A stretch of 64,000 nucleotides of DNA. Origin: Candidatus Poribacteria bacterium. Its GTDB lineage: Bacteria; Poribacteria; WGA-4E; WGA-3G. Where the stretch lies: contig JAPPFM010000050.1 of NCBI GenBank assembly GCA_028821605.1, forward strand, positions 1-64,000, written 5' to 3'. A program made the position numbers and the translations under genes. The notes under the pieces are model-generated. The model saw only the letters and a list, made by a program, of their open reading frames with translations. It did not search any database and was not told the DNA's origin. Positions 1 to 64,000 of this stretch are shown one piece after another. The stretch's first letter is position 1. The number at the start of each line of letters is the position of its first letter.

Positions 1-1
1 A

Positions 2-3000
2 TTCCGCAAACACGCCGAATCTGTGAAACTTGTGTTCCAGTTCACAAGTGATGAAGTCACTGATGATATTCAGCAAAAACTCTTCGAGTCAGAGGCTTTC
101 GACAAAGGAAATATAAAAAGTTTCCTGTTCTGTGCAGTTGAACTAAAAGATAACACCTACTCACGCACCAAATACGCCGAGTTCACACGAGAAATCAACA
201 AACGTCTGTTCGCACCCACTGTGATCCTATTTCGCGCGGGGAATCGTCTGACGGTTGCATTTGCTGACCGCCGTCCAGACAAAACTGATGAAGACCGCGA
301 TGTACTCGGACAAGTCACCCTCATCAAAGACATCCGCCTGAACAACCCGCACCGCGCACATCTCGACATCCTCTCCGAACTCTCACTTGAAGAATGCGTC
401 AAGTGGATAGATGAAAAACAAAAACCGAAAAACTTCGACGGTCTACTATCAGCATGGCTTGCCAAACTGGACACCGAAGAACTCAACAAACAGTTCTATC
501 GAAAACTCTTCGCGTGGTATGAATGGGCAATAGAGACAGCAACGTTCCCGACAGACGAAAACCGCACCTTACAACCGGAGGAGCATATAATACGCCTCAT
601 CACTCGCCTGCTCTTTATCTGGTTTATCAAGGAAAAACGATTGGTGACAGATGCGTTATTCAACAAAGCACAGATCCAAGACCTACTCAAAGAGGATGAC
701 TTTGATAACGGCGATGCCTACTATCGCGCCGTGCTACAAAACCTCTTTTTCGCCACACTCAACACCGAAATAGACAAGCGAAAGTTCAGCACCGTTGGCT
801 ACGCCACGAATCGTGATTTCTCACGTTATCGCTATAAAGATCAGATGCGCGACTCCGATAGACTATTGGAACTGTTCGGCAAAACACCCTTCATCAACGG
901 CGGATTGTTCGATTGTCTGGATAGTTGGGAAGCGACGGGCAAAGAGAGTTACCGAATAGACTGCTTTTCTGATAATCAGTACCACAAGTTATCCATCCCG
1001 AACCGCCTCTTTTTTGATACACAGCAAGGACTGATCCCCTTACTTGAACACTACAAATTCACTGTCGAGGAGAACACACCGATAGAGCAGGAGGTGGCGT
1101 TGGACCCCGAGCTGCTCGGCAGAGTGTTTGAAAATCTACTCGCCGCCTACAATCCGGAAACCGGTGCGACGGTGCGTAAACAGACCGGTTCCTACTACAC
1201 CCCACGTGCCATCGTCGACTACATGGTGGAAGAAGCGTTAGTCGCCACGTTATCCCAAAAATGCAACCCAACCGATGGTGACGCAAAACTCTGGGATGAA
1301 CGCTTACACTATCTCCTCGACTATGCCCAAGCGTTTGACGATGCCAACGAATGGTTTGATGATGTCGAAACAGACGCGATCGTCCGAGCGATTTCCGAAC
1401 TCAAGATCTTGGATCCCGCAGTCGGTTCCGGTGCGTTCCCGATGGGAATGCTCCACAAACTGACGCTCGCACTCCGTCGACTTGATCCAGATAACACCCG
1501 ATGGGAAAAGTTACAGAAGGAACGCGCCGTCCAACGCGCAGAAGTCGCTTTCGATACACAAGACGACGAAGCACGCCGTGAAGAACTCGTTGAAATTGAC
1601 GAAACCTTCAAACGCTACCGAAATTCAGACTTCGGACGCAAGTTATACCTCATCCAAAACAGCATCTTCGGTATAGACATCCAATCTGTAGCGTGCCAGA
1701 TCGCCAAACTCCGTTTTTTCATATCTCTCGCAATTGAGCAGGAACCGGAGCAGAACGCAGAGAATTTCGGTATCAAACCCTTGCCAAATTTGGAGACACG
1801 TTTTATCGCTGCAAACACGTTAATAGGTCTCAAAGCACAAGGAACGTTAACGAGCAACACAGCGCAAGAGTTGGAACGGGCACTGCGCGACAATCGCGAG
1901 CAGCATTTCCACGCCACGACCCGCCAACGCAAACGCGCCTGCAAGATTAAGGACGAAGAATTGCGAGCAGAATTGGCAACCGAACTAAAGCATTTCGGCA
2001 TGCCCGCCGATGATGCTGAAAGGATTGCCCGTTGGGACCCGTACGACCAAAACGACTCTGCAGATTGGTTTGACTCGGAATGGATGTTTGGAATCACCGA
2101 AGGGTTTGATGTAGTGATTGGCAATCCGCCTTATATTCAATTGCAAAAGGAGGGTGGACGGCTTGGAAAACTTTATCAAAACGTAGGATTTAAAACCTTC
2201 ATCCGCACCGGTGATATTTACTGTTTGTTCTATGAAAAAGCGAATCAACTTTTGAAAAACGACGGATATGTCTGTTTTATCACTTCTAATAAATGGATGC
2301 GCGCTGGCTACGGTAAAAAGTTGCGGGATTACTTTGTAACCCTCACCCAACCGATCCAACTGCTGGATATGGGACCAGATGTATTTGATGCTACTGTGGA
2401 CACGAACATCTTGCTTTTCCAAAAGATTGTATCCAATGCTCCTACTGCTTTTGTAGGCGTATCTCTCGGAGCAGATTTTGACAGACAGACCAACAATATA
2501 GCCCAATATTTGAGTGATAATGGCGCGACTATAGAGATGCCCGCTAAAGGTGAACCGTGGGCGATACTCTCATCTGCTGAACTGAACCTGAAACGCAAAA
2601 TAGAAGATGTCGGTAAACCGCTTAAAGATTGGGATATAAAAATTAGTTTTGGAATTAAAACAGGTTGTAACGAGGCATTCATCATAGACGAAGACACGCG
2701 AGAAGAATTTATAGAGCAAGACCCGAAGTCTGCCGAAATTATCAAACCACTTTTGCGTGGTCGAAATATTGAACGATATAATGCCCCGTGGGTTGGATTA
2801 TATTTAATCAGTACTTTTCCAGCACTTAATTTGCATATCAACGACTATCTTGCAATTAAGAATTATCTTATAGAATTTGGTAAAGATCGATTGGAACAAA
2901 TTGGCAAAATACTGCCTGACGGCACTAAATCTCGTAAAAAGACAGGCAATAAATGGTTTGAAACACAAGATCAAATTGCCTATTACCCCGAATTTGAAAA

Positions 3001-3415
3001 AGAGAAGATTGTCTGGAAACGGATCGGTTCAATATTGCGTTTCGCATATATTCAACAGCCGATGTTGTGCCTTGATAGTACTTGCATTGCTACAGGTGAA
3101 AAGGTTAGGTTTCTTACTGCCGTATTAAACTCACGTGTATCTCATTATCAATTGTTTGGTCTCGCTCCCAAAACAGGAACTGGAGATTTGATTGTAAGCG
3201 TTCAGGCATTAGAACCGCTTCTCGTCCCGCCTATCACAAAAGCAAACCAACACCTTGCCGAACAGATTGAAATGCGAGTTGACAAAATCCTTGACGCTAA
3301 ACACATTGACCCTGAAGCAGACACCGCCATCCTTGAAGATGAGATTGATAAACTGGTGTATGAACTGTATAATTTAACGGAAGATGAGATTGCGATTGTG
3401 GAGGGCAGTGTCTGA
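2..3415 (+). CDS. Eco57I-class DNA methyltransferase / type IIG-like restriction-modification protein (5' partial)
   Basis: A large adenine-specific N6 methyltransferase of the Eco57I type. The reading frame is open from base 2, so the true start probably lies left of the window; the first internal start is GTG at 23. Numbered from that GTG, the SAM-binding motif DPAVGSG is at about residues 464-470 and the catalytic NPPY at 701-704. The region after NPPY (about 850-1090) resembles the TaqI-like target-recognition domain seen in one-polypeptide R-M enzymes. The N-terminal 350 residues could carry a nuclease module as in type IIG enzymes, but I cannot identify its catalytic residues. No separate restriction or specificity gene follows. 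The next genes are a TIR-TPR protein and a GxxExxY protein, which suggests a defence island. The stop codon lies inside the first copy of the CCGCG repeat. A BREX PglX-like role is possible but no other BREX gene is visible. Confidence 0.85.
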   Translation, partial: FRKHAESVKLVFQFTSDEVTDDIQQKLFESEAFDKGNIKSFLFCAVELKDNTYSRTKYAEFTREINKRLFAPTVILFRAGNRLTVAFADRRPDKTDEDRDVLGQVTLIKDIRLNNPHRAHLDILSELSLEECVKWIDEKQKPKNFDGLLSAWLAKLDTEELNKQFYRKLFAWYEWAIETATFPTDENRTLQPEEHIIRLITRLLFIWFIKEKRLVTDALFNKAQIQDLLKEDDFDNGDAYYRAVLQNLFFATLNTEIDKRKFSTVGYATNRDFSRYRYKDQMRDSDRLLELFGKTPFINGGLFDCLDSWEATGKESYRIDCFSDNQYHKLSIPNRLFFDTQQGLIPLLEHYKFTVEENTPIEQEVALDPELLGRVFENLLAAYNPETGATVRKQTGSYYTPRAIVDYMVEEALVATLSQKCNPTDGDAKLWDERLHYLLDYAQAFDDANEWFDDVETDAIVRAISELKILDPAVGSGAFPMGMLHKLTLALRRLDPDNTRWEKLQKERAVQRAEVAFDTQDDEARREELVEIDETFKRYRNSDFGRKLYLIQNSIFGIDIQSVACQIAKLRFFISLAIEQEPEQNAENFGIKPLPNLETRFIAANTLIGLKAQGTLTSNTAQELERALRDNREQHFHATTRQRKRACKIKDEELRAELATELKHFGMPADDAERIARWDPYDQNDSADWFDSEWMFGITEGFDVVIGNPPYIQLQKEGGRLGKLYQNVGFKTFIRTGDIYCLFYEKANQLLKNDGYVCFITSNKWMRAGYGKKLRDYFVTLTQPIQLLDMGPDVFDATVDTNILLFQKIVSNAPTAFVGVSLGADFDRQTNNIAQYLSDNGATIEMPAKGEPWAILSSAELNLKRKIEDVGKPLKDWDIKISFGIKTGCNEAFIIDEDTREEFIEQDPKSAEIIKPLLRGRNIERYNAPWVGLYLISTFPALNLHINDYLAIKNYLIEFGKDRLEQIGKILPDGTKSRKKTGNKWFETQDQIAYYPEFEKEKIVWKRIGSILRFAYIQQPMLCLDSTCIATGEKVRFLTAVLNSRVSHYQLFGLAPKTGTGDLIVSVQALEPLLVPPITKANQHLAEQIEMRVDKILDAKHIDPEADTAILEDEIDKLVYELYNLTEDEIAIVEGSV

Positions 3416-3590
3416 ATCGCGGATGACGCGGATGACACGGATGACGCGGATTTTAAGCACATCACATCGGCATAACCCACAGGCGCGTCAATATCCAATA
3501 TTAGCAAACATCAGAATATAACTTAATGACACAAAGTCAATAATCCGCGAAATCTGCGTAATCCGCGAGAATCCGTGATTCAGACAAGAA
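3410..3590. repeat. CCGCG-rich interspersed repeat block 1
   Basis: This gap between the methylase and the TIR gene holds two copies of a degenerate repeat made of 10-14 base units such as ATCCGCGAAATC and ATCCGCGATTCAG. The copy at 3410-3455 is in the inverted sense and begins at the methylase stop codon. The copy at 3541-3587 is in the direct sense. Related blocks are at 6225-6650 and 7098-7330. No gene is seen in the gap. Confidence 0.8.
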
Positions 3591-3617
3591 AGAAGTTGTA
3601 ATAGTGGAGGGAAAAGA

Positions 3618-6164
3618 ATGAATAAAGGGTTAAAGATTTTCATTACCTATGCACATAAAAATTCAGAAGCAAAGGACGAGTTGATAACCAGCCTTGCTGT
3701 CCTGAAGCAAAACGGTTTAATAGATGTCTGGCACGACAATGAAATTCTACCCGGAGACAAATGGCGAGATGAAATTTTCAATAACCTTGCCGATTCGGAC
3801 ATTCTCCTCTATCTTACTTGTCGGTATAGTCTTGCCTCTGAAAATTGCAATAAGGAGTTGACTGCTGCACTAAATCCAAACATAAGAGTGATTCCGGTTA
3901 TCCTTGAACACTGCGATTGGCAAAATCATCAACTTAGCGATTTTCAAGCTCTTCCCGAAAAAGGCAAGCCAATTTATGATATTAACGAATGGAATCCTGA
4001 GAGCAAAGGGTGGATGAGTGTAGTAGAGGGCATCCGAAAGGTTATAAACGAAATGCAATCTCAAGCAAAGCCCTCACCCAGAATAACACCCGAAGAAATA
4101 GAAATACTTGCTTTCTTGGCATTCCACCGGGGGAACTTTATGATGATGCTGGATCAATTAGACGAAGCGTTAAAAGCTTACTCGCGGACAATTGAACTCA
4201 GTCCAAGTGATACAGCAGCATACACCAATCGTGGTCTTACTTACATAAGTAAAGGTGAGTTTGACCTTGCCATTAGAGATTATAATACGGCAATAAAGTT
4301 GAAACCAGATTTCGCCATGGCCTATAACAACCGCGGTGTGGCTTATGAACTCAAAGGTGAAGATGCCCGCGCCTTTCAAGAGTTTGACACGGCAGTTAGG
4401 CTGGATCCCAAGGAGGTTATGGCCTATACTAACCGCGGCATGGCTTATAGCAAGAAAGGCAAGGTGGACAAAGCTATCAAAGATTTAAACAAAGCGATAG
4501 AACTCGATCCTGATTGTGCCGATGCATATAATAATCGAGGCAGTGTTTATAGCCTCAAGAATGAAGTTAACAATGCCATTGCAGACTATAACAGAGCGAT
4601 AGAACTTAATCCTCAAGATGCTGTAGTCTATTACAATCGTGGTAATACTTATTATGATGGAGGCGAAGTTGATCTTGCCATCAGAAACTATAACACCGCA
4701 ATATGCCTCAACCCTGATTATGCCGAAGCATATCATAATCGTGGCAATGCTTATTCCAAGAAAAACGAAACCGATCGAGCCATCGAAGACTATAATAAGG
4801 CAATTGAACTTAAGTCAGATTATGCCGAAGCATATAATGGACGCGGCAATGCTTACTACAAGAAAGGCGAGGTGAATCAAGCTATTGAAGACTATAATAG
4901 GGCAATAGAACTCGATCCTGATTATGCTAATGCCTATTACAATCGCGGCATTACTTACGCTAACAAAGACAATTTTGATAATGCCATAAAAGATTATACC
5001 ACCGTGATAAAACTCAATCCTTATGATCCCGAAGCACATTACAATCGTGGCAATGTTTACCACGATACAGGGCAGATTGACAAGAGTATTGAAGACTACA
5101 CCAAAGCCATACACCTAGATCCAAATCATGTCTCTGCCTATACCAATCGAGGCAGAGCTTACCACAAGAAAAACGAGCATGTCCTCGCCATCAAAAGTTA
5201 TACTATAGCGATAGAACTCAATCCTGATAAGGTTATAACCTATTTTTATCGCGGTGCTGCTTACGGCAACAAAGGCGAGGTTGATGAGGCCATCATAGAC
5301 TACACCAAAGCGATAGAACTCAATCCTGATTTTGTCATGGCATATACCAACCGAGGCAATGCTTACTGTGATAAAGGCGAAGTTGACAACGCAATCGTAG
5401 ACTATACCACCGCGATAAAACTTAAACCGGACGATGATGCCATGGGCTATAATAATCGCGGTATTGCTTATGGCATGAAAGATGAATTGGATCGCGCTAT
5501 TGAAGACTTCAACAAGGCCATAGAACTCAAATCTGATTATGCCGATGCCCATAGTAACCTTGGAGAAGTTTACGACATGAAAGGCGATATAGATTGCGCT
5601 ATTGAAAATTTCACTAAAGCGATAAATATAGATTCAAATCATGTTCGTGCTTATATCAGTCGCGGCAGAGCTTACGACAAAAAAAACGAGCACGCCCTTG
5701 CTATCAAAGATTATACAAAGGTGATAGAACTCAAGCCAGATGAGACCATAGCCTATTTCTATCGTGGCGTAGCCTATGGTAACAAAGGCGAATTCAACAA
5801 CGCAATCATAAACTTCACTAAAGCCATAGAACTCAAGGGAGACAACCCTACACTCAATATTATACTTTATTCCACACGAGCTATTACTTACCTCATCAAA
5901 GGCGAGTTCGACAACGCAATCAGAGACTATAACAAAGTGATAAAGATCAAACCGGATGAGGCAAACGCTTATTACAGTCGTGGTGAAGTTTGGTTACTTA
6001 TGAAAGATTGGGAAAAAGCAAAAGCAAATTTGATAGCTGCGAAAAACATGGGTGAGGAGATTGGTGTTTTATTTTTTAACATGCACACAAGCATTGAGAA
6101 TTTTGAACAAAAAACGGGTGTTCAATTACCAGAAGACATCGCTGCCCTGCTAACTTCGCCATAG
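3618..6164 (+). CDS. TIR domain-TPR repeat protein
   Basis: An 848-residue cytoplasmic protein with no signal peptide. Residues 1-145 form a bacterial TIR domain: the first strand is IFITYAH, and a Ser-Glu-Asn-Cys-Asn-Lys-Glu stretch puts Glu80 where the catalytic glutamate of NAD-cleaving TIR domains sits. From about 155 to the end there are some 18-19 TPR units with the signature AY-x-NRG-x-AY. Units 10-12 resemble units 15-17 more than their neighbours, which points to a block duplication. TIR-TPR proteins are known or suspected NADase effectors of antiphage immunity, with TPRs as sensor or partner surface; that role here is inferred. A GGAGGG ribosome site precedes the ATG. The gene stands alone between repeat blocks and next to a DNA methylase, which fits a defence island. 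A signalling scaffold without NADase activity is the main alternative. Confidence 0.88.
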   Translation: MNKGLKIFITYAHKNSEAKDELITSLAVLKQNGLIDVWHDNEILPGDKWRDEIFNNLADSDILLYLTCRYSLASENCNKELTAALNPNIRVIPVILEHCDWQNHQLSDFQALPEKGKPIYDINEWNPESKGWMSVVEGIRKVINEMQSQAKPSPRITPEEIEILAFLAFHRGNFMMMLDQLDEALKAYSRTIELSPSDTAAYTNRGLTYISKGEFDLAIRDYNTAIKLKPDFAMAYNNRGVAYELKGEDARAFQEFDTAVRLDPKEVMAYTNRGMAYSKKGKVDKAIKDLNKAIELDPDCADAYNNRGSVYSLKNEVNNAIADYNRAIELNPQDAVVYYNRGNTYYDGGEVDLAIRNYNTAICLNPDYAEAYHNRGNAYSKKNETDRAIEDYNKAIELKSDYAEAYNGRGNAYYKKGEVNQAIEDYNRAIELDPDYANAYYNRGITYANKDNFDNAIKDYTTVIKLNPYDPEAHYNRGNVYHDTGQIDKSIEDYTKAIHLDPNHVSAYTNRGRAYHKKNEHVLAIKSYTIAIELNPDKVITYFYRGAAYGNKGEVDEAIIDYTKAIELNPDFVMAYTNRGNAYCDKGEVDNAIVDYTTAIKLKPDDDAMGYNNRGIAYGMKDELDRAIEDFNKAIELKSDYADAHSNLGEVYDMKGDIDCAIENFTKAINIDSNHVRAYISRGRAYDKKNEHALAIKDYTKVIELKPDETIAYFYRGVAYGNKGEFNNAIINFTKAIELKGDNPTLNIILYSTRAITYLIKGEFDNAIRDYNKVIKIKPDEANAYYSRGEVWLLMKDWEKAKANLIAAKNMGEEIGVLFFNMHTSIENFEQKTGVQLPEDIAALLTSP

Positions 6165-6674
6165 GTGTAGCAGTGAACAAAAAACTGTCCGCTTAGCAGA
6201 TAACTTGATGTTACAGAGTGTTAATCCGCGACCTCCGTGTCATCCGCGAAAATCCGCGATTCAGACAAGAGATAATCCACGTTCCCCGTGAAATCCGTGC
6301 AAATCCGCGATTCAGAGAAAGGCGCAATGAATTGCGCAACTACGAACAGAGACACTCTTAAAATCCGCGTCATCCGTGAAATCCGTGCAAATCCGCGATT
6401 CAGACAACAAAAAATCCTGAACACACAAACCCACCCATCTTCTGAACACGCGCCCCTCATCTCAACATTTCCCTTGAAAATCAGATCGGCCGCTGCTATA
6501 CTCATAATACCCTATCACTGCTATTGACACAGAAAAACGCGCTGCCATTCGGGAAAATAACGTGCCGACACCAAAGGCAATAATCCGCGAAATCCGTGTC
6601 ATCCGCGATAATCCGCGATTCAGACAACAGAGATAATCCGCGATTCCAACAACCATCTACATGAAGGACACCAA
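6165..6674. repeat. Intergenic region filled with CCGCG repeat blocks 2-4
   Basis: About 510 bases with no convincing gene. Three direct-sense clusters of the CCGCG repeat are visible at about 6225-6320, 6358-6412 and 6583-6650. Each cluster is a string of ATCCGCG/ATCCGTG units ending in a shared ATCCGCGATTCAGA tail. Short open frames here are made of repeat sequence and show no protein-like pattern. The spacers have no recognisable CRISPR organisation because unit length and spacing vary. Confidence 0.75.
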
Positions 6675-7082
6675 ATGAACACTACTCTGAAACATAAAGA
6701 CATAACCCAAAAGATCATCGGGGCAGCATTTGAGGTACATAAATTTTTCGGTAACGGCTTCCAAGAGTTGATTTACCAGCGAGCGTTAGCAATTGAGTTG
6801 AGAATAGCCGGACTGGAATTCGCTCGGGAAATTGAGCAGGATATTTTCTATAAAGATTTTCCGAAGCCTATCGGCACACGCAGAGCAGATTTTGTAGTAG
6901 CAGGAAAAGTATTGGTGGAATTGAAGGCGATTACTGAATTGGAAGCCGTGCATGAGGCACAACTCTTAAATTACTTGAAAGCGTATCGTTTGGAAGTCGG
7001 TTTGTTAATCAACTTTGGTGGGAAAAGTTTAAGACACAAAAGACTGATTCTCTCACAACCCAATCCGGGGCGACGCAGTTGA
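6675..7082 (+). CDS. GxxExxY family protein (PD-(D/E)XK nuclease fold)
   Basis: A 135-residue protein of the GxxExxY family, named for the motif seen here as GFQELIY. The family has a PD-(D/E)XK nuclease-like fold; the segment RRADFVV followed by VLVELKAI supplies the Asp and Glu-x-Lys expected of that active site. The conserved C-terminal part (LLNYLKAY, then LINFG) is also present, so the gene is full length. The cellular role of the family is not established. The ATG follows an AAGGAC sequence 6 bases upstream. Both flanks consist of CCGCG-rich repeats, which may be causal (see findings). Confidence 0.9.
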   Translation: MNTTLKHKDITQKIIGAAFEVHKFFGNGFQELIYQRALAIELRIAGLEFAREIEQDIFYKDFPKPIGTRRADFVVAGKVLVELKAITELEAVHEAQLLNYLKAYRLEVGLLINFGGKSLRHKRLILSQPNPGRRS

Positions 7083-7400
7083 CGCTGCTTTTCTTTCTGA
7101 ATCGCGGATTTTCGCAGATTTATCGGATGACGCGGATTTTTGACACTGGTGTCGTCAAATTATATTGTGTAAAGTTGCCGAAATGGTATGTCCACGCGCG
7201 CGAGGGATTGTCCCGATGCAATACACTTAAAATCCGCGAAATCTGTGTAATCCGCCTAATCCGCGATTCAGAAAAGAGAGATAATCCGCGTCCTCCGTGC
7301 TATCCGCGCCCTCCGCGATTCAGACAAAAAATAACGTCCCACTCAAATAGCACCCCGCACCCCTAAATTTTGACTGAATATTTACGCATCCCAAAAAATC
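7083..7400. repeat. CCGCG repeat blocks 5-6 downstream of the GxxExxY gene
   Basis: An inverted-sense copy runs from 7098 to about 7140, starting again with CTGAATCGCGG. A direct-sense double copy runs from about 7225 to 7330. The block mirrors the arrangement around the methylase and TIR genes. No gene is seen before the promoter at 7401. Confidence 0.7.
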
Positions 7401-7429
7401 TTGAAAAAAGTACCCAAATATGGGATAAT
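7401..7429 (+). promoter_or_regulatory. Sigma-70-type promoter
   Basis: TTGAAA at 7401-7406 and GATAAT at 7424-7429, 17 bases apart, close to the housekeeping consensus. It sits about 75 bases before the oxidoreductase start and just after the end of the repeat region. Confidence 0.6.
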
Positions 7430-7506
7430 GTATAGTGGAATCAAAATATCACGGTAGGGCGAAACTTGCACGCCCAGATTACAAAGCAAAGGAGAAAATA
7501 CGCAAG

Positions 7507-8679
7507 ATGCCACTAAACAGAAAAATTCGTTACGGCATGGTAGGCGGCGGACCGGACGCGTTCATCGGTGCGGTCCATCGGAAAGCCGCGGCACTCGACG
7601 GAGAAATCGACCTTGTCGCTGGCGCGTTCTCATCATCACCCGAAAAATCTCGCCAACAAGGTACTGAACTTTTCCTTGACGCAGACCGAGTCTACGCCTC
7701 TTACCACGAAATGGCGGAAAAAGAGAGCCAACTGCCCGAAGGCGAACGCATTGATTTCGTCTCAATCGTAACACCAAACCACGTCCATTTCGATGTCGCC
7801 AAAACCTTCATTGAAGCCGGGTTCCATGTCGTCTGTGACAAGCCGATGACCACAACGATTGCTGATGCTGAATCCCTCTGCAGCCTCGTCAAACAGCACG
7901 ATGCCATCTTTGCGCTGACACACAACTACACAGGTTATCCGATGGTGAAGCAGGCGCGCGAACTCGTGAAAGAGGGGAAACTCGGAACACTCCGCAAAAT
8001 CGTCGTCGAATATCCGCAGGGTTGGCTCGCCACATTCTTAGAAAACGAAGGTGCGAAACAAGCCGTCTGGCGCACAGACCCCAAACAAGCGGGTGCCTCC
8101 TCATGTATCGGAGACATCGGTTCGCACGCGGAGAATTTGGCACACTACATCACAGGATTGGACATTGAAGAAATCTGTGCAGACATGACCACTTTTGTAG
8201 AGGGACGCTTGTTAGAAGATGACGGAAATCTACTCGTGCATTATGAAAACGGCGTCCGCGGCGTTCTGTATGCATCACAGATCTCGGTCGGTGAAGAAAA
8301 CAATCTACGCATTCGCGTCTACGGCACTGAGGCTTCACTGGAATGGCATCAGGAGAACCCGAACTATCTCTATGTCCGTTTCCCGGACGGTCCCGAACAG
8401 GTTTACAAACGTGGGAACGACTATCTATCGGAAATCGTCCAGCACAACTCGCGGATACCCTTTGGACATCCCGAAGCATTTATTGAGGCATTCGCAAATA
8501 TCTATGTGAATGCAGCACGCACGATGGCAGCAAAAATCGCAGGCGAAGCCCCTGCTGAATTTGATACCGATTTCCCGACCGTCCAAGACGGCGCACGCGG
8601 CGTACATTTCATTAACGCTGCTGTAGAGAGCGGCAAACAGCGTGCATGGATTGATGCAAGCTACACGCCACCGGCATAA
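7507..8679 (+). CDS. Gfo/Idh/MocA family NAD(P)-dependent oxidoreductase
   Basis: A 390-residue sugar-type dehydrogenase. The Rossmann domain has the glycine-rich GMVGGGPDAFIG near residues 10-21 and the family's Lys-Pro pair at 112-113 (CDKPM), where the lysine assists hydride transfer. The C-terminal half, with GDIGSHAENL, is the substrate-binding beta-sheet domain. I chose ATG 7507 rather than GTG 7435 because an AAAGGAG site lies 12 bases before it and the glycine-rich strand then starts at a normal distance from the N-terminus. Substrates of this family are sugars, inositols and related polyols; the exact one cannot be read from sequence. Three relatives lie at 14843 (truncated), 15343 and 37072, and sugar isomerase-like genes are nearby. 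Confidence 0.9.
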   Translation: MPLNRKIRYGMVGGGPDAFIGAVHRKAAALDGEIDLVAGAFSSSPEKSRQQGTELFLDADRVYASYHEMAEKESQLPEGERIDFVSIVTPNHVHFDVAKTFIEAGFHVVCDKPMTTTIADAESLCSLVKQHDAIFALTHNYTGYPMVKQARELVKEGKLGTLRKIVVEYPQGWLATFLENEGAKQAVWRTDPKQAGASSCIGDIGSHAENLAHYITGLDIEEICADMTTFVEGRLLEDDGNLLVHYENGVRGVLYASQISVGEENNLRIRVYGTEASLEWHQENPNYLYVRFPDGPEQVYKRGNDYLSEIVQHNSRIPFGHPEAFIEAFANIYVNAARTMAAKIAGEAPAEFDTDFPTVQDGARGVHFINAAVESGKQRAWIDASYTPPA

Positions 8680-8722
8680 TCTTTTCGTAAGCAGGCATCT
8701 CACGAAAATGGGAGGTACCCCA

Positions 8723-9448
8723 ATGGATACCTATAAAGAAGGGACGCATATCCCTTACGCCCCTACAGAGGACGATGAACTTTATCCTGACTCGGATGGA
8801 AAACCTATGGCGGTTAGCGACACTCACAGACGTATCCTTACGCGGACGTTACAAGTCCTTGACGCACATTTTGAAGAAAGACCGGAAGTTTACGTTTCTG
8901 GCGATATACTCATGTATTATGTCGAGGGTGACCCACGTCAATCGGTTTCACCGGATGTTCTGGTCGCTTTCGGCTTAGGTAAGAAGCCCCGGCGAAGTTA
9001 TCTCGTCTGGAACGAGGGGAAGGTCCCTGATTTCGCAATGGAGTTCTCCAGCAAAGGCACATACCGCAACGACTTAGGTCGCAAGATGGAACTCTACGCT
9101 TCATTGGGAATCCAAGACTATTTTTTATATGATGCTGAGGGTCTATATTTACCCTCGCCTATAATGGGCTTTACCTTGGTTGATGGTTTGTACGTCCCAA
9201 TTTCGGCAGATCCAGATGGGGGTCTGCACTCCGCTGCACTCGGTTTAGATTTCTATGTCGGTGATGTTGGTTTAGGTATTTATGATCCGGTTGCGGATGC
9301 TTGGTTGCTGACTCCTGCGGAGTCAGCAATCGCACGCGCTGACCAAGAAGCCGCACGCGCTGACCAAGAAGCCGCTGCACGCCAGAGAGCCGAGGCAGAA
9401 CTCGCAGAACTCCGAGAAGAGATCGAACGCTTGAAAACACGCAGCTAA
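8723..9448 (+). CDS. Uma2 family endonuclease (DUF820) with C-terminal coiled coil
   Basis: A 241-residue protein of the Uma2/DUF820 family, whose members have a restriction endonuclease-like fold. The core SPDVLV, then PDFAMEFSS and GRKMELYASLG is the family pattern: Asp, then a Glu on the next strand, then the helix. The lysine of the classic motif is not clear. The last 45 residues are Ala/Glu/Arg-rich with a repeated ARADQEAA unit and are predicted to form a coiled coil. ATG 8723 follows GGAGGT by 6 bases, which fixes the start. The family is highly expanded in cyanobacteria, Planctomycetes and Poribacteria; its function is unsettled. Confidence 0.88.
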   Translation: MDTYKEGTHIPYAPTEDDELYPDSDGKPMAVSDTHRRILTRTLQVLDAHFEERPEVYVSGDILMYYVEGDPRQSVSPDVLVAFGLGKKPRRSYLVWNEGKVPDFAMEFSSKGTYRNDLGRKMELYASLGIQDYFLYDAEGLYLPSPIMGFTLVDGLYVPISADPDGGLHSAALGLDFYVGDVGLGIYDPVADAWLLTPAESAIARADQEAARADQEAAARQRAEAELAELREEIERLKTRS

Positions 9449-9719
9449 TCTCAATTTTTCTCCAAACATTGTGCTTTCACAGCACAATTTAGGACTGTAA
9501 AAACTGGCTTAAAGTCCCCCTGATAAGGGGGATTTAGGGGGTTTAAAGAACGAAAATTACCGCTTTTTGCCTCTAAATATCCGACATTTGCTCAATTTGC
9601 GTAAGTCCTCACAGCACTTGGAAACCAGAAATTATTCCTAAGTTGGGATATTAGGAGCGTTCTTACGAAACCCTCCCAAACGAACCGCAAGGAAAAATTA
9701 AAAAAGGAGCAACACTATT
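9449..9719. repeat. Intergenic repeat cluster (hairpins and MITE end)
   Basis: No gene here. It holds a hairpin at 9468-9488 (ATTGTGCT, loop TTCAC, AGCACAAT), a C/G palindrome at 9516-9531 (CCCCC-TGATAA-GGGGG) followed by GATTTAGGGGG, and a single end of the TTGCGTAAGTCCT element at 9598-9610. A gene-leader motif (CGAACCGCAAGGAAAA) starts at 9681. Confidence 0.65.
9681..9704 (+). promoter_or_regulatory. Conserved 5' leader motif, copy 1
   Basis: CGAACCGCAAGGAAAA followed by an A/T tract, upstream of the isomerase start. Copies 2 and 3 lie at 14819-14840 and 16459-16480, each with its AAGG 12 bases before an ATG. Here an additional AAGGAG lies nearer the ATG. Confidence 0.5.
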
Positions 9720-10718
9720 ATGGCAAGACCTGTAACACTCTTTACAGGCCAATGGGCAGATTTAACATTAGAAGAATTAGCAGAAAAAGCGAGCGGATGG
9801 GGCTATGACGGCTTAGAACTCGCCTGCTGGGGCGACCACTTTGAAGTCGATAAAGCACTCGCAGACGACAGCTACTGCCAAGGCAGACACGATCTCCTCG
9901 CCAAATACGGACTAAAAGTCTGGGCAATCAGCAACCACCTCGTTGGACAAGCCGTCTGTGATAACATCGACAGTCGGCATCAAGGAATTTTGTCAGAAAC
10001 CATCTGGGGTGATGGTGATCCCGCAGGCGTTCAAGAACGTGCCGCTGAAGAGATGAAAAACACCGCGCGCGCTGCGGCAAAACTCGGCGTGAGCGTTGTT
10101 AACGGTTTCACTGGCAGCTCTATATGGCATCTTCTCTACTCTTTCCCTCCGAACGATCCAGGACAAATTGATGCCGGTTTTGAAGACTTTGCGAACCGTT
10201 GGAACCCTATTTTCGATGTCTTTGATGAAGTTGGTGTTAAGTTCGGACTCGAAGTCCATCCGACTGAAGTTGCCTTTGACATCGTCACTGCAAAACGTGC
10301 GATTGAAGCGGTCAATGGTAGGGAAGCATTCGGGTTCAACTACGACCCAAGCCATCTCGGTTACCAAGGGGTTGACTACGTCGCCTTCCTTGAACGATTG
10401 AGCGATCGAATTTATCACGTCCACATGAAGGATGTTTGGTGGGCAGACACACCGAGGTTATCTGGTGTGTTCGGTGGACACTTGAACTTCGGCGATGCCC
10501 GAAGAAATTGGGATTTCCGATCCATCGGCCGCGGCAACGTCAACTTTGAAGAGATCATCCGAGCACTGAACAATATAGAATACGACGGTCCACTCTCCAT
10601 CGAGTGGGAAGACAGCGGCATGGATCGAGAACACGGTGCCCGTGAATCTTGTGCTGCCGTCAAAGGTTACGATTTTGAACCTTCCGCGGTAGCATTCGAT
10701 GCTGCCTTTGAAGAATAA
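9720..10718 (+). CDS. Sugar phosphate isomerase/epimerase, xylose-isomerase-like TIM barrel
   Basis: A 332-residue AP-endonuclease-2 superfamily TIM barrel. The four metal ligands expected in the family are visible in order: Glu in LEVHPTEV, Asp and His in [10 protein letters not shown], His in YHVHMKD, and Glu in SIEWED. The N-terminal strand starts with [14 protein letters not shown] and the first helix is intact, so the protein is full length. It probably isomerises or epimerises a sugar or inositol derivative in the cytoplasm, working with the Gfo/Idh/MocA oxidoreductases around it; the precise substrate is unknown. ATG 9720 follows AAGGAG. Confidence 0.85.
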
Positions 10719-10736
10719 GAAACTCAAATACTGCTT

Positions 10737-10760
10737 CGGCGGGTCCCTGTGCCCGCCGAC
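10737..10760. repeat. Perfect 8-bp inverted repeat hairpin
   Basis: TCGGCGGG and CCCGCCGA separated by TCCCTGTG, between the isomerase stop and the sigma-stub gene. It has no T-tract, so it is more likely a dispersed palindromic repeat than an intrinsic terminator. Confidence 0.5.
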
Positions 10761-10777
10761 CTTATCAGAGGTGATCC

Positions 10778-11071
10778 ATGAAAAACGATGATGTTGAACT
10801 TATTCACCGCGTCCTCGGAGGCGATGATAGTGCCTTCCCATTACTCGTGGAGAAATATCAAACAACGGTTCGTGAACTTGCATTGCTTAAAATCGGAGAC
10901 GCTCATATCGCCGAAGAGATTACGCAAGACATCTTCCTGAAAGCCCACCAGAAATTGGGCATGTTAAAGGAACCGCAGGGTTTTCAGGATTGGCTTCACG
11001 TGATAGCGACACGCCGTTGTATTGAATGGATACGTAAAAAGTATTTCTTAACTGAAGCACAAAGCAAATAG
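10778..11071 (+). CDS. Sigma-70 region 2 protein lacking region 4 (ECF-like stub)
   Basis: A 97-residue protein that matches only region 2 of ECF sigma factors: the LIHRVLGGDDSAFPLLVEKY helix, the core-binding segment AEEITQDIFLKAHQKL, and the DNA-melting helix DWLHVIATRRCIEWIRKK. There is no region 4 in any frame before the next gene, which starts 10 bases downstream. A GAGGTG site precedes the ATG. A second stub of the same length is at 43005-43289, so this may be a real short family rather than a decayed sigma factor. It might act as a partial sigma factor or a core-binding regulator; this is inference. Confidence 0.75.
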   Translation: MKNDDVELIHRVLGGDDSAFPLLVEKYQTTVRELALLKIGDAHIAEEITQDIFLKAHQKLGMLKEPQGFQDWLHVIATRRCIEWIRKKYFLTEAQSK

Positions 11072-11081
11072 GAATACACGT

Positions 11082-12206
11082 ATGACGAAAGGCACAGTTC
11101 ACCCATCCGAATCTCGGACCTTTTATGATCGACGCACTGGCACGCAAATCCGGCAGGTGACGACCGCGTCTGCCCTGCACCACCATCCTTTTTTCATCAT
11201 ACCCGCGTATGATGACGCGATGCAGCGGTTGATCTTTATCTCATACCGAACCGGCACCGCACAGATATTCGCCGAAGAGCGCGCCACAGGTGAACTGCGT
11301 CAACTGACAGACAGATCCGATATTGAAGAGTGGTCTGTGCATCCCTCGCGAAACGGAAAAGCGGTCTTCTTCACTGCTGGCACAAGTGGCTGGCGACTCG
11401 ATCTGGAGACATTGGAAGAGCGAGAACTTGTTAATTTCACCGCAACAGCGATGAAAGAAAAGGGAATGGTCGCTGCCGCTATGGGCACAACATCCGTCAG
11501 CTATGATGACCGGTGGTGGGCAGTTAGATTCAACTACCCCTCCCAACTAACGGACGGAGACATCGGTAAAGAAGCAGCACTCGCTATTGTAGACACAGAC
11601 ACCGGCAAGCACGATATTATCCTACGGAGAAACAGCATCGGACATCTTCAATTCTGTCCCGATGATTCTAACCTGCTCTACTACGCAGGTCCCCTCACCG
11701 ATCGGGTATGGGTAATTCATCGCGACGGAAGTGGGAACCGTCGCCTTTACGCGCAGAACGTCGAAAAGAATGAGTGGATCACACATGAAACATGGATTCC
11801 GGGGACGCGCGAACTCGCTTTCGTCGACTGGCCCCGAGGCGTGAGATGCGTCAATGCCGATACAGGTGTAATTCGACAGGTGACAACGTTCAACGCATGG
11901 CACGCCATTTGCAATCCTGCTGGAACGCGCATGGTCGCAGATACCAACTTCCCAGACATTGGTATCCAGACTTTTGATCCGCGTGACGGCATTGGTGAAC
12001 CACAAACTCTCTGTTATCCTAACGCTTCATCTATCGGTGCGCATTGGAACGGCCCCTTCCCGTATGCTGGGGGTCCGGTTCACGTCTACGCACCTCAACA
12101 TACACATCCGCATCCGTCCTTCAGTCCAGACGGACAATATATCGTATTTACATCAGATCGAAGCGGATATGCCCAAATTTACGAAGTAACTCTCAATGAA
12201 ACATAA
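11082..12206 (+). CDS. TolB-like / oligogalacturonate lyase-like beta-propeller protein
   Basis: A 374-residue protein without signal peptide, built of WD40-like (TolB/PD40) blades such as HPSFSPDGQYIVFTSDRSG near the C-terminus. The opening segment (FYDRRTGTQIRQVT) and the overall blade layout resemble the oligogalacturonate lyase family (PL22), which cleaves unsaturated pectin oligomers in the cytoplasm. I cannot assign the PL22 metal-binding histidines with certainty, although a histidine-rich HTHPHPSF segment near residue 345 is suggestive. The start overlaps the tail of the sigma stub spacing by 10 bases, so the two are probably cotranscribed. A non-catalytic propeller is the alternative. 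Confidence 0.6.
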   Translation: MTKGTVHPSESRTFYDRRTGTQIRQVTTASALHHHPFFIIPAYDDAMQRLIFISYRTGTAQIFAEERATGELRQLTDRSDIEEWSVHPSRNGKAVFFTAGTSGWRLDLETLEERELVNFTATAMKEKGMVAAAMGTTSVSYDDRWWAVRFNYPSQLTDGDIGKEAALAIVDTDTGKHDIILRRNSIGHLQFCPDDSNLLYYAGPLTDRVWVIHRDGSGNRRLYAQNVEKNEWITHETWIPGTRELAFVDWPRGVRCVNADTGVIRQVTTFNAWHAICNPAGTRMVADTNFPDIGIQTFDPRDGIGEPQTLCYPNASSIGAHWNGPFPYAGGPVHVYAPQHTHPHPSFSPDGQYIVFTSDRSGYAQIYEVTLNET

Positions 12207-12271
12207 ACAGGGCTTCGGAAACCCCGGAAAGAAAGAACCGCATTGAAATGAAACGCTCTTTTACTCAAGAC

Positions 12272-12326
12272 TTTAACCATCAACTCGTGCCTTAACATTT
12301 ATATCGGCGGCGAGTTGATGGTTAAA
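12272..12326. repeat. 16-bp perfect inverted repeat
   Basis: TTTAACCATCAACTCG at 12272-12287 and its exact complement at 12311-12326 enclose a 23-base loop, followed by the dispersed GATAACTGATAACTA string also seen at about 31860 and 44180. It lies between the propeller and crystallin-like genes. No T-tract follows, so a terminator role is uncertain. Confidence 0.55.
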
Positions 12327-12363
12327 ACCGATAACTGATAACTAAAAAAAATGGAGATAAAAA

Positions 12364-13758
12364 ATGCCAATCGTCATACCGCGCCTTATTGTTGAGGTGT
12401 TTCAACATACAAACTTCCGAGGCAGAATGGGATATGTTGTAGAGCCTGTTCAGCATACGCGCACCATTGGATTTCAAGACAATATATCTTCTGTTCGTAT
12501 CTATAAGGGTCCAAACTTTTCATCAAATCCGAACTATAAAGCCATCTTTTACCAGCACGTTAACTACCGCGGTAAAAAGTTGGCACTCGGTCCCGGATTT
12601 TATCCAAACTTGCACGATACCTCCTACAATTTTGCGGACAGAATCTCCTCGATTAACTTCGGCTCCACACTGGAAGTCGTTGGACCCGAATGGGGAACGA
12701 TTCCGCTGATTGTGGATTGCTATGAACACGTCGAATTCCGCGGCAGAAAAATCACTATCCTACGTGATATTGCCAACCTACGCGATGCACAGGGCAGGAC
12801 TTGGTTTGAAGACCGGATCTCCTCAATTCGTATCTTTAAAGGTCCCGATTTCCCACGAGATGGCGCGGAAGTCGTCTTCTATGAACACCCCGACTTTGAA
12901 GGCGCAAGCATACCTATCCGTATGGAACCCTCGGAATATAAAAAAGAGTTGCCGAATCTCCATTTACTCCCACAAAACTTCGGCGATTCTATCTCCGCCA
13001 TTAAGATTGAAGGATGGGCATCCTCTGGCGAGTTCACGGAGATGGTTTTTGAAGATGAGTTCATCGGGAACAATATGCGCCCAGAATGGCGATGGGAAGA
13101 TCCGAAAGGTGGCGGTGCATGGGCGGAACGCCAAGGCTATCTGGAAATGCGGACTGAACCCGGACAAGACCTTTGGCACGGTCCAGACGGTAGAAGTGGT
13201 GATATGAGTGCACCACGTCTTCTCATGGAAATCGTAGGTGATTTCGCTATCGAAACTCGCATGCGAATCTCGCCACAACTGAAAGAGCACGGAGGTTTAC
13301 TGGTATGGAAGAACCCAAACAGGTTCCTCCGTTTGGAAAAAACCTCAGGACCGCACGCCTTTAGAGGCGATGTCCGATTTGAACGCCATGTTGGACGTTC
13401 CTTCAACTTACGTGGACGAAGTAGTGGACTCAGAAATGTGCGAGAACTCTTCTTACGTCTGGAACGCAGAGGGAACCAATTCTCATCTTTCGCCAGCGAT
13501 GACGGCATCCAATGGAGAAGCTGCGGACAAACGAATGTTGGCATGGGAAATTCAGTACATGTTGGCGTACACGCACTGTGTCCGGGAAACATCCCGCCAA
13601 CCTTAACCCGCTTCGACTTCTTCCGGGTGTTCAAGCGGAAGAGTGAAGTCGCTGAATATCGCCCCATTACGGCTGTACAACACGATCAAATGACCGATGA
13701 AGAACGCGAACGTCAAGAAGCCGATCGGCGAGAACGTGCCATGCGTGACATGTTCTAA
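12364..13758 (+). CDS. Betagamma-crystallin repeat protein with C-terminal DUF1349-like domain
   Basis: A 464-residue protein without signal peptide. The first 215 residues contain four betagamma-crystallin Greek-key motifs, each with an aromatic-x4-[FY]-x-G start and a calcium-binding-type end: DNISS (39-43), DRISS (92-96), DRISS (150-154) and DSISA (208-212). The four motifs would fold as two domains. After a short linker, residues 225-430 resemble the DUF1349 concanavalin-like fold (DEFIGNNMRPEW at the start, GGLLVWKNPNRFLRLE in the middle). The C-terminus is charged. Calcium binding is predicted from the D-x-[IS]-S pattern; the ligand of the lectin-like domain is unknown. GGAG precedes the ATG. 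Confidence 0.75.
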   Translation: MPIVIPRLIVEVFQHTNFRGRMGYVVEPVQHTRTIGFQDNISSVRIYKGPNFSSNPNYKAIFYQHVNYRGKKLALGPGFYPNLHDTSYNFADRISSINFGSTLEVVGPEWGTIPLIVDCYEHVEFRGRKITILRDIANLRDAQGRTWFEDRISSIRIFKGPDFPRDGAEVVFYEHPDFEGASIPIRMEPSEYKKELPNLHLLPQNFGDSISAIKIEGWASSGEFTEMVFEDEFIGNNMRPEWRWEDPKGGGAWAERQGYLEMRTEPGQDLWHGPDGRSGDMSAPRLLMEIVGDFAIETRMRISPQLKEHGGLLVWKNPNRFLRLEKTSGPHAFRGDVRFERHVGRSFNLRGRSSGLRNVRELFLRLERRGNQFSSFASDDGIQWRSCGQTNVGMGNSVHVGVHALCPGNIPPTLTRFDFFRVFKRKSEVAEYRPITAVQHDQMTDEERERQEADRRERAMRDMF

Positions 13759-13894
13759 ACAATCTATTTCTCTCAGTAGAACGCGATGGGATACAAGTTA
13801 TCCGTATATAGTGCTCAAACAAACTGAAATTATAGGTCGTGGCATTTATGCCTCGACCATCTGACACCACTTTAACAGGTGGAAGGAGTGAATC

Positions 13895-14770
13895 ATGTAT
13901 CTAAAAAGCGATGCTCGTTTTCAGGATAGACATTTTGTGAAAAATTCACAGTGCTTCACAATAATTTTTCTCCTTCTCGCGCTTCTCGTATGGAACGCAC
14001 AGCCTGCCGATGCAATCGTCGGTGCGGTTGAAGATGGTTTAGTGGCTTACTGGTCTTTCAACAAAGACACGGTAAAGATTAAAACAGAGGCAGCAGATGT
14101 TCTGAATGGACTCGTTGCTGCTGTCCACGGTGATCCAGAACTCGCACCCGCCTCCGATTGCAAAGTCGGCGAGTGCATTCTTTTCGATGGTAGTGTTGAC
14201 CGCTTCCTTGTCGAAGATTCAAAACCAGCGACAATTGATCGTGATTGGGATGAGATTACTTTGGAATGTTGGGTCTACATCAACGCCCTTGACGACAGTT
14301 GGAATCGGATTATTTCACTCGACGACATGCCAGCGAACACGGCAGTCGCGAGCCTCTATTACGACGACGATGACAACCAACACGGTTTTTTCGTCAGAGC
14401 CGGTGGTCAATCAACCCAAGCAGCGAAAGACAATGTACTGGAAGATATTCCGCTTGAAGAGTGGCTGCACCTTGTCGGCACCTATGACGGTGCAACGGTT
14501 CACTACTATGTAAATGGAAAGCAGGAAAAGAGGTACGCCATGAAGGGTGGTAAACTTTCAAAAGGTGGACTTCTCCTCGGTATTGGGGACCGTTCAGACG
14601 GATGCGATTGCGATACAATTCAGGGGTATATCGACGAATTCCGTATCTATGACCGCGTCTTGAGTGCAGCAGAGGTTCAAAACAACATGAGTGCCACAGG
14701 ACTTGATGTCAGCCCTTCTGCGGACCACTTGAGTACGACTTGGGCACACATCAAAGCACGGCGAAGATAA
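13895..14770 (+). CDS. Secreted LamG (concanavalin A-like) protein with TTW C-terminal tag
   Basis: A 291-residue exported protein. A hydrophobic segment at about residues 22-40, after a basic N-terminus, acts as signal peptide with likely cleavage near AQPADA. The rest is one LamG/jelly-roll domain: GLVAYWSFN, the strand ITLECWVYI, then LVGTYDGATVHYYVNGK and IDEFRIYDRVLSAAEV. The extreme C-terminus is LSTTWAHIKARRR, matching the ends of three other LamG proteins and a Kelch protein in the window. The domain is probably carbohydrate-binding. AAGGAGTG precedes the ATG. Confidence 0.85.
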   Translation: MYLKSDARFQDRHFVKNSQCFTIIFLLLALLVWNAQPADAIVGAVEDGLVAYWSFNKDTVKIKTEAADVLNGLVAAVHGDPELAPASDCKVGECILFDGSVDRFLVEDSKPATIDRDWDEITLECWVYINALDDSWNRIISLDDMPANTAVASLYYDDDDNQHGFFVRAGGQSTQAAKDNVLEDIPLEEWLHLVGTYDGATVHYYVNGKQEKRYAMKGGKLSKGGLLLGIGDRSDGCDCDTIQGYIDEFRIYDRVLSAAEVQNNMSATGLDVSPSADHLSTTWAHIKARRR

Positions 14771-14818
14771 TTTTTGCTGGATATACGCACAGGAACGTTT
14801 TCGCTAAACCCGCCTGAG

Positions 14819-14840
14819 CGAACCGCAAGGAAAATTAAAA
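14819..14840 (+). promoter_or_regulatory. Conserved 5' leader motif, copy 2
   Basis: Same CGAACCGCAAGGAAAA motif as at 9681. The AAGG lies 12 bases before the ATG at 14843. The preceding 30 bases also resemble those before copy 1, so a segment of about 50 bases was copied. Confidence 0.5.
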
Positions 14841-14842
14841 GA

Positions 14843-15211
14843 ATGGAAACGATTGGGATTGGTGTTATTGGGTGCGACGATATGGGCAGAAATCTTGCGA
14901 CGAGTGCCCATGCTGTTGAAGGCTTAGAGGTTATCTGCGTTAGCGACGTGCAAGAAGCACTGGCTGAAAAACTTGCAGCAGACCTCAATGTGTCATGGAC
15001 ATCGGATTACCACGAATTGCTCTCAGATGACCAGGTCTATGTGGTGTTAATTGCGACATCACCTTTGGAGAAGATCGTAGCTGATACGATGGCAGCGGGT
15101 AAATATGATTTTCATAGCATAGTACCACTTGACACAAAGGGAATTCAACAGATGCTCATTGAACATTTACTCCCTCCAGCGGAATTTTTTGATAACTTTA
15201 GAAACAGGTAG
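14843..15211 (+). pseudogene. Truncated duplicate of a Gfo/Idh/MocA oxidoreductase
   Basis: A 122-residue frame whose first 75 residues are nearly the same as those of the intact oxidoreductase at 15343. Two features suggest loss of function: the dinucleotide loop GCGGMG has become GCDDMG, and the Glu-Lys-Pro catalytic region reads HSIVPLD. The whole substrate-binding domain is absent; the frame ends soon after the Rossmann fold. It is preceded by leader motif copy 2 and so may still be translated. I interpret it as the decaying half of a tandem duplication; a stand-alone nucleotide-binding protein is less likely. Confidence 0.7.
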
Positions 15212-15342
15212 ATATTTGTTAATAGGTGCATCATTAGCGAGGTTTCCAAATCCCTTCCTGATAAAGTAGGTTAGGGGTTGGTTTCTGATTGAAGGTATAT
15301 ACGTAATTACAGATCCACCATAATTCGATGGAGAAATAAATT

Positions 15343-16350
15343 ATGGAAACGATAGGAGTTGGTATTATAGGATGCGGCGGTATGGGCAGAAGCCTCGCGA
15401 ATGGTGCACACGCCGTTGAAGGGATAGAAGTCATCTGCGTCAGCGATCTGCAAGAAGCACTGGCAGAAAAACTTGCCACAGACCTTGATGCATCTTACAC
15501 GTCGGATTACCATGAACTACTTGCCGACGATCGGATTCAAGCAGTCCTGATAGCGTCACCGCCGTTTATGCATTCACCCATGGCAGTCGATGCAGCAAAC
15601 GCAGGCAAACACGTTTTTTCCGAAAAACCGATGGCACCGACGCTGTCCGATTGCGACGCGATGATCGCCGCTGCCGAAGAAAACGGTGTCAAGCTGACCA
15701 TCGGCTTGGTGTGTCGTTATCACGCGACGCACTCCAAAGTCCGCGAGATCGTGCAAAGCGGTGAACTCGGCGCGCCCGCTTGTATGATGGTGCATCGTAT
15801 CGGTGGACCTTGGAGCAGTGGGTATAGTCATACCCCGTGGCGATTAGAACGTGCGAAATCCGGTGGGACCCTCATGGAAATCAACGCACACGAAATCGAC
15901 TTTATGCGCTGGACGTGTGGGGATGTCACTACTGTCTATGGTGCTGGTGGACAATACGGACCAGATAAGAGCGACTATCCAGATGTCGTTCTTGCTTCTT
16001 TGAATTTTGCAAACGGTGCAGTCGGTTTGCTCCATTCCAGTCATGTGTCTGCCGTTGGTGGATACGGTGGACGTGTCGATTGTGAAGGCGGTTCTATCTA
16101 CTTCCCACAGACCTGGGGTGGCGACGCAACTATCCAGATAAAACCCTTTGAGGGGGAAGGACGACAGATTAAAATCGCAGATATTACGGTGCCCCCACCA
16201 GTTCAAGAAGAGATCCGCGTCTTCGTAGATGCGATCCGTAACGATACCCCGCCTCCGATTACAGGATTAGACGGTCGTGCAGCAGTCGAAATCGCACTCG
16301 CAGCATACCAATCTGTTGAGAGCGGACAATCTGTTCCGTTACCGCTTTAA
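15343..16350 (+). CDS. Gfo/Idh/MocA family oxidoreductase
   Basis: A 335-residue NAD(P)-dependent dehydrogenase of the sugar/inositol type. The Rossmann loop is GCGGMG (10-15) and the catalytic Lys-Pro is at 95-96 (SEKPM). The C-terminal domain has the HRIGGPW strand and the GGTLMEINAHEIDFMRW segment, where the final histidine/aspartate region lines the active site. Full length. Its truncated copy lies just upstream and a mannonate dehydratase-like gene downstream, which suggests a role in uronic acid or polyol catabolism; the substrate is not determined. Confidence 0.9.
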   Translation: METIGVGIIGCGGMGRSLANGAHAVEGIEVICVSDLQEALAEKLATDLDASYTSDYHELLADDRIQAVLIASPPFMHSPMAVDAANAGKHVFSEKPMAPTLSDCDAMIAAAEENGVKLTIGLVCRYHATHSKVREIVQSGELGAPACMMVHRIGGPWSSGYSHTPWRLERAKSGGTLMEINAHEIDFMRWTCGDVTTVYGAGGQYGPDKSDYPDVVLASLNFANGAVGLLHSSHVSAVGGYGGRVDCEGGSIYFPQTWGGDATIQIKPFEGEGRQIKIADITVPPPVQEEIRVFVDAIRNDTPPPITGLDGRAAVEIALAAYQSVESGQSVPLPL

Positions 16351-16364
16351 TGGCAAGGCGAATT

Positions 16365-16400
16365 GTAGCATAAACTGTTAGTTTGTGCAGTATTTTACAC
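16365..16400. repeat. Single arm of a TGTAGCATAAACTGTTA repeat
   Basis: The sequence here matches the inner inverted-repeat arms of the MITE-like element at 35692-35823. Only one arm is present. Confidence 0.45.
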
Positions 16401-16458
16401 TTTACATAGGTATCACAAATGCGATAGAAAATTTCGGAAACGGTATAATCTACTTCAA

Positions 16459-16480
16459 CGAACCGCAAGGAAAATTAAAA
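16459..16480 (+). promoter_or_regulatory. Conserved 5' leader motif, copy 3
   Basis: CGAACCGCAAGGAAAA with the AAGG exactly 12 bases before the ATG at 16483, the same spacing as copy 2. It probably supplies the ribosome site. Confidence 0.5.
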
Positions 16481-16482
16481 AA

Positions 16483-17421
16483 ATGAAAATTTCAGTCTGG
16501 GATGGTGGACTTTCAGAGAGTTACCTCAAACAGGTCACGCAACTCGGTGCGGACTGCATCGACTTCGGAAACGGCGGTGCTTTCCCCGGCGTTAATGAAC
16601 AGGGTTACCCCGACTTGGACGAAGTACTAAAAATAAAGAAGCGTATCCGTTCTTGGGGTCTTGATATCAACCGTGTAACGCTTCCGAATATCACAGAGAA
16701 GTTCATGACGGGACAACCCGACGGTGAAAGGGAACTGGAGAACACATGTAATGCGCTTCGGGTTTTCGCCGAAGCGGGTGTACCTATCGCACGTCAACGC
16801 TTCTGGGGAGATACCTTCGACTATCTCATGACGCGTTACCCTTCTGTCCATAGAGGCGGGTATACCTCACGCGGCGAAAGCCGTGCCGCCACCAAGAATC
16901 CACCAGACACACCGACAATGGAAGCACTCGACGAATGGTGGAAACGTTTCACCGAGGTCTACGGTGCACTCGTCCCTATCGCCGACGACCACGACATTAA
17001 ACTCGCCATCCATCCATCAGACGTGCCAAACCCGGACACACCGCTCGGTAGCCTCGGTTTTCATCGTGTCATCGACGCTTTCCCAAGCAGGAATGTCGGC
17101 TACCTTTACTGTTGTGGCACTCGCGCCGAAGCGGGCGGCAGCACCATTGTCCTCGACGAAATCAACAACTACGGACGTAAAGGACGTATTTTCATGGTTC
17201 ACCTGCGAAACGTACGTGGAAGCCTTTCAACGGCTGGAGCGTTCGAGGAAGTCCTCCTCGACGATGGCGATATGAACGCCTTCAAAATTGTCCGGGAACT
17301 CCAAAAGGTCGGATTCGATGGATGCATCAACGCCGATCACATTCCGAGATTAGAAGGCGATGTCGGATTAGCCTATTCCGTTGGTTACATCAAGGCACTG
17401 TTTGCAGCGTTGGCGGCATAA
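16483..17421 (+). CDS. Mannonate dehydratase-like TIM-barrel protein (UxuA family)
   Basis: A 312-residue protein related to mannonate dehydratase, which converts D-mannonate to 2-keto-3-deoxygluconate in glucuronate breakdown. The metal-binding set of that family is present: His177 (AIHPSD), Cys210 or Cys211 (YCCGTR), His240 (MVHLRNV) and Asp285 (INADHIP). The segment DGDMNAFKIVRELQ before the last ligand is also typical. It is shorter than E. coli UxuA (about 394 residues), so a related acid-sugar dehydratase or a sugar isomerase is possible. It lies directly after a Gfo/Idh/MocA oxidoreductase. Confidence 0.72.
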   Translation: MKISVWDGGLSESYLKQVTQLGADCIDFGNGGAFPGVNEQGYPDLDEVLKIKKRIRSWGLDINRVTLPNITEKFMTGQPDGERELENTCNALRVFAEAGVPIARQRFWGDTFDYLMTRYPSVHRGGYTSRGESRAATKNPPDTPTMEALDEWWKRFTEVYGALVPIADDHDIKLAIHPSDVPNPDTPLGSLGFHRVIDAFPSRNVGYLYCCGTRAEAGGSTIVLDEINNYGRKGRIFMVHLRNVRGSLSTAGAFEEVLLDDGDMNAFKIVRELQKVGFDGCINADHIPRLEGDVGLAYSVGYIKALFAALAA

Positions 17422-17435
17422 TCTTTAATCTACAT

Positions 17436-18443
17436 GTGTACACCGTAGAACCCCTTACCCCTCAAAACCAGAGCGAGTGGAACACCATTATTCGGCAGTG
17501 TCCGGGGAGTACTGCCTTCCAAAGCCTCGCGTGGCGAGATGCATTAGCGAGTTCGTTCAAACAACTCACCCCGGTCTATTCGCTTATTAAGCAAAAAGAC
17601 GTAATAGTAGGTGGGCTACCCGCCTTCATCTTTCAGCCAATACCCGGCATCCGTTTATGGCACTCAATGCCGTGGAACCTATTTGGCGGTGTCCATCTTA
17701 TAGATTCATTGCAAGCAAACCCCGAAGCGTTGATAGCATCCGTTGAAACAGCGGCAACGGAAAAAGGATCGTGTGAGATTCGATGGACGTTGGCACCAGA
17801 ACATACCGTGATCTACGGCGATTTTCTCACCGAAGTGGGTTATGAACGCATAACTCACTTCACACATCTTTTAAAGACAAACGGGGACATCGATGCACTT
17901 TGGCACGCCTATAACAAACGGGTGCGGGGAGCGGTACGGAAAGCAGAAAAATCGGGTGTAGAAGTCACGAATACGGACAGCGCAAAGGCGTTATCCACAT
18001 TCTACAACATGTATCTCGCTACGGTAAAACAGTTAGGGGGCACACCGAAGCCACGCGCACTCATGCAAACGCTTTTACAGCAAAAAATCGCCAGACTCGC
18101 TATTGCTACATATCGCGGGACAATGATCGCTGGATTACTCTATCTACATTTCAACCGGACCGTAACCTTATGGTGCGAGGCATCCGTGCCAGAATTCTTG
18201 AAATACCGCCCCAACAACGCGATTTTCCACTACATTATTACACAAGCGTGTCATGAAAAATATGAATGGATAGATTTCGGGGCATCGCCGCCGGAGAACA
18301 CAGGGTTAATCGCGCACAAAGAACAGTATCGCGCCGTTCGTACAGATTTCGCCAGTTATACAAAGGTCCTTTCACCACTGAAAAGGGCACTGTGGACCCA
18401 GAGTGAAGGGGCACTTCGCCAAATTTATACATGGATGCAGTGA
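17436..18443 (+). CDS. FemAB/GNAT-like acyltransferase
   Basis: A protein of about 335 residues in the acetyltransferase-6/FemAB-related family, which transfer acyl or aminoacyl groups to cell-wall or exopolysaccharide precursors. Visible features are the N-terminal PGSTAFQSLAWRDAL, the helix KRVRGAVRKAEKSGVEV typical of FemAB-like proteins, and the C-terminal GNAT core (IAGLLYLHFN, then YEWIDFGASP and KEQYRAV). There is no good ATG; I chose GTG 17436, 14 bases after the preceding stop, because residues further upstream lie inside the previous gene. The acceptor is unknown. Confidence 0.75.
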   Translation: MYTVEPLTPQNQSEWNTIIRQCPGSTAFQSLAWRDALASSFKQLTPVYSLIKQKDVIVGGLPAFIFQPIPGIRLWHSMPWNLFGGVHLIDSLQANPEALIASVETAATEKGSCEIRWTLAPEHTVIYGDFLTEVGYERITHFTHLLKTNGDIDALWHAYNKRVRGAVRKAEKSGVEVTNTDSAKALSTFYNMYLATVKQLGGTPKPRALMQTLLQQKIARLAIATYRGTMIAGLLYLHFNRTVTLWCEASVPEFLKYRPNNAIFHYIITQACHEKYEWIDFGASPPENTGLIAHKEQYRAVRTDFASYTKVLSPLKRALWTQSEGALRQIYTWMQ

Positions 18444-18479
18444 GACAGAACAGCCCATCTTACTTATAAAGGAACAGCA

Positions 18480-19838
18480 ATGGAAACCACCCGTAAACCC
18501 AATCTAATTTTTGTTTTCGGCGACCAGCATCGTCAATGTGATGTCGGATGCGCAGGCAACCCGCAAGTACAAACGCCTGCGATGGATCAACTCGCACGGG
18601 AAGGTATATTTTTTCCGAACACCTTCACGAATGTCCCGATATGTGTGCCGGCGCGTGGATGCCTCATGACCGGAAAATATCCCTTGAACCACAAAGCCGT
18701 CTCCAACGATCTACCGCTCCCTCTGACAGAAACCGGCATTGCGGAAGTCTTCAAGGAAGCAGGATACGCGACCGGTTACATCGGCAAATGGCACCTCGGC
18801 GGCATGCCGCGGGATAAGTTTATCACGCCTGAGATGCGGTTCGGTTTTGACCATTGGATCGGGTGGAATTGCCATCACGACTATTTCAATGCCCCTTATC
18901 ACGACTCCGACGGAAATCAGATGCAGATTGACGGCTACGAACCGGAGTTCCAGACCGATCGGGCGATTCAGTACTGCCGAGACCACGTTGATGAACCCTT
19001 CTGCCTCTACATGAGCTGGGGACCGCCGCACAATCCTTATGAACATGTCCCTGAACGCTACAAGGAGATGTATCCACCGGAGCAAATTCAGTTACGTCCA
19101 AACGCCACAGATACGCCCGCAACACGGAAAGACATCTCCGGCTACTACGCGCATATCACGGCACTCGATGAAAACCTTGCACGCTTGATGACTGCCCTCG
19201 ACGAACTCGGTATCGCTGACGATACCATCCTCGTCTATACGTCTGATCACGGTGATATGCTCGGTAGCCATGGACACGTCAGAAAAGAACGGCCATGGGA
19301 AGAATCTGCCCGTATCCCGTTTATGATCCGCTGGCCCCGTAGAATTCCAGCAGGCGTTACCCGGGATACTTTGCTCAGCCTCGTCGACTTTATGCCGTCA
19401 ATGTTATCCTTATGCGACCTACCGATTCCGGAGGGTGTCGAAGGCATCGACCTTTCAGAAGCGATGCTCGGCAAGACAATTGACGAGCCACAATCTGTCT
19501 TCCTTGGAGTCCCATTACATGGGAGTGAAGGCTTTCATTTCGGTATCCGTGAGTGGCGTGGTGTCCGAACGCATCGCCACACTTACGCACGTCATTACGA
19601 CGAAACGGGATGGCTCCTCTACGACAACGACAACGACCCATATCAGATGAACAATCTCATAGACGATGCAGACTCACAAGGACTTCGAGCAGAATTAGAG
19701 ACAGAGCTCCAAGAGTGGCTAACCCGAGTAAACGATCCATTTCTAACCGGAATTGAACACATTCGGCAACTCGGTCTATCGGAGTTATGGAACATCAGCG
19801 AGCAGCGGTTCGGCGGAGGAAAACCCCGCTGGGCATAA
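18480..19838 (+). CDS. Type I formylglycine-dependent sulfatase
   Basis: A 452-residue arylsulfatase-family enzyme. The active-site motif C-x-P-x-R is CVPAR at 55-59; Cys55 would be converted to formylglycine. Metal-ligand segments are FGDQH (14-18) and SDHGDMLGSHG near residue 257. There is no signal peptide, so it acts in the cytoplasm unless exported in another way. It probably removes sulfate from sulfated glycans or small esters. Sulfatase expansion is known for sponge-associated Poribacteria. AAAGGA precedes the ATG. The anaerobic or aerobic maturase is not in this window. Confidence 0.92.
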   Translation: METTRKPNLIFVFGDQHRQCDVGCAGNPQVQTPAMDQLAREGIFFPNTFTNVPICVPARGCLMTGKYPLNHKAVSNDLPLPLTETGIAEVFKEAGYATGYIGKWHLGGMPRDKFITPEMRFGFDHWIGWNCHHDYFNAPYHDSDGNQMQIDGYEPEFQTDRAIQYCRDHVDEPFCLYMSWGPPHNPYEHVPERYKEMYPPEQIQLRPNATDTPATRKDISGYYAHITALDENLARLMTALDELGIADDTILVYTSDHGDMLGSHGHVRKERPWEESARIPFMIRWPRRIPAGVTRDTLLSLVDFMPSMLSLCDLPIPEGVEGIDLSEAMLGKTIDEPQSVFLGVPLHGSEGFHFGIREWRGVRTHRHTYARHYDETGWLLYDNDNDPYQMNNLIDDADSQGLRAELETELQEWLTRVNDPFLTGIEHIRQLGLSELWNISEQRFGGGKPRWA

Positions 19839-19883
19839 TTTTCTAATTATTAGACCTTCAGGACTTATGCAATCTATCAACCT

Positions 19884-19948
19884 ATCGTTTGTAGGAGGGA
19901 ACTCCGATTCCCGACTATCATTTGTAGGAGGGAACTCCGATTCCCGAC
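19884..19948. repeat. Two tandem copies of a 32-bp repeat
   Basis: The 32-base unit ATC-(G/A)-TTTGTAGGAGGGAAC continuing into TCCGATTCCCGAC occurs at 19884-19915 and 19917-19948 with one mismatch, period 33. Just before it, at 19859, lies a sequence like one end of the AGGACTTACGCAA element. The spacer holds no gene. Confidence 0.8.
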
Positions 19949-20008
19949 CTTTCCCAAAATATCTATGTATTTTACTTTATCACAAAGCCAACATAGGAGA
20001 TATAACCT

Positions 20009-20809
20009 ATGACTGATGAAGAAAAATTTCGGTTTGACTTAACGGGATTCCTTGTTCGTCCCGCGATCCTTGAACGCGATGAAGTAGACGCAATCGTTGA
20101 TCAGATCGACCAGATACATCATAACAGAGAATCCTTACCGCCGGAACACCGTGCCGTACCGGGAGGTCCCGCGAGTGTCCTGATTGATCACCCCAAAGTC
20201 CTCGATGTCCTACACGAAATTATTGGACCCGAGATCCGGTTAGAGCACTCCTACTCTGTCTGGCGCGAAAAAGGGCGGAGGCACGGTGAACTCCACGGTG
20301 GTGGACCGCAACAGGCAGATCCGATCTTCGGATACCGTGTCAACAACGGACAGATCCACGCTGGAATGGTGCGTGTCGTCTTTGAACTGACAGATATTTC
20401 CAAAAACGATGGTGCAACGCACTTTATCGTCGGTAGTCACAAATCCAACTTCCCGATGCATCCTGACCACATGTCATTAGAGGACGGAGAGCGGAGTCCG
20501 TTCCTGATGACCTACGAATGCCCCGCAGGCAGTGCAATTTTCTTCACGGAAAACCTCTGTCACGCCGGTCCCGTGTGGCAACGGGAGACACCGCGTGTCG
20601 CAGTGCTAAACGCTTATGCGCATCTCGCGACACATTGGCACCGTCTACCGATTCCACCTGAAGTGTTGTCCGCTTTACCGCGTGAAAAGCAGGCGTACTT
20701 CCGTGAACCGTGGGTTGCCGATTTCCGCACGCGCCCGGCAACGAGAAACACGATTGACCGGTTCCTTAACAACGACGAATCGCCTGTTAACACCGATCAC
20801 AAGCCGTGA
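20009..20809 (+). CDS. Phytanoyl-CoA dioxygenase (PhyH) family protein
   Basis: A 266-residue member of the PhyH Fe(II)/2-oxoglutarate oxygenase family. Recognisable parts are the N-terminal DLTGFLVRPAIL, the middle VRVVFELTDISKNDGATHFIVGSHK, and the distal iron ligand His in ENLCHAGP. The proximal His-x-Asp pair is not in its usual form: the region reads ELHGGGPQ. Some PhyH subgroups share this, and iron binding may differ. The substrate is unknown. AGGAG precedes the ATG. Confidence 0.85.
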   Translation: MTDEEKFRFDLTGFLVRPAILERDEVDAIVDQIDQIHHNRESLPPEHRAVPGGPASVLIDHPKVLDVLHEIIGPEIRLEHSYSVWREKGRRHGELHGGGPQQADPIFGYRVNNGQIHAGMVRVVFELTDISKNDGATHFIVGSHKSNFPMHPDHMSLEDGERSPFLMTYECPAGSAIFFTENLCHAGPVWQRETPRVAVLNAYAHLATHWHRLPIPPEVLSALPREKQAYFREPWVADFRTRPATRNTIDRFLNNDESPVNTDHKP

Positions 20810-20833
20810 TTTAAGCAGATTTAATAATAAAAA

Positions 20834-22222
20834 ATGAAAAAACGTGTCCTTATTATCGGTTGGGATTGCGCCGCGCCGGAACTCGTCTTTGATGCATTCA
20901 AAGACGATATGCCCAATACACATCGCTTAATGGCAGAAGGCACGTACGGAGAACTGGGGAGTACGATCCCACCTATCACCGTGCCAGCGTGGATGTGTAT
21001 GATGACCAGTCGCGATCCTGGCGAACTCGGTATCTACGGCTTTCGGAACCGCAAAGACTACTCCTACGATGCCTTGACGATTGCCAACGCACACGTCGTA
21101 AAGGTGCCAACACTCTGGGATCTTTTGGGACAGGCACAAAAGAAATCAGTCGTTTTGGGAGTGCCGCTCACCTATCCCGCAAAGCCATTTCCGGGGTGGA
21201 TGGTCACCAGTTTCCTCACACCCATTCGTGATTCGCAATGGACTTTTCCGAGGCGACTATCTCGGGAAATTGATCAGGTCGCAAGCGATTACATGATCGA
21301 CATTCCAAATTTCCGAACGGATCGGCGCACCGAACTGGAACAACAACTTCTCAAGATGACATCCGAACGCTTCAAACTCGCCCGTCATCTGCTTAAGACA
21401 AAGGACTGGGACCTATTTACAATGGTTGAAATGGGTTCTGATCGACTCCACCACGCCTTCTGGCGATTTTGGGATACAACGCATCGGGAATATGAACCGA
21501 ATTCACCGTTTTCAGAAACAATGCGGAACTACTACCGCGTCCTTGACGCGGAACTCGGAGAAACCTTAGCCTGCGTTGATGAAGACACCACCGTTATGGT
21601 TGTCTCCGACCACGGCGCAAAACGGATGGACGGCGGCATCTGCGTCAACGAATGGCTCCAGCAACACGGCTATCTGACTCTCAAAACTGAACCACCAGAG
21701 ATTACACGGTGGACATCGGATATGGTAGATTGGGAAAAAACCAAGGCGTGGGGAGAAGGCGGGTATTACGGGCGAATCTTTATAAATGTTGAAGGCAGGG
21801 AACCCAATGGAATTGTCAGTACGCAAGATTACAAGAGTGTCCGCGACGAATTGAAAACACAACTCGAAGCAATCGTAGATGAGGCGGGAGATAACATCAA
21901 CACGCGTGTCTTCAAACCTGAAGAGGTTTATCGGGAATGCCGGAACATTCCACCGGACCTCATCGTCTACTTTGGAAATCTCTTTTGGCGTTCAGTTGGA
22001 AGCGTCGGATATAACAGCATCTATACCTACGAGAACGACACCGGTCCCGACGATTGCAACCACGCAGAAATGGGCATTTTCATTCTCAAATCTGCGCCAC
22101 ATTCCTCTCAGTCGCGACAAACAGGAAACATACCTCCCAAAAGCATATACGATATTGCCCCAACAGTCCTCAATGAATTCGGCATAGATATCCCTGAAGC
22201 AATGCAAGGGAAACCTATTTAG
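20834..22222 (+). CDS. Alkaline phosphatase superfamily phosphodiesterase (nucleotide pyrophosphatase type)
   Basis: A 462-residue protein of the type I phosphodiesterase/nucleotide pyrophosphatase family. Metal ligand Asp11 (GWDCAAPE) and the nucleophile-like Thr49 (PPITVPAW) are present, as are the second metal segments SDHGAKRMDGG and the His-rich DRLHHAFWRFWD. There is no signal peptide. The family hydrolyses phosphodiester or related bonds; the substrate here is not known. Its stop overlaps that of the convergent peptidase gene by 4 bases. Confidence 0.85.
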   Translation: MKKRVLIIGWDCAAPELVFDAFKDDMPNTHRLMAEGTYGELGSTIPPITVPAWMCMMTSRDPGELGIYGFRNRKDYSYDALTIANAHVVKVPTLWDLLGQAQKKSVVLGVPLTYPAKPFPGWMVTSFLTPIRDSQWTFPRRLSREIDQVASDYMIDIPNFRTDRRTELEQQLLKMTSERFKLARHLLKTKDWDLFTMVEMGSDRLHHAFWRFWDTTHREYEPNSPFSETMRNYYRVLDAELGETLACVDEDTTVMVVSDHGAKRMDGGICVNEWLQQHGYLTLKTEPPEITRWTSDMVDWEKTKAWGEGGYYGRIFINVEGREPNGIVSTQDYKSVRDELKTQLEAIVDEAGDNINTRVFKPEEVYRECRNIPPDLIVYFGNLFWRSVGSVGYNSIYTYENDTGPDDCNHAEMGIFILKSAPHSSQSRQTGNIPPKSIYDIAPTVLNEFGIDIPEAMQGKPI

Positions 22223-23133
22223 GCGGTCACCGCGTTAACGATTGCCTCAGCGACAACCTCCGCAGCGAGAATACCGACGGTATTTACACTGCTGTCAGTA
22301 TGTGCCCCAGTAGCGAGCGCAAAAAGTGTATCCCCATCGAACATCGTATGTGACGGACGAATCGCGCGTGCCATCCCGTCGTGCGCCATCTCCGCAACCC
22401 GGTTCACTTCCGCCGAGGTAAGCGTAGCGTTTGTTGCTACAACACCGATAGTTGTGTTCGTTCCACGAACGATATTATTGGCACCTAAAAGCCGTTCAGT
22501 AATGTCCACGAACCCACCGTTCGCCTGCCCACCCGCGAGGATCTCACCAGTCCTTGGATGCACAACATTTCCCAACGCATTCACAACCGTAATCGCCGCG
22601 ACAATCAAACCGGAATCGAGATATCTACACGCTGAACCGACACCTCCCGGAGAAGCTGAAACACCCGGAGCCTTACCAACCGTGGCACCTGTCCCAGCAC
22701 CAACAGTCCCCATCGCCACCGGTTCATCTGTCGCATTCAGGCACGCCTGATACCCCATCTCTCGATCAGGGCGCACCTTTGCATCGCCGACCCCCAGATC
22801 GAAAATCACAGCTGCCGGAACAATCGGTACACGCACGGGACCCGCAGAAAAACCAACGTCCCTTTCCTCAAGATATTGGACGACACCACCTGCAGCATCT
22901 AACCCAAAGGCACTTCCACCGGTCAGGAGGACAGCGTGTGCTTTTTGAACCAAACGTCCCGGACGGAGTGCTTCCGTCTCGCGTGTGCCGGGCGCAGCAC
23001 CACACACGTCAACCCCTGCCGTTGCCCCCGCTGGGCAGAGGACAACAGTACATCCGGTTCGGGCAGTTGTGTCAGTAGCATGCCCTACCTTGATTCCATC
23101 TATCGCAGTGAGTGTCTGATTCGTTAATTCCAT
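22219..23133 (-). CDS. P1 family peptidase (DmpA/S58-like N-terminal nucleophile hydrolase)
   Basis: A 304-residue protein of the DmpA/P1 family, which self-cleave to expose an N-terminal Ser/Thr nucleophile and act as aminopeptidases or amidases. The N-terminal half has GIKVGHATD, VLLTGGSAFGLDAAGGVV and GVSASPGGVGSA; the cleavage site probably lies in VVATNATLTSAEV, where a Thr or Ser would become the nucleophile. I prefer ATG 23133 to GTG 23142. The gene is convergent with the phosphodiesterase. Confidence 0.85.
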   Translation of the reverse strand: MELTNQTLTAIDGIKVGHATDTTARTGCTVVLCPAGATAGVDVCGAAPGTRETEALRPGRLVQKAHAVLLTGGSAFGLDAAGGVVQYLEERDVGFSAGPVRVPIVPAAVIFDLGVGDAKVRPDREMGYQACLNATDEPVAMGTVGAGTGATVGKAPGVSASPGGVGSACRYLDSGLIVAAITVVNALGNVVHPRTGEILAGGQANGGFVDITERLLGANNIVRGTNTTIGVVATNATLTSAEVNRVAEMAHDGMARAIRPSHTMFDGDTLFALATGAHTDSSVNTVGILAAEVVAEAIVNAVTA

Positions 23134-23237
23134 CGCCCACACGGTATTTTAGGTTTCTGAAGATTACTATAAGGGATCCCGATTAAATCTGCAAGCAAAA
23201 TGCCATAAACATCATGCTCCTAAGTGTGCTAAAGAAA

Positions 23238-23266
23238 TTGACAAAAAAAGGACGCATTGCTAAAAT
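23238..23266 (+). promoter_or_regulatory. Near-consensus sigma-70 promoter
   Basis: TTGACA at 23238-23243 and TAAAAT at 23261-23266 with a 17-base spacer, about 47 bases before the aminotransferase start. Confidence 0.7.
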
Positions 23267-23312
23267 CAGAACTATCCATAACACTGGAGCATACAACAAG
23301 GGGGACACGGAC

Positions 23313-24506
23313 ATGGAAACCAAGTTGGCAATAAATGGTGGTGAACCCACTGTCAAAGGGAATTTAGGAAAAAGTTGGCCCATTTTTGATGAAACCGAAG
23401 AGAACGCACTTTTAGAAACCTTACGAAGCGGCGCGTGGAACCGACGCGAGAAAGTCGATGAAGTCGGTGAAAAGTTCGCGGCGTTTCAGGATGCAAAGTA
23501 CGGTATTCCGCTCGCAAACGGCACGGTGGCACTACAATGCGCACTAAAGGCTGCTGGGGTCACTGCTGGAGATGAAGTCATCGTTCCGGCGCTGACATTT
23601 GTGGCAACAGGAACATCTGCTGTCTGCGTCAACGCCGTGCCGGTAATCGTTGATATTGATCCACTCACCTACAACATCGCGCCCGATGCGATCGAAAAAG
23701 CCATCACACCGCGAACGCGGGCAATCATACCGGTGCACAACGGCGGTTATCCCGCAGATATGGATGCCATCATGGAGATTGCCGAAAAACACGATCTCAA
23801 GGTGATTGAGGATTGCGCACACGCACACGGTTCACAGTGGCGCGGAAAAGGGATGGGTTCAATCGGACATCTTGGAGCATTCAGTTTCCAGATGGGGAAA
23901 ACGTTGACCTGTGGCGAAGGTGGGATGGTGATAACAAATGATGAAGAACTTGCAGGAAAAGCAGGCAGCTTCGCGCAATTGAATATGCGGATGACAAACT
24001 TCCAAGCAACGCTTCTGTTGAGTCAACTCGAAAGGTTTGAAGAACAAGTAAAGACGCGCGAACGAAACATAGCCTACCTTTCCAAAGGTATGGAAGCGAT
24101 AGAGGGACTTCACCCAATCCCACGCGACGAGCGTGTCACACGTTGGTGTTTCTACTATTGGGATTTCCGATTTGTCTCCGAAGAGTTCGGTGGTATTTCA
24201 CGCGGAAGGTTCATGGAAGCACTCAGCGCAGAGGGTATCTCATGTGGTGTTGGCGCACACGGCGAACCGATCTATAACGAGGGACCCTTCGGTAACCCAG
24301 AGTTATTTGATCAGTTGGGATTACCTCGCAAATATCTCGGAGACCAAGCGATCGACTATAGCACACTCAATTGTCCAGAGGCGGAACGGGTCTATAGGGA
24401 AGAGGTTTGCAGTTTCGGACACTCCATGTTTTTAGGCGATACAGACGACATGCAACTGATTTTAGATGCGTTCCAGAAGATTCGAGCGCATGTCCATGAA
24501 CTGTAG
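23313..24506 (+). CDS. DegT/DnrJ/EryC1 family PLP-dependent aminotransferase
   Basis: A 397-residue sugar aminotransferase-type protein. The PLP lysine is Lys196 in FSFQMGKTLTCGEGG, and Asp167 in VIEDCAHAHG contacts the cofactor's pyridine nitrogen. NGGYPADMD and TTFVATG-like segments complete the family pattern. These enzymes aminate keto-sugars of surface polysaccharides or act in related pathways; the substrate is not known. ATG 23313 follows AAGGGG and lies downstream of a strong promoter; the longer in-frame extension starts upstream of that promoter and is rejected. Confidence 0.9.
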   Translation: METKLAINGGEPTVKGNLGKSWPIFDETEENALLETLRSGAWNRREKVDEVGEKFAAFQDAKYGIPLANGTVALQCALKAAGVTAGDEVIVPALTFVATGTSAVCVNAVPVIVDIDPLTYNIAPDAIEKAITPRTRAIIPVHNGGYPADMDAIMEIAEKHDLKVIEDCAHAHGSQWRGKGMGSIGHLGAFSFQMGKTLTCGEGGMVITNDEELAGKAGSFAQLNMRMTNFQATLLLSQLERFEEQVKTRERNIAYLSKGMEAIEGLHPIPRDERVTRWCFYYWDFRFVSEEFGGISRGRFMEALSAEGISCGVGAHGEPIYNEGPFGNPELFDQLGLPRKYLGDQAIDYSTLNCPEAERVYREEVCSFGHSMFLGDTDDMQLILDAFQKIRAHVHEL

Positions 24507-24517
24507 CCGAGATTGCC

Positions 24518-25948
24518 TTATATGTCACCATTCTCTGTTCCGATTTGGAAGGCATACAGCTTGGCATTGCGAAACTGAAATCTGAGCTGAACTTGGTCGC
24601 CGCTTAAACCGGCTAAATCTTGACTCGTTTCCCATTCCACACGGGAATCTGTTCCAGTCGTGCGAATGGGTTTGCTAACGGCACGTTGGTTCCCCGTTTT
24701 ATCCAGAACGACTACGCGTACCGAACCGTCCGCCCATACATCCGCCGTGATGCCGACAGATGGCTCATCAAAAGTTAACGACTTTGTTGTTATAACAGCA
24801 GGCGTATCTGCACGGGTCGGTTCATAACCTACCCAACCGTGGGGTCGAAGCGTTGCGAGTGCAAGGTATCCCTTGCGCCAGTTGAAAAAGTAGCCGTCTC
24901 CAGCACCGTAATAGATGCGAACCTCATCGTCAAAGAAAATCGGGACAGAGGGAAAAATCGTTCCCCAGTCGTAAGGCAGCGCGCCATAACGTTCCGTTTC
25001 CGATGGCGTATGGCCGATAAATGGAGTCCCTTCTTGTATGCGGTGCCATTCGAGGGTGTCTGGACTCCAAGCCAACTCAACGTGCTGCTTGACATCAGCA
25101 TCAGAGTCCCCCGGATAAACCATTATACCGAGCAACCCAAGGTAAATCCCACACGTCGGGAATACGATCATATCATGCGTCTGTAGACGCGGACTCACAC
25201 CCTCAAGAATAGTCTCGTCTGGTGTCCACCGCACAAAATCGGCGGATTCTGCCCGTGTTACAAGGCGAATATTACGAGCATGCTGACGGGTAATACCTAC
25301 GTATTTGCCTAATGTCTCCGCCCAAAAAGCGTTGGGGTGTGTGCCGTGTGCCTCAACCTCTGGGATCGGAAGCGGTTCGCTCCAGTGCAATCCATCCGGA
25401 GAGAACGCGACCGTCATTTGTGGCTCTCCGCAGAAGAACATCTTATACCGTCTTGCCGGATCGGTTTCATGTTCATCCTTGAACACACCCGCCCCATTCA
25501 CGCGGCGCATCAAAATATTGTTTTGTGTGTTACCTTCAAATTTAACAAGTCCAAGTTCAGGTTTCTCCCAGTGAAGACCATCTACCGAGAAAGCATAGCA
25601 GACCGCCATTTCCCGATCCGATGGCTTTACATCCATGTAATTGCACCAATCTGGATGCCGCTTTTCAAGGGGTGTATGTGTTACCCGCTTATCTATGATG
25701 AATGGGTTGTACCAGCATTTGTAAAGCCGATCCTCCGTATCATAGATAACGTTGGCATACACATTGTCAAAACGGGGTTCCCACGGTTTATCCTCACCAA
25801 AAAGCGGATTCTGGGCGTGTTTGGTAACCTGTCCAACGGTGAGTTTTGCCGCTATAACCTCGTCAATGAGTCGATCATCCAGAAGGAGGTATCGGTTTCC
25901 CTGAAATTCTGTATGAGCAGTCTGGGGCATAGACTTCTCTATCTCCAT
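24518..25948 (-). CDS. Five-bladed beta-propeller glycosidase-like protein (GH32/43/130-like fold)
   Basis: A 476-residue protein without signal peptide. Repeated blade segments such as SVDGLHWEKP, SPDGLHWSEP and SPDTLEWHRI, together with FDNVYANVIYDTEDRLYKCWYN, match five-bladed glycosidase propellers. A C-terminal beta-sandwich (residues 380-476) resembles those of GH32 relatives. Catalytic acids cannot be assigned. Two ATGs are possible (25948 and 25930); neither has a strong ribosome site. It is convergent with the aminotransferase. Confidence 0.65.
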   Translation of the reverse strand: MEIEKSMPQTAHTEFQGNRYLLLDDRLIDEVIAAKLTVGQVTKHAQNPLFGEDKPWEPRFDNVYANVIYDTEDRLYKCWYNPFIIDKRVTHTPLEKRHPDWCNYMDVKPSDREMAVCYAFSVDGLHWEKPELGLVKFEGNTQNNILMRRVNGAGVFKDEHETDPARRYKMFFCGEPQMTVAFSPDGLHWSEPLPIPEVEAHGTHPNAFWAETLGKYVGITRQHARNIRLVTRAESADFVRWTPDETILEGVSPRLQTHDMIVFPTCGIYLGLLGIMVYPGDSDADVKQHVELAWSPDTLEWHRIQEGTPFIGHTPSETERYGALPYDWGTIFPSVPIFFDDEVRIYYGAGDGYFFNWRKGYLALATLRPHGWVGYEPTRADTPAVITTKSLTFDEPSVGITADVWADGSVRVVVLDKTGNQRAVSKPIRTTGTDSRVEWETSQDLAGLSGDQVQLRFQFRNAKLYAFQIGTENGDI

Positions 25949-26022
25949 GACGAAGTCCAATGGTAATCAATATTGAAAAAGATTGTGTGCATTTACCATT
26001 TAACACAAGTTCGACTTTAGCA

Positions 26023-26254
26023 TGTAGGTTGGGTTGAACGGAAACCCGCGGAAAATCGTACACAGAAAATGACTTTCAACACTCAGAAGAATCTAAAATC
26101 AACCAAATACGAGTGAAACCCAACACATTCTCACATCCACAGTCTGGATTGTTGGGTTTCGCTATGGTCTATTTATAGGAAGGAGGCATTGAAAAAGCGG
26201 AATTCCGATATAAACAAGATAGATCTTGGTTTTTACCGCTCAACCCAACCTACA
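26023..26254. repeat. MITE-like element family GTAGGTTGGG, copy A
   Basis: A 232-bp element with 15-bp perfect terminal inverted repeats (TGTAGGTTGGGTTGA and its complement) and inner inverted arms GTGAAACCCAACA / TTGGGTTTCGC. No clear target duplication is visible. A second near-full copy is at 62292-62525 and partial copies at about 53282 and 59753. It fills most of the 336-base gap. Confidence 0.85.
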
Positions 26255-26284
26255 CCCACTTCCGTTTTTATTGTCGAACTCACG

Positions 26285-27115
26285 TTATTTATAGTCGCGT
26301 TTTACTTGTGCCCAAGTCGTTGAGAGTTTGTCTGCCGGATCGACAGCAAATGTGCCAGAGATGTTTTGGTTGATCTCTGCCTCGGTCAGTGCCTTATCAT
26401 AAGCTCGGACGATCGCGAATGAGCCATTAAAGGTCCGACGGCGTTCATCGAAAGAATTAGCACCAATTGAGATGTCATTTATCGGTAACTTCTTGTCGAA
26501 CTCAAAACCGGCTTGCTCGCTGACCTCTTTACCGTCTTGATATGCCACAATGGATTTGCCACTCGTGCCGACAACGGCTATCCAGGTCCAGACCCCTTCC
26601 TCAAGTTTGAGGTTAAGCGGTTGAACGCCCTGCTTACCACCACCGGCATGGATGGAGATGTCCAAATTCTGACCGCCCACTATCCAAAGCCGAATTCCCT
26701 GCTTGCCTTCTCTTGGACTGTTCTGGAAACCGGCGAAGTGATGCTCTTCAACGAAGAAATCGCCGTTGCGTCTACAAAGGAATTCCAATGTCCAATCCTC
26801 GAAAAAGAGTGGTGTGTTTTTCTGTGGTGGACCCCCAAAGGTTGAATGGGATTCCTTGGCTGTGTAATACTTCGCATTTGGTTGAACAATCCCGAGGGCA
26901 GGAATCTTAATTTCGCCCTCTTCGAGTACCATTGGCTTGTCTGCGGCGAGCAATTCACCGCCTTCGGTGCCGAGGTTCTTCCATGCCTTGGGGTCGGCAG
27001 GATTGTCAGAGGCATCGAGATAGAGCACGGGGTCTGGAACAACATTAGCAAATGCGAGTGAGCACGCTATTGATAACAAAAATAGGGTGGTGTAGATCGA
27101 AATAACAGTTTTCAT
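26285..27115 (-). CDS. Secreted LamG-like protein with TTW C-terminal tag
   Basis: A 276-residue exported protein. The signal peptide is MKTVISIYTTLFLL with a cleavage site near SLAFA. The body is a concanavalin-like jelly roll: DWTLEFLCRRNG, then VWTWIAVVGTSGKSIVAYQDGK and FAIVRAYDKALTEAEI. The end reads KLSTTWAQVKRDYK, the same tag as at 14770. AGGAGA lies 6 bases before the ATG. It sits alone, downstream of a MITE. Confidence 0.82.
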   Translation of the reverse strand: MKTVISIYTTLFLLSIACSLAFANVVPDPVLYLDASDNPADPKAWKNLGTEGGELLAADKPMVLEEGEIKIPALGIVQPNAKYYTAKESHSTFGGPPQKNTPLFFEDWTLEFLCRRNGDFFVEEHHFAGFQNSPREGKQGIRLWIVGGQNLDISIHAGGGKQGVQPLNLKLEEGVWTWIAVVGTSGKSIVAYQDGKEVSEQAGFEFDKKLPINDISIGANSFDERRRTFNGSFAIVRAYDKALTEAEINQNISGTFAVDPADKLSTTWAQVKRDYK

Positions 27116-27347
27116 TTACGTCTCCTCTTAAAGTTGGAATTTCATACTCAGGGTCCAACACAAAGCATAACGACTTTAGACTTTCACCGGAAGGACAAAA
27201 CGACACAAGAGTCCGATTCTATGTCCTTTTTAGAATTGTATCGTTGGATAAGGTTGGTAGAGTTGGTAACCAAAGTTTAGGATACCATACAAGCATCTAA
27301 ATTATCAAGAAAATTATGGATTATGGCGCGTGCGCTCATAGATGAAA

Positions 27348-29654
27348 CTACGGTAATTCTAATGGGATCTCCAACGTTTCTGGGAACAAACACTCGGTGT
27401 CATTACACGGTTGGTAGGTAAGTTTTAGAGTAACCTTGGAGCTTCCCGTTGCATTCGATTTCTGCTTTAGTTTTATTGGAATTGTAAGGCTGTCTTCATA
27501 AACATTCAAGGATTCGTCACTAAATTCAAAACGCACAGATTTGCCTTTAGGATATGCTATATCAATAATCTTGACCGGCATATCCGTATCCACCTCAAGA
27601 GTTGTCGGAATTAGATTATCTTGCCCCGCTGGGTTTGCGTTAATGTGCCAACCGGCAGCAATTTCGAGTTGCAGTTCCACCTCAAATATTTCGTCGCTGT
27701 CGGCTTTAATTGTAGTAGAAGCAGTCACAAGTGACGGCGTTGCAGCGTCAACACCTTTCTCTGTGGTCATCAAGTAGTGGTTCAGTGCGAAGTGCATATA
27801 CATAAAGGATGAGGGGCTTTGTGCCATAGAGTCAGAAAAAATACGTAACGTCTTTTCAGCATAATTCCAATAGTCCGCACCGAACGCTAAGAGATTCTTG
27901 ACTGCAACAGCATTGCCAGACGGAATCGCGGAATCATAAGGCTTTTTAGTCCGCACAATAAGGTGTTTCGCATCCGCCTTCGTGTAATAGAATCCGCCGT
28001 TTTTATCGTCCCAAAAAAGTTGGATCATCGTATGGGTAAGCGTTCTCGCTGAATTCAACCATTTTTCCTCGCCTGTGGCATCATACAAGCCGAGCAAACC
28101 GCGCACAAAAAAGGCGTAGTCGTCAAGGTAAGCATCCTGCTTTACAACACCGGCAGTATAGGTATGCCACAATTCACCATTGGGTTTCTGCAAAGTGTCA
28201 AGCACAAACTGCGCAGCCTTTGATGCTGCAGTAAGATACCGCTCCTCACCGAGAACATGGTAGCCGTAGGCAAGCGCGTCTATCATCAAACCGTTCCAGT
28301 TGACGATGACTTTTGTATCCAGCAACGGATATTCCCGTTCAGCGCGCGCCTTTAAGAGTTTTCCTCGTGCCGCTGATAAGTCTTTCACAGAACCTTCCAC
28401 TGCTGACGCTTTTGGAACATAAAGAACGCTTTTACCTTCAAAATTGGGTCCCTTATCCACACCGTAAACATCGTTGAAACGCTTCGCGTCCTTTTTACCG
28501 AGAACCTTCCGAATTTCATCGGCAGTCCAGACGTAATACTTCCCCTCTTCAGCATCCGTTTCAGCGTCCAAAGCGGCGTAGAATCCACCTTCGGGTGCCG
28601 TCATCTCCCTGAAAATGAAACCGAAAATCTCTTCAGCAATGCGCTGGTAGCGTGGTTCTCGTGTCAATTGATACGCGTGGAGATACACCTTCGCCAGTTG
28701 CGCGTTGTCGTAAAGCATTTTTTCAAAATGAGGGATAAGCCATTTCTCATCAACAGAATACCGGTGGAACCCGCCACCCACCTGATCATACATCCCACCG
28801 TAAGCCATCATATCCAATGTATGCGTTATCATTTTCAACAACGCTTCATCTTTTGCAGGGGTTTGTAAGTCCAATTCTCTCTGATATTCACTCAGCAGGA
28901 ATTGGAGATTGGCAGGACTCGGAAATTTCGGTGCACGACCAAACCCACCATAGGCATGGCTATAACTGGTTTGGAGGTAATCTAACGCAGCAGTCGTAAG
29001 CGATCTGTCAAGTGCTCTGGCGTTAAGTGCTGTGAACCCTCTGCTTATTGCCATCTCAATCGTTTTTGATATCTGGTTTGCAGATTCGATGACTTCCGCC
29101 TCTCGTGTTACCCATGCCTCGTGCACCGCATCAAGGATCGTTGGAAACCCCGGTCTCCCCGGCATATCAGTAGGTGGGAAATAGGTGCCAGCATAAAACG
29201 GCTTTAAATCAGGGGTGAGGAAGACAGAATTGGGCCAGCCACCACGTTGAATCAGCAGCTGGGTCGCTGTCATATAGATTTCATCGAGGTCGGGACGTTC
29301 TTCTCTATCAATTTTGATATTGATAAAGTTCTCGTTCATCATCTCAGCGATTTCCGGGTTTGAGAAGACCTCTCGCTCCATGACGTGGCACCAATAGCAT
29401 GTAGAATACCCAACAGAGAGAAAAATCAATTTATTCTCTTTCTTTGCCAATTCTAACGCCTCATCACCCCACGGATACCAGTCTACGGGGTTATGTGCAT
29501 GGAGGAGCAGATAAGGACTGGTCTCATGGACGAGTCGATTGGTCCACTTCCACGAACCGTCCGGGTTTTTGAGAGCTGCTTCATCGGCTCCTGCTATCCA
29601 CACAAAGTTGAGAAGGAACAGACACACGAAAAACTTCTGCATTGTATCTTTCAT
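27348..29654 (-). CDS. Exported YyaL/DUF255 thioredoxin-hydrolase fused to DsbD N-terminal-like domain
   Basis: A 768-residue protein of the YyaL/spermatogenesis-associated 20 family. After a signal peptide ([15 protein letters not shown]), residues 40-200 form a thioredoxin-like domain with CYWC at 86-89, followed by an (alpha/alpha)6 barrel to about 640. The last 115 residues resemble the DsbD N-terminal domain and have a CNDTEC pair near 750. Cytoplasmic family members lack both the signal and this tail. The fusion suggests that electrons flow from the DsbD-like part to the thioredoxin part in the periplasm; this is inferred. I chose ATG 29654 after AGAGG over 29684. It follows the metal transporter operon. 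Confidence 0.82.
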
Positions 29655-29707
29655 ATTGGGAACCTCTGTGGCTGAATGTGACATACAAAAATGCTCACTT
29701 AGGACTA

Positions 29708-30817
29708 CTATTGCACAAGTGCCTGCTGCGCGATCGTGCGTCCCTGCTGTGTTAAGGTTAGCTGCGTCTCCTTCTGTAAAACACAGCGGTTATTCAGTGC
29801 ATATCTCACAACCTGAGTTGCGAATGCCGGATCCCAGCGGAGATGCTCATGGAGGTGTGCTACCTCTGACTCCGCTTCTGCTTCGGGAAGCCCTTCGTGA
29901 TTAAAGAGATGGATGACCAGCATCGCCTGCGCAAACTCCCATTTTTGACGAGACCGCCGACGCGCAATAGCGATAAGACCGCGGTTCGGAACAACCATGA
30001 AAACCAGTCCGAAAACGAGGAGTGTCACCGTAGCAATTGATCCAGCAATAGAGACATCAAAAAGGAACGCGAGCCAATATCCGATCGCCGCATTGATGCT
30101 CCCGACAACCGCACTCAGGATAAGCATTCGCGAGAGTCTGTCTGTCATGAGATAAGCCGTCGCGGGCGGTCCAGCGATGAGCGCAACGACCAATATAGAA
30201 CCGACCGCGTCAAACGCACCGACTGTCGTTACGGATACCAACGTCATTAATCCGTAGTGGATAATTGTAGGTGCGAACCCTAATGTGGCAGCCAAACTTG
30301 CGTCAAAAGTTGCTAACTTCAATTCTTTGTAAAACAACAGAATAAAGACGAGGTTCAACAGAAGAATTGTCCCCATCACATACAGAGAAGCGGGACCCAA
30401 GTCGTATCCGAAAGCCTCCAGTCGGTTGAGCGGTGCATAAGCAAGTTCACCGAGGAGGACAGCATCCATATCGAGGTGAACGTTCCCAGCAAACCGAGAG
30501 ATCAGAATCACACCGATGCTGAAAAGGGCAGGGAACGTCAAACCGATTGCGGCATCTTCCTTCACGAGTTTCGTACGTTGTAGCAATTCAACGAAAACAA
30601 CAGTGAGCACACCAGTCCCTGCAGCAGCAAGAATCAGGAGTGGCGACGATAGACTCTCCGTGAGAAAAAAAGCAAGCACAATGCCCGGAAGAATGGCGTG
30701 GCTAATCGCGTCGCTCATTAAGGTCATCCGTCGTAGCACCAAGAATACGCCGGGGAGCGCACACGCCACCGCTGTAACAATCGCAATGAGTTGGATTTCG
30801 ATTTGACTTTGTAGCAT
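29708..30817 (-). CDS. Metal ABC transporter permease with C-terminal winged-helix domain
   Basis: A 369-residue membrane protein of the ZnuB/TroC/D family with about eight or nine membrane segments, including [23 protein letters not shown] near the start, the conserved segment of this family. After the last segment, about 80 residues (from [14 protein letters not shown]) look like a winged-helix/iron-dependent repressor-type tail ending in [20 protein letters not shown] 30817 is 5 bases past the stop of the other permease, so they are cotranslated. Role: manganese, iron or zinc uptake with 30823-33586. Confidence 0.88.
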
Positions 30818-30822
30818 TGCCC

Positions 30823-31746
30823 TTAATCGTTCCCCTGCTGTGGTTGTTCTGTCATCTTCAGGTTGCGTCTGTTCCGTTGCTGCCGTAGCCAATCCCACAA
30901 AAGCCCGCGATTCGAGGCAAAAGCGATTGAGAATCCCACAACAACCGTTGCACAAAGCACAATTGTCGGACCGGTCGGGATGCGTGAAGCACTGCTGCTA
31001 ATAATGGTCCCACTCACGCCAGCGAGCGCGCCAAAGCCCGCAGCAAGGAGCATCATCACGCTGAACTTATCCGTCCACTGCCGTGCCGCGACTGCTGGCG
31101 CGACCAACATCGCACTCATCAGCACAGCACCAACGGCTTGCAAACCGAGAACGATCGCTATAACAAGGAGGCTGGTCAGGAGAATGTCAAGCGCACGGAT
31201 TGGAAACCCAAGCGATGCAGCGAAACCCTCATCGAAAACAAGCAACTTCAACTCTTTCCAAAAGAGAAACGTGATGACGATTGCAATACCACCGAGGACA
31301 CCCATCGTTAAAATATCGCGCGTCAGAATTGTAGCGGCTTGCCCGAAAAGAAACGTATCCAACCCCGCCTGATTCGCATTACCGGTCCGCTGAATCAGTG
31401 TGTGCAGCACCAAACCGAATCCGAAAAAGGTGGAAAGCACGATACCGAGCGCGCTATCGTATTTGATACGCGTCAACCTCACAACACTCATAATGAGGAG
31501 TGTACCCAACCACCCCGCAATCGCTGCGCCGAGTACCAGAATTAGGGGGGCTTTGCTTCCTGTAAGCAGGAACGCGATAGCAATACCAGGGAGCGCAGCA
31601 TGCGAAATAGCATCACCGAGGAGGCTCTGTCGACGTAAAACGGCGTAGGTGCCAAGCGAACCACTTACCGCACCGAGCAGTGCTGCACCGATGGTAACAA
31701 CCATGAGCGTATAGTCGAAGTGATTTAGGATATTCAAAACTTCCAT
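30823..31746 (-). CDS. Metal ABC transporter permease (TroC/ZnuB type)
   Basis: A 307-residue inner-membrane permease with the family segment YAVLRRQSLLGDAISHAALPGIA and about eight hydrophobic helices. It would pair with the downstream permease to form the translocation pore for a divalent metal. It is separated from the ATPase gene by 135 bases that contain a repeat with TAACAATT/AATTGTTA arms, so the operon has been invaded there. Confidence 0.9.
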   Translation of the reverse strand: MEVLNILNHFDYTLMVVTIGAALLGAVSGSLGTYAVLRRQSLLGDAISHAALPGIAIAFLLTGSKAPLILVLGAAIAGWLGTLLIMSVVRLTRIKYDSALGIVLSTFFGFGLVLHTLIQRTGNANQAGLDTFLFGQAATILTRDILTMGVLGGIAIVITFLFWKELKLLVFDEGFAASLGFPIRALDILLTSLLVIAIVLGLQAVGAVLMSAMLVAPAVAARQWTDKFSVMMLLAAGFGALAGVSGTIISSSASRIPTGPTIVLCATVVVGFSIAFASNRGLLWDWLRQQRNRRNLKMTEQPQQGND

Positions 31747-31881
31747 TTTAAGGGGTGTCGGTTATCGGTTCTTAGTTTCCAGCTTAAGAGATGTTGGTAA
31801 CAATTCTCCGCGCTTGGAGCATTCTAAAAAGTGGTAAATTGTTACAGAAAACCTCTTTAACTGATAACTGATAACTAATAA
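31747..31881. repeat. Repeat inserted between ATPase and permease genes
   Basis: This spacer contains partly complementary arms (AGAG..TGTT..TAACAATT and AATTGTTA..CTCT) and three GATAACT strings like those at 12330 and 44180. No gene or promoter is evident. Confidence 0.45.
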
Positions 31882-32619
31882 CTATTTCACAAATGCAATG
31901 CGTCCGCCATAAGTCTCACGTAAATTTTCGGGTGTGAATGTTTCCTCAACGGGACCGCTTGCAATCCGGCGAATGTTCAACAACATCACCCAATCGAAAT
32001 AGTCGGTTACAGTCTGCAGGTCGTGATGCACGACAACAACCGTTTTGCCATTCGCTCGGAGTTCTTGCAGGAGGTCTACAATCGCGCGTTCTGTGGTCGC
32101 GTCAACGCCTTGAAAGGGTTCATCCATCAAGTAAACTGTTGAATCTTGAACGAGTGCCCGTGCGAGAAAAACACGCTGTTGCTGTCCACCGGAGAGTTGA
32201 CTGATTTGCCGAGTGGCATAGCCTTCCATACCGACCTTCTCTAATGCGCTCATTGCCAGTTCGCGATCCTGCCTGCGTGGTCGTCTTATCCATCCAAGCG
32301 CGCCGTAGCGTCCCATCATGACGACATCCAAAACATTCGTTGGAAAATCCCAATCAACGGTGCCTCGCTGTGGGACATAACCGACAATCCGACGTTGTGC
32401 CTCATAAGGTTTGTCGTAAATTAAAACGTTGCCTGCAGCAGGGCGCACTAACCCCAAGATCGCCTTGATTAACGTCGTTTTACCTGCCCCATTCGGACCA
32501 ACAATCGACAAAAGTACACCGGGCGGTACGTCAAGATCGACATCCCATAAGACGGGTTTGTCCTGATAGGCAACCGTAAGATCGGTCACTTCAATGGCTT
32601 TCGTTTCCAGTGCCTGCAA
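31882..32619 (-). CDS. Metal ABC transporter ATP-binding protein (TroB/ZnuC type)
   Basis: A 245-residue ABC ATPase. Walker A GPNGAGKT is at 41-48, the signature LSGGQ at 142-146, and the Walker B MDEP with catalytic Glu167. Sequence [20 protein letters not shown] is typical of the Mn/Zn/Fe uptake group. The start appears to be TTG, one base after the stop of the binding-protein gene, so translation is coupled. Confidence 0.92.
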
Positions 32620-32620
32620 T

Positions 32621-33586
32621 TTAGTATTCCGTTGTAGAAGATGAAGTTGTCGTCGCTTTCCCTACCAGTGCCTTTACGATTGTATCAATATTGTGACGAA
32701 CCATCCCGATATAGGTACCTTCAGGTGTTCCCTCGTTTCCCATCGCGTCGGAGAAAAGTTCTCCGCCGATTTCCACCTCAAACCCTTTTGACTTCACAGC
32801 GGCTTTCACTGCCTCCAAACTCCTCGTAGAGACAGATGACTCCACAAAAATCGCGGGAATCTGTCGCTCTGCGATGAAGGTCGCCAACGCCTGCACATCA
32901 GCGATACCAGCCTCCGTCGCGGTGCTAATCCCTTGCAACCCGCGGACTTCAAATCCATAAGCCTTCCCGAAGTAGTTAAAAGCGTCGTGTGCTGTCACGA
33001 GTACCCGTTGCTGAGGTGGCACGCGTTCCGCTTGTGCCTTTACATACGTGTGCAGCTCGGCGAGTTTCGCGAGATAGCGTTCGGCATTGCTCCAATACAT
33101 TAGCGTGTTGTCTGAGTCAAATTCACTGAGAACATCGCGAACCTTTCCTACCGCTTGCATCCAAAGTGTCACATCAAACCACAAGTGTGGATCGTATTGT
33201 CCCTCAAATTCCGGTGGCGTTAACAGCAAGCTTCGGTCAGCGGCATCTGTCACAGCAAAGGTTTTATCTCGGTATTTCCCGACATTAAGGAGATCACCCA
33301 TTTTCGATTCAAGGTGCAGTCCGTTATAGAAAATGAGGCTCGCCGAATCAAGTTTCTGGACATCACCCGCACTCGCCTTATAGAGGTGCGGATCTACACC
33401 GGGTCCCATCAATCCTATCACCTCAACGCGATCCCCTCCAACGTTCTTGACTACATCGGTAATCATCCCTATCGTCGTGACGACGCGATATTTTCCAGTG
33501 GCCGATGCATCCGGCTGTTCCTTTGGATCGCAACCCATGCCAGCGAGTAAAACCATTAAGCATAATAAAAGGTATATTCTTTGCAT
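32621..33586 (-). CDS. Metal-binding lipoprotein of ABC transporter (TroA/ZnuA cluster A-I)
   Basis: A 321-residue periplasmic solute-binding lipoprotein. The lipobox LAGMGC puts the lipidated Cys at 19. The four metal ligands match TroA closely in position: His67 (VDPHLY), His134 (YDPHLWF), His200 (VTAHDAF) and Asp280 (LFSDAMG). His at the third position is found in the zinc/TroA type rather than the Glu of PsaA-type manganese proteins. With a DtxR-family regulator, manganese or iron is still plausible. AGGAA precedes the ATG. Confidence 0.92.
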
Positions 33587-33597
33587 AATTTTAATTC

Positions 33598-34734
33598 CTA
33601 AAAGAAGAAACGTTCCAAAAGTTCACCGACGAGATAACCAACTCCCGCGACACCAAGCCCTACAACAAACATGTCGATACCACTTCGTACCAACCCGCGC
33701 CCGGTGAAGAAACTCCGTGTTGCACCAACAGCAAAGTGAGACACCATCGCCAGTGTAAACGAGATCCACATGGCAAGCATACCTTCTGTAAAGAGAAACG
33801 GCGCGACAGGGATGAAAGCACCGATAGCGGTCGCGATCCCGGTAATCCAACCCTCTTTGAGCGGCGTTGCATAGACTTCCCCAATTTTAAGTTCGGTTTG
33901 GATTTTTTCCGCCAATGCTCTTTCCGGGTCGCTCATCACCTCCTGTGCAAGTGCCCGAGCCTGCTCCTTTGGCACACCGCGCGCCGTATAAATGAGTGTG
34001 AGCTCATCCTCCTCAAGATCGGGCATGAGGCGGATCTCTTCTTTTTCGACCTCAATCTCGTGTTCATAGACCTCTTGTTCACTTTTTGCGGCAAGATATC
34101 CTGAAGCCCCCATAGAGAGCGCATCTGCGACTGTCCCAACGATACCGGTCACAAGAATTGTGGAGAGATCCGATGTCGCAGCGATGACACCAGCAACCAA
34201 GCCGAAATTTGCCGTTAAGCCGTCGTTAAACCCGTAAACGATGTTGCCTATCATGCCCCCGGATTCGGTTTTGTGCCAAGGTTCTCCAACGGTGCCGGTA
34301 AGTTCTTGTAAACTCTCTGTATGTTGTGCCGACTCCTTGGCTAAAGCAAGTGCCGTCTGTTTCGCTTCTGCGAGCGTACTGTTTCTATGGAGTTCCAGAT
34401 AGTCTTTGACCTCGCCCGCTTCCTCGTTCAGCATCTGTGACAGGGGAAACGCGCTCCCAAACTGGCGGGCATACCATGCCATCAAGCGCGCTTTCATCGT
34501 TGGTCCCTGCCGTTTCCTGACCTCGACATTGTATGCCATAAGCATCTCTTGCCAACGGATTACATGCTGATTTTCCACCTCGGCAAGCTCACTGAGGATC
34601 TCTTTCCGCTTGGTATCCGGTTCAAGCTCCGCGAAAACGCCATAAAGGAAACTCGCGTCAATTTCATCTTGTAAATGATTTTTCCATACTTTGACCGTCT
34701 TATTATCCGGTCGAACCCGTTCTTGCTGTTCCAT
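33598..34734 (-). CDS. Ferritin-like domain-VIT1 fusion (MbfA-type iron/manganese exporter)
   Basis: A 378-residue protein. Residues 1-150 are a ferritin/rubrerythrin-like four-helix bundle with Glu24-containing DEIDASFLYG and the Glu-x-x-His pair in EVENQHVIRW. Residues 160-378 are a VIT1/CCC1 transporter with GMIGNIVYGFNDGLTANFGLVAG and five hydrophobic helices. The architecture is that of MbfA, known in alphaproteobacteria to export iron from the cytoplasm. It lies 11 bases upstream of the uptake binding-protein gene, so uptake and export functions are in one transcription unit. Confidence 0.88.
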   Translation of the reverse strand: MEQQERVRPDNKTVKVWKNHLQDEIDASFLYGVFAELEPDTKRKEILSELAEVENQHVIRWQEMLMAYNVEVRKRQGPTMKARLMAWYARQFGSAFPLSQMLNEEAGEVKDYLELHRNSTLAEAKQTALALAKESAQHTESLQELTGTVGEPWHKTESGGMIGNIVYGFNDGLTANFGLVAGVIAATSDLSTILVTGIVGTVADALSMGASGYLAAKSEQEVYEHEIEVEKEEIRLMPDLEEDELTLIYTARGVPKEQARALAQEVMSDPERALAEKIQTELKIGEVYATPLKEGWITGIATAIGAFIPVAPFLFTEGMLAMWISFTLAMVSHFAVGATRSFFTGRGLVRSGIDMFVVGLGVAGVGYLVGELLERFFF

Positions 34735-34760
34735 TTTTTGATTCCTTTCGGCGGTAAGAA

Positions 34761-34779
34761 GCGCGCTTTCACAGCGCGC
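34761..34779. repeat. Perfect 7-bp hairpin with TTCAC loop
   Basis: GCGCGCT-TTCAC-AGCGCGC, between the repressor stop and the ferritin-VIT1 start. The loop and adjoining bases (CTTTCACAG) equal those of the hairpin at 9468-9488 while the arms differ with complementary changes. Confidence 0.6.
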
Positions 34780-35451
34780 CTACACATTATCTGGATCTTG
34801 CACATTATCAACAAAAACATGTTTTGCTACTTCACGCCCAATGACAACCTGTTGTCCCGCAATGTCAATCGTAAAGGGACCTTCAAACGGAGCGACCTCC
34901 ACAACTCGGAACGCCGTGCCCGGGTAAAGATTGAAACTCCCCAAATGCCGGAGCAACGCAGAATCAGTATCACTCACTTCAGCGACAACGCAGGATTGTC
35001 CTTCACGTAAATCTGTCATTGGAATACGTGTTGTCTTTATCACAACACCGTTTTTATCGGGGATCGGCGCACCGTGGGGGTCAGCTGTTGGATAGCCGAG
35101 AAACTCGTCCATCCGTGCTTCCACGTCTTCTGAAATGACGTGTTCCAACTTTTCGGCTTCTTCATGAACGCCATCCCATGGTACACCGAGTGCCTTGAAT
35201 AGATAAAGTTCCAACAAACGATGGTGCCGAATAATTTCGAGCGCAATCGCTCTACCGGCATCTGTGAGCGTCACACCTTGATAGCGTTCATGACTCACTA
35301 ACTTCATCGTTTTTAGTTTTTTGATCATCCCAGTTGCCGAGGCAGGTTTCACATTGAGATATTCCGCTAAAATACCCGTCGAAACTTTACCAACCTTTTC
35401 TTGTAACTTGTAGATCGACTTGAGATAATCCTCAGCTGCATGTGTAAGCAT
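34780..35451 (-). CDS. DtxR/MntR family metal-dependent repressor
   Basis: A 223-residue regulator. The N-terminal winged helix-turn-helix is at residues 1-65 (AEDYLKSIYKL, then GILAEYLNVKPASATGMIKKLKTMKLV), the dimerisation/metal-binding domain at 66-145 (HHRLLELYLFKALGVPWDGVHEEAEKLEHVIS), and an FeoA/SH3-like domain at 150-223. It would bind manganese or iron and repress the transporter operon. I chose ATG 35451 because GGAAG lies 6 bases before it and the first helix then begins at residue 3; an in-frame ATG at 35550 adds 33 residues unlike any DtxR protein. A promoter and operator lie upstream at 35584-35627. Confidence 0.9.
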   Translation of the reverse strand: MLTHAAEDYLKSIYKLQEKVGKVSTGILAEYLNVKPASATGMIKKLKTMKLVSHERYQGVTLTDAGRAIALEIIRHHRLLELYLFKALGVPWDGVHEEAEKLEHVISEDVEARMDEFLGYPTADPHGAPIPDKNGVVIKTTRIPMTDLREGQSCVVAEVSDTDSALLRHLGSFNLYPGTAFRVVEVAPFEGPFTIDIAGQQVVIGREVAKHVFVDNVQDPDNV

Positions 35452-35583
35452 TGCTTCTTCCAATCCGCAAGAGGCATGAAAAACGTACTTCGTTCCCACC
35501 CCGCGGCAAATAATACATGGGCTTCTCACCCACTCAGTTTTAGGCATCATGTGCCAGAATTGTTAGAAGTGTTGAGAAATTAT

Positions 35584-35599
35584 TTTAGGCATACCTAAA
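35584..35599 (-). promoter_or_regulatory. DtxR-family operator palindrome
   Basis: TTTAGGCATACCTAAA, a perfect 6-bp inverted repeat with a 4-base centre, of the AGG/CCT type bound by DtxR relatives. It begins within the -10 hexamer of the promoter and covers the expected transcription start, a position that blocks RNA polymerase. It implies autorepression of the regulator and co-control of the downstream metal genes. Confidence 0.75.
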
Positions 35600-35627
35600 T
35601 TATATAAAATGCAAAGAAAATTGTCAA
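35599..35627 (-). promoter_or_regulatory. Perfect consensus sigma-70 promoter of the metal operon
   Basis: Read on the minus strand: TTGACA (35627-35622), 17 bases, TATAAT (35604-35599). Both hexamers are exact consensus. A very strong promoter of this kind requires repression, provided by the overlapping operator. Confidence 0.82.
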
Positions 35628-35691
35628 GAAAAATTTTACATTTTTTCAGGATACGTTTGGAAACACATCTACTGAAGGTTCACAAAACGCT

Positions 35692-35823
35692 TAACGCAAG
35701 TTGCCATCTTTGTAGCATAGACTGTTAGTCTGTGCCTATGTGCCCGCAAATTAACAGTTTACGCTACAAAAACGCAGAAGATCTCATACATAGATAAAAC
35801 CTTGTCCATAGCAACTTGCGTTA
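35692..35823. repeat. 132-bp MITE-like element with nested inverted repeats
   Basis: Outer arms TAACGCAAGTTGC (35692-35704) and GCAACTTGCGTTA (35811-35823) are perfect. Inner arms TGTAGCATAGACTGTTA (35711-35727) and TAACAGTTTACGCTACA (35752-35768) are complementary with two mismatches. No target duplication is visible and there is no gene inside. Confidence 0.75.
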
Positions 35824-35885
35824 TTTTAGAAAAAATTAAAATCTAAGTTTTATAACATGAATCCGGCGAAACAGAATAGGATGCG

Positions 35886-36758
35886 CTACTCATCAAAAGT
35901 CAAGGTCGCTAAATCCCACAAGAGAACTGTACCATCATGGCTGCTGCTTGCGAGCGTCTTCCCATCTGGGGAATATGCGATTCCACCAACCGACAAGGTA
36001 TGTCCGGCAAGGGTTCTCAGAAGTTCTCCCGTGTGTGCATCCCACACTCGGGCTGTCTCATCGTCACTCCCACTCGCAAGCATCTTGCCATCCGGGGAGT
36101 AGTCAAGACTGTTGATCATACCAATATCTTCTGTGACAGTCTGTAGAAGCTCACCTGTGTCGACATTCCACAAGAGAAGTTTCTCGTCCATGGCTCCGCC
36201 ACCACTTGCGAGTGTTTTACCGTCTGGGCTGAAAGTAACGCAGTGAATATATCCTGTATGACCTATCAAGGTTTTCAGGAGTTTACCACTTTTCACATCC
36301 CATAAACGAACCGTGCTATCGTAACTCACGCTTGCCAGCGTCTTACCATCTGGACTAAAAGCAAGAGAAGTGACTCCTCTCGTGTGTTCTGTAAAGGTGT
36401 GCTTATGTTGTCCAGTGTGGGTATCCCATAAAAAGATCCTACCCACATCGTCACCACTGGCTAACGTGTTTCCATCAGGCGTAAATGCGATAGAAAAGAT
36501 GCGAGACTTATGTTTAGCCAACAGGTCAAGTGCTTCACCCGTCTGTGCGTCATGAATCCAGATGCCAATTGAACTCGCGACAGCAAACCGACTACCATCT
36601 CGGAAATACTGAACATCGTATATCGAACCTTTCCCAAGGCGTGCGAAAGCCCCTTCAGGCAATTTCCATTGTGTTGAATCTTCGGCAAAAACACTGGGGA
36701 GGAATAGCACAGAAACAATAACAAGCAGGAAGGAAGTAGAAAAATAGGTCATTTTCAT
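35886..36758 (-). CDS. Exported WD40 repeat protein
   Basis: A 290-residue protein with signal peptide (MKMTYFSTSFLLVIVSVLF, cleavage near SVFA). Six WD40 blades follow, each with the pattern H-x-VTSLAFSPDGKTLASVS and an RLWD end. Seven blades are needed for most closed propellers, so the ring may be closed by its first partial blade. AGGAG precedes the ATG. A decayed relative lies just upstream at 36871-37066. Binding partner unknown. Confidence 0.85.
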   Translation of the reverse strand: MKMTYFSTSFLLVIVSVLFLPSVFAEDSTQWKLPEGAFARLGKGSIYDVQYFRDGSRFAVASSIGIWIHDAQTGEALDLLAKHKSRIFSIAFTPDGNTLASGDDVGRIFLWDTHTGQHKHTFTEHTRGVTSLAFSPDGKTLASVSYDSTVRLWDVKSGKLLKTLIGHTGYIHCVTFSPDGKTLASGGGAMDEKLLLWNVDTGELLQTVTEDIGMINSLDYSPDGKMLASGSDDETARVWDAHTGELLRTLAGHTLSVGGIAYSPDGKTLASSSHDGTVLLWDLATLTFDE

Positions 36759-36870
36759 AGGCACTCTCCTCTCAATGTTTAAAGTAGTAGACACGCACCG
36801 TGTGTCGTAACATACACATTCACGGATGCACTTTTAACAAAGCCGTCTGAAAAAGGAGAAATATAACGTG

Positions 36871-37066
36871 CTACTGATTAAGAGTTGATATTGTTAGATC
36901 CCACAAGAGGATGGTGCCGTCATAACTTCCATTGGCAAGCGCGCTTCCATCAGGACTGAATGCAACTGAATAAACCCTTTCCGTATGCCCTGTGAGCAGC
37001 TTGAGTGCTTCGCTCGTGTGTGCATCATAGATCCAGATGCCGATGGAGCTCGCCGCAGCGATGAGT
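36871..37066 (-). pseudogene. Remnant of a WD40 repeat gene
   Basis: On the minus strand one frame reads about 64 residues of WD40 sequence: [20 protein letters not shown], then [19 protein letters not shown] and TILLWDL, ending in TAG. The first part matches the opening blade of the intact protein at 35886 and the last part its closing blade, with four blades missing between. It begins immediately after the stop of the oxidoreductase gene and has no start codon, so an internal deletion and 5' loss are likely. Confidence 0.75.
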
Positions 37067-37071
37067 TCCTG

Positions 37072-38124
37072 CTAAAACTCGTTGAACACCTTTACGGGCT
37101 GTCCCGTTTCAATGGATTTCCATGCCGCGACACCAACAGCAATAGATTTCGCGCCGTCAATCACATTCGGCGCGGGTTCTAAATCTTCCTCAAGGCACTG
37201 CTGAAAATGACGCATATAGCGGATAACCGTCTGTCCGTGTCCGTAAACGCTTGTATCTATCTCAGGAGGACATATCACTTCAAACGGTTCTCTGGTGGCC
37301 ATTTTGTCGAGCATCAACTTGACGTGACCCTCTTTGTTGTCCGTAAAGTCCCCAATTACCGTCCCTTTACTTCCGAAAACGGAGATCTGCTGCATCGGCA
37401 TCGGTGGATGGACGATATCGTAAAGCCCCATCGCTCTCGCGATCTGCCCGCTCTTAAACTTCAGGTTGAGAAAGAAATTATTCTTTATAGGGTATTCCGG
37501 TGTGAGTAAACCTTTCGTCCCATAGGCGTGCACCTCATCTACATCACCGAGGAGACAGCGCAATAGGTCAACAGGATGCACAATACCGCCGAACATCAAA
37601 TCTTGCGGTTCATGGAGTCGCCACGGCGTGAAATCGTAGACCTCGCGCATGTCGTGGACATAATAGGCATCCGCTAACATAATCTCGCCTAAATCGCCAT
37701 CGTCAAGGAACTGTTTCATCGTCAAAAACTGGAGGTCAAACCGCATTGATTGCCCCACAAGGAATTTGACCTTGTGTTCGCGCACCAAATCCACCAGTTG
37801 CTGTGCATCCGCCAATTTGGTCACCATAGGTTTTGTGCAGATGACATGTTTCCCCGCTTCAATCGCAGCGATGCAATGTTCAGCATGCAAGTGGTCCGGA
37901 GAATAGATCGCGATGACAGAAATATCATCACGCTGCACCAGTTCTCGATAATCTGTCGTCCAGAAATCCACACCAATTTGGTTGGCGTAGTTTTCAAGCA
38001 CATCCGCCCGCTTCGCACAGATGCCGCGAAGTTCATATTTCAGATCTGGTACATCTTTCAAAAGTGTCGCAGTCGATCCCATATTCGTGGGATTCATCCC
38101 AATAACGCCCAATCCTATTGCCAT
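37072..38124 (-). CDS. Gfo/Idh/MocA family oxidoreductase
   Basis: A 350-residue NAD(P)-dependent dehydrogenase. The nucleotide-binding start is GLGVIGMNPTNMG and the catalytic pair Lys98-Pro99 lies in VICTKPM. The second domain has GGIVHPVDLLRCLLGDVDEV. The glycine-rich loop is atypical (G-M-N-P-T-N-M-G), as in some subgroups. GGGAGGAG precedes the ATG. Probable sugar or polyol substrate. Confidence 0.9.
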   Translation of the reverse strand: MAIGLGVIGMNPTNMGSTATLLKDVPDLKYELRGICAKRADVLENYANQIGVDFWTTDYRELVQRDDISVIAIYSPDHLHAEHCIAAIEAGKHVICTKPMVTKLADAQQLVDLVREHKVKFLVGQSMRFDLQFLTMKQFLDDGDLGEIMLADAYYVHDMREVYDFTPWRLHEPQDLMFGGIVHPVDLLRCLLGDVDEVHAYGTKGLLTPEYPIKNNFFLNLKFKSGQIARAMGLYDIVHPPMPMQQISVFGSKGTVIGDFTDNKEGHVKLMLDKMATREPFEVICPPEIDTSVYGHGQTVIRYMRHFQQCLEEDLEPAPNVIDGAKSIAVGVAAWKSIETGQPVKVFNEF

Positions 38125-38197
38125 TTCGTGTCTCCTCCCTGAGTCAGTTGACGTGCTGCCATTCTATCATAATTCACTTTTGCTGGCAAATAGGAGA

Positions 38198-39874
38198 TCA
38201 TTTTTCTATATCTGAGTCAAGTTCCTTTGCCTTTTTGAAATCCGCCTTCGCTTCCCTTTTTTGCCCAAGTAACACTTTCACAATGGCGCGATTGTAGTGG
38301 GCTCTGGCAAAATCAGGCTTGAGATCAACGGTTTTATCGAAATCATCAATCGCCCCATTGTAGGCACCAAGGGCAACTTTCGCAACACCGCGCGTGTGGT
38401 AGTAATAAGGATTCTCCACGTCAAATTTGATAGCCGAATCACAATCAGTTATTGCTGCTTCGTATAGGCTTCGCGCATCTTCCATATTCCCTTGGGTTGA
38501 CTCATAGTTACCCAAGCAAATTCTTGTATACCCGCGGACGATATAGGCATAAGTATCATTCCGATCAAAACTGATTGCCTTATCGAAGTCTGCAATTGCT
38601 GCATAATAGTGCTCCTTCGACTCCGTGGTATGTCCTTGGTTGGTTGCAGAGATGCCCAAGGCGACCTTCACCGTTCCACGCTCCGCGTATGCGGGAAACT
38701 TTGGGTAGATACCGATGGCTTTATCAAAGTCTTCAAGTGCTGCCCGATAGTACTGTTGTGCTACCTCTGTGTACCCCTTGATAAATTCAGCGTGACCAAG
38801 GAAGGTTCTCGTATATCCGCGCTTGAAATACGCGGGAGTATTCTTGGGAGTAATGCTGATGACCTTATCAAGATCCTGAATCGCTGAACGATAATATTGC
38901 TGTGCTACCTCCGGCGCATTTTTGTCAAATTTAGAGCGACCAAGATGGGCTTTGGCATATCCACGATTCTCATATCTCATGCTTATTCCTGTGAATGTAG
39001 GATTTATCGTAACAAATTTATCAATTGCCTCTATCGCACCAGCGTAGTCATCGGTATAGAATTTGCTGGATGCCTGATAGAGATAGAGATAGGCGCGTAT
39101 TGAGCCTCTGTTCTGCCATTTTGCCAAAGGTTCAACTGTTCCTGAGCGGTTGAGTAGTCCTTTGAGTACGTTTGACCCAACGGCATAACCGATAGCACCG
39201 CTACCAGCAACAGTAATACCGACGACTTCGCCTTTGGTATTCAGCACAGGACCGCCACTGTTACCCCCCGGACTGTTCGGTGTTACACGAAGCCACACAC
39301 CGTTAAGCCGCTCCGAAAGGACAGTGTTCTCCATGATATTAAACCTATCAGCAGGATAGCCTATACCGAAAACAGTCTCACCACTGCTAACTGCGTCACT
39401 ATTGCCGAGGACAAGCGGTACGCCAGGGCCAGATACTTGTAGAATGACGAGATCATTTTGAGTATCAAACGCCGTAACACCTCGAATTGTAAAGTTCGCG
39501 TTATCGGTCCTCACGTGTAATGACGCAAGATCAGCAGCTGCAAGACCATGAATGTTAGTAACAATCTTGTCATTTGCCACGAAAAAGCCGCTACCGATCA
39601 TCGTTGAATCCCCTTCTCCGTAAGCCACACGGACCGTAGACGCTTTTACCTTTTCCGTATCTAAACCTTCAGCCACACCAAAGGGTAGGCCGGGACCTTC
39701 TGGAGTACCGCGCGGCACAGCGTATACTGGGTGCAGTTCAATAAATTTTTTCAAGTCAAGTTCTGATGTGCGTGTTAATATCGTTTCGCCAACCTGATGA
39801 TCGGGTGTCCGCGCACATGAAAGGGCAAGCCCCAAAACAAAGAAACTGAGTAAAAATTTGGTAGGACGTTTCAT
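38198..39874 (-). CDS. DegP/S1C-like serine protease-TPR lipoprotein
   Basis: A 558-residue protein. The lipobox LALSC puts the lipidated Cys at 20. Residues 70-240 are a trypsin-like domain with a full triad: His in VTNIHGLAA, Asp in DTQNDLVIL, Ser in PGGNSGGPVL. Residues 270-555 carry about six TPR units. There is no PDZ domain. It is probably anchored in the periplasm and cuts or senses proteins bound by the TPRs. AAAGGA precedes the ATG. Confidence 0.88.
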   Translation of the reverse strand: MKRPTKFLLSFFVLGLALSCARTPDHQVGETILTRTSELDLKKFIELHPVYAVPRGTPEGPGLPFGVAEGLDTEKVKASTVRVAYGEGDSTMIGSGFFVANDKIVTNIHGLAAADLASLHVRTDNANFTIRGVTAFDTQNDLVILQVSGPGVPLVLGNSDAVSSGETVFGIGYPADRFNIMENTVLSERLNGVWLRVTPNSPGGNSGGPVLNTKGEVVGITVAGSGAIGYAVGSNVLKGLLNRSGTVEPLAKWQNRGSIRAYLYLYQASSKFYTDDYAGAIEAIDKFVTINPTFTGISMRYENRGYAKAHLGRSKFDKNAPEVAQQYYRSAIQDLDKVISITPKNTPAYFKRGYTRTFLGHAEFIKGYTEVAQQYYRAALEDFDKAIGIYPKFPAYAERGTVKVALGISATNQGHTTESKEHYYAAIADFDKAISFDRNDTYAYIVRGYTRICLGNYESTQGNMEDARSLYEAAITDCDSAIKFDVENPYYYHTRGVAKVALGAYNGAIDDFDKTVDLKPDFARAHYNRAIVKVLLGQKREAKADFKKAKELDSDIEK

Positions 39875-40077
39875 AAGTTGTTCCTTTCCACAGTTGAGAT
39901 TCCAGTTGTAAATTTAGGTACTACCGATTGCCTTCTAATGTTAAGTTAGTTGCTGATCATTCGGGTTTCTTTGAGAAAAAAATGGAAGCATTATAGACAT
40001 GCCGACCGTATTAGACTAAAATGACTTTATAGAAAACCGCACCCACCACACAGAGCGTTTACTCACCTGAAAACTAT

Positions 40078-40106
40078 TTGCCTTCTGCCCCAATTTGATG
40101 TAAAAT
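40078..40106 (+). promoter_or_regulatory. Possible promoter of the TRAP gene
   Basis: TTGCCT (40078-40083) and TAAAAT (40101-40106), spacer 17, directly before the ribosome site of the TRAP permease. The same -35 variant occurs at 53149. Confidence 0.45.
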
Positions 40107-40122
40107 TATTAGCGGAGGAAAG

Positions 40123-42018
40123 ATGACACAAACTGAAACGAAAAAAATCACTGGCATTGACACCCAGCGGACCGAACTCAAAAAAGTATACAAATGGATT
40201 TTTGAACTCGGCGCAGCAGCAATGGTGCTTTTCTATATCTACAGCGCAGGGTTTGGCAGTGCCAATGAACAATACCATCTCGGTTTCTATCTTCTGCTAA
40301 CCTTCTCACTCATTGGTATCTTTTACCGCTGTCGTAAAAACTCTCCGTTCTCCCGTCCATCCATACTGGATCTGCTCCTGATCGCATTTAGCATCTTTAC
40401 AATTGGCTACTGGATTGTAGAATATCCAGATCTGGTCAATCGGGCGGGCAACTACAACCGACTCGATATTTTCGTAGGTGCAGTCGCTATAGTAATTAGT
40501 TTTGAGGTGAGCCGTCGGACGGTAGGTTTGGCACTCCCAATCATCGCTGTAATCGGTATCCTATATGCTCTTTTCGGCAGGTCTATGCCGGACGTTATCG
40601 CCCACAAAGGCTTTCCAATCCGACGGGTTATCGAATACTGCTTCTTCAGTCAAGCCGGTGTCTTCGGTATCATGGCAAACGTGATGGCGACCTACGTGAT
40701 CCTCTTTATTTTCTTTGGGGCATTTTTGGAGAAATCCGGGGTCGGGCAATTCTTTATCAATCTGCCCATGTCCTTAGCAGGACGTTCAATAGGCGGTGCG
40801 GCGAAAGTTTCCGTTATGACTTCCGGATTTTTCGGGTCTGTCGCGGGAAGCGCAATCGCAAACACAGTCGCCACTGGCACGTTCACCATACCATTGATGA
40901 AACGAACCGGCTTCCGTCCGCACGTCGCCGGAGCAGTTGAGGCTTCCGCCTCCGTAGGTGGACAATTCCTACCACCCGTGATGGGAGCAGGGGCATTCCT
41001 GATGGCGGAACGAACCGGCTTGCCATATAGCAAAATCGCACTTTTGTCCATCATGCCAGCGATTCTCTATTTCTTATCCGTCTGGGTGATGGTGCATTTT
41101 GAAGCGAAGAAGGAAGGACTTGAACGGATATCTGAGGAAGAAATCCCGAAATTCCTTCCACTTCTTAAAAGCGGTTGGTATTACTTATTGCCACTGCTTA
41201 CCCTCATCGGGATGCTCATCGCTGGGTATACCGCTTACAAAGCGGCGTTCTTTGCGATTCTCGTCACGATTGGAGTGAGTTATTTCCGTCCGGAGACAAG
41301 GCTAACACCGAAACGTATCTGGGAAGCGATGGTCAGTGGCGCGAAGAATTCGCTCGCCATTGGTGGTGCAGTTGGCACGATCGGTATCATCGTCGCTGTC
41401 ATAGACTTAACAGGCTTGGGACGGATATTTCCAGATTTAGTGCTATCTGTCGCAGCCGATAACAAGGCCATCGCGATACTATTTCTCGCCGCTGCCTCTT
41501 TAGTTTTAGGGATGGGAATTCCCGTGACCGCCGCTTATCTCATTACTTCCGAACTCGCAGTGCCGGTTCTGACAACTCCAGAGATGGGTTTATCGGTTAT
41601 TGCAGCGCACTTGATCATTTTCTGGTTAAGCCAAGACTCAAACATCACGCCTCCGGTCGCGTTGGGGGCTTATGCAGGTGCCGCTATCGCTCGTGCCGAT
41701 CCATGGAAGACGGGATGGGCGTGTTTCAAATTCGCCAAACTTCTCTACGTGATGCCGCTGCTATTTGCGTATACACACATCCTCTTCACAGATGGTACAG
41801 CGGTTGAATACATATTGTCTGTCGCAAGTGCTGTTGTTGGCACGATTATTTTTTCGATGGTCACGATGGGGTACTTCGTCCGAAAGACGCATTGGTATGA
41901 ATGGGTACTGCTTGCGCTCGCGGCGTTCCTTGCATACATTTACAACATCTGGACATTTGTTCTTGCCATAGTCATAGTTGTTGTTATCTACATCCTTCAG
42001 AAACGTTCAGAGATATAG
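40123..42018 (+). CDS. TRAP transporter fused permease (DctQM type)
   Basis: A 631-residue inner-membrane protein with the small (DctQ-like, residues 25-175) and large (DctM-like, 185-600) TRAP permease subunits in one chain. Characteristic segments are FFGSVAGSAIANTVATGTFTIPLM and GGQFLPPVMGAGAFLMAE. TRAP transporters use a sodium or proton gradient and a periplasmic binding protein, in the fused class usually a TAXI protein. No TAXI gene is in the window, so the partner is encoded elsewhere. GGAGG precedes the ATG. Confidence 0.93.
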   Translation: MTQTETKKITGIDTQRTELKKVYKWIFELGAAAMVLFYIYSAGFGSANEQYHLGFYLLLTFSLIGIFYRCRKNSPFSRPSILDLLLIAFSIFTIGYWIVEYPDLVNRAGNYNRLDIFVGAVAIVISFEVSRRTVGLALPIIAVIGILYALFGRSMPDVIAHKGFPIRRVIEYCFFSQAGVFGIMANVMATYVILFIFFGAFLEKSGVGQFFINLPMSLAGRSIGGAAKVSVMTSGFFGSVAGSAIANTVATGTFTIPLMKRTGFRPHVAGAVEASASVGGQFLPPVMGAGAFLMAERTGLPYSKIALLSIMPAILYFLSVWVMVHFEAKKEGLERISEEEIPKFLPLLKSGWYYLLPLLTLIGMLIAGYTAYKAAFFAILVTIGVSYFRPETRLTPKRIWEAMVSGAKNSLAIGGAVGTIGIIVAVIDLTGLGRIFPDLVLSVAADNKAIAILFLAAASLVLGMGIPVTAAYLITSELAVPVLTTPEMGLSVIAAHLIIFWLSQDSNITPPVALGAYAGAAIARADPWKTGWACFKFAKLLYVMPLLFAYTHILFTDGTAVEYILSVASAVVGTIIFSMVTMGYFVRKTHWYEWVLLALAAFLAYIYNIWTFVLAIVIVVVIYILQKRSEI

Positions 42019-42028
42019 GAAGCACTTT

Positions 42029-42865
42029 TCAAGGCGTGCCAACGATTTCTTGAAGTCGCTGTAAGAGACTATCTGCCATTCGGCGAGATGCGCGTAAGTT
42101 GAACTGCTCAACCACTTGCTCAGCGCGGAAGGTGTTTCCTTGGTAGTAACGCCAGAAAATAAATGTGCCCCACAACAGAGCGTCTACATAATGCCCATCT
42201 AATACCGCATCAACAGTGAGAAAACCGAGCGCACCGTTCAGCACAAGCGCATTTAAACCGTCCCTCCAATTACCTACGTAAATTTGCCCCAACCCAGGAA
42301 GGATCTTCGACAATACTCTGGCAACTTCGATAGACTTCCGTGGCATATTAAGAGCATCGTCAAAAAGCGTCTGAAGTCCTTCATCCGTGGTATACGTTTG
42401 TAGTGCTTCGCGCGCCTCTTCCCACTTGAACTGATAGATACAGGCAACACCCTGCAAGAAAAGCGCACGCCGATACAACCGTGTGGAAGGGGAACGCATC
42501 ATGACCTTAATCGATTCCAACCGCGCAAGATCATAGTCCTGCGCGGCGATCAACGTCACGGCGAGTTCCAGTTGGTATTCTGATTTTCCTTCGCTATCCG
42601 CTGCGAGATGCATTCCGGTCTGGAGAGCAGTGATTGCTTCCGACCACAATCCCTGTGCTCTATAGGCAAGCCCAATGTTGTAATATACCTCGCCAACACT
42701 TGCATCGTCTGGGTGGAAAAAGAGAAAACGTTTATACTCGGTGATGGCAGCATCGTAGTTTCCGTGTGCGGCGAGATGTCTGCCGAGGGATAAAGGGGAT
42801 TCTTCTGCAACTGCAGAGAAGCCGCTGAAGAACAAAAGAATGATAATTAGGTAGGACTTACGCAA
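42029..42865 (-). CDS. Exported TPR protein with C-terminal membrane helices; 5' end altered by a MITE
   Basis: About 278 residues from a TTG start at 42865: a signal peptide (YLIIILLFFSGFSAVAEE), three or four TPR units (residues 20-170), and a C-terminal membrane region with LPGLGQIYVGNWRDGLNAL, as in the paralogue at 58817. An alternative start is GTG 42985, which reads through the MITE. The 94-bp MITE plus its duplicated target add 33 codons in frame and split the original signal peptide. Both readings keep the mature protein intact. The MITE supplies AAAGGA before TTG 42865. Function unknown; perhaps envelope assembly. Confidence 0.7.
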   Translation of the reverse strand: MRKSYLIIILLFFSGFSAVAEESPLSLGRHLAAHGNYDAAITEYKRFLFFHPDDASVGEVYYNIGLAYRAQGLWSEAITALQTGMHLAADSEGKSEYQLELAVTLIAAQDYDLARLESIKVMMRSPSTRLYRRALFLQGVACIYQFKWEEAREALQTYTTDEGLQTLFDDALNMPRKSIEVARVLSKILPGLGQIYVGNWRDGLNALVLNGALGFLTVDAVLDGHYVDALLWGTFIFWRYYQGNTFRAEQVVEQFNLRASRRMADSLLQRLQEIVGTP

Positions 42866-42945
42866 CGTCCTTTGCTGGTGAGGTTTGAAACCTCGCCAGC
42901 TGCGTGCGTGCCGTAGGTACTCATCGGTAAATTGCGTAAGTCCTA
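42852..42945. mobile_element. 94-bp MITE with 14-bp TIRs and TTAGG target duplication
   Basis: Arms TAGGACTTACGCAA (42852-42865) and TTGCGTAAGTCCTA (42932-42945) are perfectly complementary. TTAGG lies immediately outside both ends (42847-42851, 42946-42950). Inside is a short hairpin GGTGAGGTTT/AAACCTCGCC. Related ends occur at 9598, 19859 and, for the inner part, 61460-61500. No transposase is in the window. Confidence 0.9.
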
Positions 42946-43004
42946 TTAGGAAAAGAGATATAGAGTTGTTCAAGATTTGAGCCACGCGGAAGTCGGGTTA
43001 GCCT

Positions 43005-43289
43005 TCACGAATAGACACCCAGTCGTACTTTGGTCTGTTGATACTGCAAGCATTGGTTTTTGGCAATCCGATACATCCACGTTCCAAACGCCGTGCGACC
43101 TTGAAACGCCTTAATGTGCTTGCGTGCTTCTGAAAACGACGCGTATGTTATACTTTCGGCATCCCTTGGATTGCCAAGCATCTGATATGCAACCTCATAA
43201 ATTTTTGGACGGTGGCGTTTAATCAATTCATCAAATGCCTTGTCATCTCCGGCTACTGCTTTCTGAATGTAAACATCATCAGGAATCAT
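43005..43289 (-). CDS. Sigma-70 region 2 protein lacking region 4 (second stub)
   Basis: A 94-residue protein: AVAGDDKAFDELIKRHRPKI, a core-binding segment LGNPRDAESITYASFSEARK, and the helix TAFGTWMYRIAKNQCLQY. It resembles the stub at 10778 in length and in ending just after region 2. No region 4 is found downstream in any frame before the next gene. A near-consensus promoter at 43324-43352 and a GAGGT site show that it is a transcribed gene. Confidence 0.78.
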   Translation of the reverse strand: MIPDDVYIQKAVAGDDKAFDELIKRHRPKIYEVAYQMLGNPRDAESITYASFSEARKHIKAFQGRTAFGTWMYRIAKNQCLQYQQTKVRLGVYS

Positions 43290-43323
43290 AACGTTTACCT
43301 CGTTGAGAGTTAGGTTTGTTTAT

Positions 43324-43352
43324 AGTATACACTTTCACGAGCGGTTTGTCAA
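43324..43352 (-). promoter_or_regulatory. Sigma-70 promoter of the sigma stub
   Basis: On the minus strand TTGACA (43352-43347), 17 bases, TATACT (43329-43324), about 35 bases before the ATG. Confidence 0.75.
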
Positions 43353-43497
43353 ACTTGCTTTGTTTGAAAACGGCAGTCTACCTTATATTTACGAACTTTT
43401 TTTAGGATCGTGTGTCTAAATTGTATAGCAAACCTAAATATTACATATTCCTTTTAACTAAACACACTTTATTCATAAAAGAAAGAGAATTGCTACT

Positions 43498-44100
43498 ATG
43501 AAAACAGACGCAACTAAACAACCGAAAACCCTCGTTAACACACGAATGAAAGCACTCTTTACCGCACAAGAAGATAGCCCACCAACATTAAAAAAAATCA
43601 ACCTTGCCCGCCTCACACCCTTCCAACGCGGACTGCTCGTTACGGATGGAACAGTTACACGGTTCATTGAAGCATATACACTTGCACCGATAGAGGTCGT
43701 CCTGCTACAACAAGCAAGACAGACGTTACACACCGAACATACTTGGCTCGAGCTGCGCGCCGGAGAAGAAATCATTTCACGGCAAGTTGTCCTTCAAACA
43801 GACTCGCGGGACGAACCATCTCCGATAATTCATGCCTATGCAGACTCACTCATTGTGCCACAACGCCTACCACAATCAATTTTGGACGGGTTAGAATCTG
43901 ACAAACAAGGATTAGGTGGACTTTTACGGCGCAGTGGTTTAGAGACTTGGCGTGAGCTGCTCTGGTGTGGGATAGAAATCTTGACCAATCTACCGCCTGC
44001 TGCCAAACATCTTGAGGGCGAGACTTTTATCAGTCGCGCGTATCGGGTATTCTCGGACGAAGCCCCACTCATGCTGATTAATGAGAAATTTCCACTTTGA
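43498..44100 (+). CDS. Chorismate lyase-like protein (DUF98/UbiC family)
   Basis: A 200-residue protein of the chorismate pyruvate-lyase-like DUF98 family. Conserved segments are LLVTDGTVTRFIEAYT near residue 47, IEVVLLQQ, ERAGEEIISRQVVL-like strand (RAGEEIISRQVVL) and the C-terminal RAYRVFSDEAPLMLINEKFP. UbiC-type enzymes make 4-hydroxybenzoate from chorismate, but DUF98 proteins in bacteria often lack that activity, and no quinone gene is near. No signal peptide. Confidence 0.75.
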   Translation: MKTDATKQPKTLVNTRMKALFTAQEDSPPTLKKINLARLTPFQRGLLVTDGTVTRFIEAYTLAPIEVVLLQQARQTLHTEHTWLELRAGEEIISRQVVLQTDSRDEPSPIIHAYADSLIVPQRLPQSILDGLESDKQGLGGLLRRSGLETWRELLWCGIEILTNLPPAAKHLEGETFISRAYRVFSDEAPLMLINEKFPL

Positions 44101-44187
44101 TGGTTATCAAGGACCAGTCGTCAGTTACGCTTTTGTAGCAGGTAAATATGTCGTTACTGACACAGCGTCCGCCTTAACTGATAACTG

Positions 44188-44206
44188 AAAGGTTTTTCGC
44201 AGAAAA
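44188..44206. repeat. Hairpin GGTTTTTC-GCA-GAAAAACC
   Basis: An 8-bp perfect stem with 3-base loop in the spacer before the selenoprotein-like gene, near GATAACT repeat strings. Its role is unknown. Confidence 0.5.
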
Positions 44207-44250
44207 ACCGAACTGATGACCGATAACTACTAAGAAAGGAGAATATTCCA

Positions 44251-45582
44251 ATGAAATTCCGAATTCTGAGTATAATACTCGGCATACTACTCTTAGCCGT
44301 ATCCTTCTGCTTCGGCCACGGCGACGAAGAGGTTGCAGAGGATCAGGTAATGGTGAAATCAACCGGTTACTGGATCTATAACGACCTTGATAAGGGTATT
44401 GCCGAAGCAGAAAAGACAGGACAACCCTTGCTCGTCGTTTTCCGCTGAGTGCCGTGAGAGTCCTGCCAAGGCTTCGACGAACAGGTTGTTCGTCACGACA
44501 AACAAATAAAAAATCTGATGGAGCAATTTGTGCGCGTCCGTATTGTGCAAGGCAACGGTATAGACTTATCACTGTTCCAATTCGATTACGATCTCACCTT
44601 CGCAGTTTTCTTTATGAATGCCGATAAAACCATCTATGGACGTTTTGGCACACGTGCGGAATATGAAAATGCAGCAAAGGACATCTCAATTGAGGGCTTC
44701 AAAGGAGCACTTGAAGCTGCTCTTACACTACACAGCGAATATCCTGACAACAAAGCAGTTTTAGCCGCGAAGACCGGACCTGAGCCGATAAAGAAAACCC
44801 CAGAGGCATTTCCAGCGTTGTTGCGCTACTCGTCAACTCTGAATTTTAATGGACGAATTGAAGGACAGTGTATCCACTGCCACCAGATCGGTGAAGCACA
44901 GCGAGAGATCCACTGGTATGACCGGAAGTCAATTCCGGACGCAATCCTTTATCCGTTTCCAATGCCTGATGTTCTGGGGTTACATTTTTCACCCAAGCAT
45001 CGCGCGAAGATTAGTAAAGTGGTACCTGGTTCCTTCGCCGAAAAAGACGGTTTTCGTCGTGCAGATGAAATCTTAACGCTTGACGGACAACCGATTATCT
45101 CAATTGCTGATGTGCAGTGGGTACTACACCGCGCACCGGAAAACACAACATTACCAGCAACAGTTGATCGACACGGCAAGGAAATTAACCTTACGCTCAC
45201 GCTCAAACCGGGCTGGCGGAAGGGAAGCGACATCTCTTGGCGCACGACCACAGGCGAATTGCGCCTTGTGGCACTCGGTGGGATGGTACTTCAAGACCTA
45301 TCCGACGCTGAACGCCAACGCAACGCCATCGGCAAAACAGAGATGGCACTGAACGTTGAGGTCGTCAGTCGTCGCTCACGTCGTTCAAACTCAGAAACCA
45401 ATGCCCAAAAGGCAGGTATCCGTCGAGGGGACATTATCGTCGCTTACGGTGACCGGACGGACCGGTTGATGGAAAGCGGTATTATCGCCTATGTACTACA
45501 GGATGAACCTCAAGCAAAGGCTTTACCCATAAAACTCCTGCGAAATGGAGAGCAGATCAAAGTAGAACTTTCACTCGAATGA
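44251..45582 (+). CDS. Putative selenoprotein: exported thioredoxin-like (UxxU), CxxCH and two-PDZ protein
   Basis: One frame of 443 codons is broken only by two TGA codons, at 44446-44448 and 44455-44457. Around them the frame reads VVFR-U66-V-P-U69-E-S-C72-QGFDEQV, where a thioredoxin-like fold is expected to have its Cys-x-x-Cys. A bacterial-SECIS-like hairpin follows at 44476-44494. The protein has a signal peptide (residues 1-22), the thioredoxin-like domain (35-165), a CIHCH haem c-type motif at 207-211, a PDZ domain near 240-325 and a second near 370-443. It would act outside the cytoplasm as a redox protein. AAAGGAG precedes the ATG. If Sec is not inserted, a 65-residue peptide would result. 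SelA, SelB, SelD and tRNA-Sec are not in the window. Confidence 0.85.
44476..44494 (+). promoter_or_regulatory. Bacterial SECIS-like stem-loop
   Basis: GACGAAC-AGGTT-GTTCGTC: a 7-bp perfect stem with a 5-base loop that has G in its second position. The loop starts 25 bases after the second TGA and 34 after the first, inside the usual 16-37 base range for bacterial SECIS elements. Confidence 0.75.
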
Positions 45583-45603
45583 TTGAGAGACAAAAGGGGA
45601 AAT

Positions 45604-45649
45604 CCACGGGTTGGACAACCCGTGGGTCCCGTACCGACGAATGTACGGG
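45604..45649. repeat. Two adjacent hairpins
   Basis: CCACGGGTTG-GA-CAACCCGTGG (45604-45625) and CCCGTAC / GTACGGG (45628-45634, 45643-45649). They form a dispersed palindromic repeat in the spacer between the selenoprotein-like gene and the DUF3500 gene. Confidence 0.6.
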
Positions 45650-45672
45650 GCAATTCCGTCAAAGGGATTTTC

Positions 45673-46890
45673 ATGTTACACAAAATTTTAATCACATTTA
45701 TTGTACTCACCTTATCGATTACAATGGCACTCACACTCAACATTTTTGATGCGCCCACCGTTGAAGCAGAAAAAACAGAAGGAATCGCCGAAATCTCCAC
45801 AAAACCGTCAATTGTCGCATTGGCGACGGTCATGAAGAACTTCCGCACGTCGCTGAGCAGTACCCTCCTTGACGCAGCCTCTTTTCCACTCGGACATAAA
45901 GAGTCCTATTCATGGACGAATACCCCGCCAAGCATGGGCGGCGATCGCGGCGGTATCCGTTTCGGTGCGTTATCCGAAGATCAATTAAACCTCTTCTATG
46001 AAGTCCTAAACGCTTTCTTGAGCGACGACGGCTATACCAAAGTTTCGCTCATTACGAAAGACGTTGAAACACATCTCAGCACAATCAGACCCGGGTTTTG
46101 GGATTCTGATTTCTACCATATCGCTTTATTTGGAAATCCAGAGACAGATGGTTCATGGGGTTTCCAGTTAGATGGACATCATTTGGCACTCAACTTTCTG
46201 GTACATGGCGATGAAGTCTCTATTGTGCCTGCCTTTATCGGATCCGAACCAGCAACCATCAACGGCATTGAAGTACTTGAAGATGAAAGGGACAATGCTT
46301 TCGCTTTACTCAACAGTCTCGACACAAGCCAAAGAGAGAAAGCGATTCAAACAGGTCGCCGTGGACTCCAAGTGGGTCCGGGCAGATCGTCAGATCCTTT
46401 CCTGAATTACGATTATTCCGAATTTGTCGGGGTCGGTTTGAAGGCATCAGAGATGAGCGATACACAAAAAGAGCACCTTCAGAATCTCATCAAGACTTAC
46501 GTCTACAATCTTGAAACCGAGTTTGCTGACATCTGGATGGCGGATATCGATGCCGGACTCGACGATACCTACTTCGTCTGGATTGGTGGCACGACCACAG
46601 ACGATGCAATCTACTATCGTGTTTTCAATCCGGCTGTATGGATCGAATTCAACAATGAAGGTGGAGTTGGGGGAAGTCGGAGGCGAGGTCGTGGTCGAGC
46701 CAACCTGGACCACATCCATACCATTACCCGATCACCGAATGGAAAAGACTACGGTATTTTTGCCCTGAACCACGGTCCCAAAACGCTCTTGGAACACTAC
46801 ACTTCCGCCGATCATCACAAAGTAGTGCTCGAATTGTTTGATTATCACACCGCTGGTCCGCAAGACGCGGATAATACGGAGACACCATAA
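45673..46890 (+). CDS. Exported DUF3500 protein
   Basis: A 405-residue protein with a signal peptide (MLHKILITFIVLTLSITMAL). The family DUF3500 is recognisable from RGGIRFGALSEDQLNLFYEVLNAFLS, DFYHIALFGNPETDGSWGFQLDGHHLALNF and SIVPAFIGSEPATINGIEVL. Function is not established. ATG 45673 follows AAAGGGA; the frame upstream is repeat sequence. It shares a TAATG overlap with the methyltransferase. Confidence 0.85.
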   Translation: MLHKILITFIVLTLSITMALTLNIFDAPTVEAEKTEGIAEISTKPSIVALATVMKNFRTSLSSTLLDAASFPLGHKESYSWTNTPPSMGGDRGGIRFGALSEDQLNLFYEVLNAFLSDDGYTKVSLITKDVETHLSTIRPGFWDSDFYHIALFGNPETDGSWGFQLDGHHLALNFLVHGDEVSIVPAFIGSEPATINGIEVLEDERDNAFALLNSLDTSQREKAIQTGRRGLQVGPGRSSDPFLNYDYSEFVGVGLKASEMSDTQKEHLQNLIKTYVYNLETEFADIWMADIDAGLDDTYFVWIGGTTTDDAIYYRVFNPAVWIEFNNEGGVGGSRRRGRGRANLDHIHTITRSPNGKDYGIFALNHGPKTLLEHYTSADHHKVVLELFDYHTAGPQDADNTETP

Positions 46891-47456
46891 TGTTAGATCA
46901 AGTTTTAGAAGAAGTTGAGGAGCAGTGTCGGGCAGAACGAGTGCCGATGCTGGGACCTGACAAAGCAAAATTACTCGCCAATTGTGTTGAAGAGGCAAAA
47001 CCCTCCCTAATTGTAGAGTGCGGAACTGCCATCGGTTACTCTGGACTGTGGATATTACGCGTGCTGAAAACTTTAGGCACTGGACGTTTGATAACAGTGG
47101 AAATTGAGGATGCCAACGCACAGCGAGCACGCGCAAATTTTGAAAGCGCAGGTGTGGCAGACCTTGTAGATTCCCGTATCGGAGATGCCGCAGAAGTCCT
47201 CAAAACTATCCAAGAACCCGTCGATTTTCTGTTTTTTGACAATAACAAAGATGGCTACTATTCCTGTTTCCAAGCCATTGAATCGCGCCTAACGAACCCA
47301 GCAACACTTGTCGCTGACAACGTCGGTAGGGCAGAGCAGATGGCAGATTACTTAGAACATGTCCGCTCACACTACGACTCCGAAACACATTGGTTTGAGA
47401 GTCGGAGGCGACCCGGTAGACGCGACGGTATGGAGGTTAGCATCTATCGTCGCTGA
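46890..47456 (+). CDS. Class I SAM-dependent O-methyltransferase
   Basis: A 188-residue methyltransferase of the small-molecule O-methyltransferase type. Motif I is VECGTAIGYSGLW near residue 42, the acidic loop VEIEDANAQRARANFESAG, and the segment DFLFFDNNKDGYYSCF is the equivalent of the metal-binding Asp region. Its start overlaps the DUF3500 stop, so the two are co-translated. The acceptor is unknown. Confidence 0.88.
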   Translation: MLDQVLEEVEEQCRAERVPMLGPDKAKLLANCVEEAKPSLIVECGTAIGYSGLWILRVLKTLGTGRLITVEIEDANAQRARANFESAGVADLVDSRIGDAAEVLKTIQEPVDFLFFDNNKDGYYSCFQAIESRLTNPATLVADNVGRAEQMADYLEHVRSHYDSETHWFESRRRPGRRDGMEVSIYRR

Positions 47457-47528
47457 TGTAGAAGGATGAACTGATGGGGGCGTTTATGGCTCACCTCACG
47501 GAAGCTGCTAAAAGGGAGGTATTTATCT

Positions 47529-49769
47529 ATGATGTCACACTTTATCACTGATTTTGAATTTCAACAATGTTGGAGAAAGGTAGGAATTTTAATACTACTG
47601 TGGATGTGCCTCCTATCCATTTCCATCAGGGTCGAGGCACAGATGGAAAGAGAGCTGCCACGCATGTCAGCCCACCGGACCTCTGAGGAAATCAAAGTAG
47701 ATGGGGTGCTTGACGAACCCGTTTGGCAAAGTGTAGAACCGATCCGTCAGCTATACCAGATCCAACCTGACCAAGGCGATCCGGCAACAGAACAGTCCGA
47801 AATACGCATTCTTTACGATGACAAAAAATTGTACTTCGGATTCGTTTTTTATGATGAGATGGACAAGATTGTCGCGAACGACATGCGGCGAGACTCCTCA
47901 GGTTTGCGTTCCAACGATTACGGTTTTTTGCTGCTGGACACTTACAACGACCGACGGAACGCCGTTTTCTTTCGATTCACCCCAGTGGGTGGGATGGAAG
48001 ACACAGCGGTCTCCAACAGCGGCGGGAGTCTCAATACAAGTTGGGATATTGTTTGGGAATGCCGTTGTAAAATAAATGAAGACAATTGGACAGTGGAAAT
48101 CGCAATTCCATTCAGTCAACTCCGTTTTGAACAAAGCGACGTGATGAATTGGGGATTAAATTTCGGGCGGGAAATCGCACGGAAGCGAGAAATTGCAGCA
48201 TGGAATGAAGCACCCAAGACCTACGGTGGACTGGCAAAGTACCGCACTGCTTACTTCGGCACGCTTGAAGGATTAGAGGGAATCTCGCCCTCAAGACATC
48301 TGGAGTTGCTACCTTATGTTTTACCCGGCGCGAGTTATGAATCCTCAATGGAGGAAACTGACGGGGTATTTGATGCCGGTTTGGACCTTAAATACGGTGT
48401 AACCCCGAATCTAACCGCTGACTTAACTTTTAACACCGATTTTGCCCAAGTAGAAGCAGATCAGGAGCAGGTGAACCTCACACGTTTCGACCTCTTTTTC
48501 CCAGAGCAGCGCCCGTTCTTCTTAGAGGGTGCCAGTATCTTTGATGTCGGGATCCCACGTCCAAGTTTCCGTAGACCACCACCCCTGTTGCTCTTTTATA
48601 GCCGTCAGATCGGACTTGCGGAAGGGCGCGCAATTCCGATTCTCGGCGGCGGTAAAATGACAGGAAAAATCGGACCCTACGGTATAGGGATCCTGAACGT
48701 GTTAACAAACACATTTGAAGAGGAAGAAATAGGCATTCCTGAAGAGGACATGTTTAGTGAGCCTCGCACGAATTACTCAGTGGTGCGGGTGAACCGAGAC
48801 ATCTTAGCAGGGTCAACTGTTGGTGGGATCTTTATCAATAAGCAAGACGCTGATGCATATAACCGTACGGCAGGACTTGATTTTTCTTTCCGTCCGACAC
48901 GCGAGATTAATATTGAGGGATTATGGTCTCGCACCTTTGAAGCCGATGTCTCTGGAAACCGCAACGCTTTCTTTATTGGTGGTGATTGGCGTACGAATCT
49001 GTTTCGACTCGATACCTCATACACAGACATCGGCGAGGATTTCAATCCGGAAGTCGGTTATATTCAACGGAGAGATGTCCGTCGTTTTCGCGGTGGTGGA
49101 AGTTATACACCCTGGCCCGACAAATTTGGTATCCGCGAAATTCAGATCGGACCGGAAATTGATCTTGTGCTGACACAAGCAAACGAATTAGAAACTCAGG
49201 AGATAACCTTCGATACCCAATTTGAATTTGAAACTGGAGACGACATCGGGTTTGAAGTCAAGAATACAACCGAAAATTTGGATGTCGGGTTTAATCTTCA
49301 AGGGGAGGAAATTCCAGAAGGTGATTACAATTTTACTTCGTTTCAGGTATCCGGTAGGACCAGCAGCAGTCGGATGATTGGTGCACGAATACAAGTGGAA
49401 TTCGGAGAGTTTTATAGCGGTACGAGACGAGGGTTTTCAATAGACGCAACCGCTAGACCCAATGCCAAACTTAGTATAGAACCTTTCATCGAATTTAACC
49501 GCATCACGCTACCCGGTGAAGAATTCGATGCCAACGCTTTCGGCGGACGTGTCAGTTATTCCTTCTCAACAATACTTTTCACGAAGTTGTTCACACAATG
49601 GAGTACGGATACGGATGTGCTTTCCGCCAACTTTTTGGTGAACTACATCTACCGCCCCGGTAGCGACTTCTATCTTGTCTTCGACCAGAGTTACGATACC
49701 CGTGATGGTGGCATCAAACGCCTCGGTTGGACGATTGTTGGAAAAATGACGTACTGGTGGAATCCTTAG
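47529..49769 (+). CDS. DUF5916-type outer-membrane protein with CBM9-like N-terminal domain
   Basis: A 746-residue protein. After a signal segment (ILILLWMCLLSISIRV), residues 50-240 form a CBM9-like sugar-binding domain (KVDGVLDEPVWQSVEPI, then WTVEIAIPFSQL). The rest matches the DUF5916 barrel with FFPEQRPFFLEGASIFDVG and many alternating beta-strands. It ends in KMTYWWNP, with aromatic residues in the last strand as in outer-membrane barrels. Role: probably transport or binding of carbohydrates at the outer membrane. GGAGGT precedes the ATG pair. Confidence 0.86.
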   Translation: MMSHFITDFEFQQCWRKVGILILLWMCLLSISIRVEAQMERELPRMSAHRTSEEIKVDGVLDEPVWQSVEPIRQLYQIQPDQGDPATEQSEIRILYDDKKLYFGFVFYDEMDKIVANDMRRDSSGLRSNDYGFLLLDTYNDRRNAVFFRFTPVGGMEDTAVSNSGGSLNTSWDIVWECRCKINEDNWTVEIAIPFSQLRFEQSDVMNWGLNFGREIARKREIAAWNEAPKTYGGLAKYRTAYFGTLEGLEGISPSRHLELLPYVLPGASYESSMEETDGVFDAGLDLKYGVTPNLTADLTFNTDFAQVEADQEQVNLTRFDLFFPEQRPFFLEGASIFDVGIPRPSFRRPPPLLLFYSRQIGLAEGRAIPILGGGKMTGKIGPYGIGILNVLTNTFEEEEIGIPEEDMFSEPRTNYSVVRVNRDILAGSTVGGIFINKQDADAYNRTAGLDFSFRPTREINIEGLWSRTFEADVSGNRNAFFIGGDWRTNLFRLDTSYTDIGEDFNPEVGYIQRRDVRRFRGGGSYTPWPDKFGIREIQIGPEIDLVLTQANELETQEITFDTQFEFETGDDIGFEVKNTTENLDVGFNLQGEEIPEGDYNFTSFQVSGRTSSSRMIGARIQVEFGEFYSGTRRGFSIDATARPNAKLSIEPFIEFNRITLPGEEFDANAFGGRVSYSFSTILFTKLFTQWSTDTDVLSANFLVNYIYRPGSDFYLVFDQSYDTRDGGIKRLGWTIVGKMTYWWNP

Positions 49770-49798
49770 CACCTTTCAAACTAATATGGAGATTTTCA

Positions 49799-50839
49799 AT
49801 GAAAAGAAAATTTAAAATAAAATCAAACAGATCTTTGTTTTTTAATTGGGGATGGCTACTGGCTATCTCACTCACTTTCCATTTGATACATAATGCTACA
49901 GCTGAAAACTGGACCCAAAAAGCAGACATGCCAATTCCGAGACTGTTTTTCTCTGTATCCACTGTTGACAATCAACTTTACACTATCGGTGGAATGCTCG
50001 CTGAACCCGTTGACTTTGTTGATGCTTATGACGCAGATGCGGACAAATGGGTTCAGAAAGCGAGTCTACCAGCGGCACGTGCGGGTGTTGTAACTTGCGT
50101 CGTCGGTGGGAAGATCTACGCTATCGGTGGGTGGAGCGCGCAAGCTCCAGCCCTCGGAAGCGTTGAAGAATATAATCCAGCGACTGATACATGGACCCAA
50201 AAAGCAAATATGCCAACACCCCGCTCCTTTTTTACCGCAACTGCCGTAGACGGTAAAATTTACGCAATTGGAGGTGTCGCACAAAATGTTGGACCTATAC
50301 TGCCGACCATTGAAGAATATGATCCAGCAGCTGATACATGGAGCAAAAAAGCAGATATGCCAACACCGGTTTCAGGAATGGCTGCTACAAGCATTGATGG
50401 AAAAATATACCTCATCGGCGGGACACCTGCGGTGCAAGGCCCCGTACTCGAAACGGTTCAAGAATATGACCCAGTAACGGATACATGGAGCAAAAAAGCA
50501 GATATGCCAACACCCCGAACTGCTTTGGCATTGGGTGTCGTGGATGGAAAAATTTACGCCGTTGGAGGGACATCTGTTGTGCAAGGTCCCGGGCTAACTA
50601 ACGTTGAAATATACGACCCTGATAACGATACATGGACAGAAGGCACCGAGATGCCAACGGCGAGGGTTTTCTTAGGCGTTGGCACTATTGAGAAGAATAT
50701 CTATGCTGTTGGCGGCGTTGCAGAAGGATTGGGACCCGCGATTCTTCCAACTGTTGAGCAATTCGCTCATAGCAGTCTGAGCGTAACAGTCCTAAATAGA
50801 TTTCTTACAGTCTGGGGAAAAATTAAGAAAACGAATTAG
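49799..50839 (+). CDS. Exported Kelch-repeat protein with TTW-like C-terminal tag
   Basis: A 346-residue protein with signal peptide (LLAISLTFHLIHNATA). Six Kelch repeats follow, each like VDGKIYAIGG and EEYDPATDTW with a linker KADMPTPR. They form a six-bladed propeller. The last 17 residues, TVLNRFLTVWGKIKKTN, are not Kelch-like and match the tag of the four LamG proteins. GGAG precedes the ATG. Confidence 0.88.
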   Translation: MKRKFKIKSNRSLFFNWGWLLAISLTFHLIHNATAENWTQKADMPIPRLFFSVSTVDNQLYTIGGMLAEPVDFVDAYDADADKWVQKASLPAARAGVVTCVVGGKIYAIGGWSAQAPALGSVEEYNPATDTWTQKANMPTPRSFFTATAVDGKIYAIGGVAQNVGPILPTIEEYDPAADTWSKKADMPTPVSGMAATSIDGKIYLIGGTPAVQGPVLETVQEYDPVTDTWSKKADMPTPRTALALGVVDGKIYAVGGTSVVQGPGLTNVEIYDPDNDTWTEGTEMPTARVFLGVGTIEKNIYAVGGVAEGLGPAILPTVEQFAHSSLSVTVLNRFLTVWGKIKKTN

Positions 50840-50944
50840 CATTACTATGCACACTTGGCACCGAGGGTGAGGTTCCCAAACTCAATGCTGGGATTATCGA
50901 ATCGGACATACGATGGGCGCGGTTGGAAGATCGCGCCCTTGCCG

Positions 50945-53095
50945 TTAATATCCCCACGGTCTCGCTTGTTTGATCGAGAGTTTCCCGTCGCTCGTAATCT
51001 TGAACTCAATCTCCATAGCGAAATCCTTCGTCCTCCCAACGGGTCCATAGAGCTGACTGAACTTATTGTGTATCATACCAAGATAACGACTCAGTTCCCG
51101 TAGGTAGGCATCTGTCAGAATCCGTTCGTTGTCCACTGTGCGGTTGGAAGTCTTCACAACTCTATAGTTACTACTGTCCCACCAATCCAATAAAATCTCT
51201 TCTGGAACGGATTGCTCTTCAGGATTCGTCACGAGGTCCTCACCGACCTGCGTGTTGAGATAGTAATTCCCTATTGTTTGATAGACTACATCATCGGTTA
51301 CAGCAACCCCATTCGCCAATTCGTTTGAAAAATTAGGATGGACAAGAACCCCCATAGCCGTAGAAAAATGGTCAATCCGATAGAAATTACGCGCCTCAAA
51401 TGCTCGGAAATTCCAGAGGCTTGCAAACACCTGTTTAATCGACTTCGATAGATGTCCTTCGTCCGAGTTATGTGTGAAGGAATCGTATAAACCTGCACCG
51501 CTAAAACCAGGTAAGTCTTCGTTGTTCGTGCTGGAGCGGCATCGGAGAGATGTGCCTTCTGGAAATGCGTTTTGCAATTCCAAAAGTGCCTCCATCATCC
51601 ACGCTGGCGTTTCCCCCTTCTTAATCTCTGACCGAAACTTCTTCAGTTCTGCTATTTTTGTGTCCTGTTCACTCTGAAACGCCGGATCTTTCAGCAAATT
51701 TTCAAGTTTCTCATAGAAACCGTTATGTTTCATGAATTCGTCATAGAAGTAAAAAGGAACACCAAACCCATTTGGCACGGTGACTTCTGGAAATCCAAAT
51801 GTGCGGAGTGTTGCTACGTTAGCGGTCTTGACACCAAAGCCAGATGAATCTGTGAAACGGATATTATCAAGCGGTAGAATCTCCCTAAGAGAGAGGTTGC
51901 GTTCCGGTTTCTGTGTCTCCGTAGGACGCAAATCGGCAAAATGGCTATCCACTTCCTTGAGTGTTGCTTCCCGAATTTCAAAACCGTCTGCGTTCACTTT
52001 ATAGTAGACGTACTTGCCAATGAGTGGTGCGATTCTTTCGCTTTTCCACGCCTCAGCGATGAAGGCGTTGGGAACCTTGTCCTGAATAGCACGAAGGTTA
52101 ACATGCGAAAGCGGTGTCTGCTGGACACCGGTGATAACACCTGCGACACGCGGCATCTCGTTTGGCAACGTTTTGCAGATGACAATATCCCGAACTGTAG
52201 GACGTTCATCCACCTCCAATACACGTAGCCGACCGAATGACGCTGCCTGATTCAGTGGAAGGTAGCCGATGTTGGCATAAAGGTCATCTTCAAAATAGAC
52301 AGGGAATTCCGCCGCGTCGTAGAGTGCCTTTTCGCGATTATAAATACCGATAGCTCCCCATAACGGACAATAACCGAGACGATTTTTCAGTATCGGCATT
52401 TTAGCGACGAGTAGGTCATGCGCAAGTTTGATTTCTTCAAACGGGAAGGCATCGTTTGGATTAAACTCAAAGGTATAAACACCGGGTTCCCCATTCGGTG
52501 CTATGAAAAGCGGACGATAACTCAGCACACCGCGCATCTGCCCTTGCCCGCGTCCCAAACCCGCAGCCCCCATGAAACTGCCGTGGGAGCGATGGGTCTC
52601 TGTATTCATAAAGTAAAGTTGTGGATTTTGTGTATGTGTCCTCTCAATCTGAAACTTTACGAATTCAATTCCAGTCAGTTGCGTATCAATACGTACATCT
52701 GTTCCCTGATATGAGAGTTTTTTGAAGGTCTCACGGTCAGGAATTGTGGCTGCGCCGTCCTTAAATTCAACTTGTTCTGGATCAAGACGAGGTCCTGAAG
52801 GTTCTCGGGAACCGCGTCCTCTACCGAATCCACCTCTTCTACGAGATCTATCTCGTTCTCCACTTCGCATCTGACGGATCTCGCTCTCACTGAATTTGTT
52901 TCCTCTGGCGGCTTCAAGCCTCATCACTCTAAACATGAGCTGCTGTTCAGTTTCACTGAGCACATCATTCTGGTCGAAGTCGAATCGTTTTTCGTCTACG
53001 GACAGTTTACTCTGTGTCCAAGTATTTAGTACAACTATGGTTGAAAGCATTAGCATGCAAGCGAAAAGTGCTACGATAAAGTATTTCTTTTTCAT
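50945..53095 (-). CDS. Exported PEP/pyruvate-binding (PPDK N-terminal-like) protein
   Basis: A 716-residue protein with an N-terminal membrane or signal segment (YFIVALFACMLMLSTIVVL) followed by an EF-hand-like FDFDQNDVLSETEQQL and an Arg/Gly-rich stretch. Residues 270-400 contain PRVAGVITGVQQTPLSHVNLRA, like the phosphohistidine domain with His in TPLSHVNL. The C-terminal part is the ATP-grasp PPDK N-terminal domain with VPNGFGVPF, LRCRSSTNNEDLPGFSGAGLYDS and ending in the KQARPWGY strand. ATG 53095 follows GAGGGG. A cytoplasmic metabolic fold with an export signal is unusual. Confidence 0.85.
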   Translation of the reverse strand: MKKKYFIVALFACMLMLSTIVVLNTWTQSKLSVDEKRFDFDQNDVLSETEQQLMFRVMRLEAARGNKFSESEIRQMRSGERDRSRRRGGFGRGRGSREPSGPRLDPEQVEFKDGAATIPDRETFKKLSYQGTDVRIDTQLTGIEFVKFQIERTHTQNPQLYFMNTETHRSHGSFMGAAGLGRGQGQMRGVLSYRPLFIAPNGEPGVYTFEFNPNDAFPFEEIKLAHDLLVAKMPILKNRLGYCPLWGAIGIYNREKALYDAAEFPVYFEDDLYANIGYLPLNQAASFGRLRVLEVDERPTVRDIVICKTLPNEMPRVAGVITGVQQTPLSHVNLRAIQDKVPNAFIAEAWKSERIAPLIGKYVYYKVNADGFEIREATLKEVDSHFADLRPTETQKPERNLSLREILPLDNIRFTDSSGFGVKTANVATLRTFGFPEVTVPNGFGVPFYFYDEFMKHNGFYEKLENLLKDPAFQSEQDTKIAELKKFRSEIKKGETPAWMMEALLELQNAFPEGTSLRCRSSTNNEDLPGFSGAGLYDSFTHNSDEGHLSKSIKQVFASLWNFRAFEARNFYRIDHFSTAMGVLVHPNFSNELANGVAVTDDVVYQTIGNYYLNTQVGEDLVTNPEEQSVPEEILLDWWDSSNYRVVKTSNRTVDNERILTDAYLRELSRYLGMIHNKFSQLYGPVGRTKDFAMEIEFKITSDGKLSIKQARPWGY

Positions 53096-53125
53096 GGATC
53101 CCCTCACTAACGGTTAGAAGTTTTT

Positions 53126-53154
53126 GGTATATCTTTCTCTGTTAGATTAGGCAA
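53126..53154 (-). promoter_or_regulatory. Possible promoter of the PPDK-like gene
   Basis: On the minus strand TTGCCT (53154-53149), 17 bases, TATACC (53131-53126). Same -35 variant as at 40078. Confidence 0.4.
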
Positions 53155-53281
53155 ATAAGGGCGGGATTTGTTCAGAAAAAAATAGCATCCCTTTCGCAAC
53201 GCAGGCATTCTTCTACAAAGGGGCATTTCATGAACTTCAAAATTTATTTCAGGTCAGTACGATACATAAGAAACAGATTCT

Positions 53282-53405
53282 TATAGGTTGGATTGAACAG
53301 GGAAGACAAGGCATACCAGCATCAAAAACGGTATTTTTGGGTAGGCTGTCATGTGAAACCCAACATTTTCACCAGCCGGGGCGCGATGAAGCGTTGGGTT
53401 TCACG
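53282..53405. repeat. GTAGGTTGGG MITE family, partial copy C
   Basis: Left terminal repeat (TATAGGTTGGATTGAAC) and the inner GTGAAACCCAACA / GTTGGGTTTCAC arms are present; the right end is missing. It fills much of the gap 53155-53429, in which no gene is seen. Confidence 0.7.
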
Positions 53406-53429
53406 GCATACAGAACTCGAACTCACGTA

Positions 53430-54206
53430 TTAGCGGGTTCCCGTTCCACTTTTCAATCTCGCCCAAGCTGTGGTTAGTTTTGCTTGAGGAAAAACCGCCG
53501 CAAAACCGAGTGCGATAGATAATCCACTGTCAGCAATCGCTTTCACATCATTATCTGAGAGTGCGGCATTGAAAAATGCGATCTCATCAATGAGACCTGT
53601 GAAAGCCTCCTGTTTATCGTCTCTGGAGCCAATATACTTCGGTCCTGCTACAAATGGACCCGCGGCAGCATTAGATGCTTCTAATGCACCATCGACATAG
53701 ACATTCACTTTTTTACCATCGTAAGTACCTGCGATGTAATGCCACTTATCATCGTTCAATAAGGTTTTAGACCACGTATTATGCGGAATTGGTTGTCCAC
53801 ACTGTCCAGCGAAATTTAATTTGTGGTTCTGTAATGTCAAGATAACATCGCTGCACGGACCTACGATAATGTCAGACCATGCAGGGGCTGCAGGCGTTTT
53901 AATCAAAGCAACGATTGACACTTCGTCCTCATAATCAGAAAAATCACCGACAGCAACATGAGCACCACCTTCAAACTTTAAAGCTCCTTCAAATTTGCCA
54001 TCGACCCATTGGGCATCAACAATTTCACCATCATTGCCATTTTCGGAAGAATCTTTTGCCGTACCGCCTTTACCTTCATCGAAGAACCATATTCCCAAAA
54101 CTGTTTCCGGATCAAGCTTGGCAGAACTTAGATCTGAGATCATGAAACTGATGCAAATCAGCGTTACGGACACCAAAATCGCTCTTGCTAATTGGATACC
54201 TCTCAT
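53430..54206 (-). CDS. Secreted LamG protein with TTW-like C-terminal tag
   Basis: A 258-residue exported protein. Signal peptide RGIQLARAILVSVTLICISF. The LamG domain has VLGIWFFDEGKGG, then VSIVALIKTP, WHYIAGTYDGKKVNVYVDG and GLIDEIAFFNAALSDNDV. The end is KLTTAWARLKSGTGTR. GGAGGT precedes ATG 54206. Confidence 0.85.
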   Translation of the reverse strand: MRGIQLARAILVSVTLICISFMISDLSSAKLDPETVLGIWFFDEGKGGTAKDSSENGNDGEIVDAQWVDGKFEGALKFEGGAHVAVGDFSDYEDEVSIVALIKTPAAPAWSDIIVGPCSDVILTLQNHKLNFAGQCGQPIPHNTWSKTLLNDDKWHYIAGTYDGKKVNVYVDGALEASNAAAGPFVAGPKYIGSRDDKQEAFTGLIDEIAFFNAALSDNDVKAIADSGLSIALGFAAVFPQAKLTTAWARLKSGTGTR

Positions 54207-54396
54207 TTTTACCTCCATTTGTGAATGTACGGTTCCATCATCGATTATGCTGTTTTTCGCCACAGACTATTACGTTCAAAGCAGAACAAATCGTGATTAA
54301 GATATCTTCCCAAAGTCCATCCGATAAAGTAGATTTGGGGTTTCTTTCAAGGAGAAACATTATTTGCGAAATACCTTCCGAAAAATCACGGAAGAC

Positions 54397-56448
54397 TCAA
54401 ACTTCAGACTCAACAACGAGATAACTAACACTCTTCGCTTCCATTTCAATTGGAATTTCGACATTGTAATTCCTATCGATTTTGTACCGTTTGGGTTCCC
54501 CTTCTTCTTTACGAATCTTTGCAATTTCAGACAATCCAGTATAATAGAGCGGCAACTTCAAAGTCATCTGTTGCACCGTCCGCGTAGGGTTATAGAGCAT
54601 CGCGAGTCCACAAGGGTTAATGTGTGCATTCGCATGGAACACACAATCAATGGCGCGACCATCTGGACGGCGCACGTGTATCAGATCAGAATCCAATATT
54701 GGGCGATACTTTTTGTAGAAGTCAACCCATTTCTTAACAATCGCCTTCGTCTGCTCAGTATCAAAAAGCCGGGGACCGCGATAGCACGCAATCACACCAC
54801 TGCCGAAGTTCTGTGCGAGATGCGATTCGTAGTCATTGAGGTGCTCGCAAAGCGGCTCAAATGTTGCGGCTTGCCCACCACCGTGATACTCCACCAGCGG
54901 GACGAACATCCAGCCCATACTCGGTGTCTTTTCATAAGTCCCATCGTAGATATTCTGCCGAGCAATTAGAATTTGCCGCTCGCGGGGCAAGCTGAAATTC
55001 GTTTCGCGATAGCCCATACCGCATTTGTTTGAACCGTTGAGATAATACTGATCTGGCGAATTGATATAGATACCGCGTGCTCGACATGCGTGGTAAAAAT
55101 GAACGCACGCTTCCCACTGGCGCAACTGCGAATCCGCCAAGCCGTTATGGTATTCATGCGCCGTTGATGCACAGACATCACCATGATAAGGACCATCAGT
55201 CTCGATGATATCCATTCCGGTTGCATCCATGAAATTCAGTACCCGTTGGAAATAGCCATCTGCCCAGCGGCTCGCAAGACAAGCACTCTGTCCAAACCTA
55301 CTTCCCGGTTGTCCGGTATCTGGATCAACACAGTTGAAGTCTTCACCTACACCCCGCGAAGCACACATTAACGTATAACCACCGATTTGAATACCCTTGC
55401 GATGTGCATAATCGGTCAATTCCTTCATCGTGGCGATGTATTCCGCGTCTTCGCTCTCAATATTGAAACCACTCCCAAAGGTCATAATCACCATTTCAAA
55501 TCCGACTTCGGCGCACTGATCGATTGCCAAACGGACCGCGTCCGGTTCAGCACTCCGAACGTGCATGAGGATAGGATTCTCGGTGACCTGTGGCGCGACC
55601 GTGCGATACATTTTACGACGCGCAAGTCCTTTTCGTTCACGTGCATCACTGTCATGCAGGATTTCAAAGGTGCGAAAACTCCTGAAAGTCTCTCCCGGTT
55701 GAAGAGTTACCCCCGGACCGAGTGGATAGTGGCTTGTCATTAGCAATGGCATCTGGTAGCGATAATCGACTTGTGTCATGTAATCTACATCGGGTCCCCA
55801 TTGTGTCGTTTCCATTCCACTAAAAGCATAATCGCTTTCGACCTGTAGCCGATGCTTCTCCTGCTCATTGACCGCAAGGATTTCACAGCTTAAGGCATCC
55901 AATTGAATAGGTTTTTGACTCTCATTGTGAACAGTGATCCATTTGGACAGGACCGGAATGCCTTGGTAGAGTTCATAGTGTACATAAACCTGAAAGGAAT
56001 CAACGGATGGCGGCGGTGAAAACGCAACCGTCAGTGTTATACCCTCTGGCGGATATGCTGCAGATGTATCAGAACGTCTTTTTACCCACGGATATCGGAT
56101 TTCAGGTTCACCGACTTGATATTCTCGAAATTGAAATGCGTTCTCGTCATTGCTCAAATCCGCAATCCAATCCGAATCAAGATAGGCATAGTCGGGCTGT
56201 CCTTTCAAGCCTCCCACCTCAAATTGATGTCCGTCAATCGTAAGCACCGCCTCTGGTTTGATGCCACGAAGAAGACTACTATCAGTAATCTGATTGGTAT
56301 AATCAACTGTTGCGAAATTAGGTGACGTAACGAATGTCCGTTGAATGAGTCCGTTACTGAGAATTAACTGGTTGCCCCTTTCTTCTACTGAAGCAGGTTG
56401 ATGAAAAGGCTGAACCAGCCAGTCATTTTGCTGTGATGTGTACTGCAT
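54397..56448 (-). CDS. Alpha-galactosidase-like glycoside hydrolase (GH36/clan-D-like)
   Basis: A 683-residue cytoplasmic protein. Residues 20-280 are a beta super-sandwich as in clan GH-D enzymes. Residues 290-600 are a TIM barrel containing MDIIETDGPYHGD, where Asp is the likely nucleophile. The C-terminal beta domain follows (ALLYNPT-like AMLYNPTRTVQQM). The sequence is distant from classical GH36, so a related family is possible. AGGAA precedes the ATG. It lies between two LamG genes, one encoded on each strand. Confidence 0.65.
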   Translation of the reverse strand: MQYTSQQNDWLVQPFHQPASVEERGNQLILSNGLIQRTFVTSPNFATVDYTNQITDSSLLRGIKPEAVLTIDGHQFEVGGLKGQPDYAYLDSDWIADLSNDENAFQFREYQVGEPEIRYPWVKRRSDTSAAYPPEGITLTVAFSPPPSVDSFQVYVHYELYQGIPVLSKWITVHNESQKPIQLDALSCEILAVNEQEKHRLQVESDYAFSGMETTQWGPDVDYMTQVDYRYQMPLLMTSHYPLGPGVTLQPGETFRSFRTFEILHDSDARERKGLARRKMYRTVAPQVTENPILMHVRSAEPDAVRLAIDQCAEVGFEMVIMTFGSGFNIESEDAEYIATMKELTDYAHRKGIQIGGYTLMCASRGVGEDFNCVDPDTGQPGSRFGQSACLASRWADGYFQRVLNFMDATGMDIIETDGPYHGDVCASTAHEYHNGLADSQLRQWEACVHFYHACRARGIYINSPDQYYLNGSNKCGMGYRETNFSLPRERQILIARQNIYDGTYEKTPSMGWMFVPLVEYHGGGQAATFEPLCEHLNDYESHLAQNFGSGVIACYRGPRLFDTEQTKAIVKKWVDFYKKYRPILDSDLIHVRRPDGRAIDCVFHANAHINPCGLAMLYNPTRTVQQMTLKLPLYYTGLSEIAKIRKEEGEPKRYKIDRNYNVEIPIEMEAKSVSYLVVESEV

Positions 56449-56556
56449 GTGGAGTTCCTATTCGATTAAAATGTAATGTGCTCTCTGAAAGTCAGTATAA
56501 CGCTTAAAAAAAATAATGCAAGAACAATCCTGTTAATACGGCATGCCATTTTAAAA

Positions 56557-56585
56557 TTGCGGATTGAATCAATCCATGCTAAAAT
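56557..56585 (+). promoter_or_regulatory. Possible promoter of the LamG/GH pair
   Basis: TTGCGG (56557-56562), 17 bases, TAAAAT (56580-56585), about 33 bases before the LamG start. The -35 match is weak. Confidence 0.4.
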
Positions 56586-56617
56586 GACAAACCATACTTA
56601 AGAAGGAAGGATTTACT

Positions 56618-57406
56618 ATGCGAAACGCTATAAACACCCTATGCTGGCTAACATTCGCTTTCCTGTTAATATCTGTCGGAAGTCTACCCGGTTTTGCACA
56701 AGATGAACATACCGTCCTCCTCTATACCTTTGAGTCAGGCGCAGGAAAGGTCGTCAAAGACCTCTCTGAACACAAGAACGATGGTGAACTCATGGGTCCG
56801 AAATGGGGAGAGGGAAATCCCGGTGGTGGATTGGTCTTCGGAGGAAATGGCCCCAGAGATTTTGTAGAAATCCCCGACAGAGACAGTTTAGATCTGATTG
56901 AGGGACTCACTGTTGAAATGTGGCTCTATCTTGAGGCATGGTCAACGGCTGGTGGCACAGGTGCCACCAAAGAGACAACCTACAAAGTGGGACCTCGGAG
57001 CGATAAGAAGGTGCTAATCCGGATGACTACGGATAAGCATGCCTGGGGAGCTGCAGTTGCTGCCGGTAAAACGGATATGCCACTAAAGAAATGGACGCAT
57101 ATCGCTGGAACTTACGATGCCAAGTCCGGCGACGCTAAGATTTACATCAATGGTGTCTTAGACGGCGAAGGCAATATCGGCGGTAATATCACTCCAAACG
57201 ATGATGTCTTGTGGCTCGGACGCGGTGCTGGACCCTTCTTAGAGGGACGAATGGATGAGGTCAGAATTTCCAACATCGCACGCTCTGAGCGAGAGATTCA
57301 AGAACTGATGAACAAGGGCATTGAAGGTGTGTTGGCGGTAAAACCACAGGATAAGTTGGCAACAACATGGGGAAAACTGAAGTTGAATCTTCCACAATAC
57401 CGATGA
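56618..57406 (+). CDS. Secreted LamG protein with TTW-like C-terminal tag
   Basis: A 262-residue exported protein with signal peptide (LTFAFLLISVGSLPGFA). One LamG domain: VLLYTFESGAGK, LTVEMWLYLEAW, then WTHIAGTYDAKSGDAKIYINGV and GRMDEVRISNIA. The tail reads KLATTWGKLKLNLPQYR. AAGGAAGGA precedes the ATG. Its TGA overlaps the ATG of the next gene (ATGA), so the two are coupled. Confidence 0.88.
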   Translation: MRNAINTLCWLTFAFLLISVGSLPGFAQDEHTVLLYTFESGAGKVVKDLSEHKNDGELMGPKWGEGNPGGGLVFGGNGPRDFVEIPDRDSLDLIEGLTVEMWLYLEAWSTAGGTGATKETTYKVGPRSDKKVLIRMTTDKHAWGAAVAAGKTDMPLKKWTHIAGTYDAKSGDAKIYINGVLDGEGNIGGNITPNDDVLWLGRGAGPFLEGRMDEVRISNIARSEREIQELMNKGIEGVLAVKPQDKLATTWGKLKLNLPQYR

Positions 57407-58797
57407 AAACCTTTAATGCCAAATGTCTGATGCTTTTCTTCGTTCTTGGAACAATCGCGTCAAATATCGGAGACGCAGAAAAGAACCTTCAAGCGAAAAG
57501 ATATATGAGAAATTATCCTTCAATCTTTCAGGCATGGAACGACATCGAAAATAAACCCAATGAAGGCGAACTCCATCGTCTTGCCCGACACGATCTCATT
57601 TTCCACGACCCTTATTCGTTGTTAAGAATTCCTTGGAATATATCAGAGCAGCAGCCTTATCAAGGTATAGCAACAGCCTTGCATCCAAACCAACTCGATG
57701 TTGCCGGTCAAAGAAAAGAGAAACTTCTATCCTTAAATCCGCATCTTTTACTGCTTGTTGAAATCCGATGTAGAGATGGGAAATATCTCTCGCCGGAGAA
57801 TGAAGCACAAGTGGAAAACTGGTGGGAGGTTGGCTTCTATCCGCCGGACTCACCCTACTGGCTCAGGGACAAGAATGGTGAACCTGTTATCGGTTGGGGT
57901 GAGGATACCAACGGTGATGGAAAGATTGACGAAAACGATACTGTCCTCAGCTACCTCATAGATTTCACGAATCCAGAAGTGCAGAATCTGATAGCCAATC
58001 AAGCAATGGCATTGAACGCGTCTGGTCTCTTTGATGGTATCATGCTGGATTGGTGGAACGAGGATGGTGCGACCAGTTCAATCGGTGTTGATGACTGGTC
58101 AGATACTATTCTCACACAGGCGGCTGAATTAGAAGCAAGATTAGCTATCTTGCACAAAATTCGGGCGCAAGTAGATGACGATTTCCTAATCCTGGTCAAC
58201 GCGAATACGCGTCAAATCCCAAAATCCGCACAGGACGTAAACGGTATCTTTATGGAGTGTTACAAGCGGGAATACGCCAAAGGATATAGTCTTGATCAGA
58301 TCCTGCAGATAGAAGAGACGCTACTGTGGGCGGAACAGCATCTGAGAGAACCACGAATCAACTGCTTAGAAGGGTGGCGCGTGGTAACGGATTATATGGG
58401 GGATTTAGACACACGAGTTGCAGAACGAAATAGCGAAGAAAATCGACGATGGATGCGTATGATTACCGCGCTTAGTTTAACGCATTCTGACGGTTATGTG
58501 TTGTTTGGTGATGACAATGCTATACCAGTCCCCGATCATCTACATAACTGGTATGACTTCTGGGATGTTGATTTGGGACAACCAATCCAAGAAGAAAAAG
58601 CGGTCCAATATCAAGGCATCGCGGGTCTCTTTGTTCGCGCCTTTGAAAACGGTTGGGTGGTCTACAACCGTAGCGGTTCTCAACAAACTCTCACTTTCAA
58701 TGAAAGCACCATCGGGGTCAACAGTGGCAATCGCCAGCTGCATCACGAAATTGCAGACTTTGACGGCGAGATTCTCTTGAGAGAAAAAAGAAGGTAG
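57403..58797 (+). CDS. Exported putative glycoside hydrolase (TIM barrel, EF-hand-like loop)
   Basis: A 464-residue protein with a signal peptide (CLMLFFVLGTIASNI). Segments such as LLLLVEIRCRDG, LIDFTNPEVQNLIANQ, GLFDGIMLDWWNEDG and DDFLILVNANTR recur in putative TIM-barrel glycosidases; MLDWWNEDG may hold a catalytic acid. A calcium-binding loop DTNGDGKIDEND lies near residue 170. The family is close to hypothetical GH-like families but I cannot name it with confidence. Coupled to the LamG gene, suggesting a shared polysaccharide target. Confidence 0.65.
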   Translation: MKTFNAKCLMLFFVLGTIASNIGDAEKNLQAKRYMRNYPSIFQAWNDIENKPNEGELHRLARHDLIFHDPYSLLRIPWNISEQQPYQGIATALHPNQLDVAGQRKEKLLSLNPHLLLLVEIRCRDGKYLSPENEAQVENWWEVGFYPPDSPYWLRDKNGEPVIGWGEDTNGDGKIDENDTVLSYLIDFTNPEVQNLIANQAMALNASGLFDGIMLDWWNEDGATSSIGVDDWSDTILTQAAELEARLAILHKIRAQVDDDFLILVNANTRQIPKSAQDVNGIFMECYKREYAKGYSLDQILQIEETLLWAEQHLREPRINCLEGWRVVTDYMGDLDTRVAERNSEENRRWMRMITALSLTHSDGYVLFGDDNAIPVPDHLHNWYDFWDVDLGQPIQEEKAVQYQGIAGLFVRAFENGWVVYNRSGSQQTLTFNESTIGVNSGNRQLHHEIADFDGEILLREKRR

Positions 58798-58816
58798 GAT
58801 ATGTAGGATTCCGCAA

Positions 58817-59743
58817 TCAATACGGTATTTCTACAGACAGTGTCGCCAAGAACTCGTCCGCTACGTTGCGATTGTACACGCGGGCTGAAATTACCGAGCC
58901 GTAGATGTTGCCGACATAGAAGATACCACTAAGCGTGCCGATCGTCCATCCCTTCACCGATGATATACCGTCCCGGCGGAAACCATCGTAAGCCTGCCAC
59001 CCTGTAATACCAACAACGAACAAAGAGTTGAGGGCATCGCCGATTCTACCTGTATAGAGTCGCCCGGCTCCTGGGAGAATTGTAGAGAGAACTCCAGCCA
59101 AAAAAGGACTTCGGGTGGGTAGACGTGCCCCTGCCTCCGCATATTTATGATATACCTCCGCTTTTTCGCTAACCATAAACATACCCGATTTCTGCAACGC
59201 CTCAAAAACCTTGCCTGCTTCAGACCACTGTTTCTGCATCAGATAAGAGAGTCCAATAAGTTGCTCGGCTTCGGCATGTTGTCGTGTATCTGCTATGTGT
59301 GGTAGTGCGCCACGTAAAAACTGCACAGATTGCTCAAACTGATCCGTCAGAAAATAGGTAGCACCGATCTGATAGTAGGCACGGCTCGCAAACTGACCTT
59401 TGGGATGCGTTTTCAGAAGCGTTTCAAAACTCCGAATTGCTTGTTCGGTTTGACCAGCAAAGCGATAACAGAGGGCAATTTTATAGCGAATCTGATCGCT
59501 GTCTGTCCCTTCTCCGGTAGGCTCGCCTTCTAAGCGTGCCTTTGAAACTGAACTATAAAAAAGATAACGCTGGTACTCACCCGCTGCGCGGAGGTAATCG
59601 CCTTCTTCATATAGAAAATCGGCGAATTTACGGACGTTTTCGGGCGTATAATATTCAATGGGTTCTTCGGCGGCTACAAAGGGTAGAAGCGTAACAGTGA
59701 GGAAAGTTATGAGCAGAAATTTGTGTATTTGTGTAGCGTTCAT
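58817..59743 (-). CDS. Exported TPR protein with C-terminal membrane helices
   Basis: A 308-residue paralogue of the protein at 42029. It has a signal peptide (FLLITFLTVTLLPFVAA), about four TPR units and the conserved LSTILPGAGRLYTGRIGDALNSL before the final hydrophobic region. It stands 3' of the YidD-like gene in the same orientation. The role is unknown; context suggests envelope biogenesis. No clear ribosome site precedes the ATG. Confidence 0.75.
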   Translation of the reverse strand: MNATQIHKFLLITFLTVTLLPFVAAEEPIEYYTPENVRKFADFLYEEGDYLRAAGEYQRYLFYSSVSKARLEGEPTGEGTDSDQIRYKIALCYRFAGQTEQAIRSFETLLKTHPKGQFASRAYYQIGATYFLTDQFEQSVQFLRGALPHIADTRQHAEAEQLIGLSYLMQKQWSEAGKVFEALQKSGMFMVSEKAEVYHKYAEAGARLPTRSPFLAGVLSTILPGAGRLYTGRIGDALNSLFVVGITGWQAYDGFRRDGISSVKGWTIGTLSGIFYVGNIYGSVISARVYNRNVADEFLATLSVEIPY

Positions 59744-59752
59744 ATAATATTC

Positions 59753-59786
59753 GTAGATTGGGTTGAACAACGTGATACCCAATTTC
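59753..59786. repeat. GTAGGTTGGG MITE family, fragment D
   Basis: GTAGATTGGGTTGAAC and a nearby ATACCCAATTTC match the left end of the element; the rest is missing. Confidence 0.55.
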
Positions 59787-59812
59787 TTTACCGACCAGAT
59801 GCTAAGGCAGAG

Positions 59813-60241
59813 CTATTTCAGGGTTGAATAGTCCGAAACAGGGTCAATGTATTTACCTGTTACGCTATCTTTGTGGTAATGCTGCCACTGCGACCCGTTG
59901 CACCGGATTAACCTATCAGCAGTAAGCAGCAAACCGCGCACCATACCGTATTTCTGTATACACGCCATGCCGAAACGCGAACAGGACGGGTGAAAACCAC
60001 ATGCCGGTACGTCTTGACTGGAGATGAATTTCTGATAAAAACGAATCAGTCCCGTCGCGACTAACTTCAATTCCGAGGTTTCCTGCGGATTAAAACGGAC
60101 AACCTCTTGTGGTTTCGGTTTCACAATTGGGTTGAACTTTCGGATGAATGCAAGATCGGCGGCTTCACCCGAAAACGCCGGCAAAACGAAAATAATAGCG
60201 GATAAACAGGACACACAGAAAAGAACGAGACGATTTACCAT
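59813..60241 (-). CDS. YidD-like membrane protein insertion factor with signal peptide
   Basis: A 142-residue protein. Residues 58-125 are the YidD (DUF37) domain: GLIRFYQKFISS, then CGFHPSCSRFG with the conserved Cys residues, and LTADRLIRCN. Normal YidD is a short cytoplasmic peripheral protein encoded next to yidC; here it carries a signal peptide (LVLFCVSCLSAIIFVLPAFS) and sits after a LolA-like gene. It overlaps that gene by 7 bases. Confidence 0.88.
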   Translation of the reverse strand: MVNRLVLFCVSCLSAIIFVLPAFSGEAADLAFIRKFNPIVKPKPQEVVRFNPQETSELKLVATGLIRFYQKFISSQDVPACGFHPSCSRFGMACIQKYGMVRGLLLTADRLIRCNGSQWQHYHKDSVTGKYIDPVSDYSTLK

Positions 60242-60954
60242 TTGATCTCTTTAACCTCCACCGATTCAGGGATTGTGAAATTCAGCATCGGGTTTGGTGA
60301 ATCCACATTTACTTGTGGGTTGCTATAAAGGATGTGTTCAGACTGAAGCACTTCAGATTTCGCTCCATACGCGCTGGAGGTGACCTTCATCGGAATATAG
60401 TTAATGCCGATTCTGCTGTGATCCTGATAGTGTGATCTGGCGATGATATGTCCTTTTGGGTTTTTGACTTCAGCGGAGATAAGCCGGTCATCCCGCATGC
60501 CGAGGATGACGGTGCCGAGTTTCTCTTTCGCTTTTTCAGGCGGTGCCCAATAGGTATAGAGCACCTTATCTACAATATCGTGTTTTTCCAAAGAATACCC
60601 GATCGCTGTCAACCCATATTCTGCTTGCGTCGATTGGATGATAGATTCAACAAATGGCAGCGGAATCCGTCCTTTGGAGATAAAACGGAACGCCTGTTTC
60701 TCTACTGGATAATAGATTTCTAACGTCTTCCCCTGCACGACCATTATCTGCTTGAGCGGCCGGGTGACTTCAACAACAACCCGCGCCGCCTTTACATCAT
60801 AGTGGAGTATGCCTGCAATGTGCTCTGTTTTGTTGTTCTCGGTTAACTCACGCGTAAAATCTAAGGAGAGCACCTTTAACGGAGCGGCATAAAGCACGTT
60901 GGTAAGAGGAAATACAAGTGGAAGTACAACAAAAAATAAAAAGTTTTTACGCAT
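60235..60954 (-). CDS. LolA-like outer-membrane lipoprotein-sorting protein
   Basis: A 239-residue exported protein with signal peptide (MRKNFLFFVVLPLVFPLTN, cleavage near LYA). The body resembles LolA/LolB folds: HIAGILHYDVKAARVVVEV, KTLEIYYPVEKQAF and TVILGMRDDRLISAEV. It may carry a lipid or lipoprotein. It heads a cluster with a YidD-like and a TPR protein. I chose ATG 60954 over TTG 60975. Confidence 0.7.
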   Translation of the reverse strand: MRKNFLFFVVLPLVFPLTNVLYAAPLKVLSLDFTRELTENNKTEHIAGILHYDVKAARVVVEVTRPLKQIMVVQGKTLEIYYPVEKQAFRFISKGRIPLPFVESIIQSTQAEYGLTAIGYSLEKHDIVDKVLYTYWAPPEKAKEKLGTVILGMRDDRLISAEVKNPKGHIIARSHYQDHSRIGINYIPMKVTSSAYGAKSEVLQSEHILYSNPQVNVDSPNPMLNFTIPESVEVKEIKW

Positions 60955-60998
60955 CCGTTTTTTTGTTTTGGACAAACCGTAGATTGTTCAAATAAGTT

Positions 60999-61364
60999 CT
61001 AACCTGTTCTGTAATCGGTACCTTGTAGATTTTTAACATTGCAGTCTGCGTCGGATCCATGAAGCAACTCCCCTTTTTCAGTAATCTCACGAAGAAACCA
61101 ATCGTTATACGAGACCCGATACGCAATCTCTTCCGGCGAACGCACTAACAGGTCCATACCGAATGAGTATGAAATACGTTGTCGGATCTCTATAGCTTTG
61201 TTGAGAAACTCCGACTTCGGAATATCCATCACAACAAGCAGATCTACATCTGAATCCTCTGTCGGGGTGCCATACGCATAAGAACCAAAGAGGATAACTT
61301 GTAGTGGCGCGAATTCGCGCACGATATCATCACATGTAGCCTGGATTTCCTGTCGGGTAACCAT
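60999..61364 (-). CDS. MNT-type nucleotidyltransferase (orphan)
   Basis: A 121-residue minimal nucleotidyltransferase. The catalytic pattern GSYAYGTPTEDSDVDLLV has the two metal Asp residues. Such proteins normally pair with a HEPN protein as an antitoxin; no HEPN gene is adjacent. AAGGACGG precedes the ATG. It could be a solitary type. Confidence 0.82.
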   Translation of the reverse strand: MVTRQEIQATCDDIVREFAPLQVILFGSYAYGTPTEDSDVDLLVVMDIPKSEFLNKAIEIRQRISYSFGMDLLVRSPEEIAYRVSYNDWFLREITEKGELLHGSDADCNVKNLQGTDYRTG

Positions 61365-61447
61365 ACGAACCGTCCTTTTAATTGAAGTATAACATACTTC
61401 ATAGCGATTATCAAATTCTGTTCTTGAATCAAGGCTATTTATGGTAG

Positions 61448-61520
61448 CACATGATTGGCGAGGTGTTTTTGATAGGGTGTTTCCCAAGGAAACCTCGCCA
61501 GCAGGCAGAAAGGACTTACC
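61448..61520. repeat. Repeat with GGCGAGGT/ACCTCGCC arms
   Basis: The arms GGCGAGGT and ACCTCGCC, and a following AGGACTTACC, match the inner hairpin and end of the MITE at 42852. This is probably a diverged member. Confidence 0.45.
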
Positions 61521-61541
61521 ATAGGAACTCTCTGGATACCT

Positions 61542-62225
61542 TCAATGAAAATTCAACCCGATGCTAAAATCTCTATGGAAATCCTTAAGAGAGATCTGGA
61601 AACCCCCAATAATACTTATCGTCGGTGAGATTTCGATCTCCAATCCTACGCCTCCTGCGAAGTTAAAAAAGGTCGGATCGCCCCTCACTTCTACACTTCC
61701 GTCCTTAGTATCCAGGTTTGCCCCTGCTTCTGAAAAAACTATACCACAGAAAGGGTTTAGGCTCCACCCAAAGTCCGTCTCAAAGCGTTTTATCAGACCG
61801 CCTCCACCGGACAGTCCAACACTACGCGCACTCGCAAGTAACTTATTTGTAGAAGCATCAAGCATCCGAGAAAATGTAGTGTGAACGCCTCCGGAGAAAA
61901 AATAATCTAAGCCTGTTTGTCCTAAGGGCATAATATGGATTAACGTAACGCCACTTCCGAGGGCTGGCGGAAGATGAACACTTGAACTATCATACAAGTC
62001 TTCATTAGCAAAACTGACACCGCCTGTGAGAGCAACCTTTGTTCGATCACTAATACCGTAGCCAACACTTCCTCCCATCCCGCTCAAATTTTGACTTCTA
62101 CCAAAACTAAGTCCAACAGCCACCTCTCCTCTCGATAATCCGTATAAATCTGTCTGAGAATACGCCGTAACAGGACACAGAACGAATAAGAAGACTATGC
62201 AAGTCCATCTTTTATTTACTTGCAT
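61542..62225 (-). CDS. Outer-membrane beta-barrel protein
   Basis: A 227-residue protein with signal peptide (WTCIVFLFVLCPVTAYS). The body has eight or more alternating beta-strands such as GEVAVGLSFGRSQ and GVGLEIEISPTISIIGG, and ends in FSIGLNFH. This fits a small outer-membrane barrel. AGGAG lies 7 bases before ATG 62225. No enzyme motif is visible. Confidence 0.8.
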   Translation of the reverse strand: MQVNKRWTCIVFLFVLCPVTAYSQTDLYGLSRGEVAVGLSFGRSQNLSGMGGSVGYGISDRTKVALTGGVSFANEDLYDSSSVHLPPALGSGVTLIHIMPLGQTGLDYFFSGGVHTTFSRMLDASTNKLLASARSVGLSGGGGLIKRFETDFGWSLNPFCGIVFSEAGANLDTKDGSVEVRGDPTFFNFAGGVGLEIEISPTISIIGGFQISLKDFHRDFSIGLNFH

Positions 62226-62291
62226 TCTCATTCTCCTCTTACGGTGGATTCCACAATTAACTTGAGTTTGAAAATAAAAATTGAAGCGTCT

Positions 62292-62525
62292 TGTAGGTTG
62301 GGTTGAACGGAGACCTCCTAAAAAATCGCATACAGCATAGTGTTTTCAGAAGAGCAGAGAAACCTGAAATCACCAAAAACCGAGTGAAACCCAACGCACT
62401 ATGATACCCACACCGTTTGGCATGTTGGGTTTCGCTACACCTATCTACTCAAATGGTTCATTGAAGAACGGAACACTGTATATAGCGAAAAGGCACTTGT
62501 GATTTTACCGCTCAACCTAACCTAC
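62292..62525. repeat. GTAGGTTGGG MITE family, copy B
   Basis: A 234-bp copy with the same left terminal repeat as copy A and a slightly altered right end. The inner arms GTGAAACCCAACG / TTGGGTTTCGC are kept. It fills half of the 62226-62685 gap. The rest of that gap shows no gene. Confidence 0.85.
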
Positions 62526-62685
62526 GTCCATACGATCAGCATATTCGATCCAAGAACACCTAATCTGTTACAACGTTTCTGCAATAGATCGTGTTTACGT
62601 TAAATGACAATAAACAAAATCTATCAAAGGATTTAGAATGAAAACCTTCATCGCGGCTGGAAACTTATGAGTGAGAAGAAAGTAA

Positions 62686-64000
62686 TTATAGCGATACCTG
62701 CTGTAGAAGTTCGGGATTAGCGAAGGCAGTATGGGGCGCGCCATCAAAAATCAATTCGCCATCTTGTAATAGGAGAACGCGGTGTGCGTATTTCAAGGTG
62801 AGTTCTGTGTCGTGCGTTGCGAAAATGAGGGTTTTATCCTCTCGCTGGATCTCATCGCAAAGCTCGTCCATTAACTGATGGAGATGCTGCGCATCCTGTC
62901 CTGTGGTGGGTTCATCGAGGAGGAATAGGTCAGGATGCAATGAGAAAGTCGCAGCAACAGCAACCCGCTGACGCTGCCCACGCGATAACGAATAGGGTGC
63001 CTCTGGAGCGAAATTACCCAAGTCAAACTGGGTGAGTGTCGTGTTGACTCGCTCTTCAAGAAACTCTGTAGAGAATTTAAGATTTTTTGGACCGAATGCC
63101 ACCTCATCACGAACGGTTCCCGCCTGCAACAGCAAATCGGGATTCTGAAAAACGATACCAACTTTGCCTGCTAACCGATGGAGTTTCACGCGGCTGGGTG
63201 ATTTTCCATCAACAATCATCTCACCTGCCGATGGGCGCAGCAAGCCAGCAATCAGGTGAATCAAGGTTGTTTTTCCAGAACCGTTCGCGCCCATAATCGC
63301 GACGACTTCTCCACGTGGCACCTCACAAGAAATCGAGCGCACTGCATTTTGATCAGTGTTTGGATAACGGAACTGAAGCTCGTGAATGCTGAGGAGAGGG
63401 GCTTGCGATGCGGTTCCTCGATCGCGCGCAAGAGGTATTTCTACGGATGGGTTCCCGCTTTCTGGTATCTGCACACCTAAACGTTGATATAGGGTAGGGT
63501 TCTGAAACGCCTCCGCTTTCGGTAAATCCGAGCAGAGTCGTCCTTCATCCATCAGCCATACACGGTCACACAGCGGGGCAACCTCTTTCGTCCGGTGGGT
63601 TGCCAAGATGACCGTTATGTCCATCTCTCGATTGAGTCGCGCAACAATATCAAGAATGTCCCGCGTCCCCTTGGGATCAAGGTGGCTTGTTGGCTCGTCT
63701 AAGAGCAAGACGTGCGGTCGCATCGCACAGACAGCAGCAAGCGCAACACGCTGTTTCTGACCACCGGAAAGCGAGGCGATCTCCCGCGACGCAAAATCGG
63801 GCAATCCCACCTGTTCTAAGGCAACAGTGATCCGTCTTTTAATTTCTTCGGGGGAAAAACCGAGGTTTTCAAGCCCAAAAGCGATTTCATCTTCAACCAG
63901 TGTGCAAAAGAGTTGATCGTCGGGATTTTGGAAGAGGAGGGCGACCTGTTGGCAGGTGGTAGCGAGCGATTGTGCTGCGATGGCTTTACCGTTAAGACGA
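62686..64000 (-). CDS. Tandem ABC ATPase of ECF type (EcfA1-EcfA2-like fusion, 5' partial)
   Basis: The frame is open to the right edge, so the N-terminus is missing. The visible part has the C-terminal portion of one ATPase domain (Q-loop LLFQNPDDQLF, LSGGQKQR, LLLDEPTSHLD) and a full second one (MGANGSGKTTLIHLI, FQNPDLLLQAG, LSRGQRQR, LLDEPTTGQD). Two cobalt/ECF-type domains in one protein are typical of vitamin or metal uptake. The second signature has Arg in place of a Gly (LSRGQ). Its membrane partners are outside the window. Confidence 0.9.
   Translation of the reverse strand, partial: RLNGKAIAAQSLATTCQQVALLFQNPDDQLFCTLVEDEIAFGLENLGFSPEEIKRRITVALEQVGLPDFASREIASLSGGQKQRVALAAVCAMRPHVLLLDEPTSHLDPKGTRDILDIVARLNREMDITVILATHRTKEVAPLCDRVWLMDEGRLCSDLPKAEAFQNPTLYQRLGVQIPESGNPSVEIPLARDRGTASQAPLLSIHELQFRYPNTDQNAVRSISCEVPRGEVVAIMGANGSGKTTLIHLIAGLLRPSAGEMIVDGKSPSRVKLHRLAGKVGIVFQNPDLLLQAGTVRDEVAFGPKNLKFSTEFLEERVNTTLTQFDLGNFAPEAPYSLSRGQRQRVAVAATFSLHPDLFLLDEPTTGQDAQHLHQLMDELCDEIQREDKTLIFATHDTELTLKYAHRVLLLQDGELIFDGAPHTAFANPELLQQVSL

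Follow-up and report, generated by a model that had tools for sequence, protein, structure and literature searches.

A putative thioredoxin-fold/PDZ selenoprotein with two selenocysteines from Candidatus Poribacteria

The gene and its reading frame

The window analyzed here is a 64,000-nucleotide stretch of contig JAPPFM010000050.1, from a Poribacteria MAG with a 6.0-Mb assembly and 98% completeness. Translated with TGA read as U, one forward-strand frame had only two internal TGAs, at codons 66 (44446–44448) and 69 (44455–44457). Both lie in the active-site string R-U-V-P-U-E-S-C, and the frame ends in a terminal TGA at 45580. The translation reproduced what an earlier note, made from the sequence alone, had described as a single frame of 443 codons with no other stops. 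That note had further predicted that a gene caller would report a 65-residue peptide plus a headless protein. The standard ORF listing gave the headless protein only (354 aa, from 44518). The following features were recognized.

44230..44250, + strand: Shine-Dalgarno region TAAGAAAGGAGAATATTCCA upstream of the ATG; most relatives have a GGAG-type motif at this position
44251..45582, + strand: putative Trx7/PDZ selenoprotein gene (443 residues and a stop codon), translated with Sec at TGA codons 66 and 69
44251..44322, + strand: hydrophobic N-terminus (residues 1–24), likely a signal peptide or membrane anchor; helix 2–20 in the model, hydrophobic in most relatives
44371..44736, + strand: thioredoxin-like domain (residues 41–162), Pfam Thioredoxin_7 (7.9e-16), matching 3f9u with Z 14.2
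44446..44448, + strand: UGA 1, predicted Sec66; TGA in all close relatives, TGC/TGT in CxxU and CxxC homologues
44455..44457, + strand: UGA 2, predicted Sec69; TGA without exception among the U-bearing homologues seen, and a Cys codon in the CxxC ones
44464..44466, + strand: third active-site Cys72 (UxxUxxC), Cys in 141/154 distinct homologues
44476..44494, + strand: SECIS hairpin, 7-bp stem GACGAAC/GTTCGTC with loop AGGTT, showing compensatory changes and following the bacterial SECIS rules for both UGAs
44869..44883, + strand: CxxCH motif (residues 207–211), candidate c-type haem site, invariant in 36/36 aligned homologues
44974..45204, + strand: first PDZ domain (residues 242–318), Pfam PDZ_2/PDZ_6, matching DegP PDZ1
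45400..45579, + strand: second PDZ domain (about residues 384–443), a second PDZ_6 stretch with a weak match to an Aquifex RseP-type PDZ (384–440)

The Shine-Dalgarno sequence 5' of the ATG, AAGAAAGGAGA, was good to strong and common to the relatives. The terminal TGA was considered as a site for a third Sec. From there the frame continues into a DUF3500 gene, with a strong hairpin 3' of the TGA, but close relatives have TAA or TAG in its place. This reading was therefore rejected, and the TGA is a true stop. The strong inverted repeat after the terminal TGA (CCACGGGTTGGACAACCCGTGG, 45580–45625) mimics a SECIS, and the genome has one other copy of its core.

Conservation of the two UGA codons

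The nearest relatives of the window were all Candidatus Poribacteria MAGs. Both codons were TGA in 14 of 14 Poribacteria relatives with 68–91% identity, with the frame kept and the site free of other stops and frameshifts, whose presence would have spoken against the proposal of the earlier note. The Cys-containing homologues that it had called for were also found: among more distant genes from Planctomycetota and Verrucomicrobiota, some had both TGAs and others had one TGC or two, and TGT occurred at these codons as well. Throughout the alignment, paralogues and deeper Poribacteria included, both positions were Cys or Sec without exception.

Among close relatives, dN/dS was about 0.05–0.12 in the segments downstream of the TGAs, and therefore the downstream part is selected as protein. 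It is very improbable that the gene is broken and that its TGAs are real stops or sequencing mistakes. A standard ORF caller does split the gene, and in one relative an additional TAA interrupts the frame. Against a pseudogene or an error stand the dN/dS of about 0.1 on both sides, the recurrence of both TGAs in many independently assembled genomes, the covariation of the hairpin described below, and the identity of the stop codon, which at codons 66 and 69 was only ever TGA and never TAA or TAG.

The TAA lies at codon 152 of the copy in question (L060, genome G062), a position that reads CAG or GGA in its neighbours. This copy is otherwise intact and conserved, and is perhaps broken or affected by an assembly error. 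The TGA in L066 arises from a frameshift artefact and was ruled out as Sec. A copy with apparently three TGAs (G181:C148) has two in the motif (UVTU), the third lying past the conserved part, where the frame is degenerate.

Selenocysteine machinery of the host

The host genome encodes selA, selB, selD and tRNA-Sec, all scoring above curated cut-offs, as the proposed Sec decoding requires. The tRNA-Sec has the anticodon TCA (UCA) and adjoins selB. The open frame through the TGAs could also be produced by a reassignment of TGA to an ordinary amino acid, such as Trp or Gly, rather than by local recoding to Sec. We regard this as scarcely credible. The homologues have Cys at both sites, not Trp or Gly, the Sec machinery with tRNA-Sec(UCA) is complete, and the gene itself terminates in TGA where relatives have TAA or TAG.

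The selD gene of the host (G000:C30:71300-72223; L042, L084) has one in-frame TGA of its own, in KCAG-U-ASKLAPG, and therefore SelD itself is probably a selenoprotein. The hairpin found after this TGA in a simple scan was short (4 bp). One relative has a second, partial selB-like gene near selB (G054:C50:157864-158679).

A hairpin downstream of both UGAs

Bacterial SECIS elements are described by a loop of 3–9 nt, a stem of 4–16 bp, a folding energy of -7.5 kcal/mol or lower, a G within the first two positions of the loop and a UGA-to-loop distance of 16–37 nt (PMC13188914). The hairpin at 44476–44494 passed all these rules for both UGAs, with a 7-bp stem, a 5-nt loop that has G at position 2, and an energy of -8.7 kcal/mol. 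From the second TGA the stem begins after 18 nt and the loop after 25 nt; from the first TGA the distances are 27 and 34 nt. The earlier note was right about the 7-bp hairpin, the AGGTT loop and their SECIS character, but had placed the start of the hairpin 25 bases after the second TGA, which is the distance to the loop. Hairpins passing the same rules followed only 27 of the 1088 TGA triplets in the window, which, like the conserved TGAs and frame and the low dN/dS, speaks against a chance occurrence.

In 26 distinct U-bearing sequences, 96% of the cells of the 7-bp stem were paired and 16 cells were changed on both sides. The covariation score of this stem exceeded those of all 500 shuffles and of all slid versions. 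The stem occurred as GACGAAC/GTTCGTC, GACGGGC/GTCCGTC and GATGCAC/GTGCAT, always with an AGGTT loop. Two divergent CxxU copies (L075, L078), in which the third Cys is missing, had the same AGGTT loop on a very different stem sequence. By chance choice of synonymous codons, the stem would arise in 5–8% of cases and would be joined by an AGGTT loop in about 1%. The same stem was paired in just 43% of cells when five CxxC homologues were compared. Folding and comparing the hairpin, the check proposed for it at the outset, thus gave compensatory changes in the U-bearing relatives and a broken stem in the Cys-only ones.

Hairpins of -7.5 kcal/mol or better were found in 93 of 128 U-bearing genes versus 3 of 26 Cys-only genes, with a Fisher p of about 7e-9 that overstates independence, the sequences being related. 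By the simple ungapped scan used, about a quarter of the U-bearing homologues had no hairpin reaching -7.5 kcal/mol. The whole region of 51–75 nt, folded as a single sequence, gave z values between -0.4 and -1.3, short of significance, so that the SECIS claim rests on covariation and not on energy.

One hairpin can reach both UGAs, because its loop lies 34 and 25 nt downstream of them, both within the usual 16–37 nt. We consider it probable that it serves the two. SelB with Sec-tRNA-Sec would then decode UGA 66, followed by UGA 69, from a single hairpin in the coding region, and termination at UGA may take a share of the ribosomes.

Distribution of UxxU, CxxU and CxxC forms

The protein scored 396.9 bits against NCBIfam NF041199, “Trx7/PDZ domain-containing (seleno)protein” (cut-off 300), and covered profile positions 1–389 of 390. 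It passed the equivalog cut-off and has the Thioredoxin_7 domain followed by PDZ domains, with the C/U-x-x-C/U motif at the thioredoxin active site; its likeness to the family is that of a member. Matches above the cut-off were present in 25 of 85 Poribacteria, 110 of 392 Planctomycetota and 5 of 289 Verrucomicrobiota genomes.

We called the motif in 80 fetched stretches in addition to the automatic loci; the true motifs of L109 and L133 are RUDPU and RCAPU. The 154 distinct genes comprised 89 UxxU, 39 CxxU and 26 CxxC forms, the CxxC share not being a frequency estimate, as fetching favoured TGA-bearing matches and Cys-only genes were under-sampled. UxxC, with Sec at the first site alone, was found in none of the 154. 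This absence is unaffected by the sampling, because the listed one-TGA matches were fetched. Two Sec in one UxxU had been called rare in the earlier note. Within NF041199, with its 89 of 154 genes, UxxU is not rare.

Members with CxxC, CxxU and UxxU all scored above the NF041199 cut-off and were interleaved in one tree. A fast, unrooted tree of 155 genes, with both sites masked, had 27 state changes, about 20–21 of them between CxxU and UxxU. A careful tree of 38 rows had five. Some genomes, for example G008 (Poribacteria), have UxxU, CxxU and CxxC copies together, and neighbouring duplicate Trx7/PDZ copies were seen in Planctomycetota (L185, G215:C242; L187, G379:C198; L194, G388:C27).

The absence of UxxC has two readings: either the second Sec is chemically needed, or the hairpin is set for the second UGA and merely reaches the first. 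A stronger form of the latter is that only the second UGA is decoded efficiently, while the first mostly terminates, which would leave little double-Sec protein. Three observations agree with such a scheme: most homologues have the hairpin 23–26 nt from the second UGA, first-site Sec never occurs without second-site Sec, and 34 nt is close to the upper limit of the usual spacing. The first UGA, however, is retained by every close relative and by the majority of genes, 89 of 154. Retaining it would carry a cost if translation were blocked there, and we consider this scheme unlikely. Decoding of both UGAs is our preferred reading. The family as a whole would likely be one in which one SECIS programmes two Sec 9 nt apart, large and mostly double-Sec in Poribacteria, Planctomycetota and Verrucomicrobiota. 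The order of acquisition would be fixed: second-site Sec comes with the hairpin, the first site switches often between Sec and Cys, and first-site Sec alone never occurs.

From the sequence evidence, we strongly infer Sec insertion at codons 66 and 69. The interpretation of the earlier note, a double-Sec protein with predicted export and a candidate haem-binding motif, is supported.

Domain architecture and putative function

Pfam gave significant matches for Thioredoxin_7 and for PDZ domains. The structure model agreed with these matches, and with the thioredoxin-like fold and two PDZ domains first read from the sequence. The full-length AlphaFold model (mean pLDDT 89.9, pTM 0.87) had an N-terminal helix (2–20), the thioredoxin domain, a helical segment with the CxxCH motif and the two PDZ domains. 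Modelled alone, the thioredoxin part had a pLDDT of 80.7. Its best matches were 3f9u (DsbD C-terminal-like domain; Z 14.2, 2.5 A, 117 residues), AGR2/AGR3, ERp18 and DsbD, and the sequence profile agreed. Residues 66 and 69 are modelled between strand 60–65 and helix 73–81, the catalytic position of the thioredoxin fold. We are highly confident that the gene encodes a double-Sec thioredoxin-fold redox protein.

The product would be exported, with Sec-x-x-Sec at the start of the catalytic helix cycling between diselenol and diselenide. Such a two-Sec centre would be a low-potential diselenide, resistant to permanent oxidation. A synthetic SecXXSec glutaredoxin, described by Metanis, Keinan and Dawson in 2006, is reportedly strongly reducing. 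Like those of DegP/HtrA, the two PDZ domains probably bind client proteins. Cytochrome c assembly proteins were found in the host genome, and the invariant CxxCH could therefore be a haem site, possibly of the c type. It probably carries covalent haem and could pass or take electrons. Export, haem, client binding, redox direction and the shared use of the hairpin are thus what we infer for this protein.

Its most likely role, for which the chances seem about even, is to reduce or isomerize disulphides of PDZ-bound client proteins in the periplasm or envelope. In a structural or sensory role, UxxUxxC and CxxCH would instead bind metal or haem, the PDZ domains would relay the signal, and clients would undergo no selenol catalysis. 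The third Cys, present in 141/154 homologues, the invariant CxxCH and the resemblance of the PDZ domains to those of the stress proteins DegP and DegS fit this role. We hold it to be rather unlikely, as the motif lies at the catalytic position of the thioredoxin fold and Sec in such folds is typically catalytic. Redox catalysis by the two-Sec centre is preferred.

Comparison with known proteins

The C-terminal domain of DsbD and the AGR2/ERp18-type proteins are Cys-based. They share the thioredoxin fold and the place of the redox motif with this protein, but are without the CxxCH segment or PDZ domains. For the PDZ pair (residues 245–440), the nearest matches were the PDZ domains of DegP/HtrA (DegP/DegQ) and RseP. 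The protease domain of DegP/HtrA has no counterpart here: the Pfam scan of the protein gave no trypsin-like protease domain, which sets it apart from the HtrA/DegP proteases.

Other UxxU selenoproteins, namely Prx-like oxidoreductases, the NF041115 metal-binding/mercuric-reductase-like proteins and FmdB-like proteins, likewise have two Sec in one UxxU (PMC13188914, PMC2398784). They belong to other families with other domain architectures, and none is listed with PDZ domains. NF041199 was first noted in the GOS survey (PMC9402790). A 2026 review gives it as CxxU with one Sec (PMC13188914), whereas the gene studied here and most of the members surveyed are UxxU with two. The one-Sec count of the review describes the known form and is not a defining feature; either residue, Cys or Sec, is compatible with the NCBI name “(seleno)protein”. 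The protein family is thus already catalogued, while its two-Sec form and the single hairpin for both sites are largely unremarked. In a search outside which most subscription journals lay, we found no paper on the UxxU form of NF041199 and none naming both Poribacteria and a selenoprotein. The NCBI curators may know of the UxxU form.

Few UxxU proteins are known, and little work has been done on them. In NF041199 the two-Sec form is common, and the protein occurs naturally in CxxC, CxxU and UxxU versions, which makes two questions testable: the chemical gain from a second Sec in a thioredoxin fold, and the use of one SECIS for two close UGAs. Ordinary ORF calling splits or truncates such genes across many Poribacteria and Planctomycetota genomes.

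Gene neighbourhood

Comparing neighbourhoods, we found no conserved redox neighbour outside the genus, and the immediate neighbours in other genomes had no common theme. A pyridine-nucleotide oxidoreductase next to two CxxC copies was considered as a partner. In the one case scored, its best name was soluble transhydrogenase, and it was set aside as not an obvious partner. Genes for a chorismate-lyase-like protein, a DUF3500 protein and an O-methyltransferase adjoin the Trx7/PDZ gene only in members of the genus or family. Also in the window, at 43005–43289, a 94-residue ORF with sigma-70 region 2 only adjoins a TPR protein and is possibly a truncated ECF sigma factor.
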